In this document: piece after piece, positions 1-64,000 of the stretch
Layout: each line of letters begins with the position of its first letter
Numbering within the stretch: the stretch's first letter is position 1
NCBI RefSeq assembly: GCF_004363235.1
Contig: NZ_SNYW01000006.1
Coordinates: forward strand, 434,001 to 498,000
DNA: 64,000 bases
Direction of reading: 5' to 3'
Source of the DNA: Dongia mobilis
Lineage (GTDB): Bacteria; Pseudomonadota; Alphaproteobacteria; Dongiales; Dongiaceae
Notes under the pieces: model-generated
What the model saw: only the letters and a program-made list of their open reading frames with translations
The model's database searches: none
Told to the model about the DNA's origin: nothing
Made by a program: the position numbers and the translations under genes

Positions 1-593
1 GTGTCGTCCTTGGCGCCGCCGATCAGCCAGTCATTGCCTGCGCCGCCGCAAAGGAAGTTGGCAATCGCGTTGCCGCCTAGGATCTTGTCCTGGCCGTCGC
101 CGCCGTCGAAGGCAAACTGGCCGTCGGCATTCTTCGCGATGCTGTTATAGGCGTTGACGTCAATGAAGTCGTCGTAGGCCGATCCGATATGGTTACCCTT
201 GGCGTCGGTCGTCACGGCGGCCTTGGGGAACAATTCGATGGTCAACTGGGCGCTCGACATGGCGCCCGTCTTGTCGGTCACGGTATAGCTGAAGACATCC
301 AGGGCACCGGCGGTCGGCGCACCGGCGTCATAGATGTTCGCGGTATTGCGGGTATAGGTATAGCTGCCATCCGGCTTGATATGCAGTGTGCCATGGAGCC
401 CGGCGATGGTGACGCCGCCGCTTGTGACGGCCATGTTGTTGCCGGCATATGAGATCGCCGTCACCGTATTCGGGGCAATACCGAGGCTGTCCTTCCCGGT
501 ATTGCCGCTCAGCGTATTGGCCCCGGTGATGACGTTGCCGGTGGCAATGCCGTGGGCCGTGCGATCCAGATCCTTCAGCGCGTTCAGGCTCAT
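1..593 (-). CDS. VCBS/RTX repeat surface or secreted protein, N-terminal part
   Basis: Reading leftward from an ATG whose first base is 593, the frame stays open to the window edge, so the 3' end is missing. The first residues are MSLNALKDLDRT. Residues about 50-120 resemble a VCBS domain (a GTLHIKPDGSYTYT stretch, then FSYTVTDKTGAMSS). From about residue 155 glycine/aspartate nonapeptides begin (FDGGDGQDKILGG, GGAGNDWLIGG), which is the RTX calcium-binding repeat pattern. Such proteins are usually exported by type I secretion and act as adhesins or secreted enzymes. There is no N-terminal signal peptide, as expected for type I substrates. An AGAGGA ribosome binding site lies just upstream of the ATG. 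The function of the missing C-terminal part is unknown. Confidence 0.85.
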   Translation of the reverse strand, partial: MSLNALKDLDRTAHGIATGNVITGANTLSGNTGKDSLGIAPNTVTAISYAGNNMAVTSGGVTIAGLHGTLHIKPDGSYTYTRNTANIYDAGAPTAGALDVFSYTVTDKTGAMSSAQLTIELFPKAAVTTDAKGNHIGSAYDDFIDVNAYNSIAKNADGQFAFDGGDGQDKILGGNAIANFLCGGAGNDWLIGGAKDD

Positions 594-989
594 GATCAAT
601 CCTCTGCAATGTCTTGTCCGGCCCGCCCGCTGCGGCCGGAGAAGCGTGATCAGGTGATGCAACTGGGGTTGTAATGGGGCCAATCGCCAACATTGGGCGC
701 TTGCGGGCGGCATTTGGTTCGGCGAATCCGGCGCTGAAAAGGGCTGTCCGGGGGAAATCCGACAGTTGGGGGCTGTTTGCCGTCATGTTTCCGGCGGCAT
801 GTGCGGAACAGCGCGAAGAGCCGGAAAAATACCGGCCCAATTCAACACCGGTACCTGGGGAAATGCCGGGTTGCGGGTGACGAAGCCGTTACCTTGCGGT
901 CAGACTGCGGATGCGGCGGGTTGTGCTGGTACGGCTTGGTGGGACGGCCGGCGCCCCGCTATATTCGCCGGCAAAACGTGGAACCGGAA
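594..989. other. Divergent intergenic region between the VCBS/RTX gene and the Lrp gene
   Basis: About 400 bases without a convincing gene. It should carry divergent promoters for the left-edge repeat protein and the Lrp regulator. The only element I can point to is the promoter-like pair near 936-965. The open frames here lack ribosome sites and recognisable protein features. Confidence 0.6.
936..965 (+). promoter_or_regulatory. Candidate sigma-70 promoter for the Lrp gene
   Basis: TTGGTG (936-941) and TATATT (960-965) are separated by 18 bases and end 24 bases before the chosen Lrp start codon. The match to consensus is partial and judged by eye. Confidence 0.4.
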
Positions 990-1490
990 ATGGGGGCAGG
1001 GGTGCCGAACGCGGATCAGAGGCTTGATGCTAGGGATCTTGCCATCCTGGAACTGGTACAGCGCAATGCCGATTGGTCGCATGGCGAGATAGGCCGACAA
1101 ATCGGTCTGTCGGTATCAGCGGTCAACGACCGCATTCGTCGCATGGTGGCGGCCAAGGTCATCCGCGGCTGGACCGCCGACCTCGACCCGGGGGCTCTCG
1201 GTTTGCACCTGCTTGCCTTTGTCAATGTTCTCATCGACCGCGCGGAACTCATTCCCGCCTTCGCCGAGAGGATCGCCGCCTATCCGGAGGTGCAGGAGTG
1301 CCATCACCTCGCCGGTGACTGGAACTACATCCTCAAGGTGCGCGTGCCGACCACCGCGGCGCTTGAAAATTTTATCTCGTGCGAGCTGAAGGAAAAACTC
1401 AAGGTGTCGCGCACGGCGACAACGATCGTGCTCCGCTCGCTGAAGGATTCCCCGGCGCTGCCGATCATGAATGGTGGGGCAGCACGCTGA
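990..1490 (+). CDS. Lrp/AsnC family transcriptional regulator
   Basis: 166 residues, the usual size for this family. An N-terminal AsnC-type helix-turn-helix is visible at about residues 10-55 (LDARDLAILELVQ, then IGLSVSAVNDRIRRM). A ligand-binding RAM domain follows, including VQECHHLAGDWNYILKVRV. These proteins form octamers and sense amino acids or related metabolites. The start is set at the ATG at 990, because a promoter-like -10 ends at 965 and the helix-turn-helix begins a few residues later. An in-frame GTG at 978 is the alternative; the open frame further upstream looks non-coding. It is divergent from the VCBS/RTX gene and may regulate it, but nothing in the sequence proves that. 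The effector is unknown. Confidence 0.88.
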   Translation: MGAGVPNADQRLDARDLAILELVQRNADWSHGEIGRQIGLSVSAVNDRIRRMVAAKVIRGWTADLDPGALGLHLLAFVNVLIDRAELIPAFAERIAAYPEVQECHHLAGDWNYILKVRVPTTAALENFISCELKEKLKVSRTATTIVLRSLKDSPALPIMNGGAAR

Positions 1491-1512
1491 CGGGGCGTCC
1501 TGTCATTTTGGC

Positions 1513-1962
1513 TCAATCCTCTGCCTTGCCGCGGAGCTTCTTGATCCTGGCATAGGCCTCGTTGGCCTGGGCCGCCTTGCGTGTCGCCAGCTCGACAAAA
1601 TCCGGGGGCAGATTGAGGGACTGGATGTTGTCCGGGTGCGTTGCGGCAATCGCCTTGCGGTAGGCCGCCTTCACTTCCTCGTCGCTGGCGCTCTCATCGA
1701 TGCCGAGCACGTCATAGGGCCCACGTCCCGCCTGCGCCTGTCCCTCCATCGGGACAATGCGGCGGATATGATGCTTGTTGATGATCTCGGTCTCGCCATG
1801 CGCGTTCTCGAAGGGCAGGAATTCGCGAGTGTCGTTGATGGTGTCGCTGACCCTTGTGTTGGGCGCCACGAACATGAACATCAGCCGTTCGCTGCCGTCA
1901 TCCAGTTCGATCCGCATCATGATCTTGATGCGTTGTTTCTTGACCTGCGACGATTCGAACAT
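1513..1962 (-). CDS. C-terminal J-domain co-chaperone-like protein
   Basis: 149 residues. The N-terminal half (about 1-75) is a small domain of unknown role. The C-terminal half is a J domain: PYDVLGIDESASDEEVKAAY, then the invariant HPD at AATHPDN and a final helix ANEAYARIKKLRG. J domains stimulate the ATPase of DnaK-type Hsp70. With no Gly/Phe or zinc-finger region this is a specialised co-chaperone, not DnaJ itself. The 3' end lies 22 bases from the convergent Lrp gene. The upstream lysE-like gene is on the same strand but 71 bases away, so co-transcription is possible. The client protein is unknown. Confidence 0.85.
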   Translation of the reverse strand: MFESSQVKKQRIKIMMRIELDDGSERLMFMFVAPNTRVSDTINDTREFLPFENAHGETEIINKHHIRRIVPMEGQAQAGRGPYDVLGIDESASDEEVKAAYRKAIAATHPDNIQSLNLPPDFVELATRKAAQANEAYARIKKLRGKAED

Positions 1963-2033
1963 GCGGCTACCCCCACCTTGTTTTCAGGTTCGAGTGTAGT
2001 TGAATCGGCGCCGCAGCGCCATTTCCCGATCGG

Positions 2034-2669
2034 TCAGGTTGCCGGACGGCGGGCAAAGGCAAGGGCGACGCCAAGTGCGATCAGCAGGCCGGCCGATGCC
2101 CGTTGCAGGCGCCGCAGCCAGTGCGATCCCGCAACCAGGCGACGACGCAACCTTGCCGCAAACACGGCAATCACGATGTCCGCCGCCGTATTGAGGGCGA
2201 CGGAGATCGCGCCGAGGAGAATGAACTGCGCGGCAACATTGCCCCTGGCCGGGTCGACGAATTGCGTGACGAAGGCCAGGAAGAAGGCCGCCGTCTTGGG
2301 GTTGAGCGCCTCGACCACGACGCCTTCCAGGAAGGCGCGGCGGCTGCTGCTGCGCGGCACCTCGATCCGGCCGAGATCAAGAGCGGCCGCGCGCCAGGTG
2401 CGCAAGCCGAGCCAGACCAGGTAGACCGCACCCAGCAGCTTCACGAAGGTGAACACCTCGGCGCTGGCCATCAGGATGGCCGAGACGCCGACGGCGCCCG
2501 CGACCACATGGACCATGCCGCCCAGCGCCGTACCGAAGCTGGAGGCCAGCCCCTCGCTGCGACCGCCCGACAGTGTCCGCGCCGCGACATAGAGCATGCC
2601 GGGGCCGGGCGAGGCGGCGAGGGCAATGGCTGCCAGCAGGAAAAGGCCGAGTTGAATGGGGTCGAGCAT
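2034..2669 (-). CDS. LysE/RhtB family amino-acid exporter
   Basis: 211 residues, typical for LysE translocators. The N-terminus (LGLFLLAAIALAASPGPGML) has the family's proline-glycine motif in the first membrane helix, followed by further hydrophobic segments and an ALNPKTAAFFLAF motif near residue 125. The family exports amino acids or their derivatives across the inner membrane; the substrate cannot be read from the sequence. It is the last gene of a likely rsmE-gshA-lysE transcription unit, 18 bases after gshA. That context might suggest export of a glutathione- or cysteine-related compound, but this is inference. Confidence 0.9.
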   Translation of the reverse strand: MLDPIQLGLFLLAAIALAASPGPGMLYVAARTLSGGRSEGLASSFGTALGGMVHVVAGAVGVSAILMASAEVFTFVKLLGAVYLVWLGLRTWRAAALDLGRIEVPRSSSRRAFLEGVVVEALNPKTAAFFLAFVTQFVDPARGNVAAQFILLGAISVALNTAADIVIAVFAARLRRRLVAGSHWLRRLQRASAGLLIALGVALAFARRPAT

Positions 2670-2687
2670 GAACCGGGCTCCTCGGCG

Positions 2688-4052
2688 TCAATAGGCGAAC
2701 TCGGAAAAGACTGGATCCACCGAGCCGTTCCATGTGCCGTGATAGAGATCGAGCTTCCGCTCGGCCGGCGTCTTTCCGCTATCGGCGATGAGCTGCAGGG
2801 GATTGAGGAAGCCTGACTCGTCCATGCCGCCGAGGTCGGTGGCGCCGCGGCGCTGCAAGCCGGCGCGGGCGATGGCTAGGGCCTCGAGCGCCAGATCGCG
2901 CACCGTTCGGTTCTTGAAGGGCGTCTTGAGCGCTGCTTTGGGCACCTCGCGGCGCAACTGCTCGTGATCGCCGATCGACCAACCCTTGACCAGATCCCAG
3001 GCGGCATCGAGCGCGACATCGTCATAGAGCAGGCCCACCCAGAAGGCGGGGAGGGCGCAAAGCCGTTCCCACGGGCCTCCATCGGCGCCACGCATTTCCA
3101 GGAAGCGCTTCAGGCGCACTTCGGGAAATGCGGTGGTCAGGTGGTCCGCCCAGTCGCCGGTGGTCGGGATCTCGCCCGGAAGTGCCGGCAGCTTGCCGTC
3201 CAGGAAGGCGCGGAAGGATTGCCCCGAGGCATCGACATAGGTGCCGTCGCGGTAGACGAAATACATCGGCACGTCGAGCATGTAATCGACATAGCGCTCG
3301 AACCCCATGCCATCCTCGAAGACGAAGGGCAGGATGCCGCAGCGATCGGGATCGGTGTCGGTCCAGATATGGCTTCTGTAGGAGAGATAGCCGTTGGGTT
3401 TCCCCTCGGTGAAGGGCGAATCGGCGAAGAGCGCCGTGGCAATCGGTTGCAGCGCCAGGCTGACGCGGAACTTCTTCACCATGTCGGCTTCGCTGGAAAA
3501 ATCGAGATTGGTCTGCACCGTGCAGGTGCGGATCATCATGTCGATGCCAAGCTTGCCGCGCTTGGGCATATAGTCGCGCATGATCTGGTAGCGGCCCTTG
3601 GGCATCCAGGGCGTCTCGGCGCGCGACCATTTCGGGTTGAAGCCCATGCCGAGCACGCCGATGCCGAGTTCGTCCGAGACCTGCTTCACCTGCCTGAGAT
3701 GCGTCCCCACCTCGCGGCAGGTCTCGTGGATGTTGCGCAAGGGCGCGCCGGACAGTTCGAACTGCCCACCGGGCTCCAGCGTGATGCTTTCGCCGTTCAT
3801 GGCAAGGGCGATGATGTTGCCGTTCTCCTCGATCGCCTCCCAGCCGAAGCGGGTCAGCCCCTTCAGGAGGGCGCCGATGCCGTTGGGCGCCTCATAGCTG
3901 ACCGGGCGCAAAGTCTGGCGGTCGAACACGAATTTCTCGTGCTCGGTGCCGATGCGCCAATCCGCCTTGGGCTTGTTGCCGGCTTCCAGATAGTCGACCA
4001 GTTGGCGCTTTGCCGTCACCGGTTCGCCGCGCGATTTCGGCGGTGCTGACAC
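2688..4052 (-). CDS. gshA: Glutamate--cysteine ligase (plant/alphaproteobacterial type)
   Basis: 454 residues. It catalyses ATP-dependent formation of gamma-glutamylcysteine, the first step of glutathione synthesis, in the cytoplasm. The N-terminal [11 protein letters not shown] motif (residues about 37-47) carries the catalytic metal-binding glutamates; [13 protein letters not shown] near residue 91 and a long C-terminal GCS2-type domain follow. Length and motifs fit the class found in alphaproteobacteria and plants rather than E. coli GshA. The likely start is a GTG at 4052 with GGAGA just upstream. It lies 15 bases after rsmE on the same strand, an arrangement conserved in many alphaproteobacteria. 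The grxC and Prx6 genes nearby use the glutathione made here. Confidence 0.95.
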
Positions 4053-4067
4053 GCTTCGTCTCCATAC

Positions 4068-4877
4068 TCAATCAGGCGCCGCGGGATCGGCCGGTTGACC
4101 GATTGGCACCAGCGGTGCTGGTGGCCTTTGGGCGCCGTCGCCCAGGATGCTTTGAAAGACGGCGAGTGCAGTCAGCGCTGCCGTGTCTGCGCGCAGGATT
4201 CGAGGTCCCAGGCCGACCGGGGTAACAAAGGGTAGATTTGAGATTTGGTCAAGCTCAGAGCGCGCAAACCCCCCTTCTGGTCCACATAGAATGGCCCACT
4301 GATCATAGGGGCTGTTAGAAAATGTTACAGAAGTCTTGAAGGCCGATAACGCTTCGGCGATCGGCAGGGCCGGCCCCGCTTCGGCGCAGAGAATGAGACG
4401 CCTTTGCGGCGACCAGCGTTGCAACAGCTCGGCGAGGGATTGCGGCGGGTGAATCGCCGGGAGGGTCAGGCGCTCCGTCTGTTCCGCCGCCTCGATCGCA
4501 TTGGCGGCAAGCCGGTCCAGATTGAGCCGCGTGCTGGTCGTGTGCCTGGTGATGACCGGCTGGAAGGCGGCGACGCCCAGTTCGGTCGCCTTCTCGATCA
4601 GGAAATCGGTGGCGTCCTTCTTGAGCGGGGCAAAACATAGCCAGATATCGGGCACGCCAGCCTGCGGACGGCGCAGCGCCTTGACCCGCAGGGCAGCGCC
4701 GCGCTTGCCGATCTTGGCGATCTCGGCCGTGAATTCGCCGTCGCGGCCGTTGAAGAGGACGACGGGGTCGCCCGGCTGGCGCCGCATGACATTGCGCAGG
4801 TAGTGCACGGCACGGTCGTCGGCCGGGACGTCGTTTCCGATGGCAAGGTCGACAGGTAGATAAAGGCGCGGGATCAT
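4068..4877 (-). CDS. rsmE: 16S rRNA (uracil-1498-N3)-methyltransferase RsmE
   Basis: 269 residues from an ATG at 4877 (MIPRLYLPVDLA). RsmE methylates U1498 of 16S rRNA. The N-terminal PUA-like domain contains HYLRNVMRRQPGD, and the SPOUT methyltransferase domain has the diagnostic ILCGPEGGFARSELD and the knot segment LGPRILRADTAALTAL near the C-terminus. The frame is open for 37 codons upstream of the chosen start, but RsmE proteins begin with the RLYL motif. It heads the minus-strand unit with gshA and is divergent from ubiA, 91 bases away. Confidence 0.94.
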   Translation of the reverse strand: MIPRLYLPVDLAIGNDVPADDRAVHYLRNVMRRQPGDPVVLFNGRDGEFTAEIAKIGKRGAALRVKALRRPQAGVPDIWLCFAPLKKDATDFLIEKATELGVAAFQPVITRHTTSTRLNLDRLAANAIEAAEQTERLTLPAIHPPQSLAELLQRWSPQRRLILCAEAGPALPIAEALSAFKTSVTFSNSPYDQWAILCGPEGGFARSELDQISNLPFVTPVGLGPRILRADTAALTALAVFQSILGDGAQRPPAPLVPIGQPADPAAPD

Positions 4878-4968
4878 GTTCTTGTCGGACGTTGTGGCTC
4901 TGACTATGGTCGCGGCCAGGAGAGTAGCGGCAGAACGCGGAATTGATAAGGCCGGGCAAAGAGGCGGT

Positions 4969-5880
4969 ATGACGGGTGCCAGCGACATCGCAACTGGGGA
5001 TTGGGTCGACCGCCGGGTGCCGGCGGCCCTGCGCCCCTATCTGCGCCTTGCCCGGGTCGACCGGCCGATCGGCACCTGGCTGCTGCTCTTTCCCGGCTGG
5101 TGGTCGATCGCCCTAGCCGCCCCGCCGGGGGTATGGCCCGACATCGAGGCACTCATCCTGTTCGCGATCGGCGCCCTGGTGATGCGCGGGGCCGGCTGCA
5201 CGGTCAACGACATCGCCGATCGAGATTTCGACGCGCGCGTGGCGCGCACGGCCAACCGTCCGCTCGCTTCCGGCGCTCTCTCGGTCAGGCAGGCGCTCGT
5301 CTTTCTGGTTCTGCAGCTTCTGGCGGGGCTTGCCATCCTTTTGCAATTTCCGCCATTCGCCATCGGCCTCGGCACCGCCTCGCTCGTCCTGGTCGCTGCC
5401 TATCCGTTCATGAAGCGGATCACCTGGTGGCCCCAGGCGTTTCTCGGCCTCACCTTTAACTGGGGCGCCCTGCTGGGCTGGGCGGCGGTGACCGGCGAGC
5501 TCGCCTGGGCGGCGGTCCTGCTTTATGTCGGCGGCATCTTCTGGACATTGTTCTACGACACGATCTATGCCCATCAGGACAAGACCGATGACATGCTGGT
5601 CGGCGTCAAATCGACGGCCCTGCGCCTGGGAGCCCAGACCAAGCCCTGGCTGGTCGGCTTCGCGGCGGCCGCGCTCGCCTTCTGGGCTTGCGCCCTCATT
5701 GCGGCAAGCAGCGGAATCATTGCCTTGGCGGGCCTCTTCGGGTGCGCTGCGCACCTCGCGTGGCAATGGCGCGATGTTGATCTCGACAACACCCAGGACT
5801 GCCTGCGCAAGTTCCGCAGCAACCGATTCATCGGCTGGATCCTGTTCGCGGGGATCGTGCTGGATCGCCTGCTCGCGTGA
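4969..5880 (+). CDS. ubiA: 4-hydroxybenzoate polyprenyltransferase
   Basis: 303 residues. An integral membrane prenyltransferase that attaches the polyprenyl tail to 4-hydroxybenzoate in ubiquinone synthesis. The first Asp-rich motif NDIADRDFDARVARTANRP is at about residues 80-98 and the second, YDTIYAHQDKTDD, is in the second half; multiple hydrophobic helices lie between. The start is the ATG at 4969, with GAGGCGG just upstream; upstream codons in the same frame overlap the divergent rsmE region. The stop overlaps the GTG of the next gene by 4 bases, so the two are translationally coupled. Confidence 0.94.
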   Translation: MTGASDIATGDWVDRRVPAALRPYLRLARVDRPIGTWLLLFPGWWSIALAAPPGVWPDIEALILFAIGALVMRGAGCTVNDIADRDFDARVARTANRPLASGALSVRQALVFLVLQLLAGLAILLQFPPFAIGLGTASLVLVAAYPFMKRITWWPQAFLGLTFNWGALLGWAAVTGELAWAAVLLYVGGIFWTLFYDTIYAHQDKTDDMLVGVKSTALRLGAQTKPWLVGFAAAALAFWACALIAASSGIIALAGLFGCAAHLAWQWRDVDLDNTQDCLRKFRSNRFIGWILFAGIVLDRLLA

Positions 5881-6530
5881 CGGATCCCGTCGCCTTCGTC
5901 CGTCGCCAGACGCGCATCTCGCGGCCGGCCCTCGTACCGGAGATCCGCCTGTATCTCGCCGACGAGATGACGCCGATCTGGCTGGCGACGCAGGGCGAGC
6001 TTGACGACCTCGGCGTACCGCCGCCCTTCTGGGCCTTCTGCTGGCCAGGAGGGCAGGCGCTCACCCGTTTCATCCTCGATCACCCGGAATGGGTCAGGGG
6101 CAAGCGCGTGCTGGATTTCGCGGCGGGCAGTGGCATCACGGCGATAGCTGCCGCCAGGGCCGGCGCCGCCACCGTAACGGCCGCCGAGATCGACGCTCAT
6201 GCCATCGCCGCCATTGCCCTCAATGCAGAGCTTAACGGCGCGACCGTGCAGATCGAGCCGGGGAATATCGTCGGCAGCCATCAACTCGCGGTCGATGTCG
6301 TGCTGGCGGGCGATATCTGCTACGAACAACCCATGGCGAACCGCGTCACCGCCTGGCTGGCCGGACTGGCGCGGGATGGCGTCACAGTGTTGATGGGCGA
6401 TCCCGGGCGCAGCTATCTGCCGCAATCGGGCCTCAAGGAGCTGGCGCGCTATGTGGTGCCGACCTCGACCGATCTCGAGGACAGCGACCGGCGCGAAACC
6501 ACGATCTGGCAACTGGGAGTTCGGCAATGA
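5877..6530 (+). CDS. Class I SAM-dependent methyltransferase (METTL20/ETFB-KMT-like)
   Basis: 217 residues from a GTG that overlaps the ubiA stop. The SAM-binding motif I is VLDFAAGSGITAIAAARAGA, preceded by the FWAFCWPGGQALTRFILDHP stretch seen in the METTL20/COG3897 group of small protein or nicotinamide methyltransferases. Post-I acidic VTAAEID and a motif II-like DVVLAGDICYE follow. Homologues methylate lysines of electron-transfer flavoprotein beta in some organisms; the substrate here is inferred only from similarity. It overlaps the next MOSC gene by 4 bases, forming ubiA-methyltransferase-MOSC. Confidence 0.85.
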   Translation: MTDPVAFVRRQTRISRPALVPEIRLYLADEMTPIWLATQGELDDLGVPPPFWAFCWPGGQALTRFILDHPEWVRGKRVLDFAAGSGITAIAAARAGAATVTAAEIDAHAIAAIALNAELNGATVQIEPGNIVGSHQLAVDVVLAGDICYEQPMANRVTAWLAGLARDGVTVLMGDPGRSYLPQSGLKELARYVVPTSTDLEDSDRRETTIWQLGVRQ

Positions 6531-7267
6531 CATTGGGTGTTGTGGCAAAGGTCGCCGGCATCTTCCGCTATCCGGTGCAAAGCGTCGGGGGCGAGGAGGT
6601 GGCCGCCGCCTCCTTCGCCGCTCATGGCATGCCGGGCGACCGCGCCTATGCCATTGCCGATCTCGAACAGAACTGTGTCGCCCATGCCAGCAGCGCCAAG
6701 AAAAAATATCGGCCACTGATCGCGTGGCGCGCGCGCTATCTGGTCGAGCCGCGTGACGGGACGGCGCCGGCGCCGATCGAGGTCGATTTTGGCGACGGCA
6801 TCCTGCGCGGCGATGACAGCCGCATCGACCAGGCGATCTCCGATCGCCTCGGCATGCAGGCGGCCCTTGTGGTCAATGACGGTACGCGTGTGCCGAAGCT
6901 CTACGAATCCAGCCCCTGTCACCTGATCACCTCGGCAACGCTCAGGCGCCTCCAACAGGAGCACCCAGCCGGCATGTTCGCACCTTCCCGATTCCGGCCG
7001 AATCTCTATTTCGATTGCGGCGACGAAGTGGGCTTTGTCGAGCAGGGCTGGATGGGCTGCAAGGTGACGGTGGGCGATGTGGTCTTCGAAGTCAACGAAC
7101 CCTGCCTGCGCTGTGCCCTTACCACCAGGGCCCAGGGCGACCTGCCGGATGATCCCGGCATCCTGCAGACGACGGCTCGCATCAACAAGGCAGTCGCCGG
7201 CATGTATGGCATCGTGAAGCAGGCCGGTTTTCTGCGCCGCGGTGATGCGGTTCTGCTGGCGCCATAG
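6527..7267 (+). CDS. MOSC domain-containing protein
   Basis: 246 residues. An N-terminal MOSC beta-barrel (VVAKVAGIFRYPVQSVGGEE) is followed by the MOSC core, which includes VNEPCLRCALTT with the conserved cysteine and the GDLPDDPGILQTTARIN segment. MOSC proteins handle molybdenum-cofactor sulfur or act as Moco-dependent reductases (YcbX/mARC-like). The C-terminal ferredoxin domain of YcbX is absent, so any partner redox protein must be separate. It is the last gene of the ubiA unit, closed by a strong hairpin. Confidence 0.88.
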   Translation: MTLGVVAKVAGIFRYPVQSVGGEEVAAASFAAHGMPGDRAYAIADLEQNCVAHASSAKKKYRPLIAWRARYLVEPRDGTAPAPIEVDFGDGILRGDDSRIDQAISDRLGMQAALVVNDGTRVPKLYESSPCHLITSATLRRLQQEHPAGMFAPSRFRPNLYFDCGDEVGFVEQGWMGCKVTVGDVVFEVNEPCLRCALTTRAQGDLPDDPGILQTTARINKAVAGMYGIVKQAGFLRRGDAVLLAP

Positions 7268-7270
7268 ATA

Positions 7271-7298
7271 AACCGCCGCCGGTGACCCGGCGGCGGTT
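7271..7298. terminator. Bidirectional hairpin between convergent genes
   Basis: A perfect 12-bp stem (AACCGCCGCCGG at 7271-7282, CCGGCGGCGGTT at 7287-7298) with a 4-base loop sits between the MOSC stop and the peroxiredoxin stop. There is no long T-run, but the position fits a shared terminator. Confidence 0.7.
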
Positions 7299-7318
7299 GC
7301 TCAGCCTTTGGCGAAGAA

Positions 7319-7954
7319 TCACTTGTTGGGCTGCGGGGTCACGCGCAGATAGGGTTTGATCTTCTTGTAGCCCTTCGGGAACAGCTTGTCGGCGTCGCTG
7401 TCCGGAATGCTGGGCGGGATGATGCAATCCTGGCCGTCGCGCCAATTGACCGGTGTCGCCACCTTGAAATTCGCCGTCAGCTGCAGCGAATCCAGCACGC
7501 GCAGGATCTCGTCGAAATTGCGCCCCGTGCTCATCGGATAGGTGATCTGCAGCTTCACCTTCTTGTCCGGCCCGATGATGAAGACCGAGCGCACGGTAAA
7601 GGTCTCGTCGGTGTTGGGGTGGATCATGTCATAGAGCTGCGACACCTTGCGGTCGGCGTCGGCCAGCAGCGGGAAGTTGAGGGCATGGCCCTGCGTTTCC
7701 TTGATGTCGGCGGCCCAGCCCTGATGGTCCTTCAGCGGATCGACGCTGAGGCCGATCACCTTGGTGTTGCGCTTGTCGAATTCCGGCTTCAGGCGCGCCA
7801 CCTCGCCAAGCTCGGTGGTGCAGACCGGCGTGAAATCGCGGGGATGCGAGAACAGGATCGCCCAGGAATTGCCGATCCAGTCGTGAAACTTGATGCGACC
7901 CTCGGTGGAATCCTGCTCGAAATCGGGCGCAGTGTCGCCAAGTCGAAGGGACAT
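7319..7954 (-). CDS. 1-Cys peroxiredoxin (Prx6 subfamily)
   Basis: 211 residues from an ATG at 7954, preceded by a strong AAGGAGG. It reduces hydrogen peroxide and organic peroxides in the cytoplasm. The peroxidatic cysteine is C45 in FTPVCTTELG. The Prx6-specific C-terminal arm is present (VATPVNWRDGQDC, then FPKGYKKIKPYLRVTPQPN). A second cysteine near residue 190 is not at the usual resolving position. Prx6 enzymes often use glutathione/glutaredoxin, which fits grxC two genes upstream. The frame continues open upstream into the nitrilase gene, but the domain start and ribosome site fix the start. Confidence 0.94.
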   Translation of the reverse strand: MSLRLGDTAPDFEQDSTEGRIKFHDWIGNSWAILFSHPRDFTPVCTTELGEVARLKPEFDKRNTKVIGLSVDPLKDHQGWAADIKETQGHALNFPLLADADRKVSQLYDMIHPNTDETFTVRSVFIIGPDKKVKLQITYPMSTGRNFDEILRVLDSLQLTANFKVATPVNWRDGQDCIIPPSIPDSDADKLFPKGYKKIKPYLRVTPQPNK

Positions 7955-7983
7955 GTCTTCCTCCTTGCAGTGATTGCTTGGTG

Positions 7984-8847
7984 TCATTCGCCCGCAGCGC
8001 TGAGGGGCGCCGCCGGCCGGGTAAAGCTGCGGTCGTGGGTCAGCGCCGGCACGGCATGGCGCGCCTTCTTGACCAGGGACGTGTCGATCTCGGCCGTGAC
8101 CACGCCGATACCGGTGCCGGCATCCGCCAGCACCTTGCCCCAGGGGTCGATGATCAGCGAATGGCCATAGGTGGCACGACCTTCGGCATGCGTGCCCACT
8201 TGCGCGGCAGCGAACATGAAGCAGCCGGTCTCGATGGCGCGGGCGCGCAGCAGCACATGCCAATGCGCCTCGCCGGTCGGCACGGTGAAAGCAGCAGGCC
8301 CGGTCAGCATGATTGCACCTGCCTGTGCCAGGGCGCGGTGCAGGTAGGCAAAGCGCACATCGTAGCAGATGGTGAGGCCGAGCCCGCCCCAGGGTGTCGC
8401 CGCGATGACGGCTTCGTGGCCGGGCCGCACCTGGGCGGATTCACGGTGACTCTCGCCGGTGGCGAGGTCGACATCGAACATGTGGATCTTGTCATAGCGC
8501 GCGGCAATGCGGCCCGCGGGATCGAACACGAATTGACGGTTGGCGATGCGCGTTTCCTCGGCGCGCACCGGCATCGAGCCGATCACCAGCCAGATGCCGA
8601 GGTCGCGGGCAAGATCGCCGAAGGCGGCGAGTCCCGGATGCTCCGCTTCATAGGGCGTCTTGGCCAGCGAGGCTTTTTTGTCCGGCTCGATCAGGGTGGT
8701 GTTTTCTGGCGTCACTACCAGTTGCGCTCCCTTGGCATGGGCGGCGCGGATGAGGTCGCCGGCCGCCGCGATGTTGGGCGCCACATCGCGGCCGGAATTC
8801 ATCTGTACGCAAGCCGCGATGAAGCTCGCCGCCTTCTGCTCGGTCAT
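7984..8847 (-). CDS. Nitrilase-superfamily amidase (Nit1/Nit2-like)
   Basis: 287 residues from the ATG at 8847, with GAGG directly upstream. The Glu-Lys-Cys triad is visible: E48 (VVTPENTT), K120 (RYDKIHMFDVD) and C161 (TICYDVRF). The MFDVD motif after the lysine is typical of the Nit1/Nit2 branch, whose members hydrolyse deaminated glutathione or omega-amides (metabolite repair). The neighbours grxC and Prx6 suit a glutathione-repair role, which is an inference. It is 66 bases downstream of grxC and 29 bases upstream of the peroxiredoxin, so all three may be co-transcribed. Confidence 0.9.
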   Translation of the reverse strand: MTEQKAASFIAACVQMNSGRDVAPNIAAAGDLIRAAHAKGAQLVVTPENTTLIEPDKKASLAKTPYEAEHPGLAAFGDLARDLGIWLVIGSMPVRAEETRIANRQFVFDPAGRIAARYDKIHMFDVDLATGESHRESAQVRPGHEAVIAATPWGGLGLTICYDVRFAYLHRALAQAGAIMLTGPAAFTVPTGEAHWHVLLRARAIETGCFMFAAAQVGTHAEGRATYGHSLIIDPWGKVLADAGTGIGVVTAEIDTSLVKKARHAVPALTHDRSFTRPAAPLSAAGE

Positions 8848-8913
8848 TCCTCTGCTCCCAACCTGATGTCGGTACCCATCCGGGCCCCGCCGCGGATGCC
8901 GTTGCACGCAAGC

Positions 8914-9177
8914 TCAGCTGCTGGCCGTCAACAGTGGCATCAGCTTGCCGGCGCGGTCCAGCGCATAGAGATCGTCGCAGCCGCCGATATGCCGGTCGTC
9001 GATGAAGATCTGCGGTACTGTCGAGCGACCGCCGGCCCGGGCGCGCATTTCCTCGCGCAGCTTGCCGTCGGTCATCACGTCGATTTCGCGATAGCTGACG
9101 CCTCGCTCCTCCAGCAGTTTCTTGGCGCGGTAGCAATAGCCGCACAGCATGGTGGTATAGATTTCGACTTTCGCCAT
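8914..9177 (-). CDS. grxC: Glutaredoxin 3
   Basis: 87 residues, the standard length of GrxC. The dithiol active site is C12-G-Y-C15 (the classical motif is CPYC; here Pro is replaced by Gly). The cis-proline motif STVPQIFIDDRHIGGCDDL for glutathione binding is intact. It reduces protein disulfides and mixed disulfides using glutathione. It belongs to the comF-grxC-nitrilase string common in alphaproteobacteria; comF ends 125 bases upstream. Confidence 0.95.
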   Translation of the reverse strand: MAKVEIYTTMLCGYCYRAKKLLEERGVSYREIDVMTDGKLREEMRARAGGRSTVPQIFIDDRHIGGCDDLYALDRAGKLMPLLTASS

Positions 9178-9301
9178 TTATGCACCGGTTCGGCCACGTT
9201 CTGCAGCGCCGGCTTCCGGCGCCACGAGTCACCCCTAATGTCAGGCTTCGACCATGCCTTGACAAGGGGGCTCTGGTCCGCGGATTGGGCCGCTTCGCCC
9301 A

Positions 9302-10072
9302 TCAGGCCGGAATGACCCTGGCGACGGCGAGGACATCGACGCCTGAGGCGCCGGCGCGGCGCAGGACCCTGGCGCAGCCGGAAATCGTGGCGCCGGTCGT
9401 GATCACATCGTCGACCAGCAGGATGCGCCGCCCGGCGACCTCGCCGGCCCGCCGCGGATTGACGGCAAAGGCGCCTGCGACGTTGCGCTGCCGGGCAAGG
9501 CGACCGAGATGCCCCTGCTTGGCGGTGGCGCGTAGCCGCACCAGCAGGTCCGGTTGGGTCGGCCGGCCGCTCACCCGGCTGAGAGCCAGGGCCAGCAGGG
9601 CGGCCTGGTTGTAGCGCCGCGCAAAGAGCCGCGACCAATGCAGCGGGACCGGCACGATTAGATCCGCCTCGACCAGCAATTCGGCCCCGACCCGGGCCAT
9701 CCAGGCGGCGAGTGCCGGGGCCGAGGCGGTTCGGTCGGCATGCTTGAAGGCCAGGACCAGGTCGCGGCTGGCCTCGTCATAGCGCAATACCGCGCGGGCC
9801 CGGTCGAAAGGCGGCGGCGCGGCGACGCAGGCGGCGCAGAGGGCGCCCGGCCCCTGGTCGAATTCGAAGGGGAGGAAACAACACGCGCAAGCCGGCGTGC
9901 CGAGGAAGCGCAGGCCCTGCCAGCAATCGGGGCAAATCCCGCCCTGCCTGTCCACCAACGCGCCGCATTTCAGGCAGCGGGGCGGCAGGACGGCATCAAG
10001 GCATCGCCCGAACATGCTGCGCATATGGCCGATGATCGGCGCTGGGGTGGCGGCTGGGATCATGCGCATCAT
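9302..10072 (-). CDS. comF: ComF family phosphoribosyltransferase-like protein
   Basis: 256 residues. The N-terminal region has four Cys pairs in zinc-ribbon style (PRCLKCG, CPDCW, CACC, CAAC, about residues 29-80). A C-terminal PRTase fold with the PRPP-binding loop ILLVDDVITTGATISG follows. ComF proteins take part in DNA uptake in competent bacteria, but they are widespread in organisms without known competence. The start is uncertain: ATGs at 10072, 10069, 10063, 10024 and 10015 are all in frame and none has a good ribosome site. It is divergent from the following methyltransferase. Confidence 0.88.
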   Translation of the reverse strand: MMRMIPAATPAPIIGHMRSMFGRCLDAVLPPRCLKCGALVDRQGGICPDCWQGLRFLGTPACACCFLPFEFDQGPGALCAACVAAPPPFDRARAVLRYDEASRDLVLAFKHADRTASAPALAAWMARVGAELLVEADLIVPVPLHWSRLFARRYNQAALLALALSRVSGRPTQPDLLVRLRATAKQGHLGRLARQRNVAGAFAVNPRRAGEVAGRRILLVDDVITTGATISGCARVLRRAGASGVDVLAVARVIPA

Positions 10073-10177
10073 CTGAGGCCGATCCGGCCGGCCCCGTCAA
10101 CTGCCCCATCAATTACCCGGCAACCATCCGGCATTTACCCGCTTGCCGAATGTCGGCAGGGGGGATACTCAGCCCTG

Positions 10178-11077
10178 ATGGAGCAGGAACCCGTCAAGCC
10201 GTCGGACAGCCAGATGCTGGTCTTCGATCGTCGCCAGCTTGGCCGGCAGCGTCGTCGCGCACTGACCCGTTTCGACCGGCACGATTTCCTGCTGCGGGAA
10301 CTCGGCGACCGCCTGATCGACCGCCTTTCGGATGTCCGCCGTCGCTTTCCACTGGCGGTCGATCTGTCGCCTTTTCCCGGCCGGCTGCTGGAGGGCAATT
10401 CCCTGCCGGGCGGGATCGAAACCGTAATCGCCGCCGTCGGCGACCCGGCGCTGTGCGGGGTGCGCCCCGCCGTCATTTGCGATCTGGAGGCGCTACCCTT
10501 TCACCCGGGCAGCCTCGATCTGGCGCTCTCCTGCATGGGATTGCACTGGGTGAACGATTTGCCAGGCGCGCTGCTGCAGATCCGCCAGGCATTGCGGCCG
10601 GACGGGCTCTTTCTCGGCGTCATGCTGGGTGGCGAAACGCTGACCGAGTTGCGCCAATGTCTGATGGAGGCGGAACTGGCCGAAACGGGCGGCGCCAGCC
10701 CGCGCGTCGCGCCGATGGCCGGCCTGCGTGACATGGCGGGTCTGTTGCAGCGGGCCGGCTTCACCCTGCCGGTCGCCGATTGTGAAACAATCACCCTGAC
10801 CTATTCCGATGCCTTCGCGCTGATGCGTGATTTGCGGGGGATGGGCGAGGGGAATGCCCTGGCGGCGCGGCGCCGCAACCCGACGGGCCGCCGTGTCCTG
10901 GCGCATGCGGCAGCACTTTATCAACAGCGCCATGCGGCCGCAGATGGCAGGATCGGCGCCACCATCCAGGCGATTTTTCTGACCGGCTGGGCGCCTGACA
11001 TCAGTCAGCAACAACCGGCGCGCCGCGGCTCGGGCCGGATCAGTCTTGGCAGCGCGATCGGTGCCAGCGATCAGTAG
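10178..11077 (+). CDS. NDUFAF5/BioC-like SAM-dependent methyltransferase
   Basis: 299 residues from the ATG at 10178. The protein opens with LVFDRRQLGRQRRRALTRFD, close to the start of the NDUFAF5 group of alphaproteobacterial and mitochondrial proteins. A methyltransferase fold follows (a DLEALPFHPGSLDLALSCMG segment, then LHWVNDLPGALLQIRQALRPDG). NDUFAF5 helps assemble respiratory complex I by hydroxylating an arginine of NDUFS7; whether this copy does so is inferred from family. The ribosome site is weak (GGGGGG 15 bases upstream). Its 3' end overlaps the convergent FecR-domain gene by 7 bases. Confidence 0.85.
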   Translation: MEQEPVKPSDSQMLVFDRRQLGRQRRRALTRFDRHDFLLRELGDRLIDRLSDVRRRFPLAVDLSPFPGRLLEGNSLPGGIETVIAAVGDPALCGVRPAVICDLEALPFHPGSLDLALSCMGLHWVNDLPGALLQIRQALRPDGLFLGVMLGGETLTELRQCLMEAELAETGGASPRVAPMAGLRDMAGLLQRAGFTLPVADCETITLTYSDAFALMRDLRGMGEGNALAARRRNPTGRRVLAHAAALYQQRHAAADGRIGATIQAIFLTGWAPDISQQQPARRGSGRISLGSAIGASDQ

Positions 11078-11772
11078 TCGTTGCTGTTGTTGCCGCTGCC
11101 GCTGCCACCGCTTCCGCTGCTATCCCGGCCGCGACCACGGCGGCCGGTACTGAAATCCTCCGCCCGCGACCAGCCGTCGTCGACGATGGCATCCGCCACC
11201 GACAGGACCTGGTCCACGACCTCGACTCCGTCGCGCGTCACCAGGGCCGTCTGTCCGGGGTTGAGGTCGGCCGACTGGCCGCTGTTGATCGAGCGGACAT
11301 TCACCAGGCCGCGCAGCAGGGCGATGATGGAATCGCCATTGGGCTTGACACCGATCTTGAGCAAGGTGCCGCGAATGGCAATCGATGCCGTGGGCGTTTC
11401 GATGACGACATTCTGCGGCGGCATGACGCCGGTGGCCCAGCGCACCGCACCCTTGCCGATTCCAATTACCGCATTGCCGCTGCCGGATGCGGAATCGAAG
11501 ACGAATTCGTCGATCAGCACGCTGGCATCGGCGCCCAGCGTCAGGCTGGAACCGTCGATGAAGCCGATCTCGATGGCGCTTCTCGGTACCGTCTCGATCA
11601 ATTCGTTGAATTCGACGCCGTCGGTGGGCTGCTTCGGCATTCTCGCCGCTTGCGGCGGCGTGCCGTAGGCGGTGTTTTGCAGCTTCTGGACCAGCCCGAC
11701 GGGGTCGGCTGCCGACGGTGAAGCGAGGCCGATCAGAACCGCGGCAACCAATAGCGACGATGGAATACGCAT
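11071..11772 (-). CDS. Exported FecR-domain protein
   Basis: 233 residues from the ATG at 11772. A signal peptide is clear (MRIPSSLLVAAVLIGLASPSAA). A FecR-like domain follows, with the recognisable sequence GFIDGSSLTLGADASVLIDEF and PTASIAIRGTLLKI. The C-terminus is a low-complexity Arg/Gly/Ser/Asn tail. Stand-alone periplasmic FecR proteins of this type are not the transmembrane anti-sigma factors of iron uptake; their role is mostly unknown and no sigma factor is adjacent. The frame is open further upstream, but the signal peptide fixes the start. Confidence 0.85.
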   Translation of the reverse strand: MRIPSSLLVAAVLIGLASPSAADPVGLVQKLQNTAYGTPPQAARMPKQPTDGVEFNELIETVPRSAIEIGFIDGSSLTLGADASVLIDEFVFDSASGSGNAVIGIGKGAVRWATGVMPPQNVVIETPTASIAIRGTLLKIGVKPNGDSIIALLRGLVNVRSINSGQSADLNPGQTALVTRDGVEVVDQVLSVADAIVDDGWSRAEDFSTGRRGRGRDSSGSGGSGSGNNSNDY

Positions 11773-11809
11773 CCTGGGTTCCCCTATGTCGGGTTCACGA
11801 CCGTGGATT

Positions 11810-12217
11810 TCACAACAAATCGCACAGTGTGGCAATGAGCGGCTTGTCAGCCGGCGGCATCGGATAGTCGGCAAGGCGGGTCGGGCGCACCCAGGCCAGA
11901 TTCTGCCCCTCCCGTGGCGTGACCGTTCCTTCCCAGCGGCGGCATACATAAAGCGGCATCAGCAGGTGGAAGGCCTCGTAACCGTGCGAGGCGAAGGTCA
12001 GCGGGGCAAGGCAGCTTTCCTTGACGTCGATCCCCAGTTCCTCGTGCAATTCGCGGATCAGGGCCGCTTCCGGGGTTTCGCCCGCTTGCACCTTGCCGCC
12101 CGGAAATTCCCAGAGGCCGGCCAGGCTCTTGCCTAGCGGTCGTTGCGCCAGCAGGACGCGGCCGTCGGCATCGACCAGCGCCACGGCAACCACCAGCAGC
12201 AGACTGCACCCTTTCAT
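11810..12217 (-). CDS. mutT: Nudix hydrolase, 8-oxo-dGTP diphosphatase (MutT-like)
   Basis: 135 residues. The Nudix box is complete at about residues 38-60: GGKVQAGETPEAALIRELHE then ELGI. The N-terminal LLVVAVALVDADGRVLLAQRP and the short length fit MutT, which removes oxidised dGTP from the nucleotide pool and limits A:T to C:G mutations. The start is the ATG at 12217. It follows the GNAT gene by 10 bases on the same strand; argJ-GNAT-mutT probably form one unit. Confidence 0.9.
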   Translation of the reverse strand: MKGCSLLLVVAVALVDADGRVLLAQRPLGKSLAGLWEFPGGKVQAGETPEAALIRELHEELGIDVKESCLAPLTFASHGYEAFHLLMPLYVCRRWEGTVTPREGQNLAWVRPTRLADYPMPPADKPLIATLCDLL

Positions 12218-12227
12218 CGCCCCCGCC

Positions 12228-12827
12228 TCATTGCGCTGCCTGGCTGTCGGCGGCGGCGGATCGCCGCTGCCAGTCCTCCAGGTCGAGGCGCCGGTGCACC
12301 ACCGGCAATGCGCTGTTCTGCGCGCGGGAATGAATCTCGCCGGTGCCCGTGACGGCAAAGCCGACCTTCTCCAGCACGCGGTGCGAGGCATCGTTGATGG
12401 TCACCGCCGAGGCGATCAGGAAGGGCAGCCGGTAGGTCTCGAAGGCGAGGCGGGTGATGCGCACCGCCGCCTCGGTGGTATAGCCCATGCCCCAGTATTG
12501 CCGGCCGATCCAATAGCCGAGTTCGGTTCCCTCAGGCGTTTTCTGCAGGCCGATGCAGCCCAGCAGGCGTCCGTCCTCGCGCAGGGCGATGGCCAGCACG
12601 ACCGCACCTTCGGGATCGTCCGGAAAGCGTTCGCCGGCATCGGCCGCGGTCTCCGGCGCGGCGATGAACTCGCGCGCCATGTCGATGTCATAGGGGTGCG
12701 GAATGGTCGCTGTATAGCGGGCGACCTCGAAATCGTTCACCAGGCGCACGACGTCGACCGCATCGCGCGGCGTCAGCGGCCGCAGATCGAGGCGCGTCGT
12801 CGTCAGGTCAGGAACGGTAATCGGCAT
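12228..12827 (-). CDS. GNAT family N-acetyltransferase (RimJ/RimL type)
   Basis: 199 residues from the ATG at 12827. TTRLDLRPLTPRDAVDVVRL at the N-terminus and the acetyl-CoA motif ELGYWIGRQYWGMGYTTEAA mark the RimJ/RimL-like GNAT branch, which acetylates protein N-termini or small molecules. The family-typical NDASHRVLEKVGF follows. Its start overlaps the end of argJ by 20 bases, indicating translational coupling. The substrate is unknown. Confidence 0.9.
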   Translation of the reverse strand: MPITVPDLTTTRLDLRPLTPRDAVDVVRLVNDFEVARYTATIPHPYDIDMAREFIAAPETAADAGERFPDDPEGAVVLAIALREDGRLLGCIGLQKTPEGTELGYWIGRQYWGMGYTTEAAVRITRLAFETYRLPFLIASAVTINDASHRVLEKVGFAVTGTGEIHSRAQNSALPVVHRRLDLEDWQRRSAAADSQAAQ

Positions 12828-14043
12828 TGATCTCGATATAACGATGGGTGAGGTCGCAGGTCCATACCCGGGCGCTGCCCCTGCCCACGCCGACATCGAC
12901 GGCAATCCGGATGTCGCGCGTCTTGATATGGTCGGCGACGGGGGCCTCGTCGTAATCGGCGCGGCGCTGCCCGTTGCGCGTGATCTCGACCCCGCCGATG
13001 CTGATGGAAAGCCGGTCGCGATCGGCCTTTTCGCCCGATTTGCCGACCGCCATGACGATGCGGCCCCAATTGGCGTCCTCGCCGGCGATCGCCGTCTTGA
13101 CCAGCGGCGAATTGGCAATGGCAAGTCCGATCCTGCGCGCCGCGTTGGCGCTGGCGGCGCCGCTGACATCGATCGTGATCAGTTTCTCGGCGCCTTCGCC
13201 GTCCTGCACTACCTGGACGGCAAGGTCCGTGAGCAGCGAGTCAAGTGCCGCGCGGAATTCCTTCAGGATCGGATCGGCTGCCGAGGCCGGTTTCTTGTGC
13301 TTCGGCCCCTGGCCGGTCGCGGCCAGGAGCAGCGTGTCGCTGGTCGAGGTGTCGCTGTCGACCGTAATGCAGTTGAAGGATTTGTCGGCACCCTTCCTGA
13401 GCAGCGCCTGCAGGATCGGTGCCGGGATTTTCGCATCCGTCACCACGAAGGCCAGCATGGTCGCCATGTCGGGCGCGATCATGCCCGAGCCCTTGGCGAT
13501 GCCGTTGATGGTGACTTCCGTCCCGCCGATCCGGGCAGAGCGCGTCGCCATCTTCGGGAAGGTATCCGTGGTCATGATGGCGCGGGCGCCGTCATCCCAG
13601 GCATCGGCCTTGAGCTCGCGGATGAGGGCCGGCAGGTTGTCGGTGATCTTCTTGTCGTTGAGCGGTTCGCCGATGACGCCGGTCGAGGCGACATAGATCT
13701 CGCTGGTCTTGCATTTCAGTGCCGCCGCCGCCGCCTTGACGCAGCGTTGTGCCGCGTCCACGCCCAGCTTGCCGGTAAAGGCGTTGGCATTGCCGGCATT
13801 GACCAGGATGGCGCGGGCCTTGCCGCCCTTCAGGTGCCTGCGGCAGAGATCGACCGGTGCCGAAGCGGTCAGCGAGCGCGTCAGCACGCCGGCGATCGTG
13901 CTGCCGGGCGCCAGTTCCAGCAGCATGACGTCGGTGCGACCCTGGTAGCGGACGCCGCAGGCGCGCGCTGCCAGTCGCGCCCCTGGGAGGGCCGGCGGCT
14001 GGTGGAACACATTCGGTGCGAGCGGGGAAACCTTGGCGCCCAT
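12808..14043 (-). CDS. argJ: Bifunctional glutamate N-acetyltransferase/amino-acid acetyltransferase
   Basis: 411 residues. ArgJ transfers acetyl between N-acetylornithine and glutamate (and may use acetyl-CoA) in arginine synthesis. The self-cleavage site is conserved: KGSGMIAPDMATMLAF, with the cut expected between A194 and T195, T195 then being the nucleophile. Cyclic arginine synthesis is therefore expected. The order parvulin-argJ-GNAT-mutT on the minus strand is frequent in alphaproteobacteria. The parvulin gene ends 38 bases upstream. Confidence 0.95.
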   Translation of the reverse strand: MGAKVSPLAPNVFHQPPALPGARLAARACGVRYQGRTDVMLLELAPGSTIAGVLTRSLTASAPVDLCRRHLKGGKARAILVNAGNANAFTGKLGVDAAQRCVKAAAAALKCKTSEIYVASTGVIGEPLNDKKITDNLPALIRELKADAWDDGARAIMTTDTFPKMATRSARIGGTEVTINGIAKGSGMIAPDMATMLAFVVTDAKIPAPILQALLRKGADKSFNCITVDSDTSTSDTLLLAATGQGPKHKKPASAADPILKEFRAALDSLLTDLAVQVVQDGEGAEKLITIDVSGAASANAARRIGLAIANSPLVKTAIAGEDANWGRIVMAVGKSGEKADRDRLSISIGGVEITRNGQRRADYDEAPVADHIKTRDIRIAVDVGVGRGSARVWTCDLTHRYIEINADYRS

Positions 14044-14081
14044 CTTGGCTGCTGCCTCTGCGCGTTCCGGCCGGGTCGGGA

Positions 14082-14942
14082 TTATTGCGCCGCCTTGGCG
14101 CCGCCGCTGGGGTCGATGATCTCGAGCTGGGCCTTGTCCTTGAGATCCTTCGCCACCTGCTGGCGCAGTTCCTCGGTCAGCTGCACGCGGATATCGTCGC
14201 GGCGCTGCTCGAAGCTGGGCGGCGCTTTCATGCGCTCGTCGTCCAGTTTGATGATGTGAAAGCCGAATTGCGACTTGACCGGTGACTGCGAGACCTCGCC
14301 CTTCTTCATGGCGAAGGCCGCGTCGGCGAATTCCGGCACCATGATCTCCTTGGTGAACCAGTTGAGGTCGCCGCCATTCTTGCCGCTGGCCGTATCGGTC
14401 GACTTCTCCTTGGCGATCGCGGCGAAGTCGCCGCCGCCCTTCAGCTGCTCGATGATCGCCTGCGCTTCTTCCTCGGTCTTGACCAGGATATGGCTGGCGC
14501 GGACCTCGCGCTCCTCGGGGAAGTTCTTCACTTCCTCGTCATAGCGCGCCTTGATGGCCTCGTCGGTCACCTTGGCCATGATGGCCCGCTGGAAGAAGAT
14601 CTCGCGGATGGCGTTGTCCTCGTACTGGCGCATCAGCTCCTTGACTTCCGGGTCCTCGGCCAGGCCGTCGGCGCGGCCCTGGCCGGCCACCAGCTTCAGG
14701 AAGACAAGGCGGTCGAGCAGCTGCGGAAACAGCTGGTCGAGATTGGCCTGGATCTCGGGCGGCAGGTTCTGGGCGGAATCGACCACGTCCTGGCGGGTGA
14801 TGTCCTCGCCGTTGAGCTTGGCGACAACGAGGTTGGGGTCGGGCTGGGCAGTCTCCTGCGCCCGGGCGGAAAGGGCGAGCGAACCGACCCCCGCCATCAG
14901 GCCGAGAGCGAGGGCAAGGCTGCAAAAACGACGCTGGTTCAT
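14082..14942 (-). CDS. Periplasmic peptidylprolyl isomerase (parvulin, PpiC type)
   Basis: 286 residues from the ATG at 14942. A signal peptide ends near residue 29 (LALALGLMAGVGSLALSARA). A SurA-like helical N-terminal region is followed by one parvulin domain from about residue 145: ASHILVKTEEEAQAIIEQL, then NGGDLNWF and GFHIIKLDD. It probably helps outer-membrane or secreted proteins fold. It is divergent from secA, which suits a shared export theme. Confidence 0.92.
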   Translation of the reverse strand: MNQRRFCSLALALGLMAGVGSLALSARAQETAQPDPNLVVAKLNGEDITRQDVVDSAQNLPPEIQANLDQLFPQLLDRLVFLKLVAGQGRADGLAEDPEVKELMRQYEDNAIREIFFQRAIMAKVTDEAIKARYDEEVKNFPEEREVRASHILVKTEEEAQAIIEQLKGGGDFAAIAKEKSTDTASGKNGGDLNWFTKEIMVPEFADAAFAMKKGEVSQSPVKSQFGFHIIKLDDERMKAPPSFEQRRDDIRVQLTEELRQQVAKDLKDKAQLEIIDPSGGAKAAQ

Positions 14943-15089
14943 GGTCTGGGTGGGTCCTTGGAGAGCCGAAGGTGACCTGCCGCCGGCCGGATTCGTCCCG
15001 GGCCGGGCCGCAAATTGCCGGCGACTATGCCCAAGCGCGGGGCCCCTTACAAGGGGAAAGGTCAAGGATTTCCGATACTTCACCCCAAG

Positions 15090-15118
15090 TTGACAGGGAA
15101 GCGCCCGCAACCTATCTG
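15090..15118 (+). promoter_or_regulatory. Candidate secA promoter
   Basis: A perfect TTGACA (15090-15095) lies 17 bases before TATCTG (15113-15118), giving a leader of about 57 bases. The leader contains an ATTGCC...GGCAAT inverted repeat at 15130-15154 whose role is unknown. Confidence 0.5.
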
Positions 15119-15181
15119 TTGCCCCATCTATTGCCGGATCCTTTGCCTGGCAATATTCCCGAATTTTGAAGGTTTCTAAGC

Positions 15182-17815
15182 ATGTTCGCGGCGTTGGCGA
15201 GGCGGGTCTTCGGGTCCGCGAATGACCGATTCATCAAGAGCCTGGACAGGACGGTCGCCCAGGTCAACGCCCTCGAGCAGCAGGTGGCGCCGCTCACCGA
15301 TGCGGAGCTGCGCGGGCGCACCGACTGGCTGCGCGAGCGGCTCAAGAAGGGCGAAAGCCTGACCGACATCCTGCCCGACGCCTTCGCCACCGTGCGCGAG
15401 GCGGCCAAGCGCGCCCTCGGCCAGCGCCATTTCGATGTCCAGGTCAAGGGCGGCATCGTCCTCCACCAGGGCAAGATCGCCGAGATGAAGACCGGCGAAG
15501 GCAAGACCCTGGTGGCGACGCTCGCCACCTATCTCAATGCGCTCGAGGGCAAGGGCGTCCATGTCATCACGGTGAACGACTACCTCGCCAGGCGCGATTC
15601 CACCTGGATGGGCCAGGTCTACCGCTTCCTCGGCCTTTCGGTCGGCGCAATCGTGCACGGCCTCAACGATGTCGAGCGCCGCGCCGCCTATGCCTGCGAC
15701 GTGACCTACGGCACTAACAACGAGTTCGGCTTCGACTATCTGCGCGACAACATGAAGCACCGCGTCGAGGACATGGTGCAGCGGCCGTTCAACTTCGCCA
15801 TCGTCGACGAGGTCGACAGCATCCTGATCGACGAGGCGCGCACGCCGCTCATCATCTCCGGCCCGACCGAGGACAATTCCGACCTCTATGCCCGCGTCGA
15901 CACGCTGATCCCGCACCTGGTCGAGGCGGATTTCGAGAAGGACGAGAAATCCCGCCATGTCACGCTGACCGACGCCGGCAACGAGCATATCGAGCAGTTG
16001 CTGAAGGGCGCCGGGATGCTGAAGGGCGGCTCGCTCTACGACGCCGCCAATATCAGCCTGGTGCATCACGTCAACCAGGCGCTGCGCGCGCACAAGCTCT
16101 TCACCCGCGACGTCGACTATATCGTCAAGGACGACAAGGTCGTCATCATCGACGAGTTCACCGGCCGCATGATGGAGGGCCGCCGCTATTCCGAAGGCCT
16201 GCACCAGGCGCTGGAGGCAAAGGAAAAGGTCAAGATCCAGAACGAAAACCAGACCCTGGCCTCGATCACCTTCCAGAACTATTTCCGCATGTACCCGAAG
16301 CTGGCCGGCATGACCGGAACGGCGATGACCGAGGCGCCGGAATTCTCCGACATCTACGGCCTCGACGTGATCGAGATCCCGACCAATGTACCGGTCAAGC
16401 GCATCGACCACCATGACGAGGTCTATCGCTCGGCCAAGGAAAAGTACCAGGCGATCGTCGAACTGGTTGAGGAATGCCGCAACCGCCAGCAACCGGTCCT
16501 GGTGGGCACCGTCTCGATCGAGAAATCGGAACTGCTCTCCGGTGTCCTCAAGCAGAAGAACATCCCGCATCAGGTGCTCAACGCGCGCTTCCACGAACAG
16601 GAGGCCTTCATCATCGCCGATGCCGGCGTGCCCGGCGCCGTCACCATCGCCACCAACATGGCCGGCCGCGGCACCGACATCCAACTCGGCGGCAACATCA
16701 AGATGCGCATCGAGCGCGAGCTCGGCGACATGGCCGAGGGGCCCGAGCGCGAGCGGCGCATCGCCGAGATCACCGCCGATGTCGAGGCCAAGAAGAAGGT
16801 GGCGCTCGAAGCCGGCGGCCTCTTCGTCATCGCCACCGAGCGCCATGAGAGCCGCCGCATCGACAACCAGCTGCGCGGCCGCTCCGGCCGCCAGGGCGAC
16901 CCCGGCGCCTCGCGCTTCTTCCTCTCGCTCGAGGACGACCTCATGCGCATTTTCGGCTCCGAGCGCATGGACACCATGCTGAAGCGCCTCGGCCTCAAGG
17001 AAGGCGAGGCCATCGTCCATCCCTGGATCAACAAGGCGCTGGAAAAGGCGCAGCAGAAGGTCGAGGCGCGCAATTTCGAGATCCGCAAGAACCTGCTGAA
17101 GTTCGACAACGTGATGAACGACCAGCGCAAGGTGATCTACGAGCAGCGCAAGGAACTGATGGCGGCGACCGATCTCAAGGAAGAGGTCATCGGCATGCGC
17201 CACCAGGTCATCGCCGACCTGATCGCCCGCTACATCCCGGAAAAGGCCTTCGCCGAGCAGTGGGACGTGAAGGGGCTGCACGAGGAGGTGTTGCGCATCT
17301 TCGGCCTCGACCTGCCGTTCGCCGACTGGGCCAAGGAAGAGGGCATCGCCGACGAGGCGATCAGCGAGCGCCTGACCGAGGCGGTCGACCGCAAGATGGC
17401 GGAGAAGGCGGCCAATGCCGGACCGGAGCTGATGCGTGCGATCGAGAAGTCGCTGGTCCTCCAGATCCTCGACCAGAACTGGAAGGAACACCTCCTCAAC
17501 ATGGATCACCTGCGCCAGGCGGTCAGCTTGCGCGCCTATGCCCAGCGCGATCCGCTGAACGAATACAAGCGCGAAGCCTTCGAGATGTTCGAGACCATGC
17601 TGGACCGCCTGCGCGAGCAGACCACCACCATGCTCTCCTATATCGAGATCCGCCAGCAATCCGAGATTCCGGCCCCGCCGCCGGCCCCTGCGGCTCCGCC
17701 CGTCGGCTCGGCCGACAACGCGCCCGCCGCCTGGGCCAGCACGCCGCGCAACGCCGACTGCCCCTGCGGCTCCGGCAAGAAATACAAGCACTGCCACGGC
17801 CGGCTGACGGCGTAG
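15182..17815 (+). CDS. secA: Preprotein translocase ATPase SecA
   Basis: 877 residues. The motor that drives unfolded proteins through SecYEG. Walker A is EMKTGEGKT (residues 101-109), DEVDS is at 209-213, and the second nucleotide-binding half has [15 protein letters not shown] proline/alanine-rich linker precedes a C-terminal zinc-binding tail with C860, C862, C871 and H872 ([13 protein letters not shown]), used for SecB and lipid contact. It is slightly shorter than the roughly 900 residues common in proteobacteria. GAAGG lies upstream of the ATG. It is transcribed alone, divergent from the parvulin gene. Confidence 0.98.
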
Positions 17816-17846
17816 AACTCGCCGTGTTTCGCCCCCTCAAGCGCAA

Positions 17847-17898
17847 CCCCTCTCCGGCCCGGAGGCTGATGCCGAACTCTGTCGGCGGGGGAGAGGGG
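17847..17898. repeat. Imperfect palindromic intergenic element
   Basis: CCCCTCTCC (17847-17855) and GGAGAGGGG (17890-17898) form a 9-bp stem around a 34-base middle. Similar C/T-rich to G/A-rich palindromes lie at 17952-17994 and 42090-42236, suggesting a dispersed intergenic repeat family. It may also help terminate secA. Confidence 0.6.
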
Positions 17899-17951
17899 CT
17901 ATGCGGGCGAGGTGCGATAGTTTTCAGCTTTGAGGATTAATGCCACCGGCA

Positions 17952-17994
17952 CCTCATTCCCGCTCCCCTCGCGGGAGAGGGGTTGGGGTGAGGG
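17952..17994. repeat. Second palindromic intergenic element after secA
   Basis: CCTCA...CTCCCCTCGCGGGAGAGGGG...TGAGG folds into a long imperfect hairpin. It is of the same style as the element just upstream and those near 42.1 kb. There is no coding potential nearby. Confidence 0.6.
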
Positions 17995-18026
17995 GGCGGA
18001 AACAGGCTCGCTCTCCGAAGAAACGA

Positions 18027-19019
<993 letters not shown>

Positions 19020-19067
19020 TCACGGCAGCAAGGGCAAGGTGGGGTGCCCTTACTCAGTGCAGGTTCC

Positions 19068-19580
19068 TCAGGGATACTCGCTCTTCACCCCATCGAGCGG
19101 CAGGTCGCCGCGCTCGATCGCTTCCCGCAGCGCATTGAGCCCGCGCTCGACCTCTTCGGCCATCTCGCGCGCGCGGCGCAATTCGCCGATATCGAGTTCG
19201 CCGATCGAGGCCCGCTTGAGACTGCCCAGATCGACCACCTGGGCGAGGTAGCGGCCCTTCAGCTTGGCCAGCAGCCGGGCGACGCGCTGCACCTCGACCG
19301 GGGTGCATTTCACCACCGCACTCTCGGTCTCGGCCCGGGTGAAGCTGCGGATATCGCTGGCGAGGTGATAGAGATACTGCCCGGAATTGGGCGCGTTCTC
19401 GAACATCTTGAGGCGCTCGACCTCGGGCCGCGCCATGGCCCGGGCACCGTCGCCCTCCACCTTCGGCGGCATTTTGAGCGGGGTCACGTTGTCATTCCGC
19501 CCGCGCGTCGATTTCGGCTCTATCCGGTTGTTCGGGCCCGGTTTTTCCGGCGCTTGCCGTTTCGAGAACATGGACAGCAT
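19068..19580 (-). CDS. Conserved hypothetical protein, helical
   Basis: 170 residues, not recognised. The first 50 residues are charged and probably disordered. The rest is predicted by eye to be helical and rich in Glu/Arg/Leu, ending with ELRRAREMAEEVERGLNALR. There are no membrane segments or signal peptide. It lies 65 bases downstream of the degenerate GGDEF gene on the same strand and could be co-transcribed. Codon use matches the genome, so it is likely a real lineage-specific gene. Confidence 0.65.
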   Translation of the reverse strand: MLSMFSKRQAPEKPGPNNRIEPKSTRGRNDNVTPLKMPPKVEGDGARAMARPEVERLKMFENAPNSGQYLYHLASDIRSFTRAETESAVVKCTPVEVQRVARLLAKLKGRYLAQVVDLGSLKRASIGELDIGELRRAREMAEEVERGLNALREAIERGDLPLDGVKSEYP

Positions 19581-19645
19581 GGGCAGAATCTTCCCCGTTG
19601 GTGAAGGTGTCGGGGTTGACGATGCAAGGCCTGTGCCGGGTGCCC

Positions 19646-20518
19646 TTACCCGAACGCGAAACGGTTCCGTCCCCGCTCCCGGGCCTGGAGCATGGCGTCG
19701 GTGGCGCGGGCCAGCATGTCCTCGGCGCTGTCGGCGCTGGTCGGGAAGAGGGCGATGCCGATGGCCAGATCAAGCGCGCTGTCGCCGGGCGCCTCGACCT
19801 CCTCGATGATCTTCTCGGCGACGATCTGCACGTCCTCGACCCGCGGCATCGATTCCACCAGGATGACGAGCTGCTGCGATTCCAGGCGCGCGATCGTGTC
19901 GCTGCCGCGCAAGGTTGGCTGGATGCGCGCGACGAGATCGCGCAGGGCGACGTCGCGATAGGGACCCTCGGCACTTTCGCCATCCGGCAAATTGTCGAAA
20001 TCGAGCAGCAGCAAGGCGAAGAAATCCTTGTTGCGCCGGGCGCGCCGCACCGCCAGCGACAGGATCTCCCAGAACAGGGCCTGGGCCGGGATGCCGATGA
20101 CGGGCTCGTTGAGCCGCGTCTTCTTCTGCCGTTCCTCGCCGGCCCGCACCAGCAGGGCAAGGCGGATCAGGTGCCGCAGCAAGGCCGGTGACAGATCCGC
20201 CGCCGCCAGCGCGGCGACGGCGCCGGCTTCCAGTGCCGCGGCGGCGGCGGGGCTTGCCTCGTCATCGACCAGGGCCAGCACCACCCCCTGGCGGCCCAGC
20301 ACCGGGATGGCGCTCCTGAGGCTGGCGCGCGGGCCACGCAAATCATGCAGCACGATGGCGCGCGCACCGTGCGCGGTGAGTGCCGCGCGCGCCGCCTCGG
20401 GATCGGCCGCCGCCGCCAGGTCGAAACGGCCGTCGGCGCTGCAGGCGCGCAAACGCGCGATCAGATCGGTGTCGCCGGTGAGGGCCACCAGCGTGGCGTC
20501 GCTTGTCTTTCCCTGCAT
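19646..20518 (-). CDS. Response-regulator-like protein with degenerate GGDEF domain
   Basis: 290 residues. Residues 1-125 have the alternating pattern of a receiver domain (VALTGDTDLIARLRAC, then ARAIVLHDLRG), but the acidic pocket is poor. Residues 145-290 follow a GGDEF fold: metal-binding-like LLLDFDNLPDG at 171-180, then SDTIARL followed by ESQQL (213-217) where GGDEF should be, and a closing ARATDAMLQARERGRNRF. Loss of both glycines and of the D/E pair predicts no diguanylate cyclase activity; a GTP or c-di-GMP-sensing or scaffold role is possible. The start is the ATG at 20518. Confidence 0.75.
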   Translation of the reverse strand: MQGKTSDATLVALTGDTDLIARLRACSADGRFDLAAAADPEAARAALTAHGARAIVLHDLRGPRASLRSAIPVLGRQGVVLALVDDEASPAAAAALEAGAVAALAAADLSPALLRHLIRLALLVRAGEERQKKTRLNEPVIGIPAQALFWEILSLAVRRARRNKDFFALLLLDFDNLPDGESAEGPYRDVALRDLVARIQPTLRGSDTIARLESQQLVILVESMPRVEDVQIVAEKIIEEVEAPGDSALDLAIGIALFPTSADSAEDMLARATDAMLQARERGRNRFAFG

Positions 20519-20664
20519 GAAGTTGGTCGCCCTCTGCTGTCCGCTGGCGGCACGGTGACAGAGCGGCGGAGTGCTGACAAGGGGGCGATGCCCCTGCCAG
20601 AGCGGGCGATACCCTTGCCAAGATGTCTTGCCAAATGGGCCCGCTCTCGGCTAAGCGCGCTCGC

Positions 20665-21552
20665 ATGAGGTTGGAGCCTGAGATCGAAGCCCTGTTCCTG
20701 AGCGAGCCGCTGCTGGCGCGGCACCCCCGCGCGCGCTGGTTAGTAACGCCGCTGGGCGGCATCACCAACCGTTCCTATCGGCTGCAGGCGCCGGGTGCCG
20801 ATCTCGTGCTGCGCTGGCCGGGTGAGAGTGCCTCGCGCTATCTCGACCGCAGCGCCGAGGGGCGGAACGCGGCGGCGGTGGCGGCCCTCGGCCTCGCGCC
20901 GCCGGTATTGGCCCTCGACCCTGCCCGCGGCTGGTTCATCGCCGCCTATCTTGCCGAGGCGCGGCCGCTTGGCCCCGCCGATCTCGCCGATTCTTCCCTC
21001 GTCGCCGACATGCTCGGCCATCTCGGCCGGCTGCACCGCGCCGACATCGTCTTTCCGCAGCAGCAGAGCCTCTTCGGCGCGATCGATCTCTATCTCGCCC
21101 TGGCGCCGACACCCCTGATGACCGAACTCCGCCAGGCACTGGAACCGATCCGGCTGACACTCGCCCGTCACCCGGGCCGGCGCGTTCCCTGCCATATCGA
21201 TCCCAACCCGGCCAATTTCCTGCGCCGCGCCGATGGCCGGCTGTTTCTCATCGACTGGGAATTCGCGGCGATGGAGGAACCGCTCTGGGATCTGGCCGCG
21301 GTGACACTGGAATCGCCCCTGCCTGCGGCTGAGCAGCGCGATCTGCTGACCCCGTTTATCGGCCCGGCGTTATGGCCGCGCTTCGAACTCTATCGGCTGG
21401 CCCTCATGCTGGTGGCGGCGAGCTGGTGCGAGATGGAACTCGTTTCCGGCAATGCCGCGCCGGAGCTCGCCGCCTTGCGCGATGCCCGGGTCGCCAGCCT
21501 GCGCCGCGGCCTTGCCGATCCCGCTCTGCCGGCCTGGCTCGCCGCCGCCTGA
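20665..21552 (+). CDS. Aminoglycoside phosphotransferase-fold kinase, candidate thiamine/choline kinase
   Basis: 295 residues from the ATG at 20665 (an in-frame ATG at 20623 is possible). The kinase-like fold shows the N-lobe TPLGGITNRSYRLQAPGADL, the catalytic loop CHIDPNPANFLRR (the usual HxDxxxxN) and the metal-binding LIDWEFAAMEEPLWDLA. This matches the choline kinase/ThiK branch of the APH family. It sits directly upstream of a TPP riboswitch and thiBPQ on the same strand, so phosphorylation of imported thiamine is an attractive guess. However, the riboswitch lies after it, so it is not itself controlled by that riboswitch. Choline or another alcohol remains possible. Confidence 0.8.
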   Translation: MRLEPEIEALFLSEPLLARHPRARWLVTPLGGITNRSYRLQAPGADLVLRWPGESASRYLDRSAEGRNAAAVAALGLAPPVLALDPARGWFIAAYLAEARPLGPADLADSSLVADMLGHLGRLHRADIVFPQQQSLFGAIDLYLALAPTPLMTELRQALEPIRLTLARHPGRRVPCHIDPNPANFLRRADGRLFLIDWEFAAMEEPLWDLAAVTLESPLPAAEQRDLLTPFIGPALWPRFELYRLALMLVAASWCEMELVSGNAAPELAALRDARVASLRRGLADPALPAWLAAA

Positions 21553-21619
21553 TCGCCGCCGCCTGATCGCCGCCGCCTGATCGCCGCCGCCTGATCGCTG
21601 CCGCCTGATCGCTGCCGCG
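21541..21619. repeat. 14-bp tandem repeat, about 5.6 copies
   Basis: The unit is GATCGCCGCCGCCT, repeated from 21541, with the last two copies carrying GCT for GCC. It begins inside the last codons of the kinase gene and supplies its stop codon (TGA at 21550-21552), then runs into the leader before the thiamine promoter. A 14-base unit shifts frame each copy, so it cannot extend the protein. Confidence 0.9.
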
Positions 21620-21621
21620 AC

Positions 21622-21649
21622 TTGACAAGTCGCATCCGCTTCGTGACAT
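21622..21649 (+). promoter_or_regulatory. Candidate promoter of the thiamine operon
   Basis: A perfect TTGACA (21622-21627) sits just before the riboswitch. The -10 is weak (TGACAT at 21644-21649, 16-base spacer). It would start transcription close to the first base of the riboswitch P1 stem. Confidence 0.45.
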
Positions 21650-21655
21650 TGACCG

Positions 21656-21751
21656 CACTCAACGGGGTGCCCCAGATGGGGCTGAGAGAGGCGGCATTCG
21701 CTTCAACCCGCGGAACCTGATCCGGGTCATGCCGGCGGAGGGATGTGAGTG
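21656..21751 (+). promoter_or_regulatory. TPP riboswitch (THI element)
   Basis: The conserved pieces are in order: GGGGTGCC near the start, GGGGCTGAGAGAGG, then ACCCGCGGAACCTGATCCGGG with TCATGCCGGCGGAGGGA. CACTC and GAGTG ends pair to make P1. Bound thiamine pyrophosphate is expected to switch off the downstream thiBPQ genes, by termination or by hiding the ribosome site at about 21810. Confidence 0.95.
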
Positions 21752-21825
21752 AGCGCATGAAGCCTTTCCCGACTTTCCTGCACCGCTACTTCCGCCGCCT
21801 GACCCATAGCGGAGGAAGCTCGACC

Positions 21826-22863
21826 ATGCGGAAAACATCGATTATCGGCCTCTTTTCGGGTAGCACCCTGCCGTTCGCGGTGGCGCTCGCCGTGGCGCTT
21901 GCCTCCGTGCCGGCAATGGCCCAGGAAAAGCCCGTCCTCACCGTCTACACCTACAATTCCTTCACCAGCGAATGGGGCCCGGGGCCGCAACTCGAACAGG
22001 CCTTCGAGGCCAGCTGCGCCTGCGATCTCAATTGGGTGGCGCTGGAGGACGGCGCAGCGCTGCTGGCGCGGCTGAAGATGGAAGGGGCCAATACCAAGGC
22101 CGACCTGGTGCTGGGCCTCGACACCAACCTCGTCGCCGAGGCCAGGGCGACCGGCCTCATTGCGCCGCATGGCGTCGATCTTGCCGGGCTCGCCTTGCCG
22201 ATCGCCTGGGCGGATGTCGATTTCGTGCCTTATGACTGGGGCTATTTCGCCTTCGTCTATGACAGCGAAAAGCTGCCGGCGCCGCCATCCTCGTTGGCCG
22301 ATCTTGCCGATGGCAAGGCGGAGCCGAAGATCCTGATCCAGGACCCACGCACCTCGACGCCGGGACTCGGCCTCGTCATGTGGCTGCGCTCGCTCTATGG
22401 CGATCGGGCGCCGGAGATCTGGGTCGGCATCAGGCCGAAGATCCTCACCGTGACCCAGGGCTGGAGCGAGTCCTACGGCCTCTTCACTGCCGGCGAGGCG
22501 CCGCTGGTGCTCTCCTACACGACCTCGCCCGCCTATCACCAGATCGTCGAGGAAACCGACCGCTACAAGGCGGCGATCTTCCCGGAAGGACATTATATGC
22601 AGATCGAGGTGGCAGCGCGCCTCGTGAGCTCCGCGCAGCCCGAACTCGCGCAAGCCTTCCTCGCCTTCCTGGTTTCGCCTGCGGCGCAGAAGGTCCTGCC
22701 CACCACCAATTACATGTATCCCGCGCGCGATATCGGTGCCGATCTGCCGCAGGCCTTCGCCGAGCTGCCGAAGCCGGAGAAGGCCCTGCTGCTTCCGGCC
22801 GAGGAAGCCGCCGCCAATCGCGATGCCTGGATCAAGGAATGGCTGGCGGCGATCAGCGAGTGA
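21826..22863 (+). CDS. thiB: Thiamine ABC transporter, periplasmic binding protein
   Basis: 345 residues from the ATG at 21826, with GGAGGAAG eight bases upstream. A signal peptide ends near SVPAMAQ. The mature start KPVLTVYTYNSFTSEWGPGP is typical of ThiB, and the motifs LGLDTNLVAEARATGL, YGYFAF-like YDWGYFAFVYDSEKL and PAYHQIVEETDRYKAAIF match the family. It captures thiamine (and phosphates) in the periplasm. It is first in thiBPQ, under the TPP riboswitch. An upstream in-frame ATG at 21745 falls inside the riboswitch and is rejected. Confidence 0.95.
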   Translation: MRKTSIIGLFSGSTLPFAVALAVALASVPAMAQEKPVLTVYTYNSFTSEWGPGPQLEQAFEASCACDLNWVALEDGAALLARLKMEGANTKADLVLGLDTNLVAEARATGLIAPHGVDLAGLALPIAWADVDFVPYDWGYFAFVYDSEKLPAPPSSLADLADGKAEPKILIQDPRTSTPGLGLVMWLRSLYGDRAPEIWVGIRPKILTVTQGWSESYGLFTAGEAPLVLSYTTSPAYHQIVEETDRYKAAIFPEGHYMQIEVAARLVSSAQPELAQAFLAFLVSPAAQKVLPTTNYMYPARDIGADLPQAFAELPKPEKALLLPAEEAAANRDAWIKEWLAAISE

Positions 22864-22864
22864 C

Positions 22865-24439
22865 ATGCCGCTTCTAGCCCGCATAGGCCTGGTCCTGGCG
22901 GCGGCACTGGCTGCCGCCACGATCCTGGTCTTCGTCCTGCTGCTGGGAGCGGGCGGTGCCGGCGCACCGCAATGGGATTATATCGGCCGGGTACTGGCCT
23001 TCACCTTCCAGCAGGCGCTGCTCTCGACGCTGCTGGCACTCCTCGGGGCGATGCCGATGACGCGGGCGCTGGCGCGGCGGGCGGTATTTCCCGGCCGGTC
23101 GCTCCTCCTCCGGCTCTGCGCCCTGCCGCTGGTGATGCCGACCATCGTCGGCATCTTCGGCGTGGTCGCGGTTTATGGCGGCAATGGCTATCTCGCGGCG
23201 GCGGCCAATGCCCTGGGGGCCGGTTGGCGACCCGGCATCTACGGCCTCACCGGCATTCTCATCGCCCATGTCTTCTTCAACCTGCCGCTCGCCATCCGCC
23301 TGCTGCTGCCGGCCTATGCCGCCATTCCGGCCGAGACTTGGCGCCTCACGGCCCAGCTCGGCATGGGCGGTGGCGACATCTTCCGCGTGATCGAATGGCC
23401 GCTCCTGCGCCAGCGCCTGCCCTCGGTGGCGCTGGTCGTCTTCATGCTCTGCTTTTCGACCTTCGCCGTGGCGCTGACGCTCGGCGGCGGCCCGCGCGCC
23501 ACCACGCTGGAAGTCGCGATCTACCAGGCGCTGCGCTTCGATTTCGATCTCCAACTCGGCGCCGTCCTGGCGCTGATCCAGGCCGCCTGCTGTGCCGCCG
23601 GGGCCTGGGCGGTCTGGCATCTCGGGCGCGACATGGCGCTCGGCCAGACGGCGCGGCTGGTGGCGCCGCGCTTCGATGGGCAGAGGCGGGGGGCACGTCT
23701 CGCCGATGCCGCCGTCATTCTTCTGGGCACGTTGTTCGTGGCCTTGCCGCTCCTGGCCCTGGTGCAAAAGGGGCTTGCCGGCCTGCCGGCGGCGGCGGCA
23801 CCGGCCAGCCTCATGCGGGCGGCTCTCGTCAGTCTCGGCCTCGGCCTCGGCGGCGGGCTGTTGGCGACGGCGATCGGCTACGCGCTGGCCACGGCGCGCC
23901 AGGCGGCCCGCGATGCCGGCCACCGGCAACGCGCCCTGGTCCTGGCACTCATCGGTCGCCTCGGCCTCTTCGTCTCGCCCATGGTGATCGGCACAGGTAT
24001 CTTCCTTGCCGCCAGCGGCCAGGTCGATCTCTACCGCTTCGCCGCACTCGGCGTCATCGGCCTCAGTGCCGTCATGGCGCTGCCCTTCGTGCTCTCGGTC
24101 CTCGAACCGGCGCTGGCTGATTCGGCGGCACGTCACGACCGGCTCTGCCGGGCGCTCGGCATCCACGGCTGGCACCGCTTTCGCGCCGTCGACTGGCCGA
24201 CCCTGCGCAAGCCGATCGCGACGGCGCTCGCCCTATCCAGCGTGCTCGCCATGGGCGATCTCGGCGCCATCGCGCTTTTCGGCCACAAGGACATGGTGAA
24301 CCTGACTTTGCTTCTCTACCATCAGCTCGGCGCCTATCGCCTCGACGGCGCCGCGGCAACGGCTCTCATCCTGCTGGTGCTGGCGCTTCTCTTCTACTGG
24401 TCGATCGAAAGATGGGTGGGCGGTCGTGAGTTACATTGA
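22865..24439 (+). CDS. thiP: Thiamine ABC transporter permease
   Basis: 524 residues, the size of ThiP, which is a fused double-length permease. Two permease halves are visible, each with an EAA-like loop: ETWRLTAQLGMGGGDIFRVI in the first, and DRLCRALGIHGWHRFRAVDW in the second. Around twelve hydrophobic segments. The ATG at 22865 follows the thiB stop by one base. It forms the membrane channel with the ThiQ ATPase. Confidence 0.95.
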   Translation: MPLLARIGLVLAAALAAATILVFVLLLGAGGAGAPQWDYIGRVLAFTFQQALLSTLLALLGAMPMTRALARRAVFPGRSLLLRLCALPLVMPTIVGIFGVVAVYGGNGYLAAAANALGAGWRPGIYGLTGILIAHVFFNLPLAIRLLLPAYAAIPAETWRLTAQLGMGGGDIFRVIEWPLLRQRLPSVALVVFMLCFSTFAVALTLGGGPRATTLEVAIYQALRFDFDLQLGAVLALIQAACCAAGAWAVWHLGRDMALGQTARLVAPRFDGQRRGARLADAAVILLGTLFVALPLLALVQKGLAGLPAAAAPASLMRAALVSLGLGLGGGLLATAIGYALATARQAARDAGHRQRALVLALIGRLGLFVSPMVIGTGIFLAASGQVDLYRFAALGVIGLSAVMALPFVLSVLEPALADSAARHDRLCRALGIHGWHRFRAVDWPTLRKPIATALALSSVLAMGDLGAIALFGHKDMVNLTLLLYHQLGAYRLDGAAATALILLVLALLFYWSIERWVGGRELH

Positions 24440-25127
24440 GATATCCGGCCTCGCCTTCACCTATGAGGACATGGAGATGCGCTTCGACCTCGCGGTCGAG
24501 CAGGGCGAGTTGCTGGCGATCATCGGTCCCAGCGGCGCCGGCAAGAGCACGCTGCTGGCGCTGATCGGCGGATTCGAGCAGGCCCTGGCGGGGGCGATCC
24601 GAATCGGCGGAGACGACATTTCCGCCCTGCCGCCGGCGGCGCGGCCGGTGACGACCCTCTTTCAGGATCACAATCTCTTTGCCCATCTCGGCGTCGCACA
24701 GAATGTCGGCCTGGGGCTGCATCCGGGGCTGCGCCTCAGCAAGGCCGATCGCGACCAGGTGGCTTGGGCGCTCGGCGAAGTCGGTCTGACCGGTTTCGAG
24801 GATCGCCTGCCCGGCCAGTTGTCGGGCGGCGAGCGCCAGCGCGTCGCCATCGCCCGCTGCATCTTGCGGAAGCGCCCGGTCCTGATGCTGGACGAGGCCT
24901 TCGCGGCGTTGGGACCGGCGCTCCGGCGCGAGATGCTGGAACTTGTCCTCGCCATCAAGGCGCGCGAGAATTTGACCGTCCTCATGGTGACGCACGACCC
25001 CGAGGATGCCCGCTTCGCCGCCGATCGCACCGCCTTCATTGCCGACGGCCATGTCGTCCTCAGCGGTCCGACGGCAGACGTGCTTTCCTCGCCCGATCCC
25101 GCCATCCGCGCCTATCTCGGGAGCTGA
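24426..25127 (+). CDS. thiQ: Thiamine ABC transporter ATPase
   Basis: 233 residues from a GTG overlapping thiP by 14 bases. Walker A is IIGPSGAGKSTLLALIGGFE, the Q-loop is LFQDHNLFAHLGV, the signature LSGGERQRVAIARCIL, and Walker B VLMLDEAFAALGP, in which the usual Asp of the D-loop (SALD) is replaced by Gly-Pro. MVTHDPEDA is the H-loop. Energises thiamine import. It converges on the next gene with 3 bases between the stops and no evident terminator. Confidence 0.95.
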   Translation: MSYIEISGLAFTYEDMEMRFDLAVEQGELLAIIGPSGAGKSTLLALIGGFEQALAGAIRIGGDDISALPPAARPVTTLFQDHNLFAHLGVAQNVGLGLHPGLRLSKADRDQVAWALGEVGLTGFEDRLPGQLSGGERQRVAIARCILRKRPVLMLDEAFAALGPALRREMLELVLAIKARENLTVLMVTHDPEDARFAADRTAFIADGHVVLSGPTADVLSSPDPAIRAYLGS

Positions 25128-25130
25128 GCG

Positions 25131-26438
25131 CTATTCCAGCAGGCCCTTGCGCGAGAGGATGAATTCCTCGGTCTGGGCGATGAAGCGGTCGATCTGCGCT
25201 TCCGTGAGGGCAAGGCTCAATGCCATGTAGCCGCGGCGCGCGAAGAACAGCCCGACATCGATGAAGTCGAGATGCATCAGCTTGTGCAGCTTGCCGTGCA
25301 GCGCCTCCACCTCGGCGCTCTCGTGTCGCGGCCGGTCCGGCATCTCGCGGCTGAAATGGATGCCGAGGAACGAGCCGGTTCCCGTCGCCACAAGCGGGAC
25401 GTCATGCTTGCGCGCCAGGTGGTTGATGCCGTCGCGCAGCCGGTCGCCCTTGGCATTGAGCAGCACCGCCGCCTCCGGCGTGTAAATGTCGCGCAGCCCC
25501 GTGAGGCCTGCTGCCATGCTCAGCACATTGTTGTTGAAGGTGCCGGCATGGGGCCAGTAGCCGGGCCTTTCCGGGTCATAGTGATCCATGATGTCGCTGC
25601 GTCCGCCGAAGGCGCCGAACGAGGCGCCGCCACCCAGATATTTGCCCAGCGTCGTCATGTCGGGGGTGACCCCGGTCGCCGCCTGCAATCCGCCGGAGGA
25701 AAGGCGCGACGACATCACCTCGTCGAAGATCAGGATGATGCCGAGCTCGCTCGCCGCCTGGCGCAGAGCGCCCAGGAAATCGCGCCGTGCCGGCAGGCAG
25801 CCACCGCTTCCCAGCATCGGCTCGATCAGGATGGCGGCAAGGTCGGCGCCATGCTGCCGGATGAGGGCGAGCGTGCCCTCGGTGTCGTTATAAGGCGCCA
25901 GCACCCAGTCGAGCGGCAAATTGATTGGAATGCCGCCATGGCCGAAATAGAGGACACCGCCATGATAGCCGCCGTCGAACACCATGATCTTGCCGCGCTT
26001 GGTGACGGCGCGTGCCGTCATCAGGGCGAAGACATTGGCCTCGGTGCCGGAATTGCAGAAGCGCAGCTTCTGCAGCGAGGGAAAGCGGGCAGAGATGAGG
26101 GCCGCCAGTTCCGCCTCGTATCGGTTGGGGCCGCCCAACACGGTGCCGTCATCGATCGCCTTCTTCATCGCCGCCTGGATCTGCGGGTTGGAATGGCCAT
26201 AGAGCCCAGCCGAATACTCGCCGAGATAATCCACATAATCGTGGCCATCGAAATCGGTCAGGATCGCACCTTCGCCTTTCGCCCAGGCGAGCGGAAAGGG
26301 CGAATAATGTAGCACCGTCCGGGTATTGCCGCCGGGCATCGGCTGGCGCGCCGCCGCATGGCGCGCGGCACTCTCCGGATTGGCGGCGGTATAGCGTGCC
26401 TCGGCCTCGGCAATGGCGGCATCCAGGGAAACGTTCAT
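25131..26438 (-). CDS. Class III PLP aminotransferase (glutamate-1-semialdehyde aminomutase-like)
   Basis: 435 residues. A class III fold with the PLP motifs LRFCNSGTEANVFALMTARA, IFDEVMSSRL (PLP-binding Asp) and the Schiff-base lysine in MTTLGKYLGGGASFGAFGG. The pattern PMPGGNTRTVLHYSPFPL resembles HemL, but several details (HYSPFPLAWAKGEGAILTD) point to the wider aspartate-aminotransferase family annotated as GSA-like, not the haem enzyme itself. The substrate is unknown. The start is set at the ATG at 26438 because GATGGGTGA lies upstream; an ATG at 26450 and a TTG at 26465 are alternatives. Confidence 0.82.
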   Translation of the reverse strand: MNVSLDAAIAEAEARYTAANPESAARHAAARQPMPGGNTRTVLHYSPFPLAWAKGEGAILTDFDGHDYVDYLGEYSAGLYGHSNPQIQAAMKKAIDDGTVLGGPNRYEAELAALISARFPSLQKLRFCNSGTEANVFALMTARAVTKRGKIMVFDGGYHGGVLYFGHGGIPINLPLDWVLAPYNDTEGTLALIRQHGADLAAILIEPMLGSGGCLPARRDFLGALRQAASELGIILIFDEVMSSRLSSGGLQAATGVTPDMTTLGKYLGGGASFGAFGGRSDIMDHYDPERPGYWPHAGTFNNNVLSMAAGLTGLRDIYTPEAAVLLNAKGDRLRDGINHLARKHDVPLVATGTGSFLGIHFSREMPDRPRHESAEVEALHGKLHKLMHLDFIDVGLFFARRGYMALSLALTEAQIDRFIAQTEEFILSRKGLLE

Positions 26439-26545
26439 GAATTCACCCATCGGCAGATCGATCAATATGGAATGGCAGTCTTAGCCCATTCGACATCGCA
26501 TCGTCATCCCCGGGCCGGGGGGCAGTCGATGGGAATGAGGGGCGC

Positions 26546-28468
26546 TTGCCATGCCTTGTTGCCCGCATGCTAAAACGGGCCCGCCTGTTAAAACGGGTTC
26601 GATACCCCCTTTGTGCTGGAAACCGGAAATTGACGCTCGACCTCACCCGCTTCGATCCATTCCTCGCCCGGCTGCTCAGCCTTCCCACCCTCTATGGCGC
26701 CGTGCTGTCGCCGGATGGCAGCCAGCTGGCCCTGATCTGGGGCAAGCTGGGTCCGACGGCCCAGCTCTGGCTGCAGCCGGCCGATGGCAGCGCCAGCCCA
26801 CGCTGCCTCGTTTCCGATAAGTGGGATTGCGATTATGTCATCTGGTCGCGCGACGGTCGCTCGCTCATCGTCGGCCAGTCGCAGGAGGGCGACGAGCGCA
26901 TCTCGCTCCTGCAGGTCTTCCTGGATGGCCGGCCGTCGCGGCGCCTGACACCGGAGGCGCCGGATTATTACATCCATGGTGGCCAGTTGCTGGGCGACAA
27001 CCGGCACCTCGTCTATGCCGCCAATCTCGACCCCGAGACCGGTGCCGAGATCGAGGAATCGGTCGTCTATCTTCACGACATAGAGACCGGCGGAAAACGG
27101 GCATTGGCGCGGACCGAGAGGCCGGCCTTCTGCTGGCCCGTCGTTTCGCCCGACGATCAGCTAGTGCTCTACGAGCGCAAGGATCGCCATCCCGCCGGCT
27201 ACCAGCTCTGGCTCGCCGCCATCGACGGCTCCTTCGATCGCGAGATCGTCAATCTCGGCGACGACATCAAGGTGGACGGCACTTGGTCACCTGATGGCGC
27301 TCATATCGTGCTGACCGCCGACAGCCGGCAGGGCCGCCGCATCGGCCTCTGGCATCGTGCAACCGAGGCCATCGACTGGCTGGTCGACGACCCCGCGCGC
27401 AATGTCGAGGATGCCGATTGGCCACGGCGCGCGCCGCATCTCGTCATCGAGGAGGTGCGCCATGCGCGATCGCATCACTTCCTGCTCGATCCGGTGACGC
27501 GCGGCGAGGCCGCCTTCCAGCCCGGACCCGGCACCTACGCGCCGATCGGCGTCGATGCCGGCGGCCATTGGCTCGCCTGGCATTACAGCGCCGCGATTCC
27601 GTCCCGTATCCTGCGCCTCGAGGGGCTGCCGCCATTCAGGGAAGTGAACCGCCTCGCCCGGCATCCCGCCGATCCCGGCCTGGCGCCCGACGAACTGGCA
27701 GCGGCCGAGGATTACCGTTGGCATTCCGTCGACGGGCTCGAGATTCAGGGCTGGCTCTATCGCGCCAAGGGCGCGCCGCACGGCACCATCCTTCTTGTGC
27801 ATGGCGGTCCCACCCATCACGACGAGGATTCTTTCGATCCCGAAATTCAGTATTACGCCGCCTGCGGCTTCAACGTGCTGACGCCGAACTATCGCGGCTC
27901 GACCGGTTTCAGCCTCGCCTATGAGGAAGCGATCAAGCAGGAGGGATGGGGCGGTCTCGAGCAGGAGGACATCCGCACCGGCGCCGAATCCCTCATTCGC
28001 GACGGCATCGCCAGGCCCGGAAAAGTCGGCATCACCGGCACGTCCTATGGCGGGTACTCGTCCTGGTGGGCGATCACCCGTTTCCCGGTCGAAACCATCG
28101 CCGCGGCGGCACCCATCTGCGGCATGACCGACCTGGTAGTCGATTACGAGACGACGCGACCCGACCTCAGGCCCTATTCCGAGGAGATGATGGGTGGTTC
28201 GCCAGCGACCGCGCCCGCGCGCTATCGCGACCGTTCGCCGATCCATTTCGTCGAGAACATCAGGGGCCGCCTGCTGATCGTCCAGGGCGAGAACGATCCC
28301 AACGTGACGCCGCAGAACGTGACCGACGTGACGCGGCGCCTGGATGCGGCCGGGATATCCTTCGACCTGCTGACCTTCCCCGACGAGGGCCACGGCATTG
28401 CGCGTCCGGAGAACCAGCGCGTGCTCTATCGTCGCATCGCCGGCTTCTTTGCGGCGGCCTTCGACTGA
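26546..28468 (+). CDS. S9 family prolyl-oligopeptidase-type peptidase
   Basis: Up to 640 residues. The N-terminal half is a beta-propeller with repeated SPDGSQLALIW, SRDGRSLIVGQ and SPDGAHIVLTA-like blades. The C-terminal alpha/beta hydrolase has the nucleophile in GITGTSYGGYSSWWA, the acid in QGENDPNVTPQN and the histidine in DEGHGIARPEN. It probably cleaves short peptides in the cytoplasm (no signal peptide). The start is uncertain: the first 28 codons look poorly coding, and a TTG at 26630 preceded by GGAAACCGGAAA may be the true start, giving 612 residues. Convergent with the PiuC-type gene. Confidence 0.9.
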   Translation: MPCLVARMLKRARLLKRVRYPLCAGNRKLTLDLTRFDPFLARLLSLPTLYGAVLSPDGSQLALIWGKLGPTAQLWLQPADGSASPRCLVSDKWDCDYVIWSRDGRSLIVGQSQEGDERISLLQVFLDGRPSRRLTPEAPDYYIHGGQLLGDNRHLVYAANLDPETGAEIEESVVYLHDIETGGKRALARTERPAFCWPVVSPDDQLVLYERKDRHPAGYQLWLAAIDGSFDREIVNLGDDIKVDGTWSPDGAHIVLTADSRQGRRIGLWHRATEAIDWLVDDPARNVEDADWPRRAPHLVIEEVRHARSHHFLLDPVTRGEAAFQPGPGTYAPIGVDAGGHWLAWHYSAAIPSRILRLEGLPPFREVNRLARHPADPGLAPDELAAAEDYRWHSVDGLEIQGWLYRAKGAPHGTILLVHGGPTHHDEDSFDPEIQYYAACGFNVLTPNYRGSTGFSLAYEEAIKQEGWGGLEQEDIRTGAESLIRDGIARPGKVGITGTSYGGYSSWWAITRFPVETIAAAAPICGMTDLVVDYETTRPDLRPYSEEMMGGSPATAPARYRDRSPIHFVENIRGRLLIVQGENDPNVTPQNVTDVTRRLDAAGISFDLLTFPDEGHGIARPENQRVLYRRIAGFFAAAFD

Positions 28469-28474
28469 CCGCCC

Positions 28475-29149
28475 CTAGCCCTCGCTCCACAGGCGCGTCA
28501 GGTTGGTGTGGATGCGGAAGGCAAGGTCGGTTTCCTTGCCGTTGGGGTCGATCGCATGCAGCCGGTCGCGCACCTCCATCACGTCGCTCAGCAACTGGCG
28601 ATGCCGCTCGTCGCGGATATAGGACTGCACCCAGGTGACGGCGACCAGCCGCTCGCCGCGGGTGACCTTCGCGACTTCATGCAGCGTGCCCGATGGATAG
28701 ACGACGGCGGAGCGCGCCGGCAGCTTGATCTGCTGCGGCCCGAATGGCGAGTGGATCTTGAGTTCACCGCCGTCATAGTCGCTGGCATCGTTGATGAATA
28801 CCGTGACCGAGACGTCGGAACGTTCGCGCTGGAACCCCTGGCCCATCATGGCGTCGTCCACATGCGTGCCGTAGGACATGCCCTCGCGGTAGCGGCTGAT
28901 GAGCGGCGGCCGGATCTTGTGCGGAATGGCGGCCCGCCGGAAGCCGGGCGAACGGGCAAGGGCGCGCACGACGATCTCCTGCATGACGCGGCGCCCCTCG
29001 GCCTCGCGCGAGACCTGCTCGTTATGCTTCACCATCTTGGCCCGGAACCCGGCGGTTTCCTTGCCGTCGACGAAGGGCAGTTCCTTCGTCAGGCGCAGCA
29101 ATTCCTGCTGCTCGGGCACTGTCAGCACTTCCGGAATGGTCACCAGCAT
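28475..29149 (-). CDS. piuC: Fe(II)/2-oxoglutarate-dependent PKHD-type hydroxylase
   Basis: 224 residues, matching the PiuC/YbiX family in length. The iron ligands appear as H and D in YGTHVDDAMM and H in PSGTLHEVAKV, and the 2-oxoglutarate arginine in TRGERLVAVTW. SDVSVTVFINDASDYDGGEL is the hallmark strand. Family members are often next to TonB-dependent siderophore receptors; here no receptor is adjacent, so the role is open. Confidence 0.92.
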   Translation of the reverse strand: MLVTIPEVLTVPEQQELLRLTKELPFVDGKETAGFRAKMVKHNEQVSREAEGRRVMQEIVVRALARSPGFRRAAIPHKIRPPLISRYREGMSYGTHVDDAMMGQGFQRERSDVSVTVFINDASDYDGGELKIHSPFGPQQIKLPARSAVVYPSGTLHEVAKVTRGERLVAVTWVQSYIRDERHRQLLSDVMEVRDRLHAIDPNGKETDLAFRIHTNLTRLWSEG

Positions 29150-29204
29150 GTCTCAACTTTCCCCAAAACCTGGTTTTGATGTCGGTCAATCACCTTGATT
29201 CCCG

Positions 29205-30467
29205 TCACCGCAGCATCTGACGGACTCGCGCCAGAGAGTCAACCAGACGGTCTATATCCGCCATGGAATTGTGCACGGCGAACGAAATCCGCGCGGTTCC
29301 GGCAAGGCCCAGATGCTCCATCAGCGGCTGTGCGCAATGATGGCCGGCACGCAGGCAGATTCCGCTTTCCCCCAGCAGGGAGCCGATATCGTGCGGGTGC
29401 AGGCCGTCGATGACGAAGGAGAGGATGCCGGCGCGGTGCCGCGGGCGTCCGATGATCCTGAGCCCGGAAATCTCCGGCAGGCGCTCTTCGGCATGGGCAA
29501 GGAGGGCGGCATCGTGGGCGACGATGCGCGCGAAGCCGATTGCCTCGATGAAATCCAGCGCCGCGGCCAGACCGATCGCCGCCCCGATTGCCGGCGTCCC
29601 GGCCTCGAAGCGGCGCGGCCCGTCGGCATAGTCGGTATGGGCGATGCTGACCGAGCGGATCATGCCGCCGCCGCCCAGGAAGGGCGGCAGGTCGGCAAGT
29701 ATGTCCCGCCGCACATAGAGCGCGCCGATCCCGTCCGGGCCATAGAGCTTGTGTCCGGTGATGGCGAGGAAATCGCAGCCGAGATTGGCGACATTCAGAT
29801 GCATGTGCGGCGCCGCCTGGGCGGCATCCACCATCACCAGGGCCCCGGCCGCATGGGCATCGGCAATCATGGATTTCAGCGGCGTCACGGTCCCGATCGT
29901 ATTCGCCGTCGCCGTGATGCAGACCAGCTTGGGCCGGCGCTCAAGCAGGGCGGCAAAGGCGCCGAGGTCGATATCGCCGCGGTGGTCAACCGGTATTGCT
30001 TCCAGGCGGAGATGCCGGCGGTCGCGCAGCATCTGCCACGGCACGATATTGGCGTGGTGCTCCAGCAGCGAGACCAGGATGAGATCTCCGGGCCGGAGCC
30101 TGGAATCGCCATAGGCATGGGCGACAAGGTTGATGGCCGCGGTCGCATTGGCCGTGAAGATGACCTCGTCCTCGCCGGCGCCGAGAAAGCGCGCCACCCG
30201 CGCCCGCGCGTTCTCATAGGCCTCGCTAGCGGTTTCGCTGAGGGCATAGAGACCGCGATGAATGTTGGCATATTCGTGGCGGTAGAAGCGGTCGAGCCGC
30301 TCGAGCACGGCCGCCGGTTTCTGCGCGCTGGCAGCGGAATCGAGATAGACGAGGTCCGGCAGTTCCGCCAGCAACGGAAAGGTGGACCGTGGCACCAGGG
30401 GCTGACTGGTGTCGGCTCGACTGCTGTCAGGGCGGTTTCGGTCGGGTCGATTTTCCGGTGCGCTCAT
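29205..30467 (-). CDS. sufS: SufS-type (group II) cysteine desulfurase
   Basis: 420 residues from the ATG at 30467 with AAAGGGG upstream. PLP enzyme that takes sulfur from cysteine for Fe-S clusters or other uses. The motif VYLDSAASAQKPAAVLERL is at the N-terminus, the PLP lysine in DFLAITGHKLYGPDGIGALY, and the active-site cysteine in SGICLRAGHHCAQPLMEHLG, typical of SufS/CsdA. The N-terminal 25 residues are an extra charged stretch. None of sufB, C, D or E is adjacent, so this may be an orphan paralogue. Divergent from the polyamine-type ABC operon. Confidence 0.88.
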   Translation of the reverse strand: MSAPENRPDRNRPDSSRADTSQPLVPRSTFPLLAELPDLVYLDSAASAQKPAAVLERLDRFYRHEYANIHRGLYALSETASEAYENARARVARFLGAGEDEVIFTANATAAINLVAHAYGDSRLRPGDLILVSLLEHHANIVPWQMLRDRRHLRLEAIPVDHRGDIDLGAFAALLERRPKLVCITATANTIGTVTPLKSMIADAHAAGALVMVDAAQAAPHMHLNVANLGCDFLAITGHKLYGPDGIGALYVRRDILADLPPFLGGGGMIRSVSIAHTDYADGPRRFEAGTPAIGAAIGLAAALDFIEAIGFARIVAHDAALLAHAEERLPEISGLRIIGRPRHRAGILSFVIDGLHPHDIGSLLGESGICLRAGHHCAQPLMEHLGLAGTARISFAVHNSMADIDRLVDSLARVRQMLR

Positions 30468-30602
30468 GCCCCTTTTATTACCAAGCCCGTCCGGCCATGG
30501 CCACCTCGGCTCGCGGGCGAAAGCCTTCACTGCCTTGTGATGGCCGCACCGGCATTCGCCGGCGGGGAGAATAAGGGGAAACCCGGCGGTTACGGCCGGC
30601 CC

Positions 30603-30645
30603 TTGACGCTGGCGGATGGCAGTGGAAAGATCGTTTGTACACAAA
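30603..30645 (+). promoter_or_regulatory. Promoter and GntR-like operator before the ABC-glycosidase operon
   Basis: TTGACG (30603-30608), a 17-base spacer and AAAGAT (30626-30631) form a fair sigma-70 promoter. Immediately after it is TTTGTACACAAA (30634-30645), an inverted repeat with a 2-base centre that fits the GntR/FadR-type TnGTnnACnA pattern. No regulator gene is adjacent; binding is inferred. Confidence 0.5.
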
Positions 30646-30723
30646 TGAAACGGCTTGAATGCCGAAATGAACCGTGTTCTGCTCGGTGGGACGGCACGGA
30701 ACGTGCCTATGGAGGAGGGAATA

Positions 30724-31836
30724 ATGACTGGGAAGACAAACTACCGCCGGTTTGCACCGGTGACGCGCCGCCGCTTCGTGGCGGGTGCCTCGACCCTTGG
30801 CCTCGCGGCTGGCCTCGGGGTGGGGCCGTTCATCCGCAGGGCCTCGGCCAATACCGAGGTCAAGGTCCTCAACTGGCAGGGCTACGGCACCGACGAACCC
30901 TGGGCGCTCGAAGCCTTCAAGGCGGCAACCGGGCTCGACGTGGTGCACGACTACTACAACTCCGAATCGGAGATGATCACCAAGCTGCAGACCAATCCCG
31001 GCACCTATGACGTCATCGTCACCAATTCCGCCTGGAACGGCCGCGCTTCGGAACTCGGCGTCATCCAGCCGATCGACAGCTCGCTCATCAGCAATTTCGC
31101 CGACCTCAACCCGTCCTTCCGCGATTCCGCCGTGCTCTCGGCCGATGGCAAGCTCTATGGTGTGTCCTGGGTCTGGGGCATGACCGCCATCGCCTATTCG
31201 ACCGATGTCTTCAAGGAAGCCCCGACCTCGGTCGAGATCCTGTGGGATCCCAGCCTGGCCAAGCGCGTCTGTGTCCGCGACGACGCGATCGAGGCCGTGA
31301 GCTTTGCCGCCATCGCCACCGGCCAGGACATGAACCATCCCGCCGACCACGACAAGATCAAGGAAAAGCTTCTCGCCCTGAAGCCCAACCTCGCCACCAT
31401 GTGGTCGTCGGAAGACGACTGGAACAAGCAGTTCCAGGCCAAGGCCTTCGACGTCTCGATCTATTGGAGCGGTTCGGCCTTCCGCAGCAAGAACACCTTC
31501 AACCTGCCGGTCGGCTATTTCGTGCCGACCGAAGGCGCTATCGGCTGGTTCGACGGTCTCGCCATCGGCACCGATGCGCCGAATGCCGAGGGCGCGCATA
31601 AATTCATCGACTACATGGTCAGCCAGGAATTCTATTCCAAATGGGCCGAGGTCGGCCCGCCGGCCTCCGCCAACAACAAGGCGATGGAAGGGCTTCCCGA
31701 CAGCGACCCCTCCAAGGCGTTCTATCTCGACCAGGAGAACGTCAAACGTCTCCAGTTCATGGCACCGCTTTCGGATAAGGAGCGTCAGGACTTTTCTGAT
31801 ATCTGGGCCGAAGTGAAGACCGAGTTCGCGAAGTAA
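30724..31836 (+). CDS. ABC transporter substrate-binding protein (PotD/PotF-like)
   Basis: 370 residues from the ATG at 30724, after a strong GGAGGAGGG. The N-terminus has a twin-arginine-type signal: TRRRFVAGASTLGLAAGLG. The mature part (EVKVLNWQGYGTDEPWALEA, then DVIVTNSAWNGRASELGVIQ and LYGVSWVWGMTAIAYSTD) resembles spermidine/putrescine-binding proteins. Substrate identity is not certain: the polyamine family also includes binders of opines, aminoethylphosphonate and other cationic compounds. First gene of the importer-hydrolase-glycosidase-kinase operon. Confidence 0.9.
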   Translation: MTGKTNYRRFAPVTRRRFVAGASTLGLAAGLGVGPFIRRASANTEVKVLNWQGYGTDEPWALEAFKAATGLDVVHDYYNSESEMITKLQTNPGTYDVIVTNSAWNGRASELGVIQPIDSSLISNFADLNPSFRDSAVLSADGKLYGVSWVWGMTAIAYSTDVFKEAPTSVEILWDPSLAKRVCVRDDAIEAVSFAAIATGQDMNHPADHDKIKEKLLALKPNLATMWSSEDDWNKQFQAKAFDVSIYWSGSAFRSKNTFNLPVGYFVPTEGAIGWFDGLAIGTDAPNAEGAHKFIDYMVSQEFYSKWAEVGPPASANNKAMEGLPDSDPSKAFYLDQENVKRLQFMAPLSDKERQDFSDIWAEVKTEFAK

Positions 31837-31856
31837 CGAACCCGGGGTGAACGTAA

Positions 31857-31887
31857 CGCCGCCCCAGCTTGAGCAAGCGGGGCGGCG
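31857..31887 (+). terminator. Strong intercistronic hairpin after the binding-protein gene
   Basis: CGCCGCCCC (31857-31865) pairs with GGGGCGGCG (31879-31887) and GCTTG with CAAGC inside it, with one bulged A and a 2-base loop. There is no T-run. Such hairpins after a binding-protein gene usually protect its mRNA from decay or partly stop transcription, giving more binding protein than permease. Confidence 0.8.
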
Positions 31888-31908
31888 TCTGCGTTCTGGG
31901 GGAACCAG

Positions 31909-32772
31909 ATGACACCAACGACGCGCACGCGCTGGGCGATCTTCAGCCTGACCGGGCCGGCCTATCTGTGGCTTGCCTGTACCATCTTCCTGCCCTTGCT
32001 CGCCATGCTGGCGCTGAGCTTCCTCGACAAATCGCCGCTGGTGCCCAAGCCGCCTGAATTTACTCTTGGCAATTACGGCGCCTTCTTCGCCAAGGATTTC
32101 TACTGGTCGCTCACCCGCTGGTCGGTCGAGCTTGGCCTCTGGGTAACCTTCTTCTGCCTCCTCATCGGCTATCCCGCCGCCTATGCGCTCGCCAAGCGCA
32201 TCAAGGGCCGCTGGCGCGAAGCCATCTTCCTGCTGATCGTGCTGCCCTTCTGGTCCAACGCGCTGGTGCGCATCTTCTCCTGGACCATGGTGCTGCGCTC
32301 CAATGGCATCGTCGATCTGACCGTGCAATCCTTCTTTCCGGGTGCACCCGCTTTCGATCTCCTCTTCAGCTATCCCGCGGTCATCATCGGCCTCGTCCAT
32401 TCCTATCTCCCCTACATGATTCTCACCTGCTACATCGCCCTGCAGGCGATCGATGACAGCCTGGTCGAGGCCGGGCGCTCGCTGGGGGCGACATCCTTCA
32501 CCACCTTCCGCCGCGTCGTGCTGCCCCTGAGTTTGCCCGGCATCGTTTCGGGCTCGGCGCTCATCTTCGTGCCCGTGATCGGCTCCTTCATGGAGCCGCG
32601 CATCCTCGGCGGCACCAAGGGGGCAACGCTCGGCATGAATATCGAGGAACAGTTCACGGTCACGGCGAACTGGCCGCTGGGTGCGGCACTATCCTTTATC
32701 CTGCTTGCGATCGTATTGGTGATTTTCGGCATCATCTACCCGTTCCTCCGGCGACAGGGAGGCAACGCATGA
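31909..32772 (+). CDS. ABC transporter permease (PotB-like)
   Basis: 287 residues, about six membrane segments. The EAA loop DSLVEAGRSLGATSFTTFRR is near residue 185-204, with the family motif LPLSLPGIVSGSALIFVPVI just after. The N-terminus LTGPAYLWLACTIFLPLLAM is the first helix. Pairs with the next permease; the two overlap by 4 bases. Confidence 0.93.
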   Translation: MTPTTRTRWAIFSLTGPAYLWLACTIFLPLLAMLALSFLDKSPLVPKPPEFTLGNYGAFFAKDFYWSLTRWSVELGLWVTFFCLLIGYPAAYALAKRIKGRWREAIFLLIVLPFWSNALVRIFSWTMVLRSNGIVDLTVQSFFPGAPAFDLLFSYPAVIIGLVHSYLPYMILTCYIALQAIDDSLVEAGRSLGATSFTTFRRVVLPLSLPGIVSGSALIFVPVIGSFMEPRILGGTKGATLGMNIEEQFTVTANWPLGAALSFILLAIVLVIFGIIYPFLRRQGGNA

Positions 32773-33584
32773 GACGCTTCCTCGATGGCGGCATCCGGCT
32801 CTATCTCGTCCTGGTGCTGATCTTCCTCTATCTGCCGATCCTGGTGATGGCGCTGTTCGCCTTCAACAGATCGCCGCTCTATGGCCTGCCCTTCGAATTC
32901 GACCTGGTCTGGTTCGAGGCATTGGCCGGCAACAAGCGTCTGCTCCAGGCCGGCTGGAACTCGGTCTGGATCGCGCTCGCCAATACCGTGATCGCGACGA
33001 CGCTGGGCACCATGGCGGCGGTCGCCTTCGGCCGCTACACTTTCCGCGGCAAGACGCTGATGCAGGCGCTGCTGTTCCCGCCCATCGCCATTCCCTGGCT
33101 GGTGATCGGCACCGCCATGCTGGTGTTCTTCTTCTGGGTCGGCCGTTCGGTTGGCGCGCCCGGCATGGCGCGCGGCCTGCACGCGATCCTGCTCGGCCAC
33201 GTCGCCCTGTCACTGCCCTATGTGATTTTCGTGGTCGGTGCCCGCCTCAACGACTACCCGAAGGCGCTGGAGGAGGCGGCAGCGACATTGGGGGCGACAC
33301 CCTGGCAGGTGTTCCGCCGCGTCTCGGTGCCGATCCTCGCGCCCGGTGTGGTCGCGGCGGCGCTTTTCGCCTTTGCCGTTTCCTTCGACCAGTTCGTCAT
33401 TTCCTATTTCCTGGCGCCACCCGGCGTCACCACGCTGCCGGTCGAGATCTACACCTCGATCCGCAAGGGTTTCACGCCGGAAATCAACGCCATCTCGACC
33501 ATCATCATCGCCGTTTCCATGGGATTGATGCTGGTCGTCGCCAGGTTCTACCGTTTCGGTGGGGAGAGGTCGGGTAATGAGTGA
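32769..33584 (+). CDS. ABC transporter permease (PotC-like)
   Basis: 271 residues. Membrane protein with an EAA loop ALEEAAATLGATPWQVFRR near residue 170 and the PotC-like start LYLVLVLIFLYLPILVMALF. Together with the preceding permease it forms the channel. Its end overlaps the ATPase start by 8 bases. Confidence 0.93.
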   Translation: MRRFLDGGIRLYLVLVLIFLYLPILVMALFAFNRSPLYGLPFEFDLVWFEALAGNKRLLQAGWNSVWIALANTVIATTLGTMAAVAFGRYTFRGKTLMQALLFPPIAIPWLVIGTAMLVFFFWVGRSVGAPGMARGLHAILLGHVALSLPYVIFVVGARLNDYPKALEEAAATLGATPWQVFRRVSVPILAPGVVAAALFAFAVSFDQFVISYFLAPPGVTTLPVEIYTSIRKGFTPEINAISTIIIAVSMGLMLVVARFYRFGGERSGNE

Positions 33585-34641
33585 GGTTGCCGTCACCGGC
33601 GCCATCAAGCGCTATGGGCAGGTCGCCGCGCTGGACGGGGTCGATTTGACTTTTGCCGATGGCGAGTTCTTCGGCCTGCTGGGACCGTCCGGTTCCGGCA
33701 AGACCACGCTGCTGCGCGCCATTGCCGGCTTCATTGCGCTGGATGCCGGCGAGATCAGGGTCGACGGCACCGACATCGCCCGCATTCCTGTGCACAAGCG
33801 CAATATCGGCATGGTGTTCCAGAATTACGCACTCTTCCCGCATATGAGTGTCGCGGAGAATGTCGCCTTCGGCCTTGATGTGCGCGATGTGCCCGCGGCC
33901 GAGATCAAGGCGCGTGTTGCCGAGAGCCTCGATCTCGTGCGCCTCTCCGGCCTTGAGGCCAGGCGGCCGCGGCAATTGTCCGGCGGCCAGCAGCAGCGCG
34001 TGGCGTTGGCGCGCGCGCTGGTTACGCGGCCCAGCGTGCTGCTGTTGGATGAGCCCTTGTCCGCCCTCGACAAGCACCTCCGCCAGGAGATGCAGGTGGA
34101 GCTTCGCCGCATCCAACGGCAGATCGGCATCACGACGATCTTTGTCACCCACGACCAGGAGGAGGCGCTGACCCTCTCCGACCGTGTTGCCATCTTCAAC
34201 CAGGGGCGGGTGGTGCAGGCCGGGGCCCCGCGCGCGGTATATGAGCGCCCGGTCAACCGCTTCGCCGCCGGCTTCCTGGGCGAGGCCAATTTCCTGGAGG
34301 GCCAGGTGACGGCGCTGAGTGGCGGCGAGGCGCGCGTGGCACTTGTCGGCGGCGGCGAGCTTGCGCTGCCGCAGGGTGATCTGGCCGCGGGATCAGCGGT
34401 TCTCATCGCCCTGCGACCCGAAAAAATATCCATCGAGCCCGGAATGGCGGTCGGTGCCAATGCGGTCGCCGGCCGCATCACCGCCGCGATCTTCTCCGGC
34501 TCCAGCCTGACCTATCGCGTGGCGGTGGGCGAGCGGCTGATGATCGTCTTCGAGCAGAACAAGAGCCGGGCACCCCTCACCGAGGGCAGTGAGGTAGTGC
34601 TGCGATGGAACGCTGCCGACAATGTCGTGGTGGCGCCATGA
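33577..34641 (+). CDS. ABC transporter ATPase (PotA-like)
   Basis: 354 residues from the ATG at 33577. Walker A LLGPSGSGKTTLLRAIAGFI, Q-loop MVFQNYALFPHMSVAEN, signature LSGGQQQRVALARALVTRP, Walker B VLLLDEPLSALDKHLR and H-loop FVTHDQEEALTLSDRV are all present. The C-terminal TOBE domain (from about 285, RPEKISIEPGMAVGA) is typical of the polyamine/spermidine subgroup. The stop overlaps the next ATG by 4 bases. Confidence 0.95.
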   Translation: MSEVAVTGAIKRYGQVAALDGVDLTFADGEFFGLLGPSGSGKTTLLRAIAGFIALDAGEIRVDGTDIARIPVHKRNIGMVFQNYALFPHMSVAENVAFGLDVRDVPAAEIKARVAESLDLVRLSGLEARRPRQLSGGQQQRVALARALVTRPSVLLLDEPLSALDKHLRQEMQVELRRIQRQIGITTIFVTHDQEEALTLSDRVAIFNQGRVVQAGAPRAVYERPVNRFAAGFLGEANFLEGQVTALSGGEARVALVGGGELALPQGDLAAGSAVLIALRPEKISIEPGMAVGANAVAGRITAAIFSGSSLTYRVAVGERLMIVFEQNKSRAPLTEGSEVVLRWNAADNVVVAP

Positions 34642-35231
34642 CCGTCCATCTGCCCCTGACCGACCGCAGCCAGCACATCGTCGTCGACATGCAGGAGGTC
34701 TTCGCGACCAACCCGCAATGGGGCTTTGCCGGCATCTACGAGATCGTCCCGGCGATTTCCCGCCTTGCCGCCGCAAAGCCGCGCCAGACGCTCTGGACCC
34801 GCTTCATTTCCGCCCATTCGGCCGAGGAGGCGGTGGGCGCCTGGGCTGCTCTTTATCGCCTCTGGCCGGGGGCGACGCTCTCGGCCGGTGCGCAGATGGA
34901 CATCCTGCCGGCGCTGCAACCATACATCGCCGATCCCGCCCAGGTATTCGACAAGCCGACCTATTCGTCCTTCCACAGCGCGGCCCTGATCGCCGAATTG
35001 AAGCGGCGCGGTGCCGACACGCTGGTCCTTTCCGGTGTCGAGACCGATGTCTGCGTGCTGGCGACCCTGATGGAGGCGGTCGATCGCGGCTACTTCGTGG
35101 TGCTGGCCACCGATGCGCTCACCAGCAGCGATCCCGACGGCCACCGGCAGATTCTCGATGTCATCCCGCGGCGCCTCAAATCCCAGGTCTTCACCGCGAC
35201 GATCGACGACATCCTGGAGCAATGGCGATGA
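34638..35231 (+). CDS. Isochorismatase-family cysteine hydrolase
   Basis: 197 residues. The Asp-Lys-Cys triad of the family is visible: Asp in HIVVDMQEVFAT, Lys in FDKPTYSSFHS and Cys in SGVETDVCVLATLMEAVDRG. Members hydrolyse amides (nicotinamide, N-carbamoyl compounds, ureido derivatives) or vinyl ethers. In this operon it may open an amide or ureide bond of the imported compound. It overlaps both neighbours by 4 bases, so it is tightly coupled to transport and to the glycosidase. Confidence 0.88.
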   Translation: MTVHLPLTDRSQHIVVDMQEVFATNPQWGFAGIYEIVPAISRLAAAKPRQTLWTRFISAHSAEEAVGAWAALYRLWPGATLSAGAQMDILPALQPYIADPAQVFDKPTYSSFHSAALIAELKRRGADTLVLSGVETDVCVLATLMEAVDRGYFVVLATDALTSSDPDGHRQILDVIPRRLKSQVFTATIDDILEQWR

Positions 35232-37486
35232 GTTCTCGTTACCCCGCGCTCGCCCCGGCGCGGCACTGGAATACTTGGCGCAGCGAATACCCGGCGCAGA
35301 TGATGCATCTGCCCCTGGGCCTTACCGTCACCCTCTGCGCCTATTCCGGCGCCGCCAACAGCTTTACCGATTTCCCGGCCAATGCAGGCGGCATCACCTA
35401 CGGCCCACGCGATGTTGGGGCGGCGCAGGTTGCCTTCACCGCTCGACATCACGGCACGACGGTTGAGTTCGAGTGGGACCGGCCAGCCGGCGATGGTTCA
35501 GCAGGATTGGGCCTGCGCGGTTCCTGGCGCAACACCGAGAACGGCGAATGGGGTTTGCGTTTCTGGCTGCAGCCGGTCTTCGAGGTGGCGGACCGCCCCG
35601 ATCTCGTCTGGCGCTATGACGAGGCGAGCGGCGTGCTCTCCAGCGAAATCGACGGCACCCATGTGGCCGTCATCGGCGATGCAAAGCCGCTGATGGCGAC
35701 CTTCCACGAGAGCCGCGCGGCGCTGGCCGACGAGTACCGGGTGAAGGGCTATTTCTACCTCGCCTCGCGCGGAGTCGAGGGCCGCGTTCCTGCGCTGCGC
35801 TACAATTTCGACGAGACGCCGACGATGCGCTTTGCCGTTGGCCTGGGGCAAAGCGCGGCGGCCGCGCTGGATCAGGCGCGGCGGACGCTCGCCGCCCCGG
35901 CGCCGGCCGATCTGCCCGTGCGCCAGGCGGGCCGCGACGGCGGCAGCCTTGATGCCATCCGCGACATCGTGGGCTGGAACTCGGTCCATGATTTCATCAA
36001 CGACTGGCCCTATATGAGCCTAAGCCGCGCCTGGGTGGCGCAGAAATTCGGCGGCTTCGGCCTCTGGCTTGACGACATCTGCTATCACGCCCTCGGCACC
36101 GCCCTGTTCGATGCCGAGATGGCGAAAGAGAGCATCCGCGCCGTGCTGGCGACAGAAACACCGGAAGGCAATCTCGCCTGCCTCATCACTGGCAACGATG
36201 CCTGGATCGACCGCTCGCAACTGCCGGTCTGTTCCCTCGTCATCTGGAAGATCTGGCAGCATACGGGTGATGACAGCCTGGTCGCGCCCAGCTTCCGCCG
36301 CCTCTTGAAGAACCATGATTGGTGGTTCGCGCGCCGCTCGGGTGCCCCGAAGAACTCGCCGGTCGCGGGCCTCATGGGCTGGGGCACCTCGGCAAATGTC
36401 GGCAGCGGCCTCTACAAGGGCACCAAGCTGGGCGCCAAGAACGAATCCACCATGGACAATTCGCCGCTCCATGACGAGACGGTATTCGATGCTGCCACCG
36501 GCTGCCTCGATGCCGTCGACGTGGCCCTGAACTCCGCCTTGGTGGTGGATGCCGAGGTGCTGGCCCTCTTCGCCGACCGCCTGGGCGAGGCCGCGATTTC
36601 GACACGCCTGCGCGCCCGCGCCGCCGATCTGCGCCGGCGCATCCACGCCGATCTCTGGGACGACACGCGCCGGGTCTTCGCCAACCGCCGCTGGTCCGGC
36701 AAATTCGTGCAGCCGCTGGCCCCCACCAGCTTCTATCCGTTGCTGGCCGATGCTGCCGATGCGGCACAGCGCGATGGACTCGTTAGAATTCTCGACGATC
36801 CCAACAAGTTCGGCGGAGAATGGCGGCTGCCCTCGATCACCCGCGACGATCCGGCCTATCACGACAATGTCTATTGGCGCGGCCGCGCCTGGCCGCCGCT
36901 CAATTACCTCACCTATCAGGGGTTGAAGCGTGCCGGGCTCGATCGCGCGGCGGGTACGCTCGCCGCCGACAGCCAGATGCTCTTCGCCCAGGCCTGGGCC
37001 AGGCGGCAATGCCCGGAGAATTTCAATGCCGAGACGGGCCAGGCCGACGACCAGCCGGATACCGATCTCTTCTATGGCTGGGGCCTGCTGCTGCCGCTCA
37101 TCGCCGTCAACGAGATCATCGACGTCACCCCCTGGCATGGCTGGGAACTGACGCATCATCCCGGCGATTGGCGCCTCGGTCCCGTGAATGCCTTCGGACG
37201 GCAGGCCGTGATCGTTGCCGAGGGGGGCGTGCTGACCCTCTCGCTTGATGGCGGCCGTGTCTTTGCGATTGACATTCCGGGTCGCTTCCGCCACCTCGAA
37301 ATCAGTGGCAGTCGCCTTGTCTTGGAGCCGCCGGTTTCCGGCGGCACGATCCGCCTTGGCCGCAAGGTCGCACGCGCTCTCTATGGCGGGGCGGCACTTG
37401 CCGCCGTGGCAGCGGGTGGCGATCATGTCATCACGCTGCCGCCGGTAGCGCAGCCGCAAAAACTGGAAATCGAGTTCGCGTCATGA
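35228..37486 (+). CDS. GH63-like (alpha/alpha)6 glycoside hydrolase
   Basis: 752 residues, no signal peptide, so it probably acts in the cytoplasm on an imported substrate. An N-terminal beta-sandwich (about 1-240) precedes a helical (alpha/alpha)6 barrel. The barrel shows GFGLWLDDICYHALGTALFD, the catalytic-region NESTMDNSPLHDETVFD, VYWRGRAWPPLNYLTYQGL and PENFNAETGQADDQPDTD, which resemble the GH63/YgjK and mannosylglycerate hydrolase group. A short beta domain closes the protein. The substrate is unknown. The ATG at 35228 overlaps the hydrolase stop; its stop overlaps the kinase ATG. The combination with a polyamine-like importer is unusual. Confidence 0.8.
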   Translation: MSSRYPALAPARHWNTWRSEYPAQMMHLPLGLTVTLCAYSGAANSFTDFPANAGGITYGPRDVGAAQVAFTARHHGTTVEFEWDRPAGDGSAGLGLRGSWRNTENGEWGLRFWLQPVFEVADRPDLVWRYDEASGVLSSEIDGTHVAVIGDAKPLMATFHESRAALADEYRVKGYFYLASRGVEGRVPALRYNFDETPTMRFAVGLGQSAAAALDQARRTLAAPAPADLPVRQAGRDGGSLDAIRDIVGWNSVHDFINDWPYMSLSRAWVAQKFGGFGLWLDDICYHALGTALFDAEMAKESIRAVLATETPEGNLACLITGNDAWIDRSQLPVCSLVIWKIWQHTGDDSLVAPSFRRLLKNHDWWFARRSGAPKNSPVAGLMGWGTSANVGSGLYKGTKLGAKNESTMDNSPLHDETVFDAATGCLDAVDVALNSALVVDAEVLALFADRLGEAAISTRLRARAADLRRRIHADLWDDTRRVFANRRWSGKFVQPLAPTSFYPLLADAADAAQRDGLVRILDDPNKFGGEWRLPSITRDDPAYHDNVYWRGRAWPPLNYLTYQGLKRAGLDRAAGTLAADSQMLFAQAWARRQCPENFNAETGQADDQPDTDLFYGWGLLLPLIAVNEIIDVTPWHGWELTHHPGDWRLGPVNAFGRQAVIVAEGGVLTLSLDGGRVFAIDIPGRFRHLEISGSRLVLEPPVSGGTIRLGRKVARALYGGAALAAVAAGGDHVITLPPVAQPQKLEIEFAS

Positions 37487-38409
37487 TCCTCGTTTTCGGC
37501 TCGCTCAATGTCGATGTGATGATCGCCGTCAAGCACCTGCCGCTGCCGGGCGAGACGGTGCTGGGGCCGGGCTACGAGCTCACCGCCGGCGGCAAGGGCG
37601 CCAACCAGGCGCTGGCTGCAGCGCGGGCCGGCGGCAAGGTCGTCATGGTGGGCTCCATTGGCGGCGATCCGCTGGCGGCGACGGCGATTGCCGATCTCCA
37701 GGCGGCGGGTGTCGATCTTTCCCGTCTCGCGCGAGTCGCCGATCCCACCGGTCTCGCCGCCATCTGCGTCGACCAGGCCGGCGAAAACCACGTCGTCGTC
37801 GCTTCCGGCGCTAACCGCCGCACGACGGCAGCCCAGGTCCCCGACGCCTTGCTTGGCCCCGATACGGTGCTCGTCCTGCAAATGGAAGTGCCGCTCGCCG
37901 AGAACTGGGCACTGATCGCCCGCGCCGAGGCCAGGGGTGCCCGCATCATCCTCAACCTCGCCCCGGCGGGTGCCGTCACGCGCGCAGCACTCGGGAATGT
38001 CGACTGGCTGATCGTCAACGAGAACGAGGCGAAGCAGGTGGCCGGCCATCTCGGCCTAGATGTGCCGGCGCGCGCCCATGATGCGGCGAAAATGCTTGCG
38101 CGCGAGTGCGACACCACGGTGATCGTGACATTGGGTGCTGCCGGTGCGGCGGCGTTTCTGCCAGGTGGCAGCGGTTTTTCCGTACCGGCTCTTCCCATTA
38201 AGCCGGTCGACACCGTGGGGGCGGGCGATTCCTTCGTCGGCAGCTTTGCCGCCGCCATCGATCGCGGCCTCGGCCTGCCCGAGGCACTCCGCTACGCCGC
38301 AACCGGCGGGGCACTCGCCTGCCTCAAGACCGGGGCCCAGCCCAGCCTGCCCACCCGCGCCGAAATCGAGGCGCGCCTGCCGGAACTCCCGGCGGCGCAG
38401 GCGATCTAG
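37483..38409 (+). CDS. rbsK: PfkB-family sugar kinase, ribokinase-like
   Basis: 308 residues. N-terminal GSLNVDVMIAVKHLPLPGET and the PfkB signature LTAGGKGANQALAAARAGG are close to ribokinase. The second signature KPVDTVGAGDSFVGSFAAA has the catalytic Asp. It probably phosphorylates the sugar freed by the glycosidase; ribose is the default guess, not proven. ATGA overlap with the preceding gene. The 3' end overlaps the convergent M81 gene by 4 bases. Confidence 0.88.
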   Translation: MILVFGSLNVDVMIAVKHLPLPGETVLGPGYELTAGGKGANQALAAARAGGKVVMVGSIGGDPLAATAIADLQAAGVDLSRLARVADPTGLAAICVDQAGENHVVVASGANRRTTAAQVPDALLGPDTVLVLQMEVPLAENWALIARAEARGARIILNLAPAGAVTRAALGNVDWLIVNENEAKQVAGHLGLDVPARAHDAAKMLARECDTTVIVTLGAAGAAAFLPGGSGFSVPALPIKPVDTVGAGDSFVGSFAAAIDRGLGLPEALRYAATGGALACLKTGAQPSLPTRAEIEARLPELPAAQAI

Positions 38410-39875
38410 CGCCCCAGCAACGCCTTCGGCGCATATTTAAAATCGTAATGCTCCAGCGAGACACCCGCCGGCCCCGGCGCGTCGCATTCGATGATGCAGC
38501 GGGTAAGGTCGGTGAACCCGGCGCGGAAATGGTTCTTCGCCTTGACGCAGAGCAGGCCGATCTGCGCAAGGTCGATACCGTGGAGCGCAAAATAGGCAGG
38601 ATCGTTCGGCGTCTGGCAGCCGCTGGTGACGATGACGCGAATGCCCGCCACCTCGAACATCGCGGTCTGCCCGACATCCACTTCGAGGTGATGATCGTAG
38701 GGCCCGACATTGCGGAAACGCCCGTCGGTGAGAGTGAGTACCTTCGCGCGCGCCTCAATCGGGGCGCCAAATTTGTTGCTGACCCGTCCGCCGAGTTGCA
38801 CCTCGATCTCGGCACCCACACCGGCCGCGCGGGCGCGGGCGACTAGGCCCGGATCCCAGAAAAAACCGAACACAGTCAGCACGTCCGGCTTCATCTCCAG
38901 AAGGGCCCGCAGCAGCCCCGGCGTGTCGCCGATGCCGCCCGAGAGCGGATTGTCGGCGGGGTCGGTGACCGCGGCGGGCTTGCTGCCCGGTGTCGCCAAG
39001 GCCTGCGCTATCGCCTCCCTGGGCGAGGGCGGCTTGATCTCGAAGCGCGCGCGGCGATTTGCCATCTCCGCCGCCAGTTGCTCGGCGGCGCGGCTCGCCA
39101 GCGCGGCATCGCCATCGGTGATGACCAGGGCCGTCGGTCCGGCGAAGGGTGAATCGCCATAGGCGAAGCCGCCGAAGACGGTCGCTTCCAGGACGCCAGG
39201 CTGGGCCCGCCATTCTTCGGCGAGTGCGGCCATCTCCGCCATCGGCCCGTCTGTCGTGCGCATGTTGAAGCTGGTATAGACGGCGCCCACCTTGGCAATC
39301 GCCGCAATCGGCTTGACGCGCCCCTTCACCATGGCGGCAAGACAGGTGAGCGCCTGGGTCGCGACAACGTCCTTGTCGATATGCGGATAGGTCTTGTAGC
39401 CGGTCGCGATATCGATCTGATCGATCATCGCCTGGCCGATATTAGCATGGAGATCGAAGCTGACCGCAAGCGGAGTCCGGCCGATGGTGCCACGCACTGC
39501 CATCAGCAGATCGAGATCCGGCGTCGGGTTGCTCTCGGTGATCATCGCCCCGTGCAGCGACAGATAGACCGCGTCCCACTTGTCGCGGCCGAGCCCCGCC
39601 ACGATATCCGCCTTGATCCGCGCATAGGCGGAATCTGCCACCGGCCCGCCCGGGGGTGCCCCGGCACATCGCAGGAATGTCACCTCCCAATCGGGATGCG
39701 CCTCGGCAAAGCTGACCACGGCGCCCATCTCGGTCGCCGTGCCGCGATAGAGGTCGATGGCGCCCTCGCCCTCGCCCCATTCCCGCGTCTCGAATGTGTC
39801 GAGTCCGGTGACGCTGGGCGAGAATGAGTTGCCCTCGTACCACATGCGTGCAACCGCGAGTTTGCGCCTGGTCAT
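38406..39875 (-). CDS. M81 family metallopeptidase (MlrC-like)
   Basis: 489 residues. The N-terminal MlrC/DUF1485 domain starts KLAVARMWYEGNSFSP and contains LSLHGAMITESNPTPDLDLL with candidate metal ligands, then FDLHANIG. The C-terminal domain has DPADNPLSGGIGDTPGLLRALLE. MlrC of sphingomonads degrades linear microcystin, but most homologues in soil bacteria have other, unknown amide substrates. It is convergent with the importer operon. By position it could act on the same compound, but it is on the opposite strand and separately promoted. Confidence 0.88.
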   Translation of the reverse strand: MTRRKLAVARMWYEGNSFSPSVTGLDTFETREWGEGEGAIDLYRGTATEMGAVVSFAEAHPDWEVTFLRCAGAPPGGPVADSAYARIKADIVAGLGRDKWDAVYLSLHGAMITESNPTPDLDLLMAVRGTIGRTPLAVSFDLHANIGQAMIDQIDIATGYKTYPHIDKDVVATQALTCLAAMVKGRVKPIAAIAKVGAVYTSFNMRTTDGPMAEMAALAEEWRAQPGVLEATVFGGFAYGDSPFAGPTALVITDGDAALASRAAEQLAAEMANRRARFEIKPPSPREAIAQALATPGSKPAAVTDPADNPLSGGIGDTPGLLRALLEMKPDVLTVFGFFWDPGLVARARAAGVGAEIEVQLGGRVSNKFGAPIEARAKVLTLTDGRFRNVGPYDHHLEVDVGQTAMFEVAGIRVIVTSGCQTPNDPAYFALHGIDLAQIGLLCVKAKNHFRAGFTDLTRCIIECDAPGPAGVSLEHYDFKYAPKALLGR

Positions 39876-39995
39876 GATTTCCCCCGATGCGTCCTGCGTC
39901 CGACCCTAGCCGACGGCGTGGCTTGCGTCCATGTTGTACGCCCGTTTAAAGTCGCGCCGAAAAGACGACCAGAACAACAGGCAGGGGGAGATTCC

Positions 39996-42062
39996 ATGTC
40001 CCGCGACCCGCGTTACGACATCCTGTTCGAGCCGGTGAAGATCGGTCCGGTGACGGCCCGCAACCGGTTCTTCCAGGTGCCGCATTGCAACGGCATGGGG
40101 CACCAGCATCCCCAGGCCCATGCGGCCATGCGCGGCATGAAGGCGGAAGGCGGCTGGGCCGTGGTCGCGACCGAGGAGTGCGAGATCCATCCCTCCGGCG
40201 ATGTCAGCCCCTATGTCGAGGCGCGCATCTGGGACGATCACGACATCCCCTATCTCTCCATGATGACGGAGGCGGTGCATCGCCACGGCTCGCTGGCCGC
40301 GGTCGAACTGGTGCATAACGGTCCCTCTGCCTCCAATCTCTACAGCCGCGAGGTGCCGCTGGGGCCTTCCCACCAGCCCACCAATTATTATCCGTTCCAG
40401 GTCCGCGCCATGGACCGCGAGGACATCCGCAACTATCGGCGCTGGCACCGCGAGGCAGCCCTGCGCGCCAAACGCGCCGGTTTCGATATCGTCTATGTCT
40501 ATGCCGGCCATGATCTGTCGCTGCCCATGCATTTCCTGCAGCGGCGCCGCAACCAGCGCATCGACGAATATGGCGGTTCTCTCGAAAACCGTGTCAGGCT
40601 CTTCCGCGAGCTGATCGAGGAGGCCAAGGAGGCGGTGGGGGACACCTGCGGCGTCGTCGTGCGCTTCGCGGTCGACGAAATGATGGGCGAGGACGGCATT
40701 TCATCGGAGGGCGAGGCCAAGGACATCGTCGCCATGCTGGCCGAGCTGCCGGATCTCTGGGACGTCAACCTCTCCAACTGGAAATACGATTCGCAAACCT
40801 CGCGCTTTGCCGAGGAAGGCTATCAGGAGCCCTTCACCGCCTTTGTGAAGAAGCTGACCTCGAAACCGGTGGTGGGTGTGGGCCGCTATACTTCGCCCGA
40901 CCGCATGGTCTCCTTGATCAAGAAGGGTGTGCTCGACATGATCGGCGCGGCGCGGCCCTCGATCGCCGACCCCTATCTCCCGAAAAAAATCGAGGAGGGC
41001 CGCCTCGAGGACATCCGCGAATGCATCGGCTGCAACATCTGCATCACCGGCGACATGACCATCACGCCGATGCGCTGTACCCAGAACCCGACCCAGGGCG
41101 AGGAATGGCGCAAGGGCTGGCACCCGGAGATCATGCCGGCGAAGGCCTCGAACGACCGCATCCTCATCATCGGCGGCGGGCCGGCGGGGCTCGAAGCCGC
41201 GCGGGCGCTCGGCCAGCGTGGGCATGAGGTCGCGTTGGCCGAGGCGTCGACTGAACTCGGCGGCCGCGTCAATCTGGAATCGCGCCTGCCCGGCCTTTCC
41301 GCCTGGGGCCGCGTGCGCGACTACCGCTTGGGACAGATTGCGAAGATGAGCAATGTCGAGACCTATCCGGGCAGCCCCATGGGAGTGACCGACATCCTCG
41401 ACCAGGGCTTCGAGCGCGTGGTGCTGGCGACCGGCGCCACCTGGCGCAAGGATGGGGTCGGGCGCTCGCATGCCTTTCCCATTCCGGGTCTCGATACGGC
41501 GAAGGTCTTCTCGCCGGACGACATCATGGCGGGGCGCCTCCCCGACAAGGGCCCGATCCTGGTCTATGACGACGATCTCTTCTATCTGGCCGGCGTGCTG
41601 GCCGAGCGTCTGGCGAAGGCAGGGCTCGAGGTCATCTATGTGACCACCGCCGATACGGCGTCGAGCTGGACCAGCAACACGCTCGAAGTCTACTTCGTCA
41701 ACAAGCGGCTGCATGCGCTTGGCGTGCGCGTCATCTGCCAGCACGACCTCGTTGCCGTCAGGAATGGTGTCGCCGAAATCGCGCCGGCCTATGGCGAGGC
41801 GGTGCAGCATATTCCCGTCGGCGCCATCGTGCCGGTGACGGCGCGGCTGCCGAACGACGCGCTTTATCAGGAATTGATGGCGGCACCGGAGAAGCTCAAG
41901 GATGCCGGCATCAAATCGGTCACCCGCATCGGCGATTGCCTCGCCCCGGGGCTCATCGCCTATGCCGTCTATGCCGGCCACCGCTACGCCCGCGAGCTGG
42001 ACGCCCCCGACCTCGGCGAAGTCAAATTCCGCCGCGCCCTCCCGCTGGTGACGACGCCTTAG
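39996..42062 (+). CDS. Trimethylamine-dehydrogenase-like flavin oxidoreductase
   Basis: 688 residues from the ATG at 39996 (GGGGGAG upstream). An N-terminal FMN TIM barrel keeps the flavin-linking cysteine of trimethylamine dehydrogenase (C31 in FFQVPHCNG, equal to C30 there). The 4Fe-4S ligands are in ECIGCNICITGDM...RCTQN near 345-365, and the FAD/NAD-type domain starts ILIIGGGPAGLEAARALG. The aromatic-bowl Tyr60 of TMADH is replaced by Glu (E61 in VATEECEIHP), so trimethylamine itself is unlikely; a dimethylamine- or betaine-derived amine is more plausible. Electrons would pass to an ETF not encoded here. Confidence 0.9.
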   Translation: MSRDPRYDILFEPVKIGPVTARNRFFQVPHCNGMGHQHPQAHAAMRGMKAEGGWAVVATEECEIHPSGDVSPYVEARIWDDHDIPYLSMMTEAVHRHGSLAAVELVHNGPSASNLYSREVPLGPSHQPTNYYPFQVRAMDREDIRNYRRWHREAALRAKRAGFDIVYVYAGHDLSLPMHFLQRRRNQRIDEYGGSLENRVRLFRELIEEAKEAVGDTCGVVVRFAVDEMMGEDGISSEGEAKDIVAMLAELPDLWDVNLSNWKYDSQTSRFAEEGYQEPFTAFVKKLTSKPVVGVGRYTSPDRMVSLIKKGVLDMIGAARPSIADPYLPKKIEEGRLEDIRECIGCNICITGDMTITPMRCTQNPTQGEEWRKGWHPEIMPAKASNDRILIIGGGPAGLEAARALGQRGHEVALAEASTELGGRVNLESRLPGLSAWGRVRDYRLGQIAKMSNVETYPGSPMGVTDILDQGFERVVLATGATWRKDGVGRSHAFPIPGLDTAKVFSPDDIMAGRLPDKGPILVYDDDLFYLAGVLAERLAKAGLEVIYVTTADTASSWTSNTLEVYFVNKRLHALGVRVICQHDLVAVRNGVAEIAPAYGEAVQHIPVGAIVPVTARLPNDALYQELMAAPEKLKDAGIKSVTRIGDCLAPGLIAYAVYAGHRYARELDAPDLGEVKFRRALPLVTTP

Positions 42063-42089
42063 CAGGAAACGGTCGCCCAGGCCGTTGCA

Positions 42090-42236
42090 ACCATCCCCAC
42101 CCAACCCTCCCCCTGAAGGGAGAGGGCTTTTCGCCCGAACTCGCACCGATACCTCGCTTTAAACTCACTCTCCTCGCGCCGCCGACGCATGTCGGCATTC
42201 GCCTCCGGGCGGAGGGAGGGGCGGGGTGGGGGCATT
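42090..42236. repeat. Long C/T to G/A palindromic intergenic element
   Basis: CCCACCCAACCCTCCCCCTG at the left is matched at the right by GGCGGAGGGAGGGGCGGGGTGGGGG, and an inner GGGAGAGGGC also pairs. It fills the gap between convergent genes. It resembles the elements after secA, so it is likely one copy of a dispersed intergenic family. Confidence 0.55.
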
Positions 42237-42237
42237 T

Positions 42238-43512
42238 CTACTCTTCCGCCTTCGCCGGCGGCGTGTCCGGATGCTCGCCGCGCGGGTCAAGCTCAGGCGC
42301 TGCATAGGCGCCCTGGGCGGGGGGCACGGGAACGAAGTTGCTCTGTTCTTCCGGCGTCTTCGCCCGGCGCATGGCCACACGGTAGAAGGCGAAGACGCCG
42401 ATGGCGCCATAGCCCAGGCCCACGAACAGGAAGAGGGCGTGATCGCCGATCAACTTCATGACGAAGCCGGCGATGGTGGGGCCGATCGAAGCGCCAAGGC
42501 CCCAGGCGAACAGCAGGCCGCTTGATGCCGCGACGAAATCCTCGCGCGCCACGTAATCGCTGGTCTGGCCGATGCCCAGCGCATAGAGCGGCGACTGCAC
42601 CGAGGAGAGCAGGAAAAAGAGCACCAGCAGCAGGGTGAAGGAGAGGTCCGGCGTCGCATAGACCATCACGCTGAAAAGCGCGGTCAGGCCGACGGTCAGG
42701 ATCATGACCGGGCGCCGGCCGTATTTGTCGGCGGCATAGCCCACGGGGATCTGCGAGGCGAGCACGGCGATTGTGCCAACTGAAATCAGGAAGGATAGTT
42801 CCTTTTCGCCCATGCCTTGCCCCGCAATGAAGGCCGGCAGCAAGCCGTACATCGAACTGGTGAGGAACCCGGCACCGAAGCAGGAGACGACACCCAAAGG
42901 CGAAATCTGGAACAGCTTCTTGAGGCTGAGATGGGTATGCTCGGTCATCACCGGGTTGCCGATCTTGGTGAGGCCGAGCGGGATCATGGCGCTGGCGAGG
43001 CAGAGGGCGCAGAGGGCGAAGAGCAGGATGCCCTCCGGGTCATGGATATTGAGCAGCAGCGGCGAGACGCCGGAGGCGCCCCAGGAAACGGCGGTATAGA
43101 TGGCGAAGATGCGGCTCCGGGTGGTGTCGGTCGATTTGTCGTTGAGCCAGCTTTCGATCACCACGAAGCCGCCCGCCAGGGCAAAGCCGGCAATGGCGCG
43201 CAGGCCGATCCAGACATAGGCGTTCTGGAAGACGAGGTGCAGGATGGTGGCATCCGCCGCCAGCACCACGAAGACGCCGAAGGCGCGGATATGGCCGACG
43301 CGGCGGATGATGCGCTGGCAGGTGAGGGTGCCGGCGAGGAAACCGACGAAATAGGCGGAAGCCGCGATGCCGATGATGGCCGAGGAGGCGCCCCAGCGCG
43401 CCAGCTGGATGCCGATCAGCGGCATCAATATGCCGAGCGCCACCTCGATCAGCGTGATGCCGATGATGACCGGCAAAATCGGCTGCAACACGCGCCACAG
43501 CGCCTGCGTCAT
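42238..43512 (-). CDS. MFS transporter
   Basis: 424 residues with about twelve membrane segments. The N-terminus ILPVIIGITLIEVALGILMP and the loop GTLTCQRIIRRVGHIRAFG (between helices 2 and 3) suit the YcaD-like MFS group. AADKYGRRPVMIL-type sequence follows helix 8. The last 45 residues are a charged/proline-rich tail. It is last in the Rieske-TetR-dehydrogenase-MFS series, 158 bases after the dehydrogenase, so it may or may not be in that transcript. The substrate is unknown. Confidence 0.9.
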   Translation of the reverse strand: MTQALWRVLQPILPVIIGITLIEVALGILMPLIGIQLARWGASSAIIGIAASAYFVGFLAGTLTCQRIIRRVGHIRAFGVFVVLAADATILHLVFQNAYVWIGLRAIAGFALAGGFVVIESWLNDKSTDTTRSRIFAIYTAVSWGASGVSPLLLNIHDPEGILLFALCALCLASAMIPLGLTKIGNPVMTEHTHLSLKKLFQISPLGVVSCFGAGFLTSSMYGLLPAFIAGQGMGEKELSFLISVGTIAVLASQIPVGYAADKYGRRPVMILTVGLTALFSVMVYATPDLSFTLLLVLFFLLSSVQSPLYALGIGQTSDYVAREDFVAASSGLLFAWGLGASIGPTIAGFVMKLIGDHALFLFVGLGYGAIGVFAFYRVAMRRAKTPEEQSNFVPVPPAQGAYAAPELDPRGEHPDTPPAKAEE

Positions 43513-43670
43513 GGCAAACCCCCGGAAAGCCCGGGCGACAGGCCGGGTCAGGGGGCTGAGTCTAGCGGCTTGGTGCGGGTGTTGACTAGCGTGCCCCGGG
43601 CACCACCTGTCTCCGGAACGACGGGCCTCCCGTAGCCCCTGTCGTCAACCCGGCATGGCGGCCAGCCAGC

Positions 43671-44846
43671 CTATTCGACCATCGAGCGGACACCGCGCTT
43701 GTTAATGCCGTTGGCGATAATGAGGCGCTGGATTTCGCTGGCCCCTTCCCAGATGCGGTCCACCCGGAGCTCGCGAAAGAAGCGCTCGGCCACGTTCTCG
43801 CGCATATAGCCGCGCCCGCCGAAAATCTGCACGGCGCGGTCGGCGACGCGGCCGGCCATTTCCGAGGCATAGAGCTTCGCCATCGAGCATTGCGCATGGG
43901 CGGTCTTCAGATCGGCGCCGGCATCGATCGCCCGCGCCACCTCATGGACCATGAGGCGCGCCGCGAACAATTCGGTGGCCGAATCCGCCAGCATGAACTG
44001 AACTGCCTGTTTCTCGATCAGCGGCTCGCCGAAGACGATGCGCGCCTTGGCAAACGCCGTCGCCTCCTCGATCAGCCGCTCGGCGGCGCCGCAGCAGCGC
44101 GCCGCGATCATCAGTCGCTCATAGCGGAACCAGGCATAGGTGAAGTCCATGCCGTCGCCTTCTTCGCCGATGCGGTTGGCGACCGGCACGCGCACATCGT
44201 GGAAGCGATAGATCGGGTGATGGGCGCGGTAGTTGTGGGCATAGGCTGGGGTCCGCACCAGTTCGATGCCGGGTGTCCCCTGGTCGACGAAGAAGAGGGC
44301 ATGGGCACCCGCATTGGGGCCGCCGTCGATCTTCGCCTGGAAGAACATGAAATCGGCGAGGTTGCCGGAGGTCACGTGCCACTTCTCGCCGTTGAGGATG
44401 TAAGTGTCGCCGTCCCGCCGCGCGGTCGAGCGGATCGCATCGACGTCCGAGCCGGCTTCGGCCTCGGTGATGGCGTAACATTCGTGCTTCCGGTCGGCAA
44501 TGATCGGCTTGATCCAGGTCTCGATCTGGTAGTCCGAGCAGGCTTCCAGCATCCAGCGCTGCGGGTTGTTGGAGCACCAGCCGAGACCGTTGGTGACGCG
44601 GCCGATCTGCTCCTGCGCTACTGCCTGTTCCAGCAGCGAGTAGCCCCGCCCACCCAGGCTTTCGGGAATGTCCATGTTGTAGAGCCCGGCATCGCGGGCG
44701 CCGGCCTTCATCTGCTGCCAGACCTCGTCGGGTACCAGCCCGTCATGCATCTCGGCATGCACTTCCCAGGGGATCAGATCCCGGTCGACGAAGGCGCGGA
44801 CACGCGCCTGGATCTCGCGGGCGCGGGGCGGAAGCGGCAGGGTCAT
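43671..44846 (-). CDS. Acyl-CoA dehydrogenase family protein
   Basis: 391 residues. FAD-dependent alpha,beta-dehydrogenation. Signature 1 is CYAITEAEAGSDVDAIRSTA, signature 2 is QIFGGRGYMRENVAERFFRE, and the catalytic Glu region DRIWEGASEIQRLIIAN. The N-terminal half has the usual all-helical domain. Electrons would go to ETF. Its gene follows the TetR gene by 27 bases on the same strand, so the two are probably controlled together. The acyl substrate is unknown. Confidence 0.93.
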   Translation of the reverse strand: MTLPLPPRAREIQARVRAFVDRDLIPWEVHAEMHDGLVPDEVWQQMKAGARDAGLYNMDIPESLGGRGYSLLEQAVAQEQIGRVTNGLGWCSNNPQRWMLEACSDYQIETWIKPIIADRKHECYAITEAEAGSDVDAIRSTARRDGDTYILNGEKWHVTSGNLADFMFFQAKIDGGPNAGAHALFFVDQGTPGIELVRTPAYAHNYRAHHPIYRFHDVRVPVANRIGEEGDGMDFTYAWFRYERLMIAARCCGAAERLIEEATAFAKARIVFGEPLIEKQAVQFMLADSATELFAARLMVHEVARAIDAGADLKTAHAQCSMAKLYASEMAGRVADRAVQIFGGRGYMRENVAERFFRELRVDRIWEGASEIQRLIIANGINKRGVRSMVE

Positions 44847-44873
44847 GGATACTCCAGATTTCGTGGCGGGTTT

Positions 44874-45518
44874 TCAGGCGGCGCTGCCGGCCGCGTCATT
44901 GGCAGCGGGGCGGCGACCGAATTCATTCGGGAAAAGGCCGGCCAGGAAGGCGCGGACACTGGCCTTGGCGGTTTCTCGGTCGGTCTGCTTCGGGTTGATC
45001 AGCATGTCGAGCCAGAGACCGTCGATCATGGCATTGAAGCCGCGCGCGATGAGAGCGGGGTCAATGTCCCGGTAGCCGCCTTCCTCGATCAGCCGCCGCA
45101 TGGCGTCGGTCATGCTCTCCTGGAACGAGGTCGACAGGTCGGCGCAGAGTTTCGAGAATTCCGGCCGCCAGCGCGTCTCGCCCCAGAAGGCGTACCAGAC
45201 GGTGACGTATTTCCGGTTGGCGTGGGTGCGCGCGAAATCCGCCTCGATCATGGCGTCGATCTGGGCGGCGGCGGATTTGCCGGCGCGGGCCAGCGTCTCC
45301 TTCACATGGCGCTCGTAATCGTCGACCAGGTGTTTGAGGGTCGCGATGAGGAGCGCATCCTTGCTCTTGAAATAGAAGTTGACGATGCCGACGGACAGCC
45401 CCGCCGCCTCGGCCACATCGGCAATCTTCACGTCGGAGAATCCCTTGCGTGCGATGCCGTCGATGGTCGCTTCGATCAGCTGCTGGCGGCGCGCTTCCTT
45501 GGCCAGTTCCCGGCTCAT
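44874..45518 (-). CDS. TetR family regulator (BetI-like)
   Basis: 214 residues from the ATG at 45518. The N-terminal HTH is complete: RRQQLIEATIDGIARKGFSD, then VKIADVAEAAGLSVGIVNFYFKSKD, very close to BetI, the choline-sensing repressor. The C-terminal domain WYAFWGETRWRPEFSKLCAD also matches the BetI-type ligand domain. It lies in the middle of the Rieske-dehydrogenase unit and probably represses it, perhaps through the palindrome in the Rieske promoter. The effector may be a quaternary amine; this is inference. Confidence 0.88.
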   Translation of the reverse strand: MSRELAKEARRQQLIEATIDGIARKGFSDVKIADVAEAAGLSVGIVNFYFKSKDALLIATLKHLVDDYERHVKETLARAGKSAAAQIDAMIEADFARTHANRKYVTVWYAFWGETRWRPEFSKLCADLSTSFQESMTDAMRRLIEEGGYRDIDPALIARGFNAMIDGLWLDMLINPKQTDRETAKASVRAFLAGLFPNEFGRRPAANDAAGSAA

Positions 45519-45595
45519 GCTCCTCGCCTCGTCTGGCGACGATCGCCGGGCGATGCCGGAACCGGCGGGGAAAACCACCATGCGCCCCATCCCGG

Positions 45596-46828
45596 TCAGG
45601 CCGCCGGTCGATCCTCCGCCAGCAGGGCATCGTTGCGCCGCCGCACGGTCCCGGATTCCGGCGCCTGCTTCTGGTTGACGACCGGACAGGCGGCGCGAAT
45701 CCGATTGTGGAAATCTACCACCGCGTGCTCGTAATTGGAAAGCGGGCCGGGCTCGTAGCCGTGGCTCAGCATGCCGAGCTGTACGCGCTCGCACAACTCC
45801 CGGTCCTCGGCGCCGACCTGGCGGTTGATGCGCTGGTTGAGATACTGCACCACGCGGCGCTCGCGGCTGATTTCGCCCCGGGAATCGGGCCGCACGAAGA
45901 CCGGATAGCGCATGGTGCAGCTGGTCCCGGTGCGGGGCAGGATCTGGAAGATGTCGAAGCTGTCGGGATAGATGTCGAGGCCGATATTGGGGGCCATGGA
46001 ATAGAACAGCCAGGTGCGGCGCGTCTCGGGATCGAGCTCCTCCAGCACTTCCGGCGCCATCTTCTGGTACATGCGCTCGGCCCAGTTGCTGGAGGGCTTG
46101 TCCTTCAGCACGCTGACGCTGTGGGCGACGCCGTGCCGGTTGATGACGCCGGCAAGGTCGCTGTCCAGCAGGCGATGATAGCCGGGATGGCCGACCGGCA
46201 CATGGTAGTTCTCGAGATTGTTGTCGACCGCGATCTTCCAGTTGCAGTTCCAGGTGTCGATCCAGGGCTCGCCCGCCGGCACCATTTCCTCCAGGCGATA
46301 GGGGGCCAGCAGGTCTGCCGCCTCGCCGAAGCTCTCGCGCAGGCTGGGGCCGCCGGGAACGATGCGGATGAAGACGAGGCCATGCAGGATCTCCATCTCG
46401 ACCGGTTTCAGGCCGAGCTTCTCCTTTTCCACGCCGGGAAAGGTGTGCTGCGACGGGATCGCCTTCAGCTCACCCGTCATGTCGTAGCTCCAGCCATGGT
46501 ACGGGCAGGTGATGCGCCCCTTGCAGCTGCCGCTGCCGTCCAGCAGTTTGGCTGCGCGGTGCCGGCAGACATTCATGAAGGCGCGCAGATCCCCATCCTT
46601 GCCGCGCAGGACGACCACCGAATCCTTCATCATGTCGAGGGTGGCGAAATCGCCCGCCTCGCGGACCTGGGAGATGTGGCAGACGAACTGCCAGGAGGGC
46701 AGGATGACGCGCTCGTATTCCAGTTCCGCCAGTTCGTCACTGCCATAGGTCCAGGCCGGCAGGCTGACCGCCAGTTTGCCGTGCTGCGGACCATTCTGCT
46801 GTCCCGCGAGGTTTTGCATCATCGTCAT
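45596..46828 (-). CDS. Rieske aromatic-ring-hydroxylating-type oxygenase, alpha subunit
   Basis: 410 residues. The Rieske 2Fe-2S ligands are CRH in NVCRHRAAKLL and CPYHGW, spaced normally. The mononuclear-iron site is DNNLENYHVPVGHPGYHRL. This layout is shared by glycine betaine and carnitine monooxygenases and related demethylases as well as aromatic dioxygenases. The N-terminus is the ATG at 46828 with GGGAG upstream. No reductase or ferredoxin gene is adjacent, so it borrows electrons from elsewhere. With a BetI-like regulator next to it, a betaine-type substrate is plausible, not proven. Confidence 0.9.
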   Translation of the reverse strand: MTMMQNLAGQQNGPQHGKLAVSLPAWTYGSDELAELEYERVILPSWQFVCHISQVREAGDFATLDMMKDSVVVLRGKDGDLRAFMNVCRHRAAKLLDGSGSCKGRITCPYHGWSYDMTGELKAIPSQHTFPGVEKEKLGLKPVEMEILHGLVFIRIVPGGPSLRESFGEAADLLAPYRLEEMVPAGEPWIDTWNCNWKIAVDNNLENYHVPVGHPGYHRLLDSDLAGVINRHGVAHSVSVLKDKPSSNWAERMYQKMAPEVLEELDPETRRTWLFYSMAPNIGLDIYPDSFDIFQILPRTGTSCTMRYPVFVRPDSRGEISRERRVVQYLNQRINRQVGAEDRELCERVQLGMLSHGYEPGPLSNYEHAVVDFHNRIRAACPVVNQKQAPESGTVRRRNDALLAEDRPAA

Positions 46829-46853
46829 GACCGGCTCCCGATTGATCGCGTCT

Positions 46854-46883
46854 ATATAGTCGTGATCATCTATTATGATACAA
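46854..46883 (-). promoter_or_regulatory. Rieske promoter with a palindromic operator
   Basis: On the minus strand TTGTAT (46883-46878) and CTATAT (46859-46854) are 18 bases apart, about 26 bases upstream of the start codon. Between them lies the inverted repeat ATCAT-aatag-ATGAT (46865-46879). A repressor bound there would block RNA polymerase. The BetI-like TetR gene downstream is the natural candidate. Confidence 0.5.
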
Positions 46884-47118
46884 ACAAAGTCAATGAATTC
46901 ATCTAAATAGAATACTTATGCTGAATGGTGGTTCAATCAAAAACTAGAGGATTCAAGGACTTGGCGGCCCAGTCCTAAGCGGGCTTTCGGCGCTGCGGGA
47001 TGGGCAGCAGGCCCCCGCGCCTTGCAGGTCGGCAATCGCCCCCCGCATGCATCTTCGCCTTCGTCTCCGGGGACGTGTCGTGGGAGTGGGGTGGGGTGAG
47101 GTGAGGGAGCTGCGCCTG

Positions 47119-48027
47119 TCAGCTGGCGACGGCTGTGGCGATTTCCGCGGCGAGGCGGGCGTTGTTGCGGATGAGCGCAATATTGGCGGCGAGCGAGCGC
47201 CCCTCGGTGAGTGCTGCCACATGCTGCAGCAGGAAGGGCGTCACCGCCTTGCCCTTGATGCCCGTCGTATCGGCTTCGACCAGGGCGGCATGCACCTGGC
47301 GCTCGATCTCGAGGGCGGGGATGGCATCCTGTTCCGGGATCGGGTTGGCAATAACGAGGCCGCCCTTGAGGCCCATTGTCCATTTCGCCTTCATGATGGC
47401 GGCGATCTCGGCGGCGCTGTCGGCGCGGAAGGGCGATTTCAGCCCGCAGCCGCGCGAATAGAAGGCGGGGAAGTCGTCGCTGCCGAAGGTGATCACCGGG
47501 ACGCCCAGCGTCTCAAGATATTCGAGCGTCAGGCCGAGGTCGAGGATCGCCTTCGCCCCCGCGCAGACCACCGCCACGTCGCTTTGCGCCATCTCCTGCA
47601 GATCGGCCGAGATGTCCATGCTCTTGGCGGCCCCGCGATGCACGCCGCCGATGCCACCGGTGGCAAAGACGCGGATACCCGCCATGGCGGCGATGCGCAT
47701 GGTGGCGGCGACCGTGGTGGCGCCGTTGCCGCCGGTCGCCACCAGCACAGCCATGTCACGGACGCTCGCCTTCGCCAGCGCGGCTGATTGCGCGATATGC
47801 GCGAGCTGGCCGTCATCGAGCCCGACCTTCAGCCGCCCGTCGAGAATGGCGATGGTGGCGGGCACGGCGCCGCCGTCACGGATGATGCGCTCCAGTTCGC
47901 GGCCGGTCTCCAGGTTCTGCGGGTACGGCATGCCATGGGCGATGAGGGTGGATTCGAGGGCGACGACCGGCCTTCCGGCCTTGATGGCGTCGGCCACTTC
48001 CGGCGCCAGGTCGAGATAGTTCTGCAT
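47119..48027 (-). CDS. psuG: Pseudouridine-5'-phosphate glycosidase
   Basis: 302 residues from the ATG at 48027 with GGGGAGGCGG upstream. It cleaves the C-C glycosidic bond of pseudouridine 5'-phosphate to uracil and ribose 5-phosphate. The family sequence is obvious: RPVVALESTLIAHGMPYPQN at the N-terminus, then GGIGGVHRGAAKSMDISADL and the metal/lysine region VVCAGAKAILDLGLTLEYLE. The usual pair, psuK, lies 35 bases upstream on the same strand. Confidence 0.95.
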   Translation of the reverse strand: MQNYLDLAPEVADAIKAGRPVVALESTLIAHGMPYPQNLETGRELERIIRDGGAVPATIAILDGRLKVGLDDGQLAHIAQSAALAKASVRDMAVLVATGGNGATTVAATMRIAAMAGIRVFATGGIGGVHRGAAKSMDISADLQEMAQSDVAVVCAGAKAILDLGLTLEYLETLGVPVITFGSDDFPAFYSRGCGLKSPFRADSAAEIAAIMKAKWTMGLKGGLVIANPIPEQDAIPALEIERQVHAALVEADTTGIKGKAVTPFLLQHVAALTEGRSLAANIALIRNNARLAAEIATAVAS

Positions 48028-48062
48028 CGGCCGCCTCCCCATGGGCTTGATCCTGCCGGGTG

Positions 48063-48989
48063 TCATCCTGTTGCGACGCTGCGAGCCGACCGCACGGCGC
48101 GGGATGCCATTTCCTGGCCCTTCCGGGCAGACTGCAGGGCGCTGCGTCCGCTGGCAAGGCCGAGGGCGAAGCCCGCCACCATGGCATCGCCAGCCCCGGT
48201 CACGTCGAGGATGCGCCCCCTTCCCCGGGCAGGGATCGCCTGCTGCCGCCCGTCGGCGCCGGAGAGGAAGCAGCCGGCCTTGCCGAGCCCCACCAGCACC
48301 TGGTCGACGCCGCGCGCATGGAGCGCCTGCGCCGCCGCGGCGAGATCGCGCGCGCTTGCCACCGGCCGCCGGGTCAGGGCGGCCAATTCGTCGCGATTGG
48401 GGGTGAGGGCGGCGAGCGGCAGCCTTGCCTTCAGCACCGCGCCGAGGCGCGCCGCCTTCGGCACCGAAACCGGATCGATCACCAGCGGGCGCCCGGCATC
48501 CGCCGCGATCCGCGCCAGCGCTGTCAGGCAGGGGCCAGGCAGGTTGCAATCCGCCACCAGCAAATCGGCCGCCGCCAGCGTTTGCGCGTGACGCTCGATA
48601 TCGGCGGGCGTCAGCGCGTCCATCAGGCGCATGTCGCTGACCGCGATGACCAGCTCGCCCTTTGCGTCCAGGATCGCGTTGTAGCTGCCGGTGGCACCGC
48701 GCCGCCAGGCGAGGAGGGTGGTATCGATGCCGGAGGCCCGCGCCTCGCGCCGCAGCCGGTCGCCCATCGCATCATTGCCGACGATACTGAACAGCGCGAC
48801 ATCCGCCCCCGCCAGCGCCAGATTCTCGGCGATATTGCGGGCGACGCCGCCGGCGCTGGTGACATTGCTGCCGGGGTTCGAGGTTCGCGGCACCGCCTTG
48901 CCGGCGATGCGGCTCTTGATGTCCAGATTGGCGCCGCCCAATACGATGATTTTCGGCCCGGTGATTTTTGGCGCGATGATTTTCGGCAC
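48063..48989 (-). CDS. psuK: PfkB-family kinase, likely pseudouridine kinase
   Basis: 308 residues. PfkB fold: IIVLGGANLDIKSRIAGK, NPGSNVTSAGGVARNIAENL and the catalytic ILDVTGAGDAMVAGFALGLA. Phosphorylates pseudouridine for PsuG, as inferred from pairing. The first 18 residues (PKIIAPKITGPKIIVLG) contain three near copies of a Pro-Lys-Ile-Ile/Thr unit encoded by a short DNA repeat, so the true start may be internal. No pseudouridine transporter is adjacent, but an ABC exporter gene lies just upstream. Confidence 0.85.
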   Translation of the reverse strand: MPKIIAPKITGPKIIVLGGANLDIKSRIAGKAVPRTSNPGSNVTSAGGVARNIAENLALAGADVALFSIVGNDAMGDRLRREARASGIDTTLLAWRRGATGSYNAILDAKGELVIAVSDMRLMDALTPADIERHAQTLAAADLLVADCNLPGPCLTALARIAADAGRPLVIDPVSVPKAARLGAVLKARLPLAALTPNRDELAALTRRPVASARDLAAAAQALHARGVDQVLVGLGKAGCFLSGADGRQQAIPARGRGRILDVTGAGDAMVAGFALGLASGRSALQSARKGQEMASRAVRSARSVATG

Positions 48990-48998
48990 GGTGCTGGC

Positions 48999-50864
48999 CT
49001 ACTCCGCTGCGTCCGGCTCGGCGGCCCCGCTGGCAGCGGCCCCATTGCCTGTGACCGGGTCGGGCCGTGCCGGCTGGTCGAACTGCAATTCGGCGAGGCG
49101 CGCGTACAATCCGCCCTGGCGAATGAGCTCGGCATGGCTGCCGATGGCGACGATGCGCCCCTTGTCCATGACCACGATGCGGTCGGCCTTCAGCACGGTG
49201 GCGAGGCGATGCGCGATGACGATGGTGGTGCGCCCCTGCATGGCGCGGTCGAGCGCCGCCTGCACCATCTGTTCCGATTCCGCATCGAGCGCCGAGGTCG
49301 CCTCGTCGAGCAGCAGCAATGCGGGATCGCGCAGCACCGCGCGGGCAATGGCGATGCGCTGGCGCTGACCGCCGGAGAGGCGCACGCCGCGCTCGCCGAG
49401 ATGGCTCGCCAGGCCCTGCGGCAGGCGATCGAGGAATTCGGCGGCATGGGCGGCGCTGGCGGCGGCGCGCACCTCCGCCTCGTTCGCCTCCGGCCGGCCA
49501 TAGCGGATGTTGTCGGCGGCCGTGGTCGAGAAGATCACCGGGTCCTGCGGCACCAGCCCCATGGCGCCGCGCAGGGCTTCCGGCGCGAAGCTGCGGATGT
49601 CGCTGCCGTCCAGCGTGATGCCGCCCTCATCCGGGTCGTAGAAGCGCATCAAGAGCTGGATCACCGTGGTCTTGCCGGCACCGGACGGCCCCACCAGGGC
49701 GATCGTCTCGCCGGGCTGGATCTCCAGGCAGAAATCGTCGAGGGCCAGCGCCTCGGGTCGCGACGGATAGCGGAAGGTGACATGGTCGAATTTGATCCGC
49801 CCCGCCACCTTGGCCGGCAGCTGCTGCGGGTGCGCGGGTGCCGCTATCACCGGGCGCGTGTTGAGAAGCTCCAGGATGCGCTCCATCGCCCCCGCCGCGC
49901 GCTGCAGATCGCCCACCACCTCGGTGATGGCGCCCAGCGACCCCGCCGCCAGGATCGCATAGAAGACGAAGGCCGACAGCTGCCCGGCCGAGATGGCGCC
50001 GGTCAGCACGTCCCTGCCGCCGATCCATAGCACGATCGAGATGGCGCCGAAGATCAGCAGGATGACGATGCCGGTCAGGAACGCCCGCGCCTTCACCCGC
50101 TGGCGCGCCGCGTCGAAGGCCTCCTCGACCCGCGCGCCGAAGCGCGCGCGTTCGTGCACTTCATGGGCGAAGGCCTGCACGGTGCGGATGCCATAGAGGC
50201 TCTCGGCCGCATCGGCCGAGACTTCGGCGATCTTGTCCTGCGACAGGCGCGACAATTTGCGCACCTTGCGGCCATAGACGATGATCGGCGCCACCACGAA
50301 GGGGATCACCAGGAAGACAAGGCCGGTCAGCTTCGGGCTGGTGATGAACAGCATGATGGTCGCCCCCACCAACATGATCGCGTTCCTGAGCGCGATCGAG
50401 GCGGAGGAGCCGACCACCGTCTGCAGCAAGGTCGTGTCGGTGGTAAGGCGCGATATCACCTCGCCGGTGCGCGTCACCTCGAAAAATCCGGGCGACAGGC
50501 TGACGATATGGTCAAAGACGGCCTTCCGGATATCGGCCACCACGCGCTCGCCCACCCAGGTCACCAAATAGAATCGGGTATAGGTGGCGGCGGCCAGCAG
50601 CACGGTGACGCCGAACAGGCCCAGCACCGCCTGGTCCAGGATCGCGGGGTCGCCCAGGCCGAAGCCGTTATCGATCAGGTAGCGCATGCCGCTGCCGAGC
50701 GCCAGCACGGTGCCGGCGGTGATGGCAAGGGCCACGGTGCCGGCGGCGATCTGCCAGCGATAGGGTTTGACGAAGCGGATGAGGTCGAAGAGGTGCCGGT
50801 ACTGGCGCGAAACCGGCCGGTCGGGCTGATTGCCCCGCGTCATGTCGGCCGGCATCCGCGCCAT
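48999..50864 (-). CDS. ABC transporter, permease-ATPase fusion (MsbA/ABCB type)
   Basis: 621 residues: six-helix transmembrane domain (about 30-330) then the ATPase. Walker A is VGPSGAGKTTVIQLLMRFYD, signature RLSGGQRQRIAIARAVLRDP, Walker B LLLLDEATSALDAESEQMVQ and H-loop IVIAHRLATV. This is the half-transporter exporter class. Lipid or peptide export is possible; the substrate is unknown. The C-terminal 20 residues are acidic and Ala/Pro-rich. It lies 9 bases after cyaY in transcription order and 9 before psuK. Confidence 0.93.
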   Translation of the reverse strand: MARMPADMTRGNQPDRPVSRQYRHLFDLIRFVKPYRWQIAAGTVALAITAGTVLALGSGMRYLIDNGFGLGDPAILDQAVLGLFGVTVLLAAATYTRFYLVTWVGERVVADIRKAVFDHIVSLSPGFFEVTRTGEVISRLTTDTTLLQTVVGSSASIALRNAIMLVGATIMLFITSPKLTGLVFLVIPFVVAPIIVYGRKVRKLSRLSQDKIAEVSADAAESLYGIRTVQAFAHEVHERARFGARVEEAFDAARQRVKARAFLTGIVILLIFGAISIVLWIGGRDVLTGAISAGQLSAFVFYAILAAGSLGAITEVVGDLQRAAGAMERILELLNTRPVIAAPAHPQQLPAKVAGRIKFDHVTFRYPSRPEALALDDFCLEIQPGETIALVGPSGAGKTTVIQLLMRFYDPDEGGITLDGSDIRSFAPEALRGAMGLVPQDPVIFSTTAADNIRYGRPEANEAEVRAAASAAHAAEFLDRLPQGLASHLGERGVRLSGGQRQRIAIARAVLRDPALLLLDEATSALDAESEQMVQAALDRAMQGRTTIVIAHRLATVLKADRIVVMDKGRIVAIGSHAELIRQGGLYARLAELQFDQPARPDPVTGNGAAASGAAEPDAAE

Positions 50865-50872
50865 TCCGGTCC

Positions 50873-51226
50873 TCAGCCCCGGCTGCCGGGTGCAACGGGG
50901 GCGAGTTCCACCGCCGCGCCGGCGATGGCGGAAAACTCGGCCGAGAGCACGGCATGCAGATCCGCCCCGCCCCGCGTCGGCTGCCAGCGGCCGCTTGCCG
51001 GATCGAAGGCATAATGCGCCGCACCGCTTTTCGGGCTGGACAGCCAGATCTCCTTATTGGCGGCATGCTTGTTGATGACATAGGTGCCGCCGTCCTCAAG
51101 CTCGATAGTCAGCACCGAGCCCTGGAGGTCGATATCCTCGATCCCGTCGGCCACGCCATCCTCGATCTCGGCCATCAGGGCCTTCAGCGTGGCATCGGCC
51201 AGTTTGTCGAAGGTGGCTTCATCCAT
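50873..51226 (-). CDS. cyaY: Iron donor protein CyaY (frataxin)
   Basis: 117 residues from the ATG at 51226. The frataxin fold: an acidic first helix (DEATFDKLADATLKALMAEI), then GSVLTIELEDGGTYVINKHA and the iron-sulfur-binding ridge KEIWLSSPKSGAAHYAF. It modulates iron delivery and cysteine desulfurase in Fe-S assembly. The acidic patch is less dense than in E. coli CyaY. An upstream in-frame ATG at 51289 adds 21 residues not seen in the family. Confidence 0.9.
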   Translation of the reverse strand: MDEATFDKLADATLKALMAEIEDGVADGIEDIDLQGSVLTIELEDGGTYVINKHAANKEIWLSSPKSGAAHYAFDPASGRWQPTRGGADLHAVLSAEFSAIAGAAVELAPVAPGSRG

Positions 51227-51427
51227 GGGGCGCTCCGGCATTTCGGCAGGCCGCCCCGGGGTCGGGCGCGCGGCCTTGATCGGCATCACATTAATGCCCT
51301 GACATACAAGGCTTAAGAATGCCTCGCAACGGGGAAAGCCCGGCGGCCGTTAACCATTTTGTCGCGGGCTTGGCGATCCCTTATCCGCTTTCACCGAGTC
51401 CGATCCGCGGGGACTTTCATGTGTCAC

Positions 51428-51460
51428 TTGCCTTTCCATTCTTACAACATTATTGTTGTA
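51428..51460 (+). promoter_or_regulatory. Promoter with a perfect palindrome before the four-gene island
   Basis: TTGCCT (51428-51433) and TATTGT (51451-51456) are 17 bases apart. TACAACA (51443-51449) and TGTTGTA (51454-51460) form a perfect 7+4+7 inverted repeat over the -10. The expected transcription start falls at the ATG at 51463, so the first mRNA may be leaderless. The XRE-HTH protein two genes down is the likely operator binder. Confidence 0.6.
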
Positions 51461-51462
51461 TT

Positions 51463-51942
51463 ATGATTCCTCCTCTAATTCATTTTACCGGCTCTCCTTG
51501 GCCGCTTTTGCCTCCGGGCATACACGAAGCAAGCCTCGCTGAGGTCGCGGCGGCATTCGCGACTAATCCCTGGAGGCGAAGCCTCTTTGATGGGTTGGTT
51601 GATGCGTCAGGCAGACTTTTGCGCGCTGGATGTCTCAGGATTTATCTGGACGGCAGTTACGTGTCCGGGAAGCCTAAGCCAGGCGATTTCGATGCTTGCT
51701 GGGACCCAGTTGGGGTTGATCGATCGAAGCTCGATGATGTGTTTCTGGATTTTCGAAACGGACGTGCTGCGCAGAAAGAAAAGTTTAAGGGAGAGTTCTT
51801 TCCGTCTTCGATGACGTGTGCTGACGTCGGGCGAGCATTTGTCGAGTTTTTTCAGCAGGATCGTTATTCAGGGAAACAGAAGGGAGTCATTTCTATTCCG
51901 CTTTCGCACGATCCGCTCCTATTCGGGAAAGTAGAATCATGA
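51463..51942 (+). CDS. Minimal-nucleotidyltransferase-signature protein (DUF6932-like)
   Basis: 159 residues. Position 62-77 reads LDGSYVSGKPKPGDFD, that is GS-x9-DxD, the active-site pattern of minimal nucleotidyltransferases (G64 S65, D75, D77). The remainder looks compact and helical. The frame is open upstream, but MIPPLIHFTG is the likely start because the promoter palindrome ends two bases before the ATG. No ribosome site is seen. The stop overlaps the next gene's ATG by 4 bases. Base and codon use are A/T-richer than the neighbours, suggesting transfer. DUF6932 similarity is from memory and should be checked. Confidence 0.75.
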   Translation: MIPPLIHFTGSPWPLLPPGIHEASLAEVAAAFATNPWRRSLFDGLVDASGRLLRAGCLRIYLDGSYVSGKPKPGDFDACWDPVGVDRSKLDDVFLDFRNGRAAQKEKFKGEFFPSSMTCADVGRAFVEFFQQDRYSGKQKGVISIPLSHDPLLFGKVES

Positions 51943-53216
51943 TCTACAGTGACAAGCAGTACAGCGTATCAAGCGCGCAGCTTGCAAAGTTGCAGCAGGC
52001 GCTTGCTGCCGCGAAGGAGCACACTTCAGATCAGTCTTGGCTCAAAGACGCGGAAATTAATGCGCTCAAAAGCCAGATTGCGGATATTGAGGCTGAGCTT
52101 CTGGAATATGAGTTGCTTAAGTCTGGCGAAGTTGCCTTCTCGAAGACATATGATCTTGAGGAGTTGCCAAGAGTATTGGTGCAGGCGCGGATCGCGGCTG
52201 GCATGAGTCAAACGGACCTCGCCGAGAAACTTAACATGAAGCCGCAACAAGTGCAGCGGTACGAATCGACCGACTACATGGGAGCGAGCCTTTCGCGATT
52301 GATCGAAGTATCGCGCGCACTTGGGGTAACAGCATCGGGAAGTTTTGAAGGTCCAAGGCATGCAAGCAATTCGGTATTCACGTGGGGTGACTTTCACAAT
52401 GTCGCTTGGGGGCAATTTCCATACAAGGAAATGATAAAGCGCAGATGGTTTGATGTGCCGCGTGGTGCGAACCCAATTGAGAAAGTGAAAGAGTATTTTT
52501 TTAGTGCAGCCGGACCGCAATTTGCGACGGCATTGCATAGGAAGAAAGTTCATAGCGGAAACGTGCCCAATGAGTATGCGCTGCTAGCTTGGCAGGCACG
52601 TATACTGGAACGTGCACGTGCTAAAGTCGAAGCAGGCAAGATTGGCGCGTTTGAGTTTGATGATAGGTGGTTGAAAGACCTGGTCCATCTAACCCAAAGA
52701 AAAGATGGCCCGGCGCAAGCGAGAGAACTTCTGGCAGCGAAAGGTATCATCCTCGTCGTCGAACGACACCTGCCTGGATCATATCTGGACGGTGCCGCAA
52801 TGCTTGCTGAAGGGGGTCTGCCAGTCATTGGCCTAACGCTGCGCTACGACCGATTGGATAATTTTTGGTTCGTGCTGATGCACGAACTGGGGCATGTCTT
52901 CCTCCATCTTTTCGATGGGTTCCGTTTTGACTTCTTCGATGAGGAGAGCGCCAGCGATAACGATGTGATCGAAGCAGAGGCCGACAGGTTTGCTCTCAAT
53001 GCGTTGATATCGGAAGAATTGTGGGATCGGTGCCTATCCCGGTTTGCGCTATCAGAAGAAGCAGTAGAGATTGACGCACAAACTATTGGAATCGACCCCT
53101 GCATCATTGCCGGTCGTATCCGCAAAGAGCGCGGGAACTACACCATCCTAAACGAACTAGTCGGTCAAGGCCAAGTGCGGTCGCAACTTGATGAGGCGAG
53201 CGATGATCTTGACTAA
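51939..53216 (+). CDS. XRE helix-turn-helix/ImmA-IrrE metallopeptidase protein
   Basis: 425 residues. Residues 1-65 form a probable coiled coil (alternating Leu/Ala/Glu). An XRE-type HTH covers about 76-130: ARIAAGMSQTDLAEKLNMK, then PQQVQRYESTDYMG. A linker leads to an ImmA/IrrE-type zinc peptidase at about 265-360 with HELGH at 315-319 and a second metal ligand in EAEADRFALNAL (345-356). Such fusions cleave or bind repressors and often control mobile or toxin-antitoxin operons. It probably autoregulates through the palindrome at 51443-51460. A/T-rich like the whole island. It overlaps its upstream neighbour by 4 and its downstream neighbour by 14 bases. Confidence 0.9.
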   Translation: MIYSDKQYSVSSAQLAKLQQALAAAKEHTSDQSWLKDAEINALKSQIADIEAELLEYELLKSGEVAFSKTYDLEELPRVLVQARIAAGMSQTDLAEKLNMKPQQVQRYESTDYMGASLSRLIEVSRALGVTASGSFEGPRHASNSVFTWGDFHNVAWGQFPYKEMIKRRWFDVPRGANPIEKVKEYFFSAAGPQFATALHRKKVHSGNVPNEYALLAWQARILERARAKVEAGKIGAFEFDDRWLKDLVHLTQRKDGPAQARELLAAKGIILVVERHLPGSYLDGAAMLAEGGLPVIGLTLRYDRLDNFWFVLMHELGHVFLHLFDGFRFDFFDEESASDNDVIEAEADRFALNALISEELWDRCLSRFALSEEAVEIDAQTIGIDPCIIAGRIRKERGNYTILNELVGQGQVRSQLDEASDDLD

Positions 53217-54288
53217 GGACATGTACGTGCCCGCATTGCGCTGGCGCCAAGGTGAGTATCAAGCGCTGGCGAGTCTTCCGGCTGCAGCCAAGGATCGTGT
53301 CTTGCCCTATGTTATCATTCCAGAGGTCGAGTTCGATTTTGAGTTGTGGCAACCGAAGAAAACTGTTCAGGAACACGTTCACCCATTTGCGGCTCGCTTC
53401 AATGCCAAATGGGGGCGTCGGCCAGCGCTGGTCGGCGTGCATCCGAGCATTTCAGAGAAACCGATGGGTGACGGTCGGGACACCTTCACTTATGTATTTG
53501 AAGCCTTGCGTGCCTTTCAGGCTACTGCAATACCGGTTATCCCGCTTGATGCATCTGTTGCCATAACAGCCTCCGTTCGAACAATCATTGCTGTCGATGG
53601 ACAGGGGGCAGCTATAGCAGTTCGAATTGTCGATCTTATGAAACCGGATGCGCGGGCGCGCCTTGAAGCCCTTGCGAAATCGCTTGGGGTGGGGCTCGAC
53701 GATATAGATTTGATTGTTGATTTCGGGGCGGCAAATTTTGAGCCATACGATGCGTTCGCTGGGGCATTTATTTCTGCCATGCGCCGACTTGGTGACGTAA
53801 GCGCCTTCCGCAATTTCGTAGTAGTTGGCACTGCCATCCCTGAGAGCTTTAAAGACGTCGCGAAGGGAATGGATAAACTAACGCGGCATGATTGGCTATT
53901 TTATCAGACGCTTATCAGCCGACTGCCTGTTGGCATGCGACGTCCAAACTATGGAGACTACACGATTGTCCATCCGGAGTTTGCTCCTGTAGACATGCGC
54001 AAGGTCAAGTCGGCCGGCAAGTTGGTTTACACGACGTCGGAGGTTTGGGAAATCCGAAAAGGAGGGGCGTTTCGTGACAACCCGGAGCAGATGCATGATC
54101 ATTGCGCTTCGATTTTGGCCTCCGGCAAATTCAGCGGCGCGAGTTTTTCAAGCGGCGACGATTACATAGCCAAATGTGCCATTCGAGCGAAAGGACCAAG
54201 CAATCAGCCTTGGTGGAAGTTTGTCACTATTAACCACCACATCACTCATGTGCTGAATGACCTCGCCATCTTTGCCGACGGGTCATGA
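53203..54288 (+). CDS. Beta-family (PF14350-type) protein
   Basis: 361 residues. The N-terminal YVPALRWRQGEYQALASL and the order of strands (VLPYVIIPEVEFDF, then PVIPLDASVAIT and LIVDFGAANFEPYDAF) fit the beta-protein family also called sce7725, known mainly from accessory islands. The fold looks like an alternating alpha/beta barrel. Its enzymatic role is not established. The start is chosen at the ATG at 53203 (GAGG upstream); an ATG at 53191 and TTG at 53188 are alternatives. The 3' end overlaps the convergent sce7726-like gene by 47 bases, which links the two genes. Confidence 0.8.
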   Translation: MILTKDMYVPALRWRQGEYQALASLPAAAKDRVLPYVIIPEVEFDFELWQPKKTVQEHVHPFAARFNAKWGRRPALVGVHPSISEKPMGDGRDTFTYVFEALRAFQATAIPVIPLDASVAITASVRTIIAVDGQGAAIAVRIVDLMKPDARARLEALAKSLGVGLDDIDLIVDFGAANFEPYDAFAGAFISAMRRLGDVSAFRNFVVVGTAIPESFKDVAKGMDKLTRHDWLFYQTLISRLPVGMRRPNYGDYTIVHPEFAPVDMRKVKSAGKLVYTTSEVWEIRKGGAFRDNPEQMHDHCASILASGKFSGASFSSGDDYIAKCAIRAKGPSNQPWWKFVTINHHITHVLNDLAIFADGS

Positions 54289-54838
54289 CGCGTCGAATAG
54301 TGCCTGTGAGTTCGCGTAGAGTCATGTTTTCGCAAAGCAACTCGTAAAGCTGTCTTCTCGGCTTCCGTAGATCCTTTGCTCTATATCCAGCCAGGCTAAG
54401 CAGGTCGATAACTTCATCACGCCAAAGTAGATGCGCCAGCATGATCGGATCTAAGTCGGGGTTAGTGGCCGAATCTCGTACTACACAAAAGTTGATCGCA
54501 CCTCTTGGACCTTGCTCGGCGGCAATAACGCCGCTCCAGTTAGGTGCGCTAGCCAAAATGCTCGCTACATGCTTTGGTGCTGCAACGAAAGTGAGCTTTT
54601 CAAGTGTCTGGCGATAGATGTTGATCTGGGTCTCCAGTCGCTCGAGGGTATCGATTGCACTCTTTATTTCGTAACCGTGAATGCATCCATTAATGACTGC
54701 CACATCGATACGACTCTTAGCGTGCGCTAGTCCAAGTTCGTCGATAACAAGTGCGTCAGGGTGAGTTTTGAAGCGCCGCAGGCGCTTGGCATGCAGTGCG
54801 AGACGAATATCTGAGTCTCTTGTTCCGATCCCAATCAT
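54242..54838 (-). CDS. sce7726-like PD-(D/E)XK nuclease-fold protein
   Basis: 198 residues. Residues 45-59 read DVAVINGCIHGYEIK, giving Asp-45 and Glu57-Ile-Lys59, the PD-(D/E)XK catalytic core; an earlier Glu34 (VIDELG) could be the helix acid. The next stretch, DTLERLETQINIYRQTLEKL, is an amphipathic helix as in restriction-type folds. The sequence strongly resembles sce7726-family proteins, which are commonly found beside beta/sce7725 genes. The other three genes run on the opposite strand and converge on it. Function is inferred as a nuclease or nucleic-acid sensor in defence; not tested. Confidence 0.75.
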   Translation of the reverse strand: MIGIGTRDSDIRLALHAKRLRRFKTHPDALVIDELGLAHAKSRIDVAVINGCIHGYEIKSAIDTLERLETQINIYRQTLEKLTFVAAPKHVASILASAPNWSGVIAAEQGPRGAINFCVVRDSATNPDLDPIMLAHLLWRDEVIDLLSLAGYRAKDLRKPRRQLYELLCENMTLRELTGTIRRVMTRRQRWRGHSAHE

Positions 54839-55222
54839 TGTCTACGCGTTTGGCCCTTCTAACGTTCCTCATCCAGAGTTTCTGCGTTGGATTGACACTC
54901 GAATTTGCACCCAATGTAAATGACGAAACGCGTCAGTCGCGCCCGCTCGGGCAGCGTCTGGACTCGTAGTGTTCTTAGCGGCGCTGGAGGTAGTGATCCT
55001 GGAGGCCAAGAGGTGTGGATTTCTGAGGCCTCTGAAGATTGATCCAAATATGGTTAATTTTTGCTTAAACGAGGGGAGGTTGCCAAGAAATGAGCGGCGG
55101 CGTCCCCAGCCCCCGGACCCTTGCCATCCCGGCCCCCCTTCGTTATAAACCGGCCCCAATTGGCCCAAGGGGGGAACCCTCTTCCGGGTCGTTTCCCATT
55201 GGAGCCGTTAGGAGTTCGCGCC
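54839..55222. other. Gap between the island and rpmE
   Basis: No convincing gene. It contains the rpmE promoter at 55121-55149. A further TTGACA-N17-TGTAAA on the plus strand (54892-54920) looks promoter-like but leads to no recognisable gene. The base composition moves from A/T-richer on the left to G/C-rich on the right, so the island's right border probably lies about 54.9-55.1 kb. No tRNA or direct repeat was recognised at either edge. Confidence 0.55.
55121..55149 (+). promoter_or_regulatory. rpmE promoter
   Basis: TTGCCA (55121-55126), exact 17-base spacer and TATAAA (55144-55149). The leader is about 67 bases. Confidence 0.6.
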
Positions 55223-55447
55223 ATGAAGGCCAACATTCATCCCGACTACCACGAGATCAATGTCGTCATGACCGACGGCACCAAGTTCAAGACCAAGTCG
55301 ACCTGGGGCAAGGAGGGGGACACCCTCAACCTCGACATCGACCCGAAATCGCACCCGGCCTGGACCGGCGTCCACCGCCTCCTGGATTCCGGCGGCCAGT
55401 TGGCCAAGTTCAACAAGCGCTTCTCGGGCCTCGGCCTCAAGAAGTAA
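55223..55447 (+). CDS. rpmE: 50S ribosomal protein L31
   Basis: 74 residues from the ATG at 55223 with TAGGAG upstream. [20 protein letters not shown] and [15 protein letters not shown] are typical of alphaproteobacterial L31. No Cys residues are present, so it is the zinc-free (C-minus) form. A strong terminator follows. It is monocistronic. Confidence 0.96.
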
Positions 55448-55480
55448 GCCCGCGCTTCCCATCCAGCGCCGGCAAGGACC

Positions 55481-55508
55481 AACGGCCGCCCCTGGGGGCG
55501 GCCGTTTT
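55481..55508 (+). terminator. rpmE rho-independent terminator
   Basis: ACGGCCGCCCC (55482-55492) pairs with GGGGCGGCCGT (55495-55505), ending in TTTTC. An 11-bp stem. Confidence 0.85.
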
Positions 55509-55545
55509 CTGTTGGCGAACCGGAGATCTTGATCCGAGCTGGCGT

Positions 55546-56061
55546 TCAGTTCGGGCCGCTGCCGCGCTGCGGCGGCCAGGAGCCGGCCACCCCGCGCTGC
55601 TCCGCCCGGTCGCCGATCTGCGCGTCGAGATGGGCGATTCGCTCATAGAGGTCGAGGCTTTTCGCCAGCAGGGTCTGGAAGTCGCCCGGCATGTGGCGCA
55701 TCTCTTCGGCGGTGTCGCGGCCGCAGAGGTCGTGGCCGCCGAGGCGGCGCTCGGGCTGCAGCGCCTCGTCGAGGGTGAGTTCGCCGGTCAGCACGGCGCG
55801 ATGGGTCAGCAGCCAGGCGAGGGATTCGGTCAGGCGCGACACCAGGCGCATGGTCTCGACCGAGGTGGTGAGGCCCTGGTCGATGGTCAGTTGCCGGTTG
55901 TCGCTCTCGGCACGGTCACTGAGATAGCGCCGCGCCTCGACCAGCAGGCTCATCGTCTCCGACATGGTGCGATCATAGAATTCAATGCTGGCCAATTCAG
56001 TCTGCTCGCTTCTCGCCTGCAGTTCGCCGCCATTCCGTCCGCCGGCTGCCCATTTTTGCAC
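55546..56061 (-). CDS. rcdA: RcdA/DUF1465 family protease adaptor
   Basis: 171 residues from a GTG at 56061. The core TELASIEFYDRTMSETMSLL then VEARRYLSD aligns with the N-terminus of Caulobacter RcdA, and the body SRLTESLAWLLTHRAVLTGE follows as in the DUF1465 family. RcdA works with CpdR and PopA to hand CtrA and other proteins to ClpXP. The GTG is chosen because the homologous stretch begins just after it; the frame is open far upstream as an artefact of the hsp20 antisense. Ribosome site weak. Divergent from hsp20. Confidence 0.82.
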   Translation of the reverse strand: MQKWAAGGRNGGELQARSEQTELASIEFYDRTMSETMSLLVEARRYLSDRAESDNRQLTIDQGLTTSVETMRLVSRLTESLAWLLTHRAVLTGELTLDEALQPERRLGGHDLCGRDTAEEMRHMPGDFQTLLAKSLDLYERIAHLDAQIGDRAEQRGVAGSWPPQRGSGPN

Positions 56062-56164
56062 GGTGCGCGGCTTTCGGTAACAGACATCCAAGTGGTTAAC
56101 AAAGCGTGATGAACCCGCGCCGGGGGGGCTTGAATGGCACCGGCCACCACCTAGATGTAGCTCT

Positions 56165-56265
56165 GCCGGTACGCCCGATCGTGGGTGCCGGTTCAGTTCG
56201 CCGGGTCGATCATCGTGATGACCCGTATCGTTGAACCCATGTTGCTCAAACCGGAGGATATGGCC
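56165..56265 (+). promoter_or_regulatory. ROSE-like RNA thermometer of hsp20
   Basis: Three hairpins precede the ATG: GCCGG...CCGG (56165-56192), CGGGTC-ATCA/TGAT-GACCCG (56202-56225), and the last, where GTTGCT (56241-56246) faces CGGAGGA, the ribosome site. The UUGCU opposite the Shine-Dalgarno is the mark of ROSE elements, which melt on heating to allow translation. Confidence 0.75.
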
Positions 56266-56727
56266 ATGCGCAATCTCGACCTCTCTCCCCTGTTCCGTTC
56301 CTCGATCGGCTATGACCGCCTGTCGCGCCTGATGGATGCCGCGCTGCGGACCGACGAAAGCCAGCTTTCCTATCCGCCCTACAATATCGAGCAGGACGGT
56401 GAAGATTCCTACCGCATCACCATGGCCGTGGCCGGTTTCGCGGAAGCCGATCTCACCATCACCGCGCAGGAGAACCAGCTCGTTGTCGCCGGCAAGCCGG
56501 CCAAGGACGAGAAGCCGCGCAACTTCCTGCATCGCGGTATCGCTGGCCGCGCCTTCGAGCGTCGCTTCGAGCTTGCCGACCATATCCGTGTCGTCGGTGC
56601 CGAGTTGGTGAACGGCCTGCTGCATGTCGATCTGAAGCGCGAGGTGCCGGAGGCGATGAAGCCGCGCACCATCAAGATCGAGGCGGCGAAGCCGCAGCCG
56701 CGCGTGATCGAGAACGAAGCCGCGTAA
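56266..56727 (+). CDS. Small heat-shock protein, Hsp20 (IbpA-like)
   Basis: 153 residues from the ATG at 56266; the GGAGG at 56253-56257 is eight bases upstream, whereas the ATG at 56260 is too close to it. An alpha-crystallin domain starts about residue 40 (YNIEQDGEDSYRITMAVAGF) and runs through NFLHRGIAGRAFERRFELAD and NGLLHVDLKREVPEAMKPR. Class A alphaproteobacterial IbpA form. It holds unfolding proteins during heat shock, under the thermometer above. Followed by a strong terminator. Confidence 0.94.
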   Translation: MRNLDLSPLFRSSIGYDRLSRLMDAALRTDESQLSYPPYNIEQDGEDSYRITMAVAGFAEADLTITAQENQLVVAGKPAKDEKPRNFLHRGIAGRAFERRFELADHIRVVGAELVNGLLHVDLKREVPEAMKPRTIKIEAAKPQPRVIENEAA

Positions 56728-56788
56728 ATTGGCGGCTGGCATGATGGCCGGGCATTGTCTCGGCCGCTATGCCGAAGCCAGAAAAGCG

Positions 56789-56833
56789 GAGGGCCGCTAA
56801 CCGGGATCATCCGGTTGCGGCCCTCTCTATTTT
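56789..56833 (+). terminator. hsp20 rho-independent terminator
   Basis: GAGGGCCGC (56789-56797) with GCGGCCCTC (56817-56825), inner AACCGG/CCGGTT, then TCTATTTT. A long, nearly perfect stem. Confidence 0.85.
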
Positions 56834-57195
56834 CGTAAAGCCTCAGACCTGTCTAACTTGTCGCAGGCGAAAGTTAGGGTTGGAAGGCCGATGAGGTCAA
56901 GCCAGATTCGCGCATTCTACGGGCCAAACGCGCATTCGTGATGACAGCGTAATCCTGATTCGATCTGTCGTGATTTGATGCCGCACCTGCAAAAAAGAAA
57001 ACCGCCGATCAGTGGACCGGCGGCAAGTTAGACAGGGAGGCATGAAACTGGATCGGAGAGATCCAGGAGAGGAAGAACGAGGTTCTTCCTGTCTGCCAAA
57101 ATATCCTGCACGCGTGAACAAAGTGTTAACGGGAATCGAAATTTTCTTGCGTTCTTGCTGCTTTTCTGGGCGCTCTGCCCAGACTGAATGCATGT
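56834..57195. other. Gap between hsp20 and the DUF1192 gene
   Basis: It holds the structured RNA candidate at 56991-57097. A 13-base sequence CCTGTCTAACTTG (56848-56860) recurs inverted at 57024-57036, inside that RNA candidate. An open frame on the minus strand (56897-57199) starts at a GTG overlapping the DUF1192 stop, but its protein is Arg/Ser/Pro-rich with no recognised features and crosses the hairpins, so I do not call it. Confidence 0.5.
56991..57097 (-). ncRNA. Candidate structured small RNA
   Basis: On the minus strand two perfect hairpins follow each other, GGAAGAAC-ctc-GTTCTTCC (57089-57071) and CTGGATC-tctcc-GATCCAG (57066-57048). They are enclosed by an outer GACAG/CTGTC stem (57093-57031). 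Then comes a terminator CCGCCG...CGGCGG (57023-57002) with a T-rich run. C/T-rich single-stranded patches could pair with ribosome sites. Size about 100 nt. It lies just downstream of the DUF1192 gene and could instead be its 3' region. No known family could be assigned. Confidence 0.45.
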
Positions 57196-57390
57196 TCACT
57201 TTTTGAACAGGCTTTCAGCCGCCGAAAGATGCTTCTTCTTGCGCGCGATGTCTTCCTCCACCCGCCGGATCTCGACCTGCAATTCGGCGATATAGGCGTG
57301 AAGTTCGTCGACCGACATCGGCTCCAGGTTCTTCGGCTTCGGTTTCGCCTTCAGGGGTTCGAGATCGTCGGTATCCATCGCCTTGCTCAT
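57196..57390 (-). CDS. DUF1192 family small protein
   Basis: 64 residues. SVDELHAYIAELQVEIRRVE, then EDIARKKKHLSAAESLFKK, is the full pattern of this alphaproteobacterial family: a short disordered head and one coiled-coil helix. Its function is unknown. It is divergent from the quinone oxidoreductase gene. Confidence 0.85.
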   Translation of the reverse strand: MSKAMDTDDLEPLKAKPKPKNLEPMSVDELHAYIAELQVEIRRVEEDIARKKKHLSAAESLFKK

Positions 57391-57485
57391 GACTTACGGG
57401 GATATCCGCGCAGTCTAATGCCGGGCCTTGCCAATTGCCATTCCGTGCCGCTAGGTCGGGGAAACAGTTCTTCCAAGAGGTCGCC

Positions 57486-58484
57486 ATGATTCCCGCCGAG
57501 ATGAACGCCGTCGAGATCGCCAGCTTCGGCGGGCCCGAGGTCCTGAAGCCCGCGCGCCGTCCGGTGCCGCAACCGGGGCCAGGCGAGGTGCTGATCAAGG
57601 TGGCGGCGGCCGGCATCAACCGGCCCGACGTGCTGCAGCGCCAGGGCGGCTATGCGCCGCCGCCGGGTGCCTCCGACCTCCCCGGCCTCGAGGTTGCGGG
57701 CGAGATCGTGGCGATGGCGGCCGACGTCACCGGCTGGCGCATCGGCGACCGCGTCACGGCACTCGTCTCCGGTGGCGGCTATGCCGAATATTGCACGGCG
57801 CCGGCGCCGCAGGTGCTGCCCGTGCCGGCGGGCTTCGATATGGTGCTGGCGGCGGCGGTGCCGGAAACCTTCTTCACCGTCTGGACCAATGTCTTCGAGC
57901 GCGGGCAATTGCGACCCGGCGAGACCTTCCTGGTGCATGGCGGTTCCAGCGGCATCGGCACGACGGCCATCCAGCTGGCCCATCATTTCGGCGCGCGCGT
58001 CATCGCGACGGTGGGTTCGGATGACAAGGCGAAGGCCTGCCGCGACCTCGGCGCCGATCTCGCCATCAATTACCGCGCGCAGGATTTCGTGGCCGAGGTG
58101 ATGGCGGCAACGCAGAAGAAGGGCGCCGACCTCATCCTCGACATGGTGGGCGGCGATTACATCAACCGCAATCTCTCCTGCCTCGCCCTGGATGGCCGCC
58201 TCGTCATGATCGCCTTCCTGCAAGGCTCGAAGGCCGAGGTCAATTTCGCCCAAGTGATGATGAAGCGGCAGACCATCACCGGCTCGACGCTCCGCCCCCG
58301 CTCGGTGGCGCAAAAGGGCGCCATCGCCGCCGCCCTCCGGGAGAAGGTCTGGCCGCTCCTCGAGGGTGGCCAGGTCAAGCCGGTGCTCTACCGCACCTTC
58401 CCGCTGGCGGAAGCAGCGGCAGCCCATGCCCTGATGGAATCCAGCGCCCATACCGGCAAGATCGTCCTCACCATAGACGCCTGA
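57486..58484 (+). CDS. NAD(P)H-quinone oxidoreductase, medium-chain dehydrogenase (PIG3/QOR type)
   Basis: 332 residues from the ATG at 57486 (AAGAGGT upstream). Groes-like N-domain with AAAGINRPDVLQRQGGYAPP and PGLEVAGEIVAMA, then the Rossmann motif FLVHGGSSGIGTTAIQLAHH and a C-terminal VKPVLYRTFPLAEAAAAHAL. No structural zinc cysteines. The PIG3 branch reduces quinones with NADPH. It is transcribed opposite to the DUF1192 gene, 95 bases apart. Confidence 0.92.
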   Translation: MIPAEMNAVEIASFGGPEVLKPARRPVPQPGPGEVLIKVAAAGINRPDVLQRQGGYAPPPGASDLPGLEVAGEIVAMAADVTGWRIGDRVTALVSGGGYAEYCTAPAPQVLPVPAGFDMVLAAAVPETFFTVWTNVFERGQLRPGETFLVHGGSSGIGTTAIQLAHHFGARVIATVGSDDKAKACRDLGADLAINYRAQDFVAEVMAATQKKGADLILDMVGGDYINRNLSCLALDGRLVMIAFLQGSKAEVNFAQVMMKRQTITGSTLRPRSVAQKGAIAAALREKVWPLLEGGQVKPVLYRTFPLAEAAAAHALMESSAHTGKIVLTIDA

Positions 58485-58639
58485 TTCCAAGGGCTTAGCG
58501 CCGGGATCACCGTCTGGCGCCAGGATTGCCGCATGGATCGCCGCAAAGATTGCCCTTGAGCGCCACCGGGGCGGGTGCTATGTGCCTCGCTTGAGGATCG
58601 CTGGCTGTCGGCCAGCCGGGCGGTCGTTTTTCCAAACAT

Positions 58640-58660
58640 GGTCAAGTCGTTAGCTTGACC
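58640..58660. promoter_or_regulatory. Inverted repeat before trcR
   Basis: GGTCAAG (58640-58646) and CTTGACC (58654-58660) with a 7-base spacer, about 45 bases before the trcR start. This may be an operator or part of the leader structure; the binder is unknown. Confidence 0.4.
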
Positions 58661-58702
58661 GCCCGTCGGGGTTGCCGCCCCGGTGGCGAAGGAGGATGAG
58701 TC

Positions 58703-59362
58703 ATGACCCAAGTTCTGATGCCCAAGGCGACCGCCGTCTGGCTGATCGACAACACGGGCCTTAGCTTCGAGCAGATTGGCGCCTTCTGCGGCCTGCACCC
58801 GCTGGAAGTCCAGGGCATCGCCGATGGCGAGGTCGCGATCGGCATTGTCGGCCAGGACCCGATCGCCAACGGCCAGCTCACCGCCGAAGAAATCAAGCGC
58901 TGCGAGGACGACACCACCGCCAACCTGAAGATGGCGAAGTCGGACATCCCGCAGCCGCTGACCCGCACCAAGGGCCCGCGCTATACCCCTGTCTCGAAGC
59001 GCCAGGACAAGCCGGATGCGGTGGCCTGGCTCATCCGCCATCACCCGGAACTTTCGGACGCGCAGATCTCGCGCCTCATCGGCACCACCAAGCAGACCAT
59101 CGCCGCCATCCGCGACCGCAGCCACTGGAACACCGCCAATCTGCGCCCGCGCGATCCGGTGCTCCTCGGCCTCTGCACCCAGACCGACCTCAACGCCGCG
59201 ATCCTCAAGGCGCGCAAGGCAGCTGGCAAGCCCGCGACCCTCGATCCGCTGCCCGGCGAACACGCCGAGGAAGCGCCGGAGCCGATGCAGCAGCCGCTCG
59301 AGGACCAGGGGCAGAGCTCGCGCTGGGGCGATCTCTCGGCGCTGTTCCCGACCAAGAATTGA
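58703..59362 (+). CDS. trcR: Cell-cycle transcriptional regulator TrcR (DUF1013)
   Basis: 219 residues; AAGGAGGATG lies upstream of the ATG. The N-terminal PKATAVWLIDNTGLSFEQIG, FCGLHPLEVQGIADGEVAIG, and the second HTH-like repeat DAQISRLIGTTKQTIAAIRD then RSHWN are typical of the alphaproteobacterial TrcR/DUF1013 family, where HTH units occur twice. The C-terminal 40 residues are acidic and flexible. TrcR regulates cell-cycle or respiratory genes in some alphaproteobacteria; I know of no firmer role. A strong terminator follows. Confidence 0.9.
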   Translation: MTQVLMPKATAVWLIDNTGLSFEQIGAFCGLHPLEVQGIADGEVAIGIVGQDPIANGQLTAEEIKRCEDDTTANLKMAKSDIPQPLTRTKGPRYTPVSKRQDKPDAVAWLIRHHPELSDAQISRLIGTTKQTIAAIRDRSHWNTANLRPRDPVLLGLCTQTDLNAAILKARKAAGKPATLDPLPGEHAEEAPEPMQQPLEDQGQSSRWGDLSALFPTKN

Positions 59363-59405
59363 TCATCCGCGCGCCAGCGTGGAAATGACGACTGTAGAAA
59401 AGACG

Positions 59406-59436
59406 ACGGCGCCGCGATAAGCGGCGCCGTTTTTTC
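59406..59436 (+). terminator. trcR rho-independent terminator
   Basis: ACGGCGCCGC (59406-59415), loop GATAA, GCGGCGCCGT (59421-59430), then TTTTT. A perfect 10-bp stem. Confidence 0.9.
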
Positions 59437-59489
59437 TTCTGTGCGATGCGGATACTGCGCCGAAGAAAGGCCTCGGCGCCGTCATCCGG

Positions 59490-60068
59490 TTACAGTCGCG
59501 CCGTGGCGTAACGCCCCACAGGCACCTCGCGGTCATTGATCCCGGCCCAGAAGCGGCCGAGCAGGCGGCAGCCGTCGAGGGTCAGGCGGCAGAGATCTGC
59601 AGCACCCATCTCGACCAGCGCCGGCCGCTGGCCGCTTCCCGGCACGCCGCGCGCCAGGTCGCGGCAAAGAAACCGCGTCGCCTCCGCCGGCTCGCCGAGG
59701 CGCCGCGCATAGATCTCGATGCCGAGGCCTTCCTGCGTCGCGATCTCGATGAAAAGACGTGCATGCGAAAGCCGCAGATCGCTCCGTGCCGCCCGGAACA
59801 GGGCGAGGAGCGAATGCGGGCCAGGCTGCGCGCTCCTTTGCGGGGTGGCGACAACCCGCTGTGCGGCGCCGGCGGGGAAATAGACCGGTGTTTCGCCGTC
59901 CGGCAGCAGGCGCGCCGCCGCGCGCCCATCGGCTACCAGCCGGCTGCAGGCAAGGCCGATCTCCTGGCTTTGCGTCTGGCCGCCAAAAACCGCCTGGGCG
60001 AGTTCACGCGTCGTACGGCCCGGCCTTGCCACCAGCAGATATTCGATCACGTCGCCAAGATTGGCCAT
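59490..60068 (-). CDS. Hypothetical protein with winged-helix-like N-terminus
   Basis: 192 residues, not recognised. Residues 1-70 (VIEYLLVARPGRTTRELAQA, then VFGGQTQSQEIGLACSRLVA) look like a winged-helix domain controlling repeated-sequence-type genes. The rest is helical without catalytic motifs. Codon use is like the genome. It is convergent with trcR and divergent from the ArsR gene. Confidence 0.65.
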   Translation of the reverse strand: MANLGDVIEYLLVARPGRTTRELAQAVFGGQTQSQEIGLACSRLVADGRAAARLLPDGETPVYFPAGAAQRVVATPQRSAQPGPHSLLALFRAARSDLRLSHARLFIEIATQEGLGIEIYARRLGEPAEATRFLCRDLARGVPGSGQRPALVEMGAADLCRLTLDGCRLLGRFWAGINDREVPVGRYATARL

Positions 60069-60173
60069 CCCCAGCCCCGATCCCCAGCCGCAATAATTGT
60101 CAGACTAGAGCACATTCATCGTGGCTGCCAGAGGGTCGCTGAAACAGACGCATTTTTACCTTATAATTTCGTA

Positions 60174-60205
60174 TTGACTTAATTAAGTAAATCATGAAAT
60201 AAAGG
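60174..60205 (+). promoter_or_regulatory. ArsR-operon promoter/operator region
   Basis: A perfect palindrome ACTTAATTAAGT (60177-60188) overlaps a TTGACT (60174-60179) that stands 17 bases before AAATAA (60197-60202). A TATAAT (60162-60167) just upstream is an alternative -10. Ribosome site AAAGG at 60201-60205. A small A/T pocket in G/C-rich DNA. An ArsR repressor dimer would fit the palindrome. Confidence 0.5.
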
Positions 60206-60208
60206 CGC

Positions 60209-60565
60209 ATGGACAGTTTCGCAGCCCTTTCCGACCCGACCCGTCGCCGCATTGTCGAATTCCTGGCGCCGGGAGAACAGCAGGCGGGTGCCATTGCCGC
60301 CCAGTTCGATCTGTCGGCGCCGGCCATCTCGCAGCATCTCAAAACCCTGCGCGAGGCCGGGCTGGTGCGGGTGCGGGTGGACGGGCAGCGGCGCATCTAC
60401 AGCCTCGACGTGCACGGACTTGCCGAGATGGACGCTTGGCTCGCGCGCGTGCGGGCGTTCTGGCAGGGGCGCCTCGATGCCCTTGAGGAAGCCTTGCGCG
60501 CGGAGGATGCGGCGGCAGCGCGCGGTCGCAGGAAGGGCCCCGCGAAGAAGGGAGAGCGGACATGA
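60209..60565 (+). CDS. ArsR family regulator
   Basis: 118 residues. HTH with AIAAQFDLSAPAISQHLKTL and wing VRVDGQRRIYSLDVHGL. The absence of metal-binding cysteines places it in the SRPBCC-linked ArsR subgroup, usually autoregulated and cotranscribed with a SRPBCC protein gene. ATGA overlap with the next gene. Confidence 0.92.
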   Translation: MDSFAALSDPTRRRIVEFLAPGEQQAGAIAAQFDLSAPAISQHLKTLREAGLVRVRVDGQRRIYSLDVHGLAEMDAWLARVRAFWQGRLDALEEALRAEDAAAARGRRKGPAKKGERT

Positions 60566-61329
60566 TGCGGCATGGCGTCATCACGTTGCGATCGGCCTGC
60601 GCGTCGGCACTGCTCGCCCTTGGTCTCATCGCAGCGACAGATCGGGCGACTGCAACCGACACAACCATCGAGCGGATGCCGGCGGCCCTGGAATCCGCCT
60701 TTGCCTTGAGCGCCCTGCCGCCGACCCTGCGCGATGAGGCCGGCGTCTATCTGCTCGACCCGGGAAAGGGTTACTACCTCGCGGCTCAGGGCAGCAGCGG
60801 CATTGCCTGCCTGGTCCAGCGCACGGCCTGGGAAATGGCCGATTACCGCGACGACATCTATTTTCCGCTCTGCTACGACGCTGCGGGTACCGCAACCTAT
60901 CTCAAGGTGATCATGGATACCGCCGCCTTGCGCAGCGAGGGGCTGGAGCCTTCGAAACTAAAGGCGCTGGTCGAGCAGCGCTACCGGGACGGTACCTATC
61001 GGGCGCCCGAGAAGGCGGGGCTCTCCTACATGGTCGGGCCGCTGATGCGCACGGTGGGGCCGCCGGACATGCAGGTCCATACCATGGCGATGCCGCATCT
61101 GATGTTCTATGCGCCGGGCCTCAGCAACGCAGATATCGGGGCGAAGCCCGACCTCGCCAACCCGGGAAGCCTTGCCAATCCCTTCGTCGACCGGCAGGGC
61201 AACGACGCCCAGAGCTACATCATCCAGATGATCGGTGAAGCGGAGAAAGCCCGCATCCTCGCCGACGAGAAGCCGCTGCTGGAGGCGCTTTGCGCCTATC
61301 GCGACATTCTCTGCCTGCATCACCCTTGA
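60562..61329 (+). CDS. Secreted protein of unknown function
   Basis: 255 residues. A signal peptide is present: ITLRSACASALLALGLIAAT. The body has no match I recognise; it has Cys at about 91, 113 and near the C-terminus (CAYRDILCLHHP), possibly disulfide-bonded. It lies between the ArsR gene and the SRPBCC genes with coupled stop/start overlaps, an unusual position because ArsR-SRPBCC pairs are normally adjacent. Confidence 0.7.
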   Translation: MMRHGVITLRSACASALLALGLIAATDRATATDTTIERMPAALESAFALSALPPTLRDEAGVYLLDPGKGYYLAAQGSSGIACLVQRTAWEMADYRDDIYFPLCYDAAGTATYLKVIMDTAALRSEGLEPSKLKALVEQRYRDGTYRAPEKAGLSYMVGPLMRTVGPPDMQVHTMAMPHLMFYAPGLSNADIGAKPDLANPGSLANPFVDRQGNDAQSYIIQMIGEAEKARILADEKPLLEALCAYRDILCLHHP

Positions 61330-61342
61330 GAGGAGCCGACCC

Positions 61343-61882
61343 ATGAGCCCGCAAGTCGCCGAAAGTCATGGCACCATCACCGAAGCCGGCACGATCGTCT
61401 TCGAACGCCTGCTGCCGGGTCCGATCGAGCGGGTCTGGGAATTCCTCACCGATTCGGAAAAGCGCGGGCTGTGGCTGGCGCGTGGGCCGATCGAGCCGCG
61501 CATCGGCGGCCGGGTGGAACTCAGCTTTCGCAACGCCGAACTGTCGCCGGTCAAGGCGCCGCCGCCGAAGAATTACGAGGACGCCGATTGCAGTTCGGTC
61601 ACCGGCAAGGTGACGGCCTGGGAGAAGCCGCACCGTCTCGCCTATCTCTGGGGCGATGGCGGCTCGGAGGTGACCTTCGAACTCGCGCCCGCGGGCCGGC
61701 AGGTGCGCCTCACCCTGACGCACCGGCGTCTCGACAACCGCCCCATAATGGTGAGTGTTGCCGGCGGCTGGCATGCCCATCTCGGCATCCTCGCCGACCG
61801 GCTCGCAGGCAGGGCGCCGCAGCCCTTCTGGCCGACCCATACGGCGCTGGAACGCGACTATGATGCGCGCATTGCCGGGTGA
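61343..61882 (+). CDS. SRPBCC/AHSA1-like protein
   Basis: 179 residues from the ATG at 61343 (GAGAGGAG upstream). The Bet v1-like AHSA1 fold: TIVFERLLPGPIERVWEFLT then DSEKRGLWLARGPIEPRIGG, with YLWGDGGSEVTFELAP. These bind hydrophobic ligands; the exact ligand is unknown. The stop overlaps the next start by 4 bases. Confidence 0.88.
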   Translation: MSPQVAESHGTITEAGTIVFERLLPGPIERVWEFLTDSEKRGLWLARGPIEPRIGGRVELSFRNAELSPVKAPPPKNYEDADCSSVTGKVTAWEKPHRLAYLWGDGGSEVTFELAPAGRQVRLTLTHRRLDNRPIMVSVAGGWHAHLGILADRLAGRAPQPFWPTHTALERDYDARIAG

Positions 61883-62316
61883 CCGCCATGCCCAGCATCG
61901 AGCAGATCCAGTATGTAAAGGCACCCATCGGCAAGGTTTTCGCGGCCCTCACCACCGAACCCGGCCTCGCCGCCGTGTGGACCGACAGATTGTCGGTGAC
62001 CCCAGCGCTGGGTGCCGTCAACACCTTCCATTTCGGTGAAGGCAAGCCGGACCGCATGAAGGTGGTGGCCTTCGAGCCCGACCGGCGCGTCATCTGGGAA
62101 TGCATCGATTCCGACCCGCAATGGATCGGCACCGAGATCAGCTTCGAGCTGGAACAGAGAAGGGACAAGGTGGCGGTCACGCTGAAACAGGAGAAATGGC
62201 GCGCCGTCACCGAGTTCTACCGCTTCTGCAATTACAATTGGGGCGTCTTCCTTTTGAGCCTCAAGGGCTATTGCGAGGACGGCAAGGGGCTGCCCTACCA
62301 GGACCGCAAGTTCTGA
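61879..62316 (+). CDS. Second SRPBCC-domain protein
   Basis: 145 residues from a GTG (or the ATG at 61888). Pattern QYVKAPIGKVFAALTTEPGL, then TEISFELEQRRDKVAVTLKQ and a NWGVFLLSLKGYCEDGKG end, typical of a one-domain AHSA1/START protein. It is different from its neighbour, so this is a diverged pair rather than a fresh duplication. Convergent with the MFS gene 5 bases away. Confidence 0.85.
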   Translation: MTAMPSIEQIQYVKAPIGKVFAALTTEPGLAAVWTDRLSVTPALGAVNTFHFGEGKPDRMKVVAFEPDRRVIWECIDSDPQWIGTEISFELEQRRDKVAVTLKQEKWRAVTEFYRFCNYNWGVFLLSLKGYCEDGKGLPYQDRKF

Positions 62317-62320
62317 GCCC

Positions 62321-63562
62321 TCATTCCGCTGGGAGCGGGGCGAGGCGCCCGGTACCGCGGTCCCTCATCAGGAACACCATCAGTCCGGCGAGGATCGCGA
62401 GGAAGATGGAGGAGAGCCAGATCCACTCGTAGGTTCCGATATTGTCGAAGAGATAACCGCCGGCCATGGCGCCGAGTGCTCCGCCCAGGGAATGGCCGGC
62501 AGAGATGAGGCCCATGGCGAGGCCCATAACGCGGAGACCGAGATGCGAAGCGGCGAGACTCGCCGTGGGCGGCACGGTCGAATAGTCGAAGATGCCGAAG
62601 AGCACGGCAAAGACCATCAGCAGTTCGACCTCGACGCCGATGTTGAGGAGCACGATGAAGGTGAGGCCGCGCAGCACATAGATCCCGCCCAGCAGCGTCA
62701 CCCGGTTCATGCGGTCGGTCAGCCAGCCGGAGAAGATCATCCCTAGCATGTTGACCGCCGAGAGCAGGCCATAGGCCGTGGCGCTGGTGACCGGCCCGAA
62801 GCCGCAGAACTGGGCATAGGGCATGAGATGCGTCTCGATCACCCCTGTCGTGGTGAAGCCGCAGAGGAGGAAGCTCCAGAACAATATGTGGAAGGCGGGT
62901 TTGGTCAGCAGATAGGCTGTGTCGGCGGCGAAGCTGCCCTGGCTGCCGTGATGCGCGGCGGCGCTGCCCGGGCGCGGCGCCAGCATGCGCCAGAGGAGCG
63001 GCGCCAGCATCAGGCAGGCGATGCCGATGGCGGCATAGCTCCAGCGCCAGCTGAATTGGGCAAGGACGAGGGCGATCAGCGGCACGATCAGGAATTGCCC
63101 GCCGGTCGAGCCCGAGGTGGCGATGCCAAGGGCGAGGCCGCGATTGCGCTCGAACAGGCGCGCGATCGCCGTCGAGACCACATGGGTGGCAACGATGCTG
63201 AAGCCGGCACCTGCGATCACGGCCAGCGCCAGGGAGAAAACGAAGCGGTTGCTGGTGGCGGCGATGGCGAGGCAGCCGATGCCGATGAGGACGAGGCCGC
63301 CCGCGAGCAGCACCCGGACACCATGCCGGTCGACCATCCGCCCGGCAATGGGGGCGAGGCCCGCCATGACGAGAAGCGTCACCGCGACCGTGTTGGAGAC
63401 ATGGCTCCTGGACCAGCCGAGCTCGCTTTCCCAGATCGGCATGACAAGGCCGGTCGCGGCGCGCGCCGAAAAGGCGAGGGCAAGTGCCAGGAAAGCAAAG
63501 CCGACCACCAGCCAGGGCAGCAGATTGAAAGTTGACTGGTCCGGTCTTGGTGCCTCGCTCAT
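62321..63562 (-). CDS. MFS transporter (NreB/oxalate-formate antiporter-like)
   Basis: 413 residues from the ATG at 63562. About twelve membrane segments. The family motif GRMVDRHGVRVLLAGGLVLI lies between helices 2 and 3, with LFERNRGLALGIATSGSTGG later, both seen in the MFS group that includes monocarboxylate-like transporters. The substrate is unknown. The frame is open upstream by over 100 codons, but the N-terminal helix pattern begins at the chosen ATG. Confidence 0.9.
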   Translation of the reverse strand: MSEAPRPDQSTFNLLPWLVVGFAFLALALAFSARAATGLVMPIWESELGWSRSHVSNTVAVTLLVMAGLAPIAGRMVDRHGVRVLLAGGLVLIGIGCLAIAATSNRFVFSLALAVIAGAGFSIVATHVVSTAIARLFERNRGLALGIATSGSTGGQFLIVPLIALVLAQFSWRWSYAAIGIACLMLAPLLWRMLAPRPGSAAAHHGSQGSFAADTAYLLTKPAFHILFWSFLLCGFTTTGVIETHLMPYAQFCGFGPVTSATAYGLLSAVNMLGMIFSGWLTDRMNRVTLLGGIYVLRGLTFIVLLNIGVEVELLMVFAVLFGIFDYSTVPPTASLAASHLGLRVMGLAMGLISAGHSLGGALGAMAGGYLFDNIGTYEWIWLSSIFLAILAGLMVFLMRDRGTGRLAPLPAE

Positions 63563-63775
63563 TCTCTCATCCAATTTTCTGTGATGCCGTTCGGATCTCG
63601 GACGGCGGGCGGTCGCATCGCACGATGACGCGGCGCGGTCCAGTACACAAGCCGTACCCGCCGGCAGGACAATCCTCGTCCCGCGAACCCGCAACGTGTG
63701 CCGCGTCATAGTCTTGGACCCCTGGTCCCGGCTAGTCTTGTCCATTCTTGCGCTCGATCCCGAGGAGGCCCTGCC

Positions 63776-64000
63776 ATGCGCAGCCTGCGGTCCGTGCTCT
63801 CCCTCCTGTTCGCCCTGGGCCTTGCCGCCTGCTTCGTGCAGCACGCCGAGCCGATCGGGGTGGCCGAGCCGGCCCGCGCCGGGCAATGGTCCGGCCTTTG
63901 GGTGGCACAGCCAGTCGAGCCCGGTGGCGAGCCCGGTTTCTTTCGGGTCGAGGATGTCGAGCCGTCCTCCGGGCGGTTCAGCGTGGCCGAGGCGGATCCC
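63776..64000 (+). CDS. Putative lipoprotein, N-terminal part
   Basis: 75 codons up to the window edge from the ATG at 63776, with GAGGAGG upstream. A lipoprotein signal: LRSVLSLLFALGLAAC, where LAAC is a good lipobox, so the Cys is the expected lipid-anchor residue. The rest (GQWSGLWVAQPVEPGGEPGF) is not recognised. Incomplete at the 3' end. Confidence 0.65.
   Translation, partial: MRSLRSVLSLLFALGLAACFVQHAEPIGVAEPARAGQWSGLWVAQPVEPGGEPGFFRVEDVEPSSGRFSVAEADP

Follow-up and report, generated by a model that had tools for sequence, protein, structure and literature searches.

A four-gene block between cyaY and rpmE of Dongia mobilis, apparently a variant of the PD-lambda-2/gop-beta-cII kind not described before

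The insertion between cyaY and rpmE

In the window (the whole 64,000-nucleotide stretch of Dongia mobilis DNA analysed here), we detected four open reading frames, A to D, between cyaY and rpmE (Table 1). The initial annotation had described an A/T-richer four-gene block at this place, in agreement with the G+C content of approximately 0.50-0.55 in the block versus mostly 0.6-0.74 in the flanks (500-nt windows). In windows of the same size, the flanks dip to 0.53-0.57 at some other places. Genes A and B overlap by 4 nt and B and C by 14 nt, the same lengths that had been claimed earlier, and the 3' ends of the convergent C and D share 47 nt.

Six relatives of the same genus were examined. In all five with rpmE found, cyaY and rpmE are adjacent and none of A to D is present in the stretch examined; the block is therefore an insertion between two housekeeping genes. 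The flanks cease to resemble these five relatives at 51167-51235 and resemble them again from 55120-55220. No att-like direct repeats of 8-14 nt were found across the insert ends.

Table 1. Features of the block, in window coordinates
Feature	Position	Strand	Basis
Approximate maximal span of the cyaY-rpmE insert	51236..55119		Flank similarity to five same-genus relatives
Palindromic operator-like site TTACAACATTATTGTTGTAT	51442..51461		First base 21 nt upstream of the start codon of A
Gene A, DUF6932, nucleotidyltransferase-like (GS-x9-DxD), 159 aa	51463..51942	+	PF22014, E 2.3e-33
Gene B, N-terminal HTH half (~1-140) and M78/ImmA-IrrE-like half (~150-425), 425 aa	51939..53216	+	HTH_3, Peptidase_M78
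Gene C, Beta_protein, predicted TIM-barrel fold, 361 aa	53203..54288	+	PF14350, 7.3e-79
Gene D, sce7726 family, phage P4 cII relative, 198 aa, convergent with C	54242..54838	-	NF033832, 3.1e-44

Families and motifs of the four proteins

All four proteins have Pfam or NF family matches, which bears out the earlier part list (nucleotidyltransferase-like, HTH/ImmA-IrrE, beta-family and sce7726-like proteins), and the GS-x9-DxD, HELGH and ExK letters named there are all present in the translated A, B and D. The motif residues of gene A (G64, S65, D75 and D77) are found in 53/53 A proteins of the four-gene set and its relatives. The motif also occurs in the loci L139, L141 and L142, and in its strict form it is listed for 8 of the 18 loci of a wider DUF6932 sample. 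The AF2 model of A has a pLDDT of 93, and its structural matches are weak: the best Foldseek E value is 0.32 with none at <=0.001, and the best structural comparison has a Z of 5.1 (rmsd 4.5, 95 residues aligned), a Z of at least 5 being reached by 1 of 409 chains. Among the matches listed, most are nucleotidyltransferases and some are MNT antitoxins, including one entry titled mono-AMPylated HEPN with MNT. Because the structural match is weak (E 0.32, Z 5.1), the assignment of A as a putative nucleotidyltransferase-like protein leans on the motif, which counts against the explanation preferred below. No MNT, NTP-transferase or AbiEii Pfam model matched gene A (P0001) at E values up to 1, and sequence searches gave no convincing solved-structure relatives. 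The HigB-like model PD-Lambda-2_A likewise had no match in gene A at E up to 1, and PDLC03981, tested for a HigB-like first gene, had none in the whole genome. The name DUF6932 was not found in the open-licence literature searched.

Gene B combines HTH_3 (1e-10, residues 82-132) with Peptidase_M78 (6e-7). The regulator and the protease of the earlier description are thus both present, although they had been drawn as separate parts and B is one chain. The putative metalloprotease residues are conserved (H315 in 55/55, E316 in 54/55 and H319 in 55/55 proteins), and the solved structures matching B by sequence are HTH proteins only (residues 73-137). The PADLOC model PD-Lambda-2_B matches residues 153-419 alone (8.8e-81), leaving the N-terminal half outside. 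This model matches nine places below 1e-100, and beta lies within the examined stretch in only two of them, one being a fragment. Since it also matches loci without beta, a PD-Lambda-2_B match is not enough to class a locus as PD-lambda-2, a further point against the explanation preferred below.

Gene C matches the PADLOC models PD-Lambda-2_C (9e-43, residues 5-354) and beta (5.9e-7), and its structure model (pLDDT 86) has a best structural Z of 12.7 (rmsd 3.4, 219 aligned). Gene D matches the PADLOC cll (P4 cII) model (1.9e-29) and P4 cII itself by tblastn (26.9% identity, E 2e-14). Its residues D45, E57 and K59, which we take to be a PD-(D/E)XK nuclease motif, are found in 49/49 proteins. 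Sequence searches gave no convincing solved-structure relatives for C or D. Homology of beta to the partner of other sce7726 genes was unsupported (profile comparison probability 0.4%, with three sequences on one side).

Conservation, distribution and the operator-like site

Using B as a query, we found A, B, C and convergent D in the same order and on the same strands in 44 of 53 loci; the bacteria that carry this arrangement include distant ones. Together with three plasmids, typed as conjugative, and the seed window this makes 48 loci in all, of which the window and the plasmid loci served as HMM seeds and match by construction (the D of L006 was not a seed). The gene-neighbourhood search proposed earlier thus recovered a conserved set, and chance neighbourhood is ruled out by the 44 loci keeping one gene order. 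The other nine loci have an incomplete set: B only (L050), A and B only (L051 and L054), A, B and a weak C (L055), A, B and C with A split (L052), a C fragment with D missing (L042), B, C and D with a contig end near B, where A would be (L056), and short B matches (L059 and L060). The genes of the set are co-inherited, and over 45 loci the distance matrices computed for A, each half of B, C and D correlate with r of 0.85-0.94, L038, L045 and L058 being excluded for split open reading frames. Near-duplicate loci are present (50 A proteins collapse to 39). In comparisons with four relatives, dN/dS is 0.03-0.16 in 12 of 16 gene comparisons and the other four are saturated; the values are rough because dS is 1.2-4.6.

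The full set is rare, occurring in two of 398 sampled genomes of the phylum including the window's own, and the parts are patchy (DUF6932 in 17/398 and beta in 13/398). Gene D adjoins beta in 11 of the 14 genomes with D above the cut-off, and an HExxH open reading frame lies immediately 5' of beta at 11 of 16 beta places. The DUF6932-HTH pair also occurs without protease or beta; in L141 and L142, DUF6932 is encoded upstream of short HTH-only proteins and the protease is absent.

The neighbours picked at 49 loci comprise 166 proteins, of which 146 were scanned (the proteins of L014, L015, L018, L031, L042 and L053 and one of L040 were omitted). At E <=1e-10, 105 PADLOC families matched, and each of the 25 listed matches one or two of the 146 proteins; a phage integrase (Pfam) was found for four. 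A consistent defence island was not seen, a point against the explanation preferred below; as the scan has no null, we draw no claim from it.

The operator-like site TTACAACATTATTGTTGTAT has a -35-like sequence, TTGCCT, close upstream. Its pattern TTACAACANNNNTGTTGTAA, allowing up to three mismatches, precedes A in 51 of the 53 loci with A and was found at only one other site in ~840 kb. Fixed 93-nt windows gave 36/48 real versus 11/9600 shuffled sequences; the start rule had picked false starts, so that 51/53 is the better count. Searches of L139-L142, L091 and the PD-lambda-2-like loci gave no site with up to three mismatches, except for one in L133. The palindromes of L139, L142 and L092 were recognised by eye or at four mismatches, and L141 has no clear palindrome. 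In L091 the pattern is missing though the A-B pair is otherwise similar, which counts against the preferred explanation.

Relation to known systems and proposed working

According to the passages on PD-lambda-2 in Vassallo et al. (2022, PMC9519451), this abortive-infection system has a B protein that is toxic alone and rescued by A, and a C protein, the beta relative, that is required for defence and dispensable for neutralisation. The passages on gop-beta-cII of the satellite phage P4 in Rousset et al. (2022, PMC9122126) describe protection against lambda and P1, and gop as toxic without beta. The block resembles PD-lambda-2 in the order of a toxin-like gene, an HTH-peptidase and a beta relative, with the C-terminal half of B and C matching the PADLOC models of that system. 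It differs in that the first gene is DUF6932 rather than HigB-like, the N-terminal half of B lies outside the PD-Lambda-2_B match, and a convergent cII relative is present, whereas the PD-lambda-2-like L126 has none within 10 kb. A strict PD-lambda-2 is ruled out by the lack of a HigB-like A. With P4, the block shares convergent beta and cII relatives. However, it lacks gop and has the A-B pair in its place: none of the four block proteins matched the PADLOC gop models at E up to 1, whereas PDLC03001 does recognise the Gop of P4. In addition, the 3' ends do not overlap in P4, and identity to the P4 proteins is low (19% for C against beta, 27% for D). Wholly undescribed parts are ruled out, with PADLOC matches strong on B, C and D and weak, to a candidate system, on A. 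The initial annotation had called the system undescribed; this apparently holds for the combination, as the exact set with DUF6932 replacing HigB was not found in limited searches of the open-licence literature, but not for B, C and D, which match known PADLOC systems. By its gene content, the block is apparently an undescribed variant of the PD-lambda-2/gop-beta-cII kind.

A small nucleotidyltransferase-like protein is also part of the two-gene HEPN-MNT and AbiE toxin-antitoxin systems; in contrast, the partner of A is an HTH-protease. The PADLOC candidate PDC-M63 may resemble the block through its A model, which weakly matches gene A (2.1e-7, 29.1 bits), and in L155 a DUF6932 gene precedes a PDC-M63B gene (1.5e-154). 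Its partner is, however, a different 309-aa protein, PDC-M63B matched none of the four block proteins at E up to 1, and HTH-protease, beta and cII are all absent from PDC-M63. PDC-M63AB gave no defence in one native host according to the relevant part of PMC12409345, and this counts against the preferred explanation. Makarova et al. (2009, PMC2701414) proposed, in their section on Xre-COG2856 fusions, that these cleave the antitoxin of an adjacent toxin. Such operons share with the block the fused HTH-protease, a small toxin-like gene and a similar mechanistic proposal, but most of the partners given in that paper are RelE or PIN toxins rather than a nucleotidyltransferase-like protein with beta and cII.

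Taken together, the block is probably a horizontally moving anti-phage module, acting by abortive infection through a toxin-antitoxin unit and built on the PD-lambda-2 and P4 gop-beta-cII plan. The earlier guess of a defence or toxin-antitoxin-like system is well supported, as a predicted function. B is most likely the predicted autorepressor-protease of the unit. Its HTH would bind the palindrome before A and repress the A-B-C operon, and in an uninfected cell A and B would form an inert pair, A, as a nucleotidyltransferase with its motif intact, touching the N-terminal half of B. Infection would be sensed by C with D, triggering the metalloprotease of B, which would then cleave either B or a different target; the A-B pair would separate, the operon would be derepressed and growth would halt ahead of phage release.

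Which protein is the toxin can be read in two ways. It is quite conceivable, if somewhat short of probable, that toxicity comes from A, as a nucleotidyltransferase directed at tRNA or some other target in the manner of AbiEii or MenT, and that B is antitoxin and repressor, its protease freeing A upon infection. The pairs without protease point there, since DUF6932 before HTH-only proteins is the sole candidate toxin in L141 and L142, and toxin-first gene order and the conserved motif are in line with it; the MNT antitoxins among the structural matches of A, and the reported neutralisation of a toxic PD-lambda-2 B by its A (PMC9519451), argue against. Those same PD-lambda-2 experiments (PMC9519451) point to the alternative of a toxic B neutralised by A, perhaps by nucleotide attachment, the way in which MNT antitoxins act on HEPN toxins; with this alternative the MNT antitoxin and mono-AMPylated HEPN matches agree. 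This we consider rather doubtful: the protease is missing from the L141 and L142 pairs, and the published role may not carry over because A is not HigB-like.

The three conjugative plasmid copies and the patchy spread would also suit a selfish mobile-element addiction module with no role in defence. This is unlikely, as the window copy lies between core genes, phage protection is reported for the two closest systems (PMC9519451, PMC9122126), and the PD-lambda-2 beta relative is described as needed for defence and not for neutralisation (PMC9519451). Still less credible is a cassette responding to stress or DNA damage, with a repressor that its M78 domain inactivates in the ImmR/ImmA style. The fusion of HTH and M78 in B, the conserved operator-like site and the requirement of ImmA for proteolytic inactivation of ImmR, as summarised in PMC2701414, fit it, but the unit contains no stress gene, and relatives of beta and cII work in defence systems.

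We tentatively propose, without rating it as probable, that PD-lambda-2, gop-beta-cII and the block form one modular class. Its members would have in common a core of beta and cII that responds to infection, often next to an M78 metalloprotease, while the fronts would be swappable (gop, HigB-HigA, DUF6932-HTH or a small protease by itself). DUF6932-HTH would then count as a new family of toxin-antitoxin systems. PD-lambda-2 and gop-beta-cII, which were reported separately, appear in the block as overlapping parts of one layout, and a tool requiring a HigB-like first gene presumably would miss it as PD-lambda-2. As the block is small and well defined, its operator-like site conserved and its motif residues intact, the toxin, the trigger and the protease target become testable, and the block offers a candidate role for DUF6932.

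Position and content of the block

The initial annotation had placed an A/T-richer block of four accessory genes between cyaY and rpmE, and all four genes lie there, with G+C down to about 0.50-0.55. The overlaps of 4 nt (A/B) and 14 nt (B/C) are as it had described, and C and D overlap tail to tail by 47 nt. Among the same-genus relatives, rpmE was located in five of six; cyaY adjoins it in all five, and none of the five has any of genes A-D in the fetched cyaY-rpmE stretch. Flank similarity to these relatives ends at or before 51235 and restarts at or after 55120. The A-D block is an insertion between the two genes. A 656-aa ORF at 48060-50030, antisense to an ABC transporter gene, is most likely a high-G+C artefact.

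Genes of the block between cyaY and rpmE
Gene	Position	Strand	Family or domain
A	51463-51942	+	DUF6932
B	51939-53216	+	HTH protein with M78 (ImmA/IrrE-like) domain
C	53203-54288	+	Beta_protein
D	54242-54838	-	sce7726-family protein

These families agree with the XRE-HTH/ImmA-IrrE metallopeptidase, beta-family protein and convergent sce7726-like protein named at first. The motif residues look intact: G64, S65, D75 and D77 of gene A, the proposed GS-x9-DxD motif, are kept in 53/53 A proteins, H315, H319 and E345 of gene B in 55/55 each (E316 in 54/55), and D45, E57 and K59 of gene D in 49/49. In a wider DUF6932 sample, the strict GS-x9-DxD pattern is seen in 8 of 18 places. The nucleotidyltransferase-like nature suggested for A holds at the level of the motif, but the predicted structure (pLDDT 93) has only weak likeness to nucleotidyltransferases, including MNT antitoxins and AadA (best Z 5.1, rmsd 4.5, 95 aligned). 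The predicted structure of C (pLDDT 86) folds as a TIM barrel, its best match having a Z of 12.7 (rmsd 3.4, 219 aligned); this fold is uninformative on function.

The PADLOC models PD-Lambda-2_B (8.8e-81, confined to residues 153-419), PD-Lambda-2_C (9e-43) and P4 cII (1.9e-29) match genes B, C and D, respectively; gene A matches PDC-M63A (2.1e-7) and JetB (0.00086) weakly and no other model. In satellite phage P4, gop is followed by beta and a convergent cII annotated as sce7726 family, and phage Rac-SA53 likewise has convergent beta and cII. The view that no named system has exactly this set stands in that searches of the open-licence literature by system names, families and domain terms found no paper describing it, but three of its genes match PADLOC models of known systems, B over its C-terminal half.

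Conservation and rarity of the set

An alignment of four B proteins, used to scan genome contigs, retrieved 53 loci; the profiles for A-D took the window and three plasmid loci as seeds. The order with A, B and C co-directional and D convergent was found in 44 of the 53 (48 counting seeds). Among the 48 full sets, the A/B overlap measures 4 nt in 37, 14 nt in four and another length in three, with four unresolved by the start rule; genes C and D overlap in 47 of the sets, by 47 nt in 35. By their record titles, the loci come from Alpha- and Gammaproteobacteria and also from Nitrospirales, Bryobacterales, Chloroflexi, Rhodothermales and Frankia (MAGs or isolates), with B identity of 53 to 78% in full-set loci outside Alphaproteobacteria. 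Horizontal transfer is the natural reading of this spread, to be taken with some reserve because part of these loci are on MAG contigs. Distance matrices of A, both B halves, C and D correlate (r 0.85-0.94, 45 loci), as expected of co-inherited genes, and dN/dS is 0.03-0.16, computable for 12 of 16 values and with high dS.

The set is rare. In a sample of 398 genomes from the phylum, DUF6932 occurs in 17 (18 places), beta in 13 (16 places) and sce7726 over cut-off in 14, and the full set in two, the window's own and G586.

Exchangeable modules

The modules of the block are exchangeable. A B-like N-terminal partner directly follows DUF6932 in 5 of 18 places. DUF6932 precedes longer HTH-M78 fusions whose protease half has diverged from B (L139, L157, L161 and L168, the last with an M78 domain under Pfam's cut-off), PDC-M63B (L155), or an HTH-only protein (L141, L142, and L140 with truncated A). 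The pairs in L141 (about 3692-4587) and L142 (about 3507-4393), which lack the M78 domain and beta, are possibly minimal toxin-antitoxin pairs. The C-terminal half of B is also found after HigB-like genes; in L126 such a gene (5.3e-5, below Pfam's cut-off) precedes B and beta, and cII was not found within 10 kb. Beta lies in the fetched stretch at two of the nine strongest PD-Lambda-2_B places, once as a fragment. On the Acinetobacter plasmid pNDM-AP_882 (L091, about 3294-5201), a DUF6932-B pair, accompanied by no more than a fragment of beta, is located upstream of blaNDM-1 and adjoins a gene for an IS30 transposase.

The 16 beta places have an adjoining convergent D in 11, an HExxH ORF directly upstream in 11 and both in seven; in five, the protease is a separate small protein. 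Loci with a small stand-alone HExxH protein right before beta (L177, L178, L180, L183 and L184; convergent cII in 4/5) represent another layout built on beta, one that has neither an HTH nor a known toxin. Over-cut-off D adjoins beta in 11 of 14 genomes; in the other three, the protein after D has no profile similarity to beta. In L189, L191 and L192, sce7726 is followed on the same strand by a protein whose N terminus reads MYYPYFRGKQ or nearly so; it is perhaps of the sce7725 family, and profile comparison showed no similarity to beta. G006, one of the same-genus relatives compared at cyaY-rpmE, has a diverged, convergent C-D pair elsewhere in its genome (L143, 4777-6366; C identity 27%), without A or B; ahead of the pair are two short ORFs related to each other (3728-4024, 4188-4493).

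Palindrome and proposed working

Of the 53 loci that carry A, 49 have the palindrome TTACAACANNNNTGTTGTAA (up to 3 mismatches allowed) upstream of this gene, starting 21-23 nt upstream of an ATG in 46 of the 49. L045 and L052, with a split A ORF, have it at the equivalent place (51/53 in total), and it is missing from L039 and L043. A single further site was found across about 840 kb. By eye, -35-like TTGAC or TTGC stretches lie just 5' of the palindrome in many loci. Palindromes with ACAAC/GTTGT half-sites are also present upstream of A in L139 and L142, and of B in L092; the pattern was not seen in L141 and L091. Because L139, L142 and L092 have the N-terminal half of B in common, this half is the likely binder.

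PD-lambda-2 acts by abortive infection, its B being toxic alone, A rescuing and C required for defence (PMC9519451); gop-beta-cII confers protection from lambda and P1, and its gop is toxic when beta is absent (PMC9122126); and Makarova et al. propose that Xre-COG2856 fusions cut an antitoxin, giving a three-component system (PMC2701414). We therefore read the block as most likely a toxin-antitoxin-type abortive-infection system. Against this speaks the candidate system PDC-M63AB, which gave no defence in one native-host study (PMC12409345); gene A is a weak match to the A model of this candidate. In the abortive-infection reading, B would repress via the palindrome and hold A, C and D would relay infection, and the protease of B would upset the balance.
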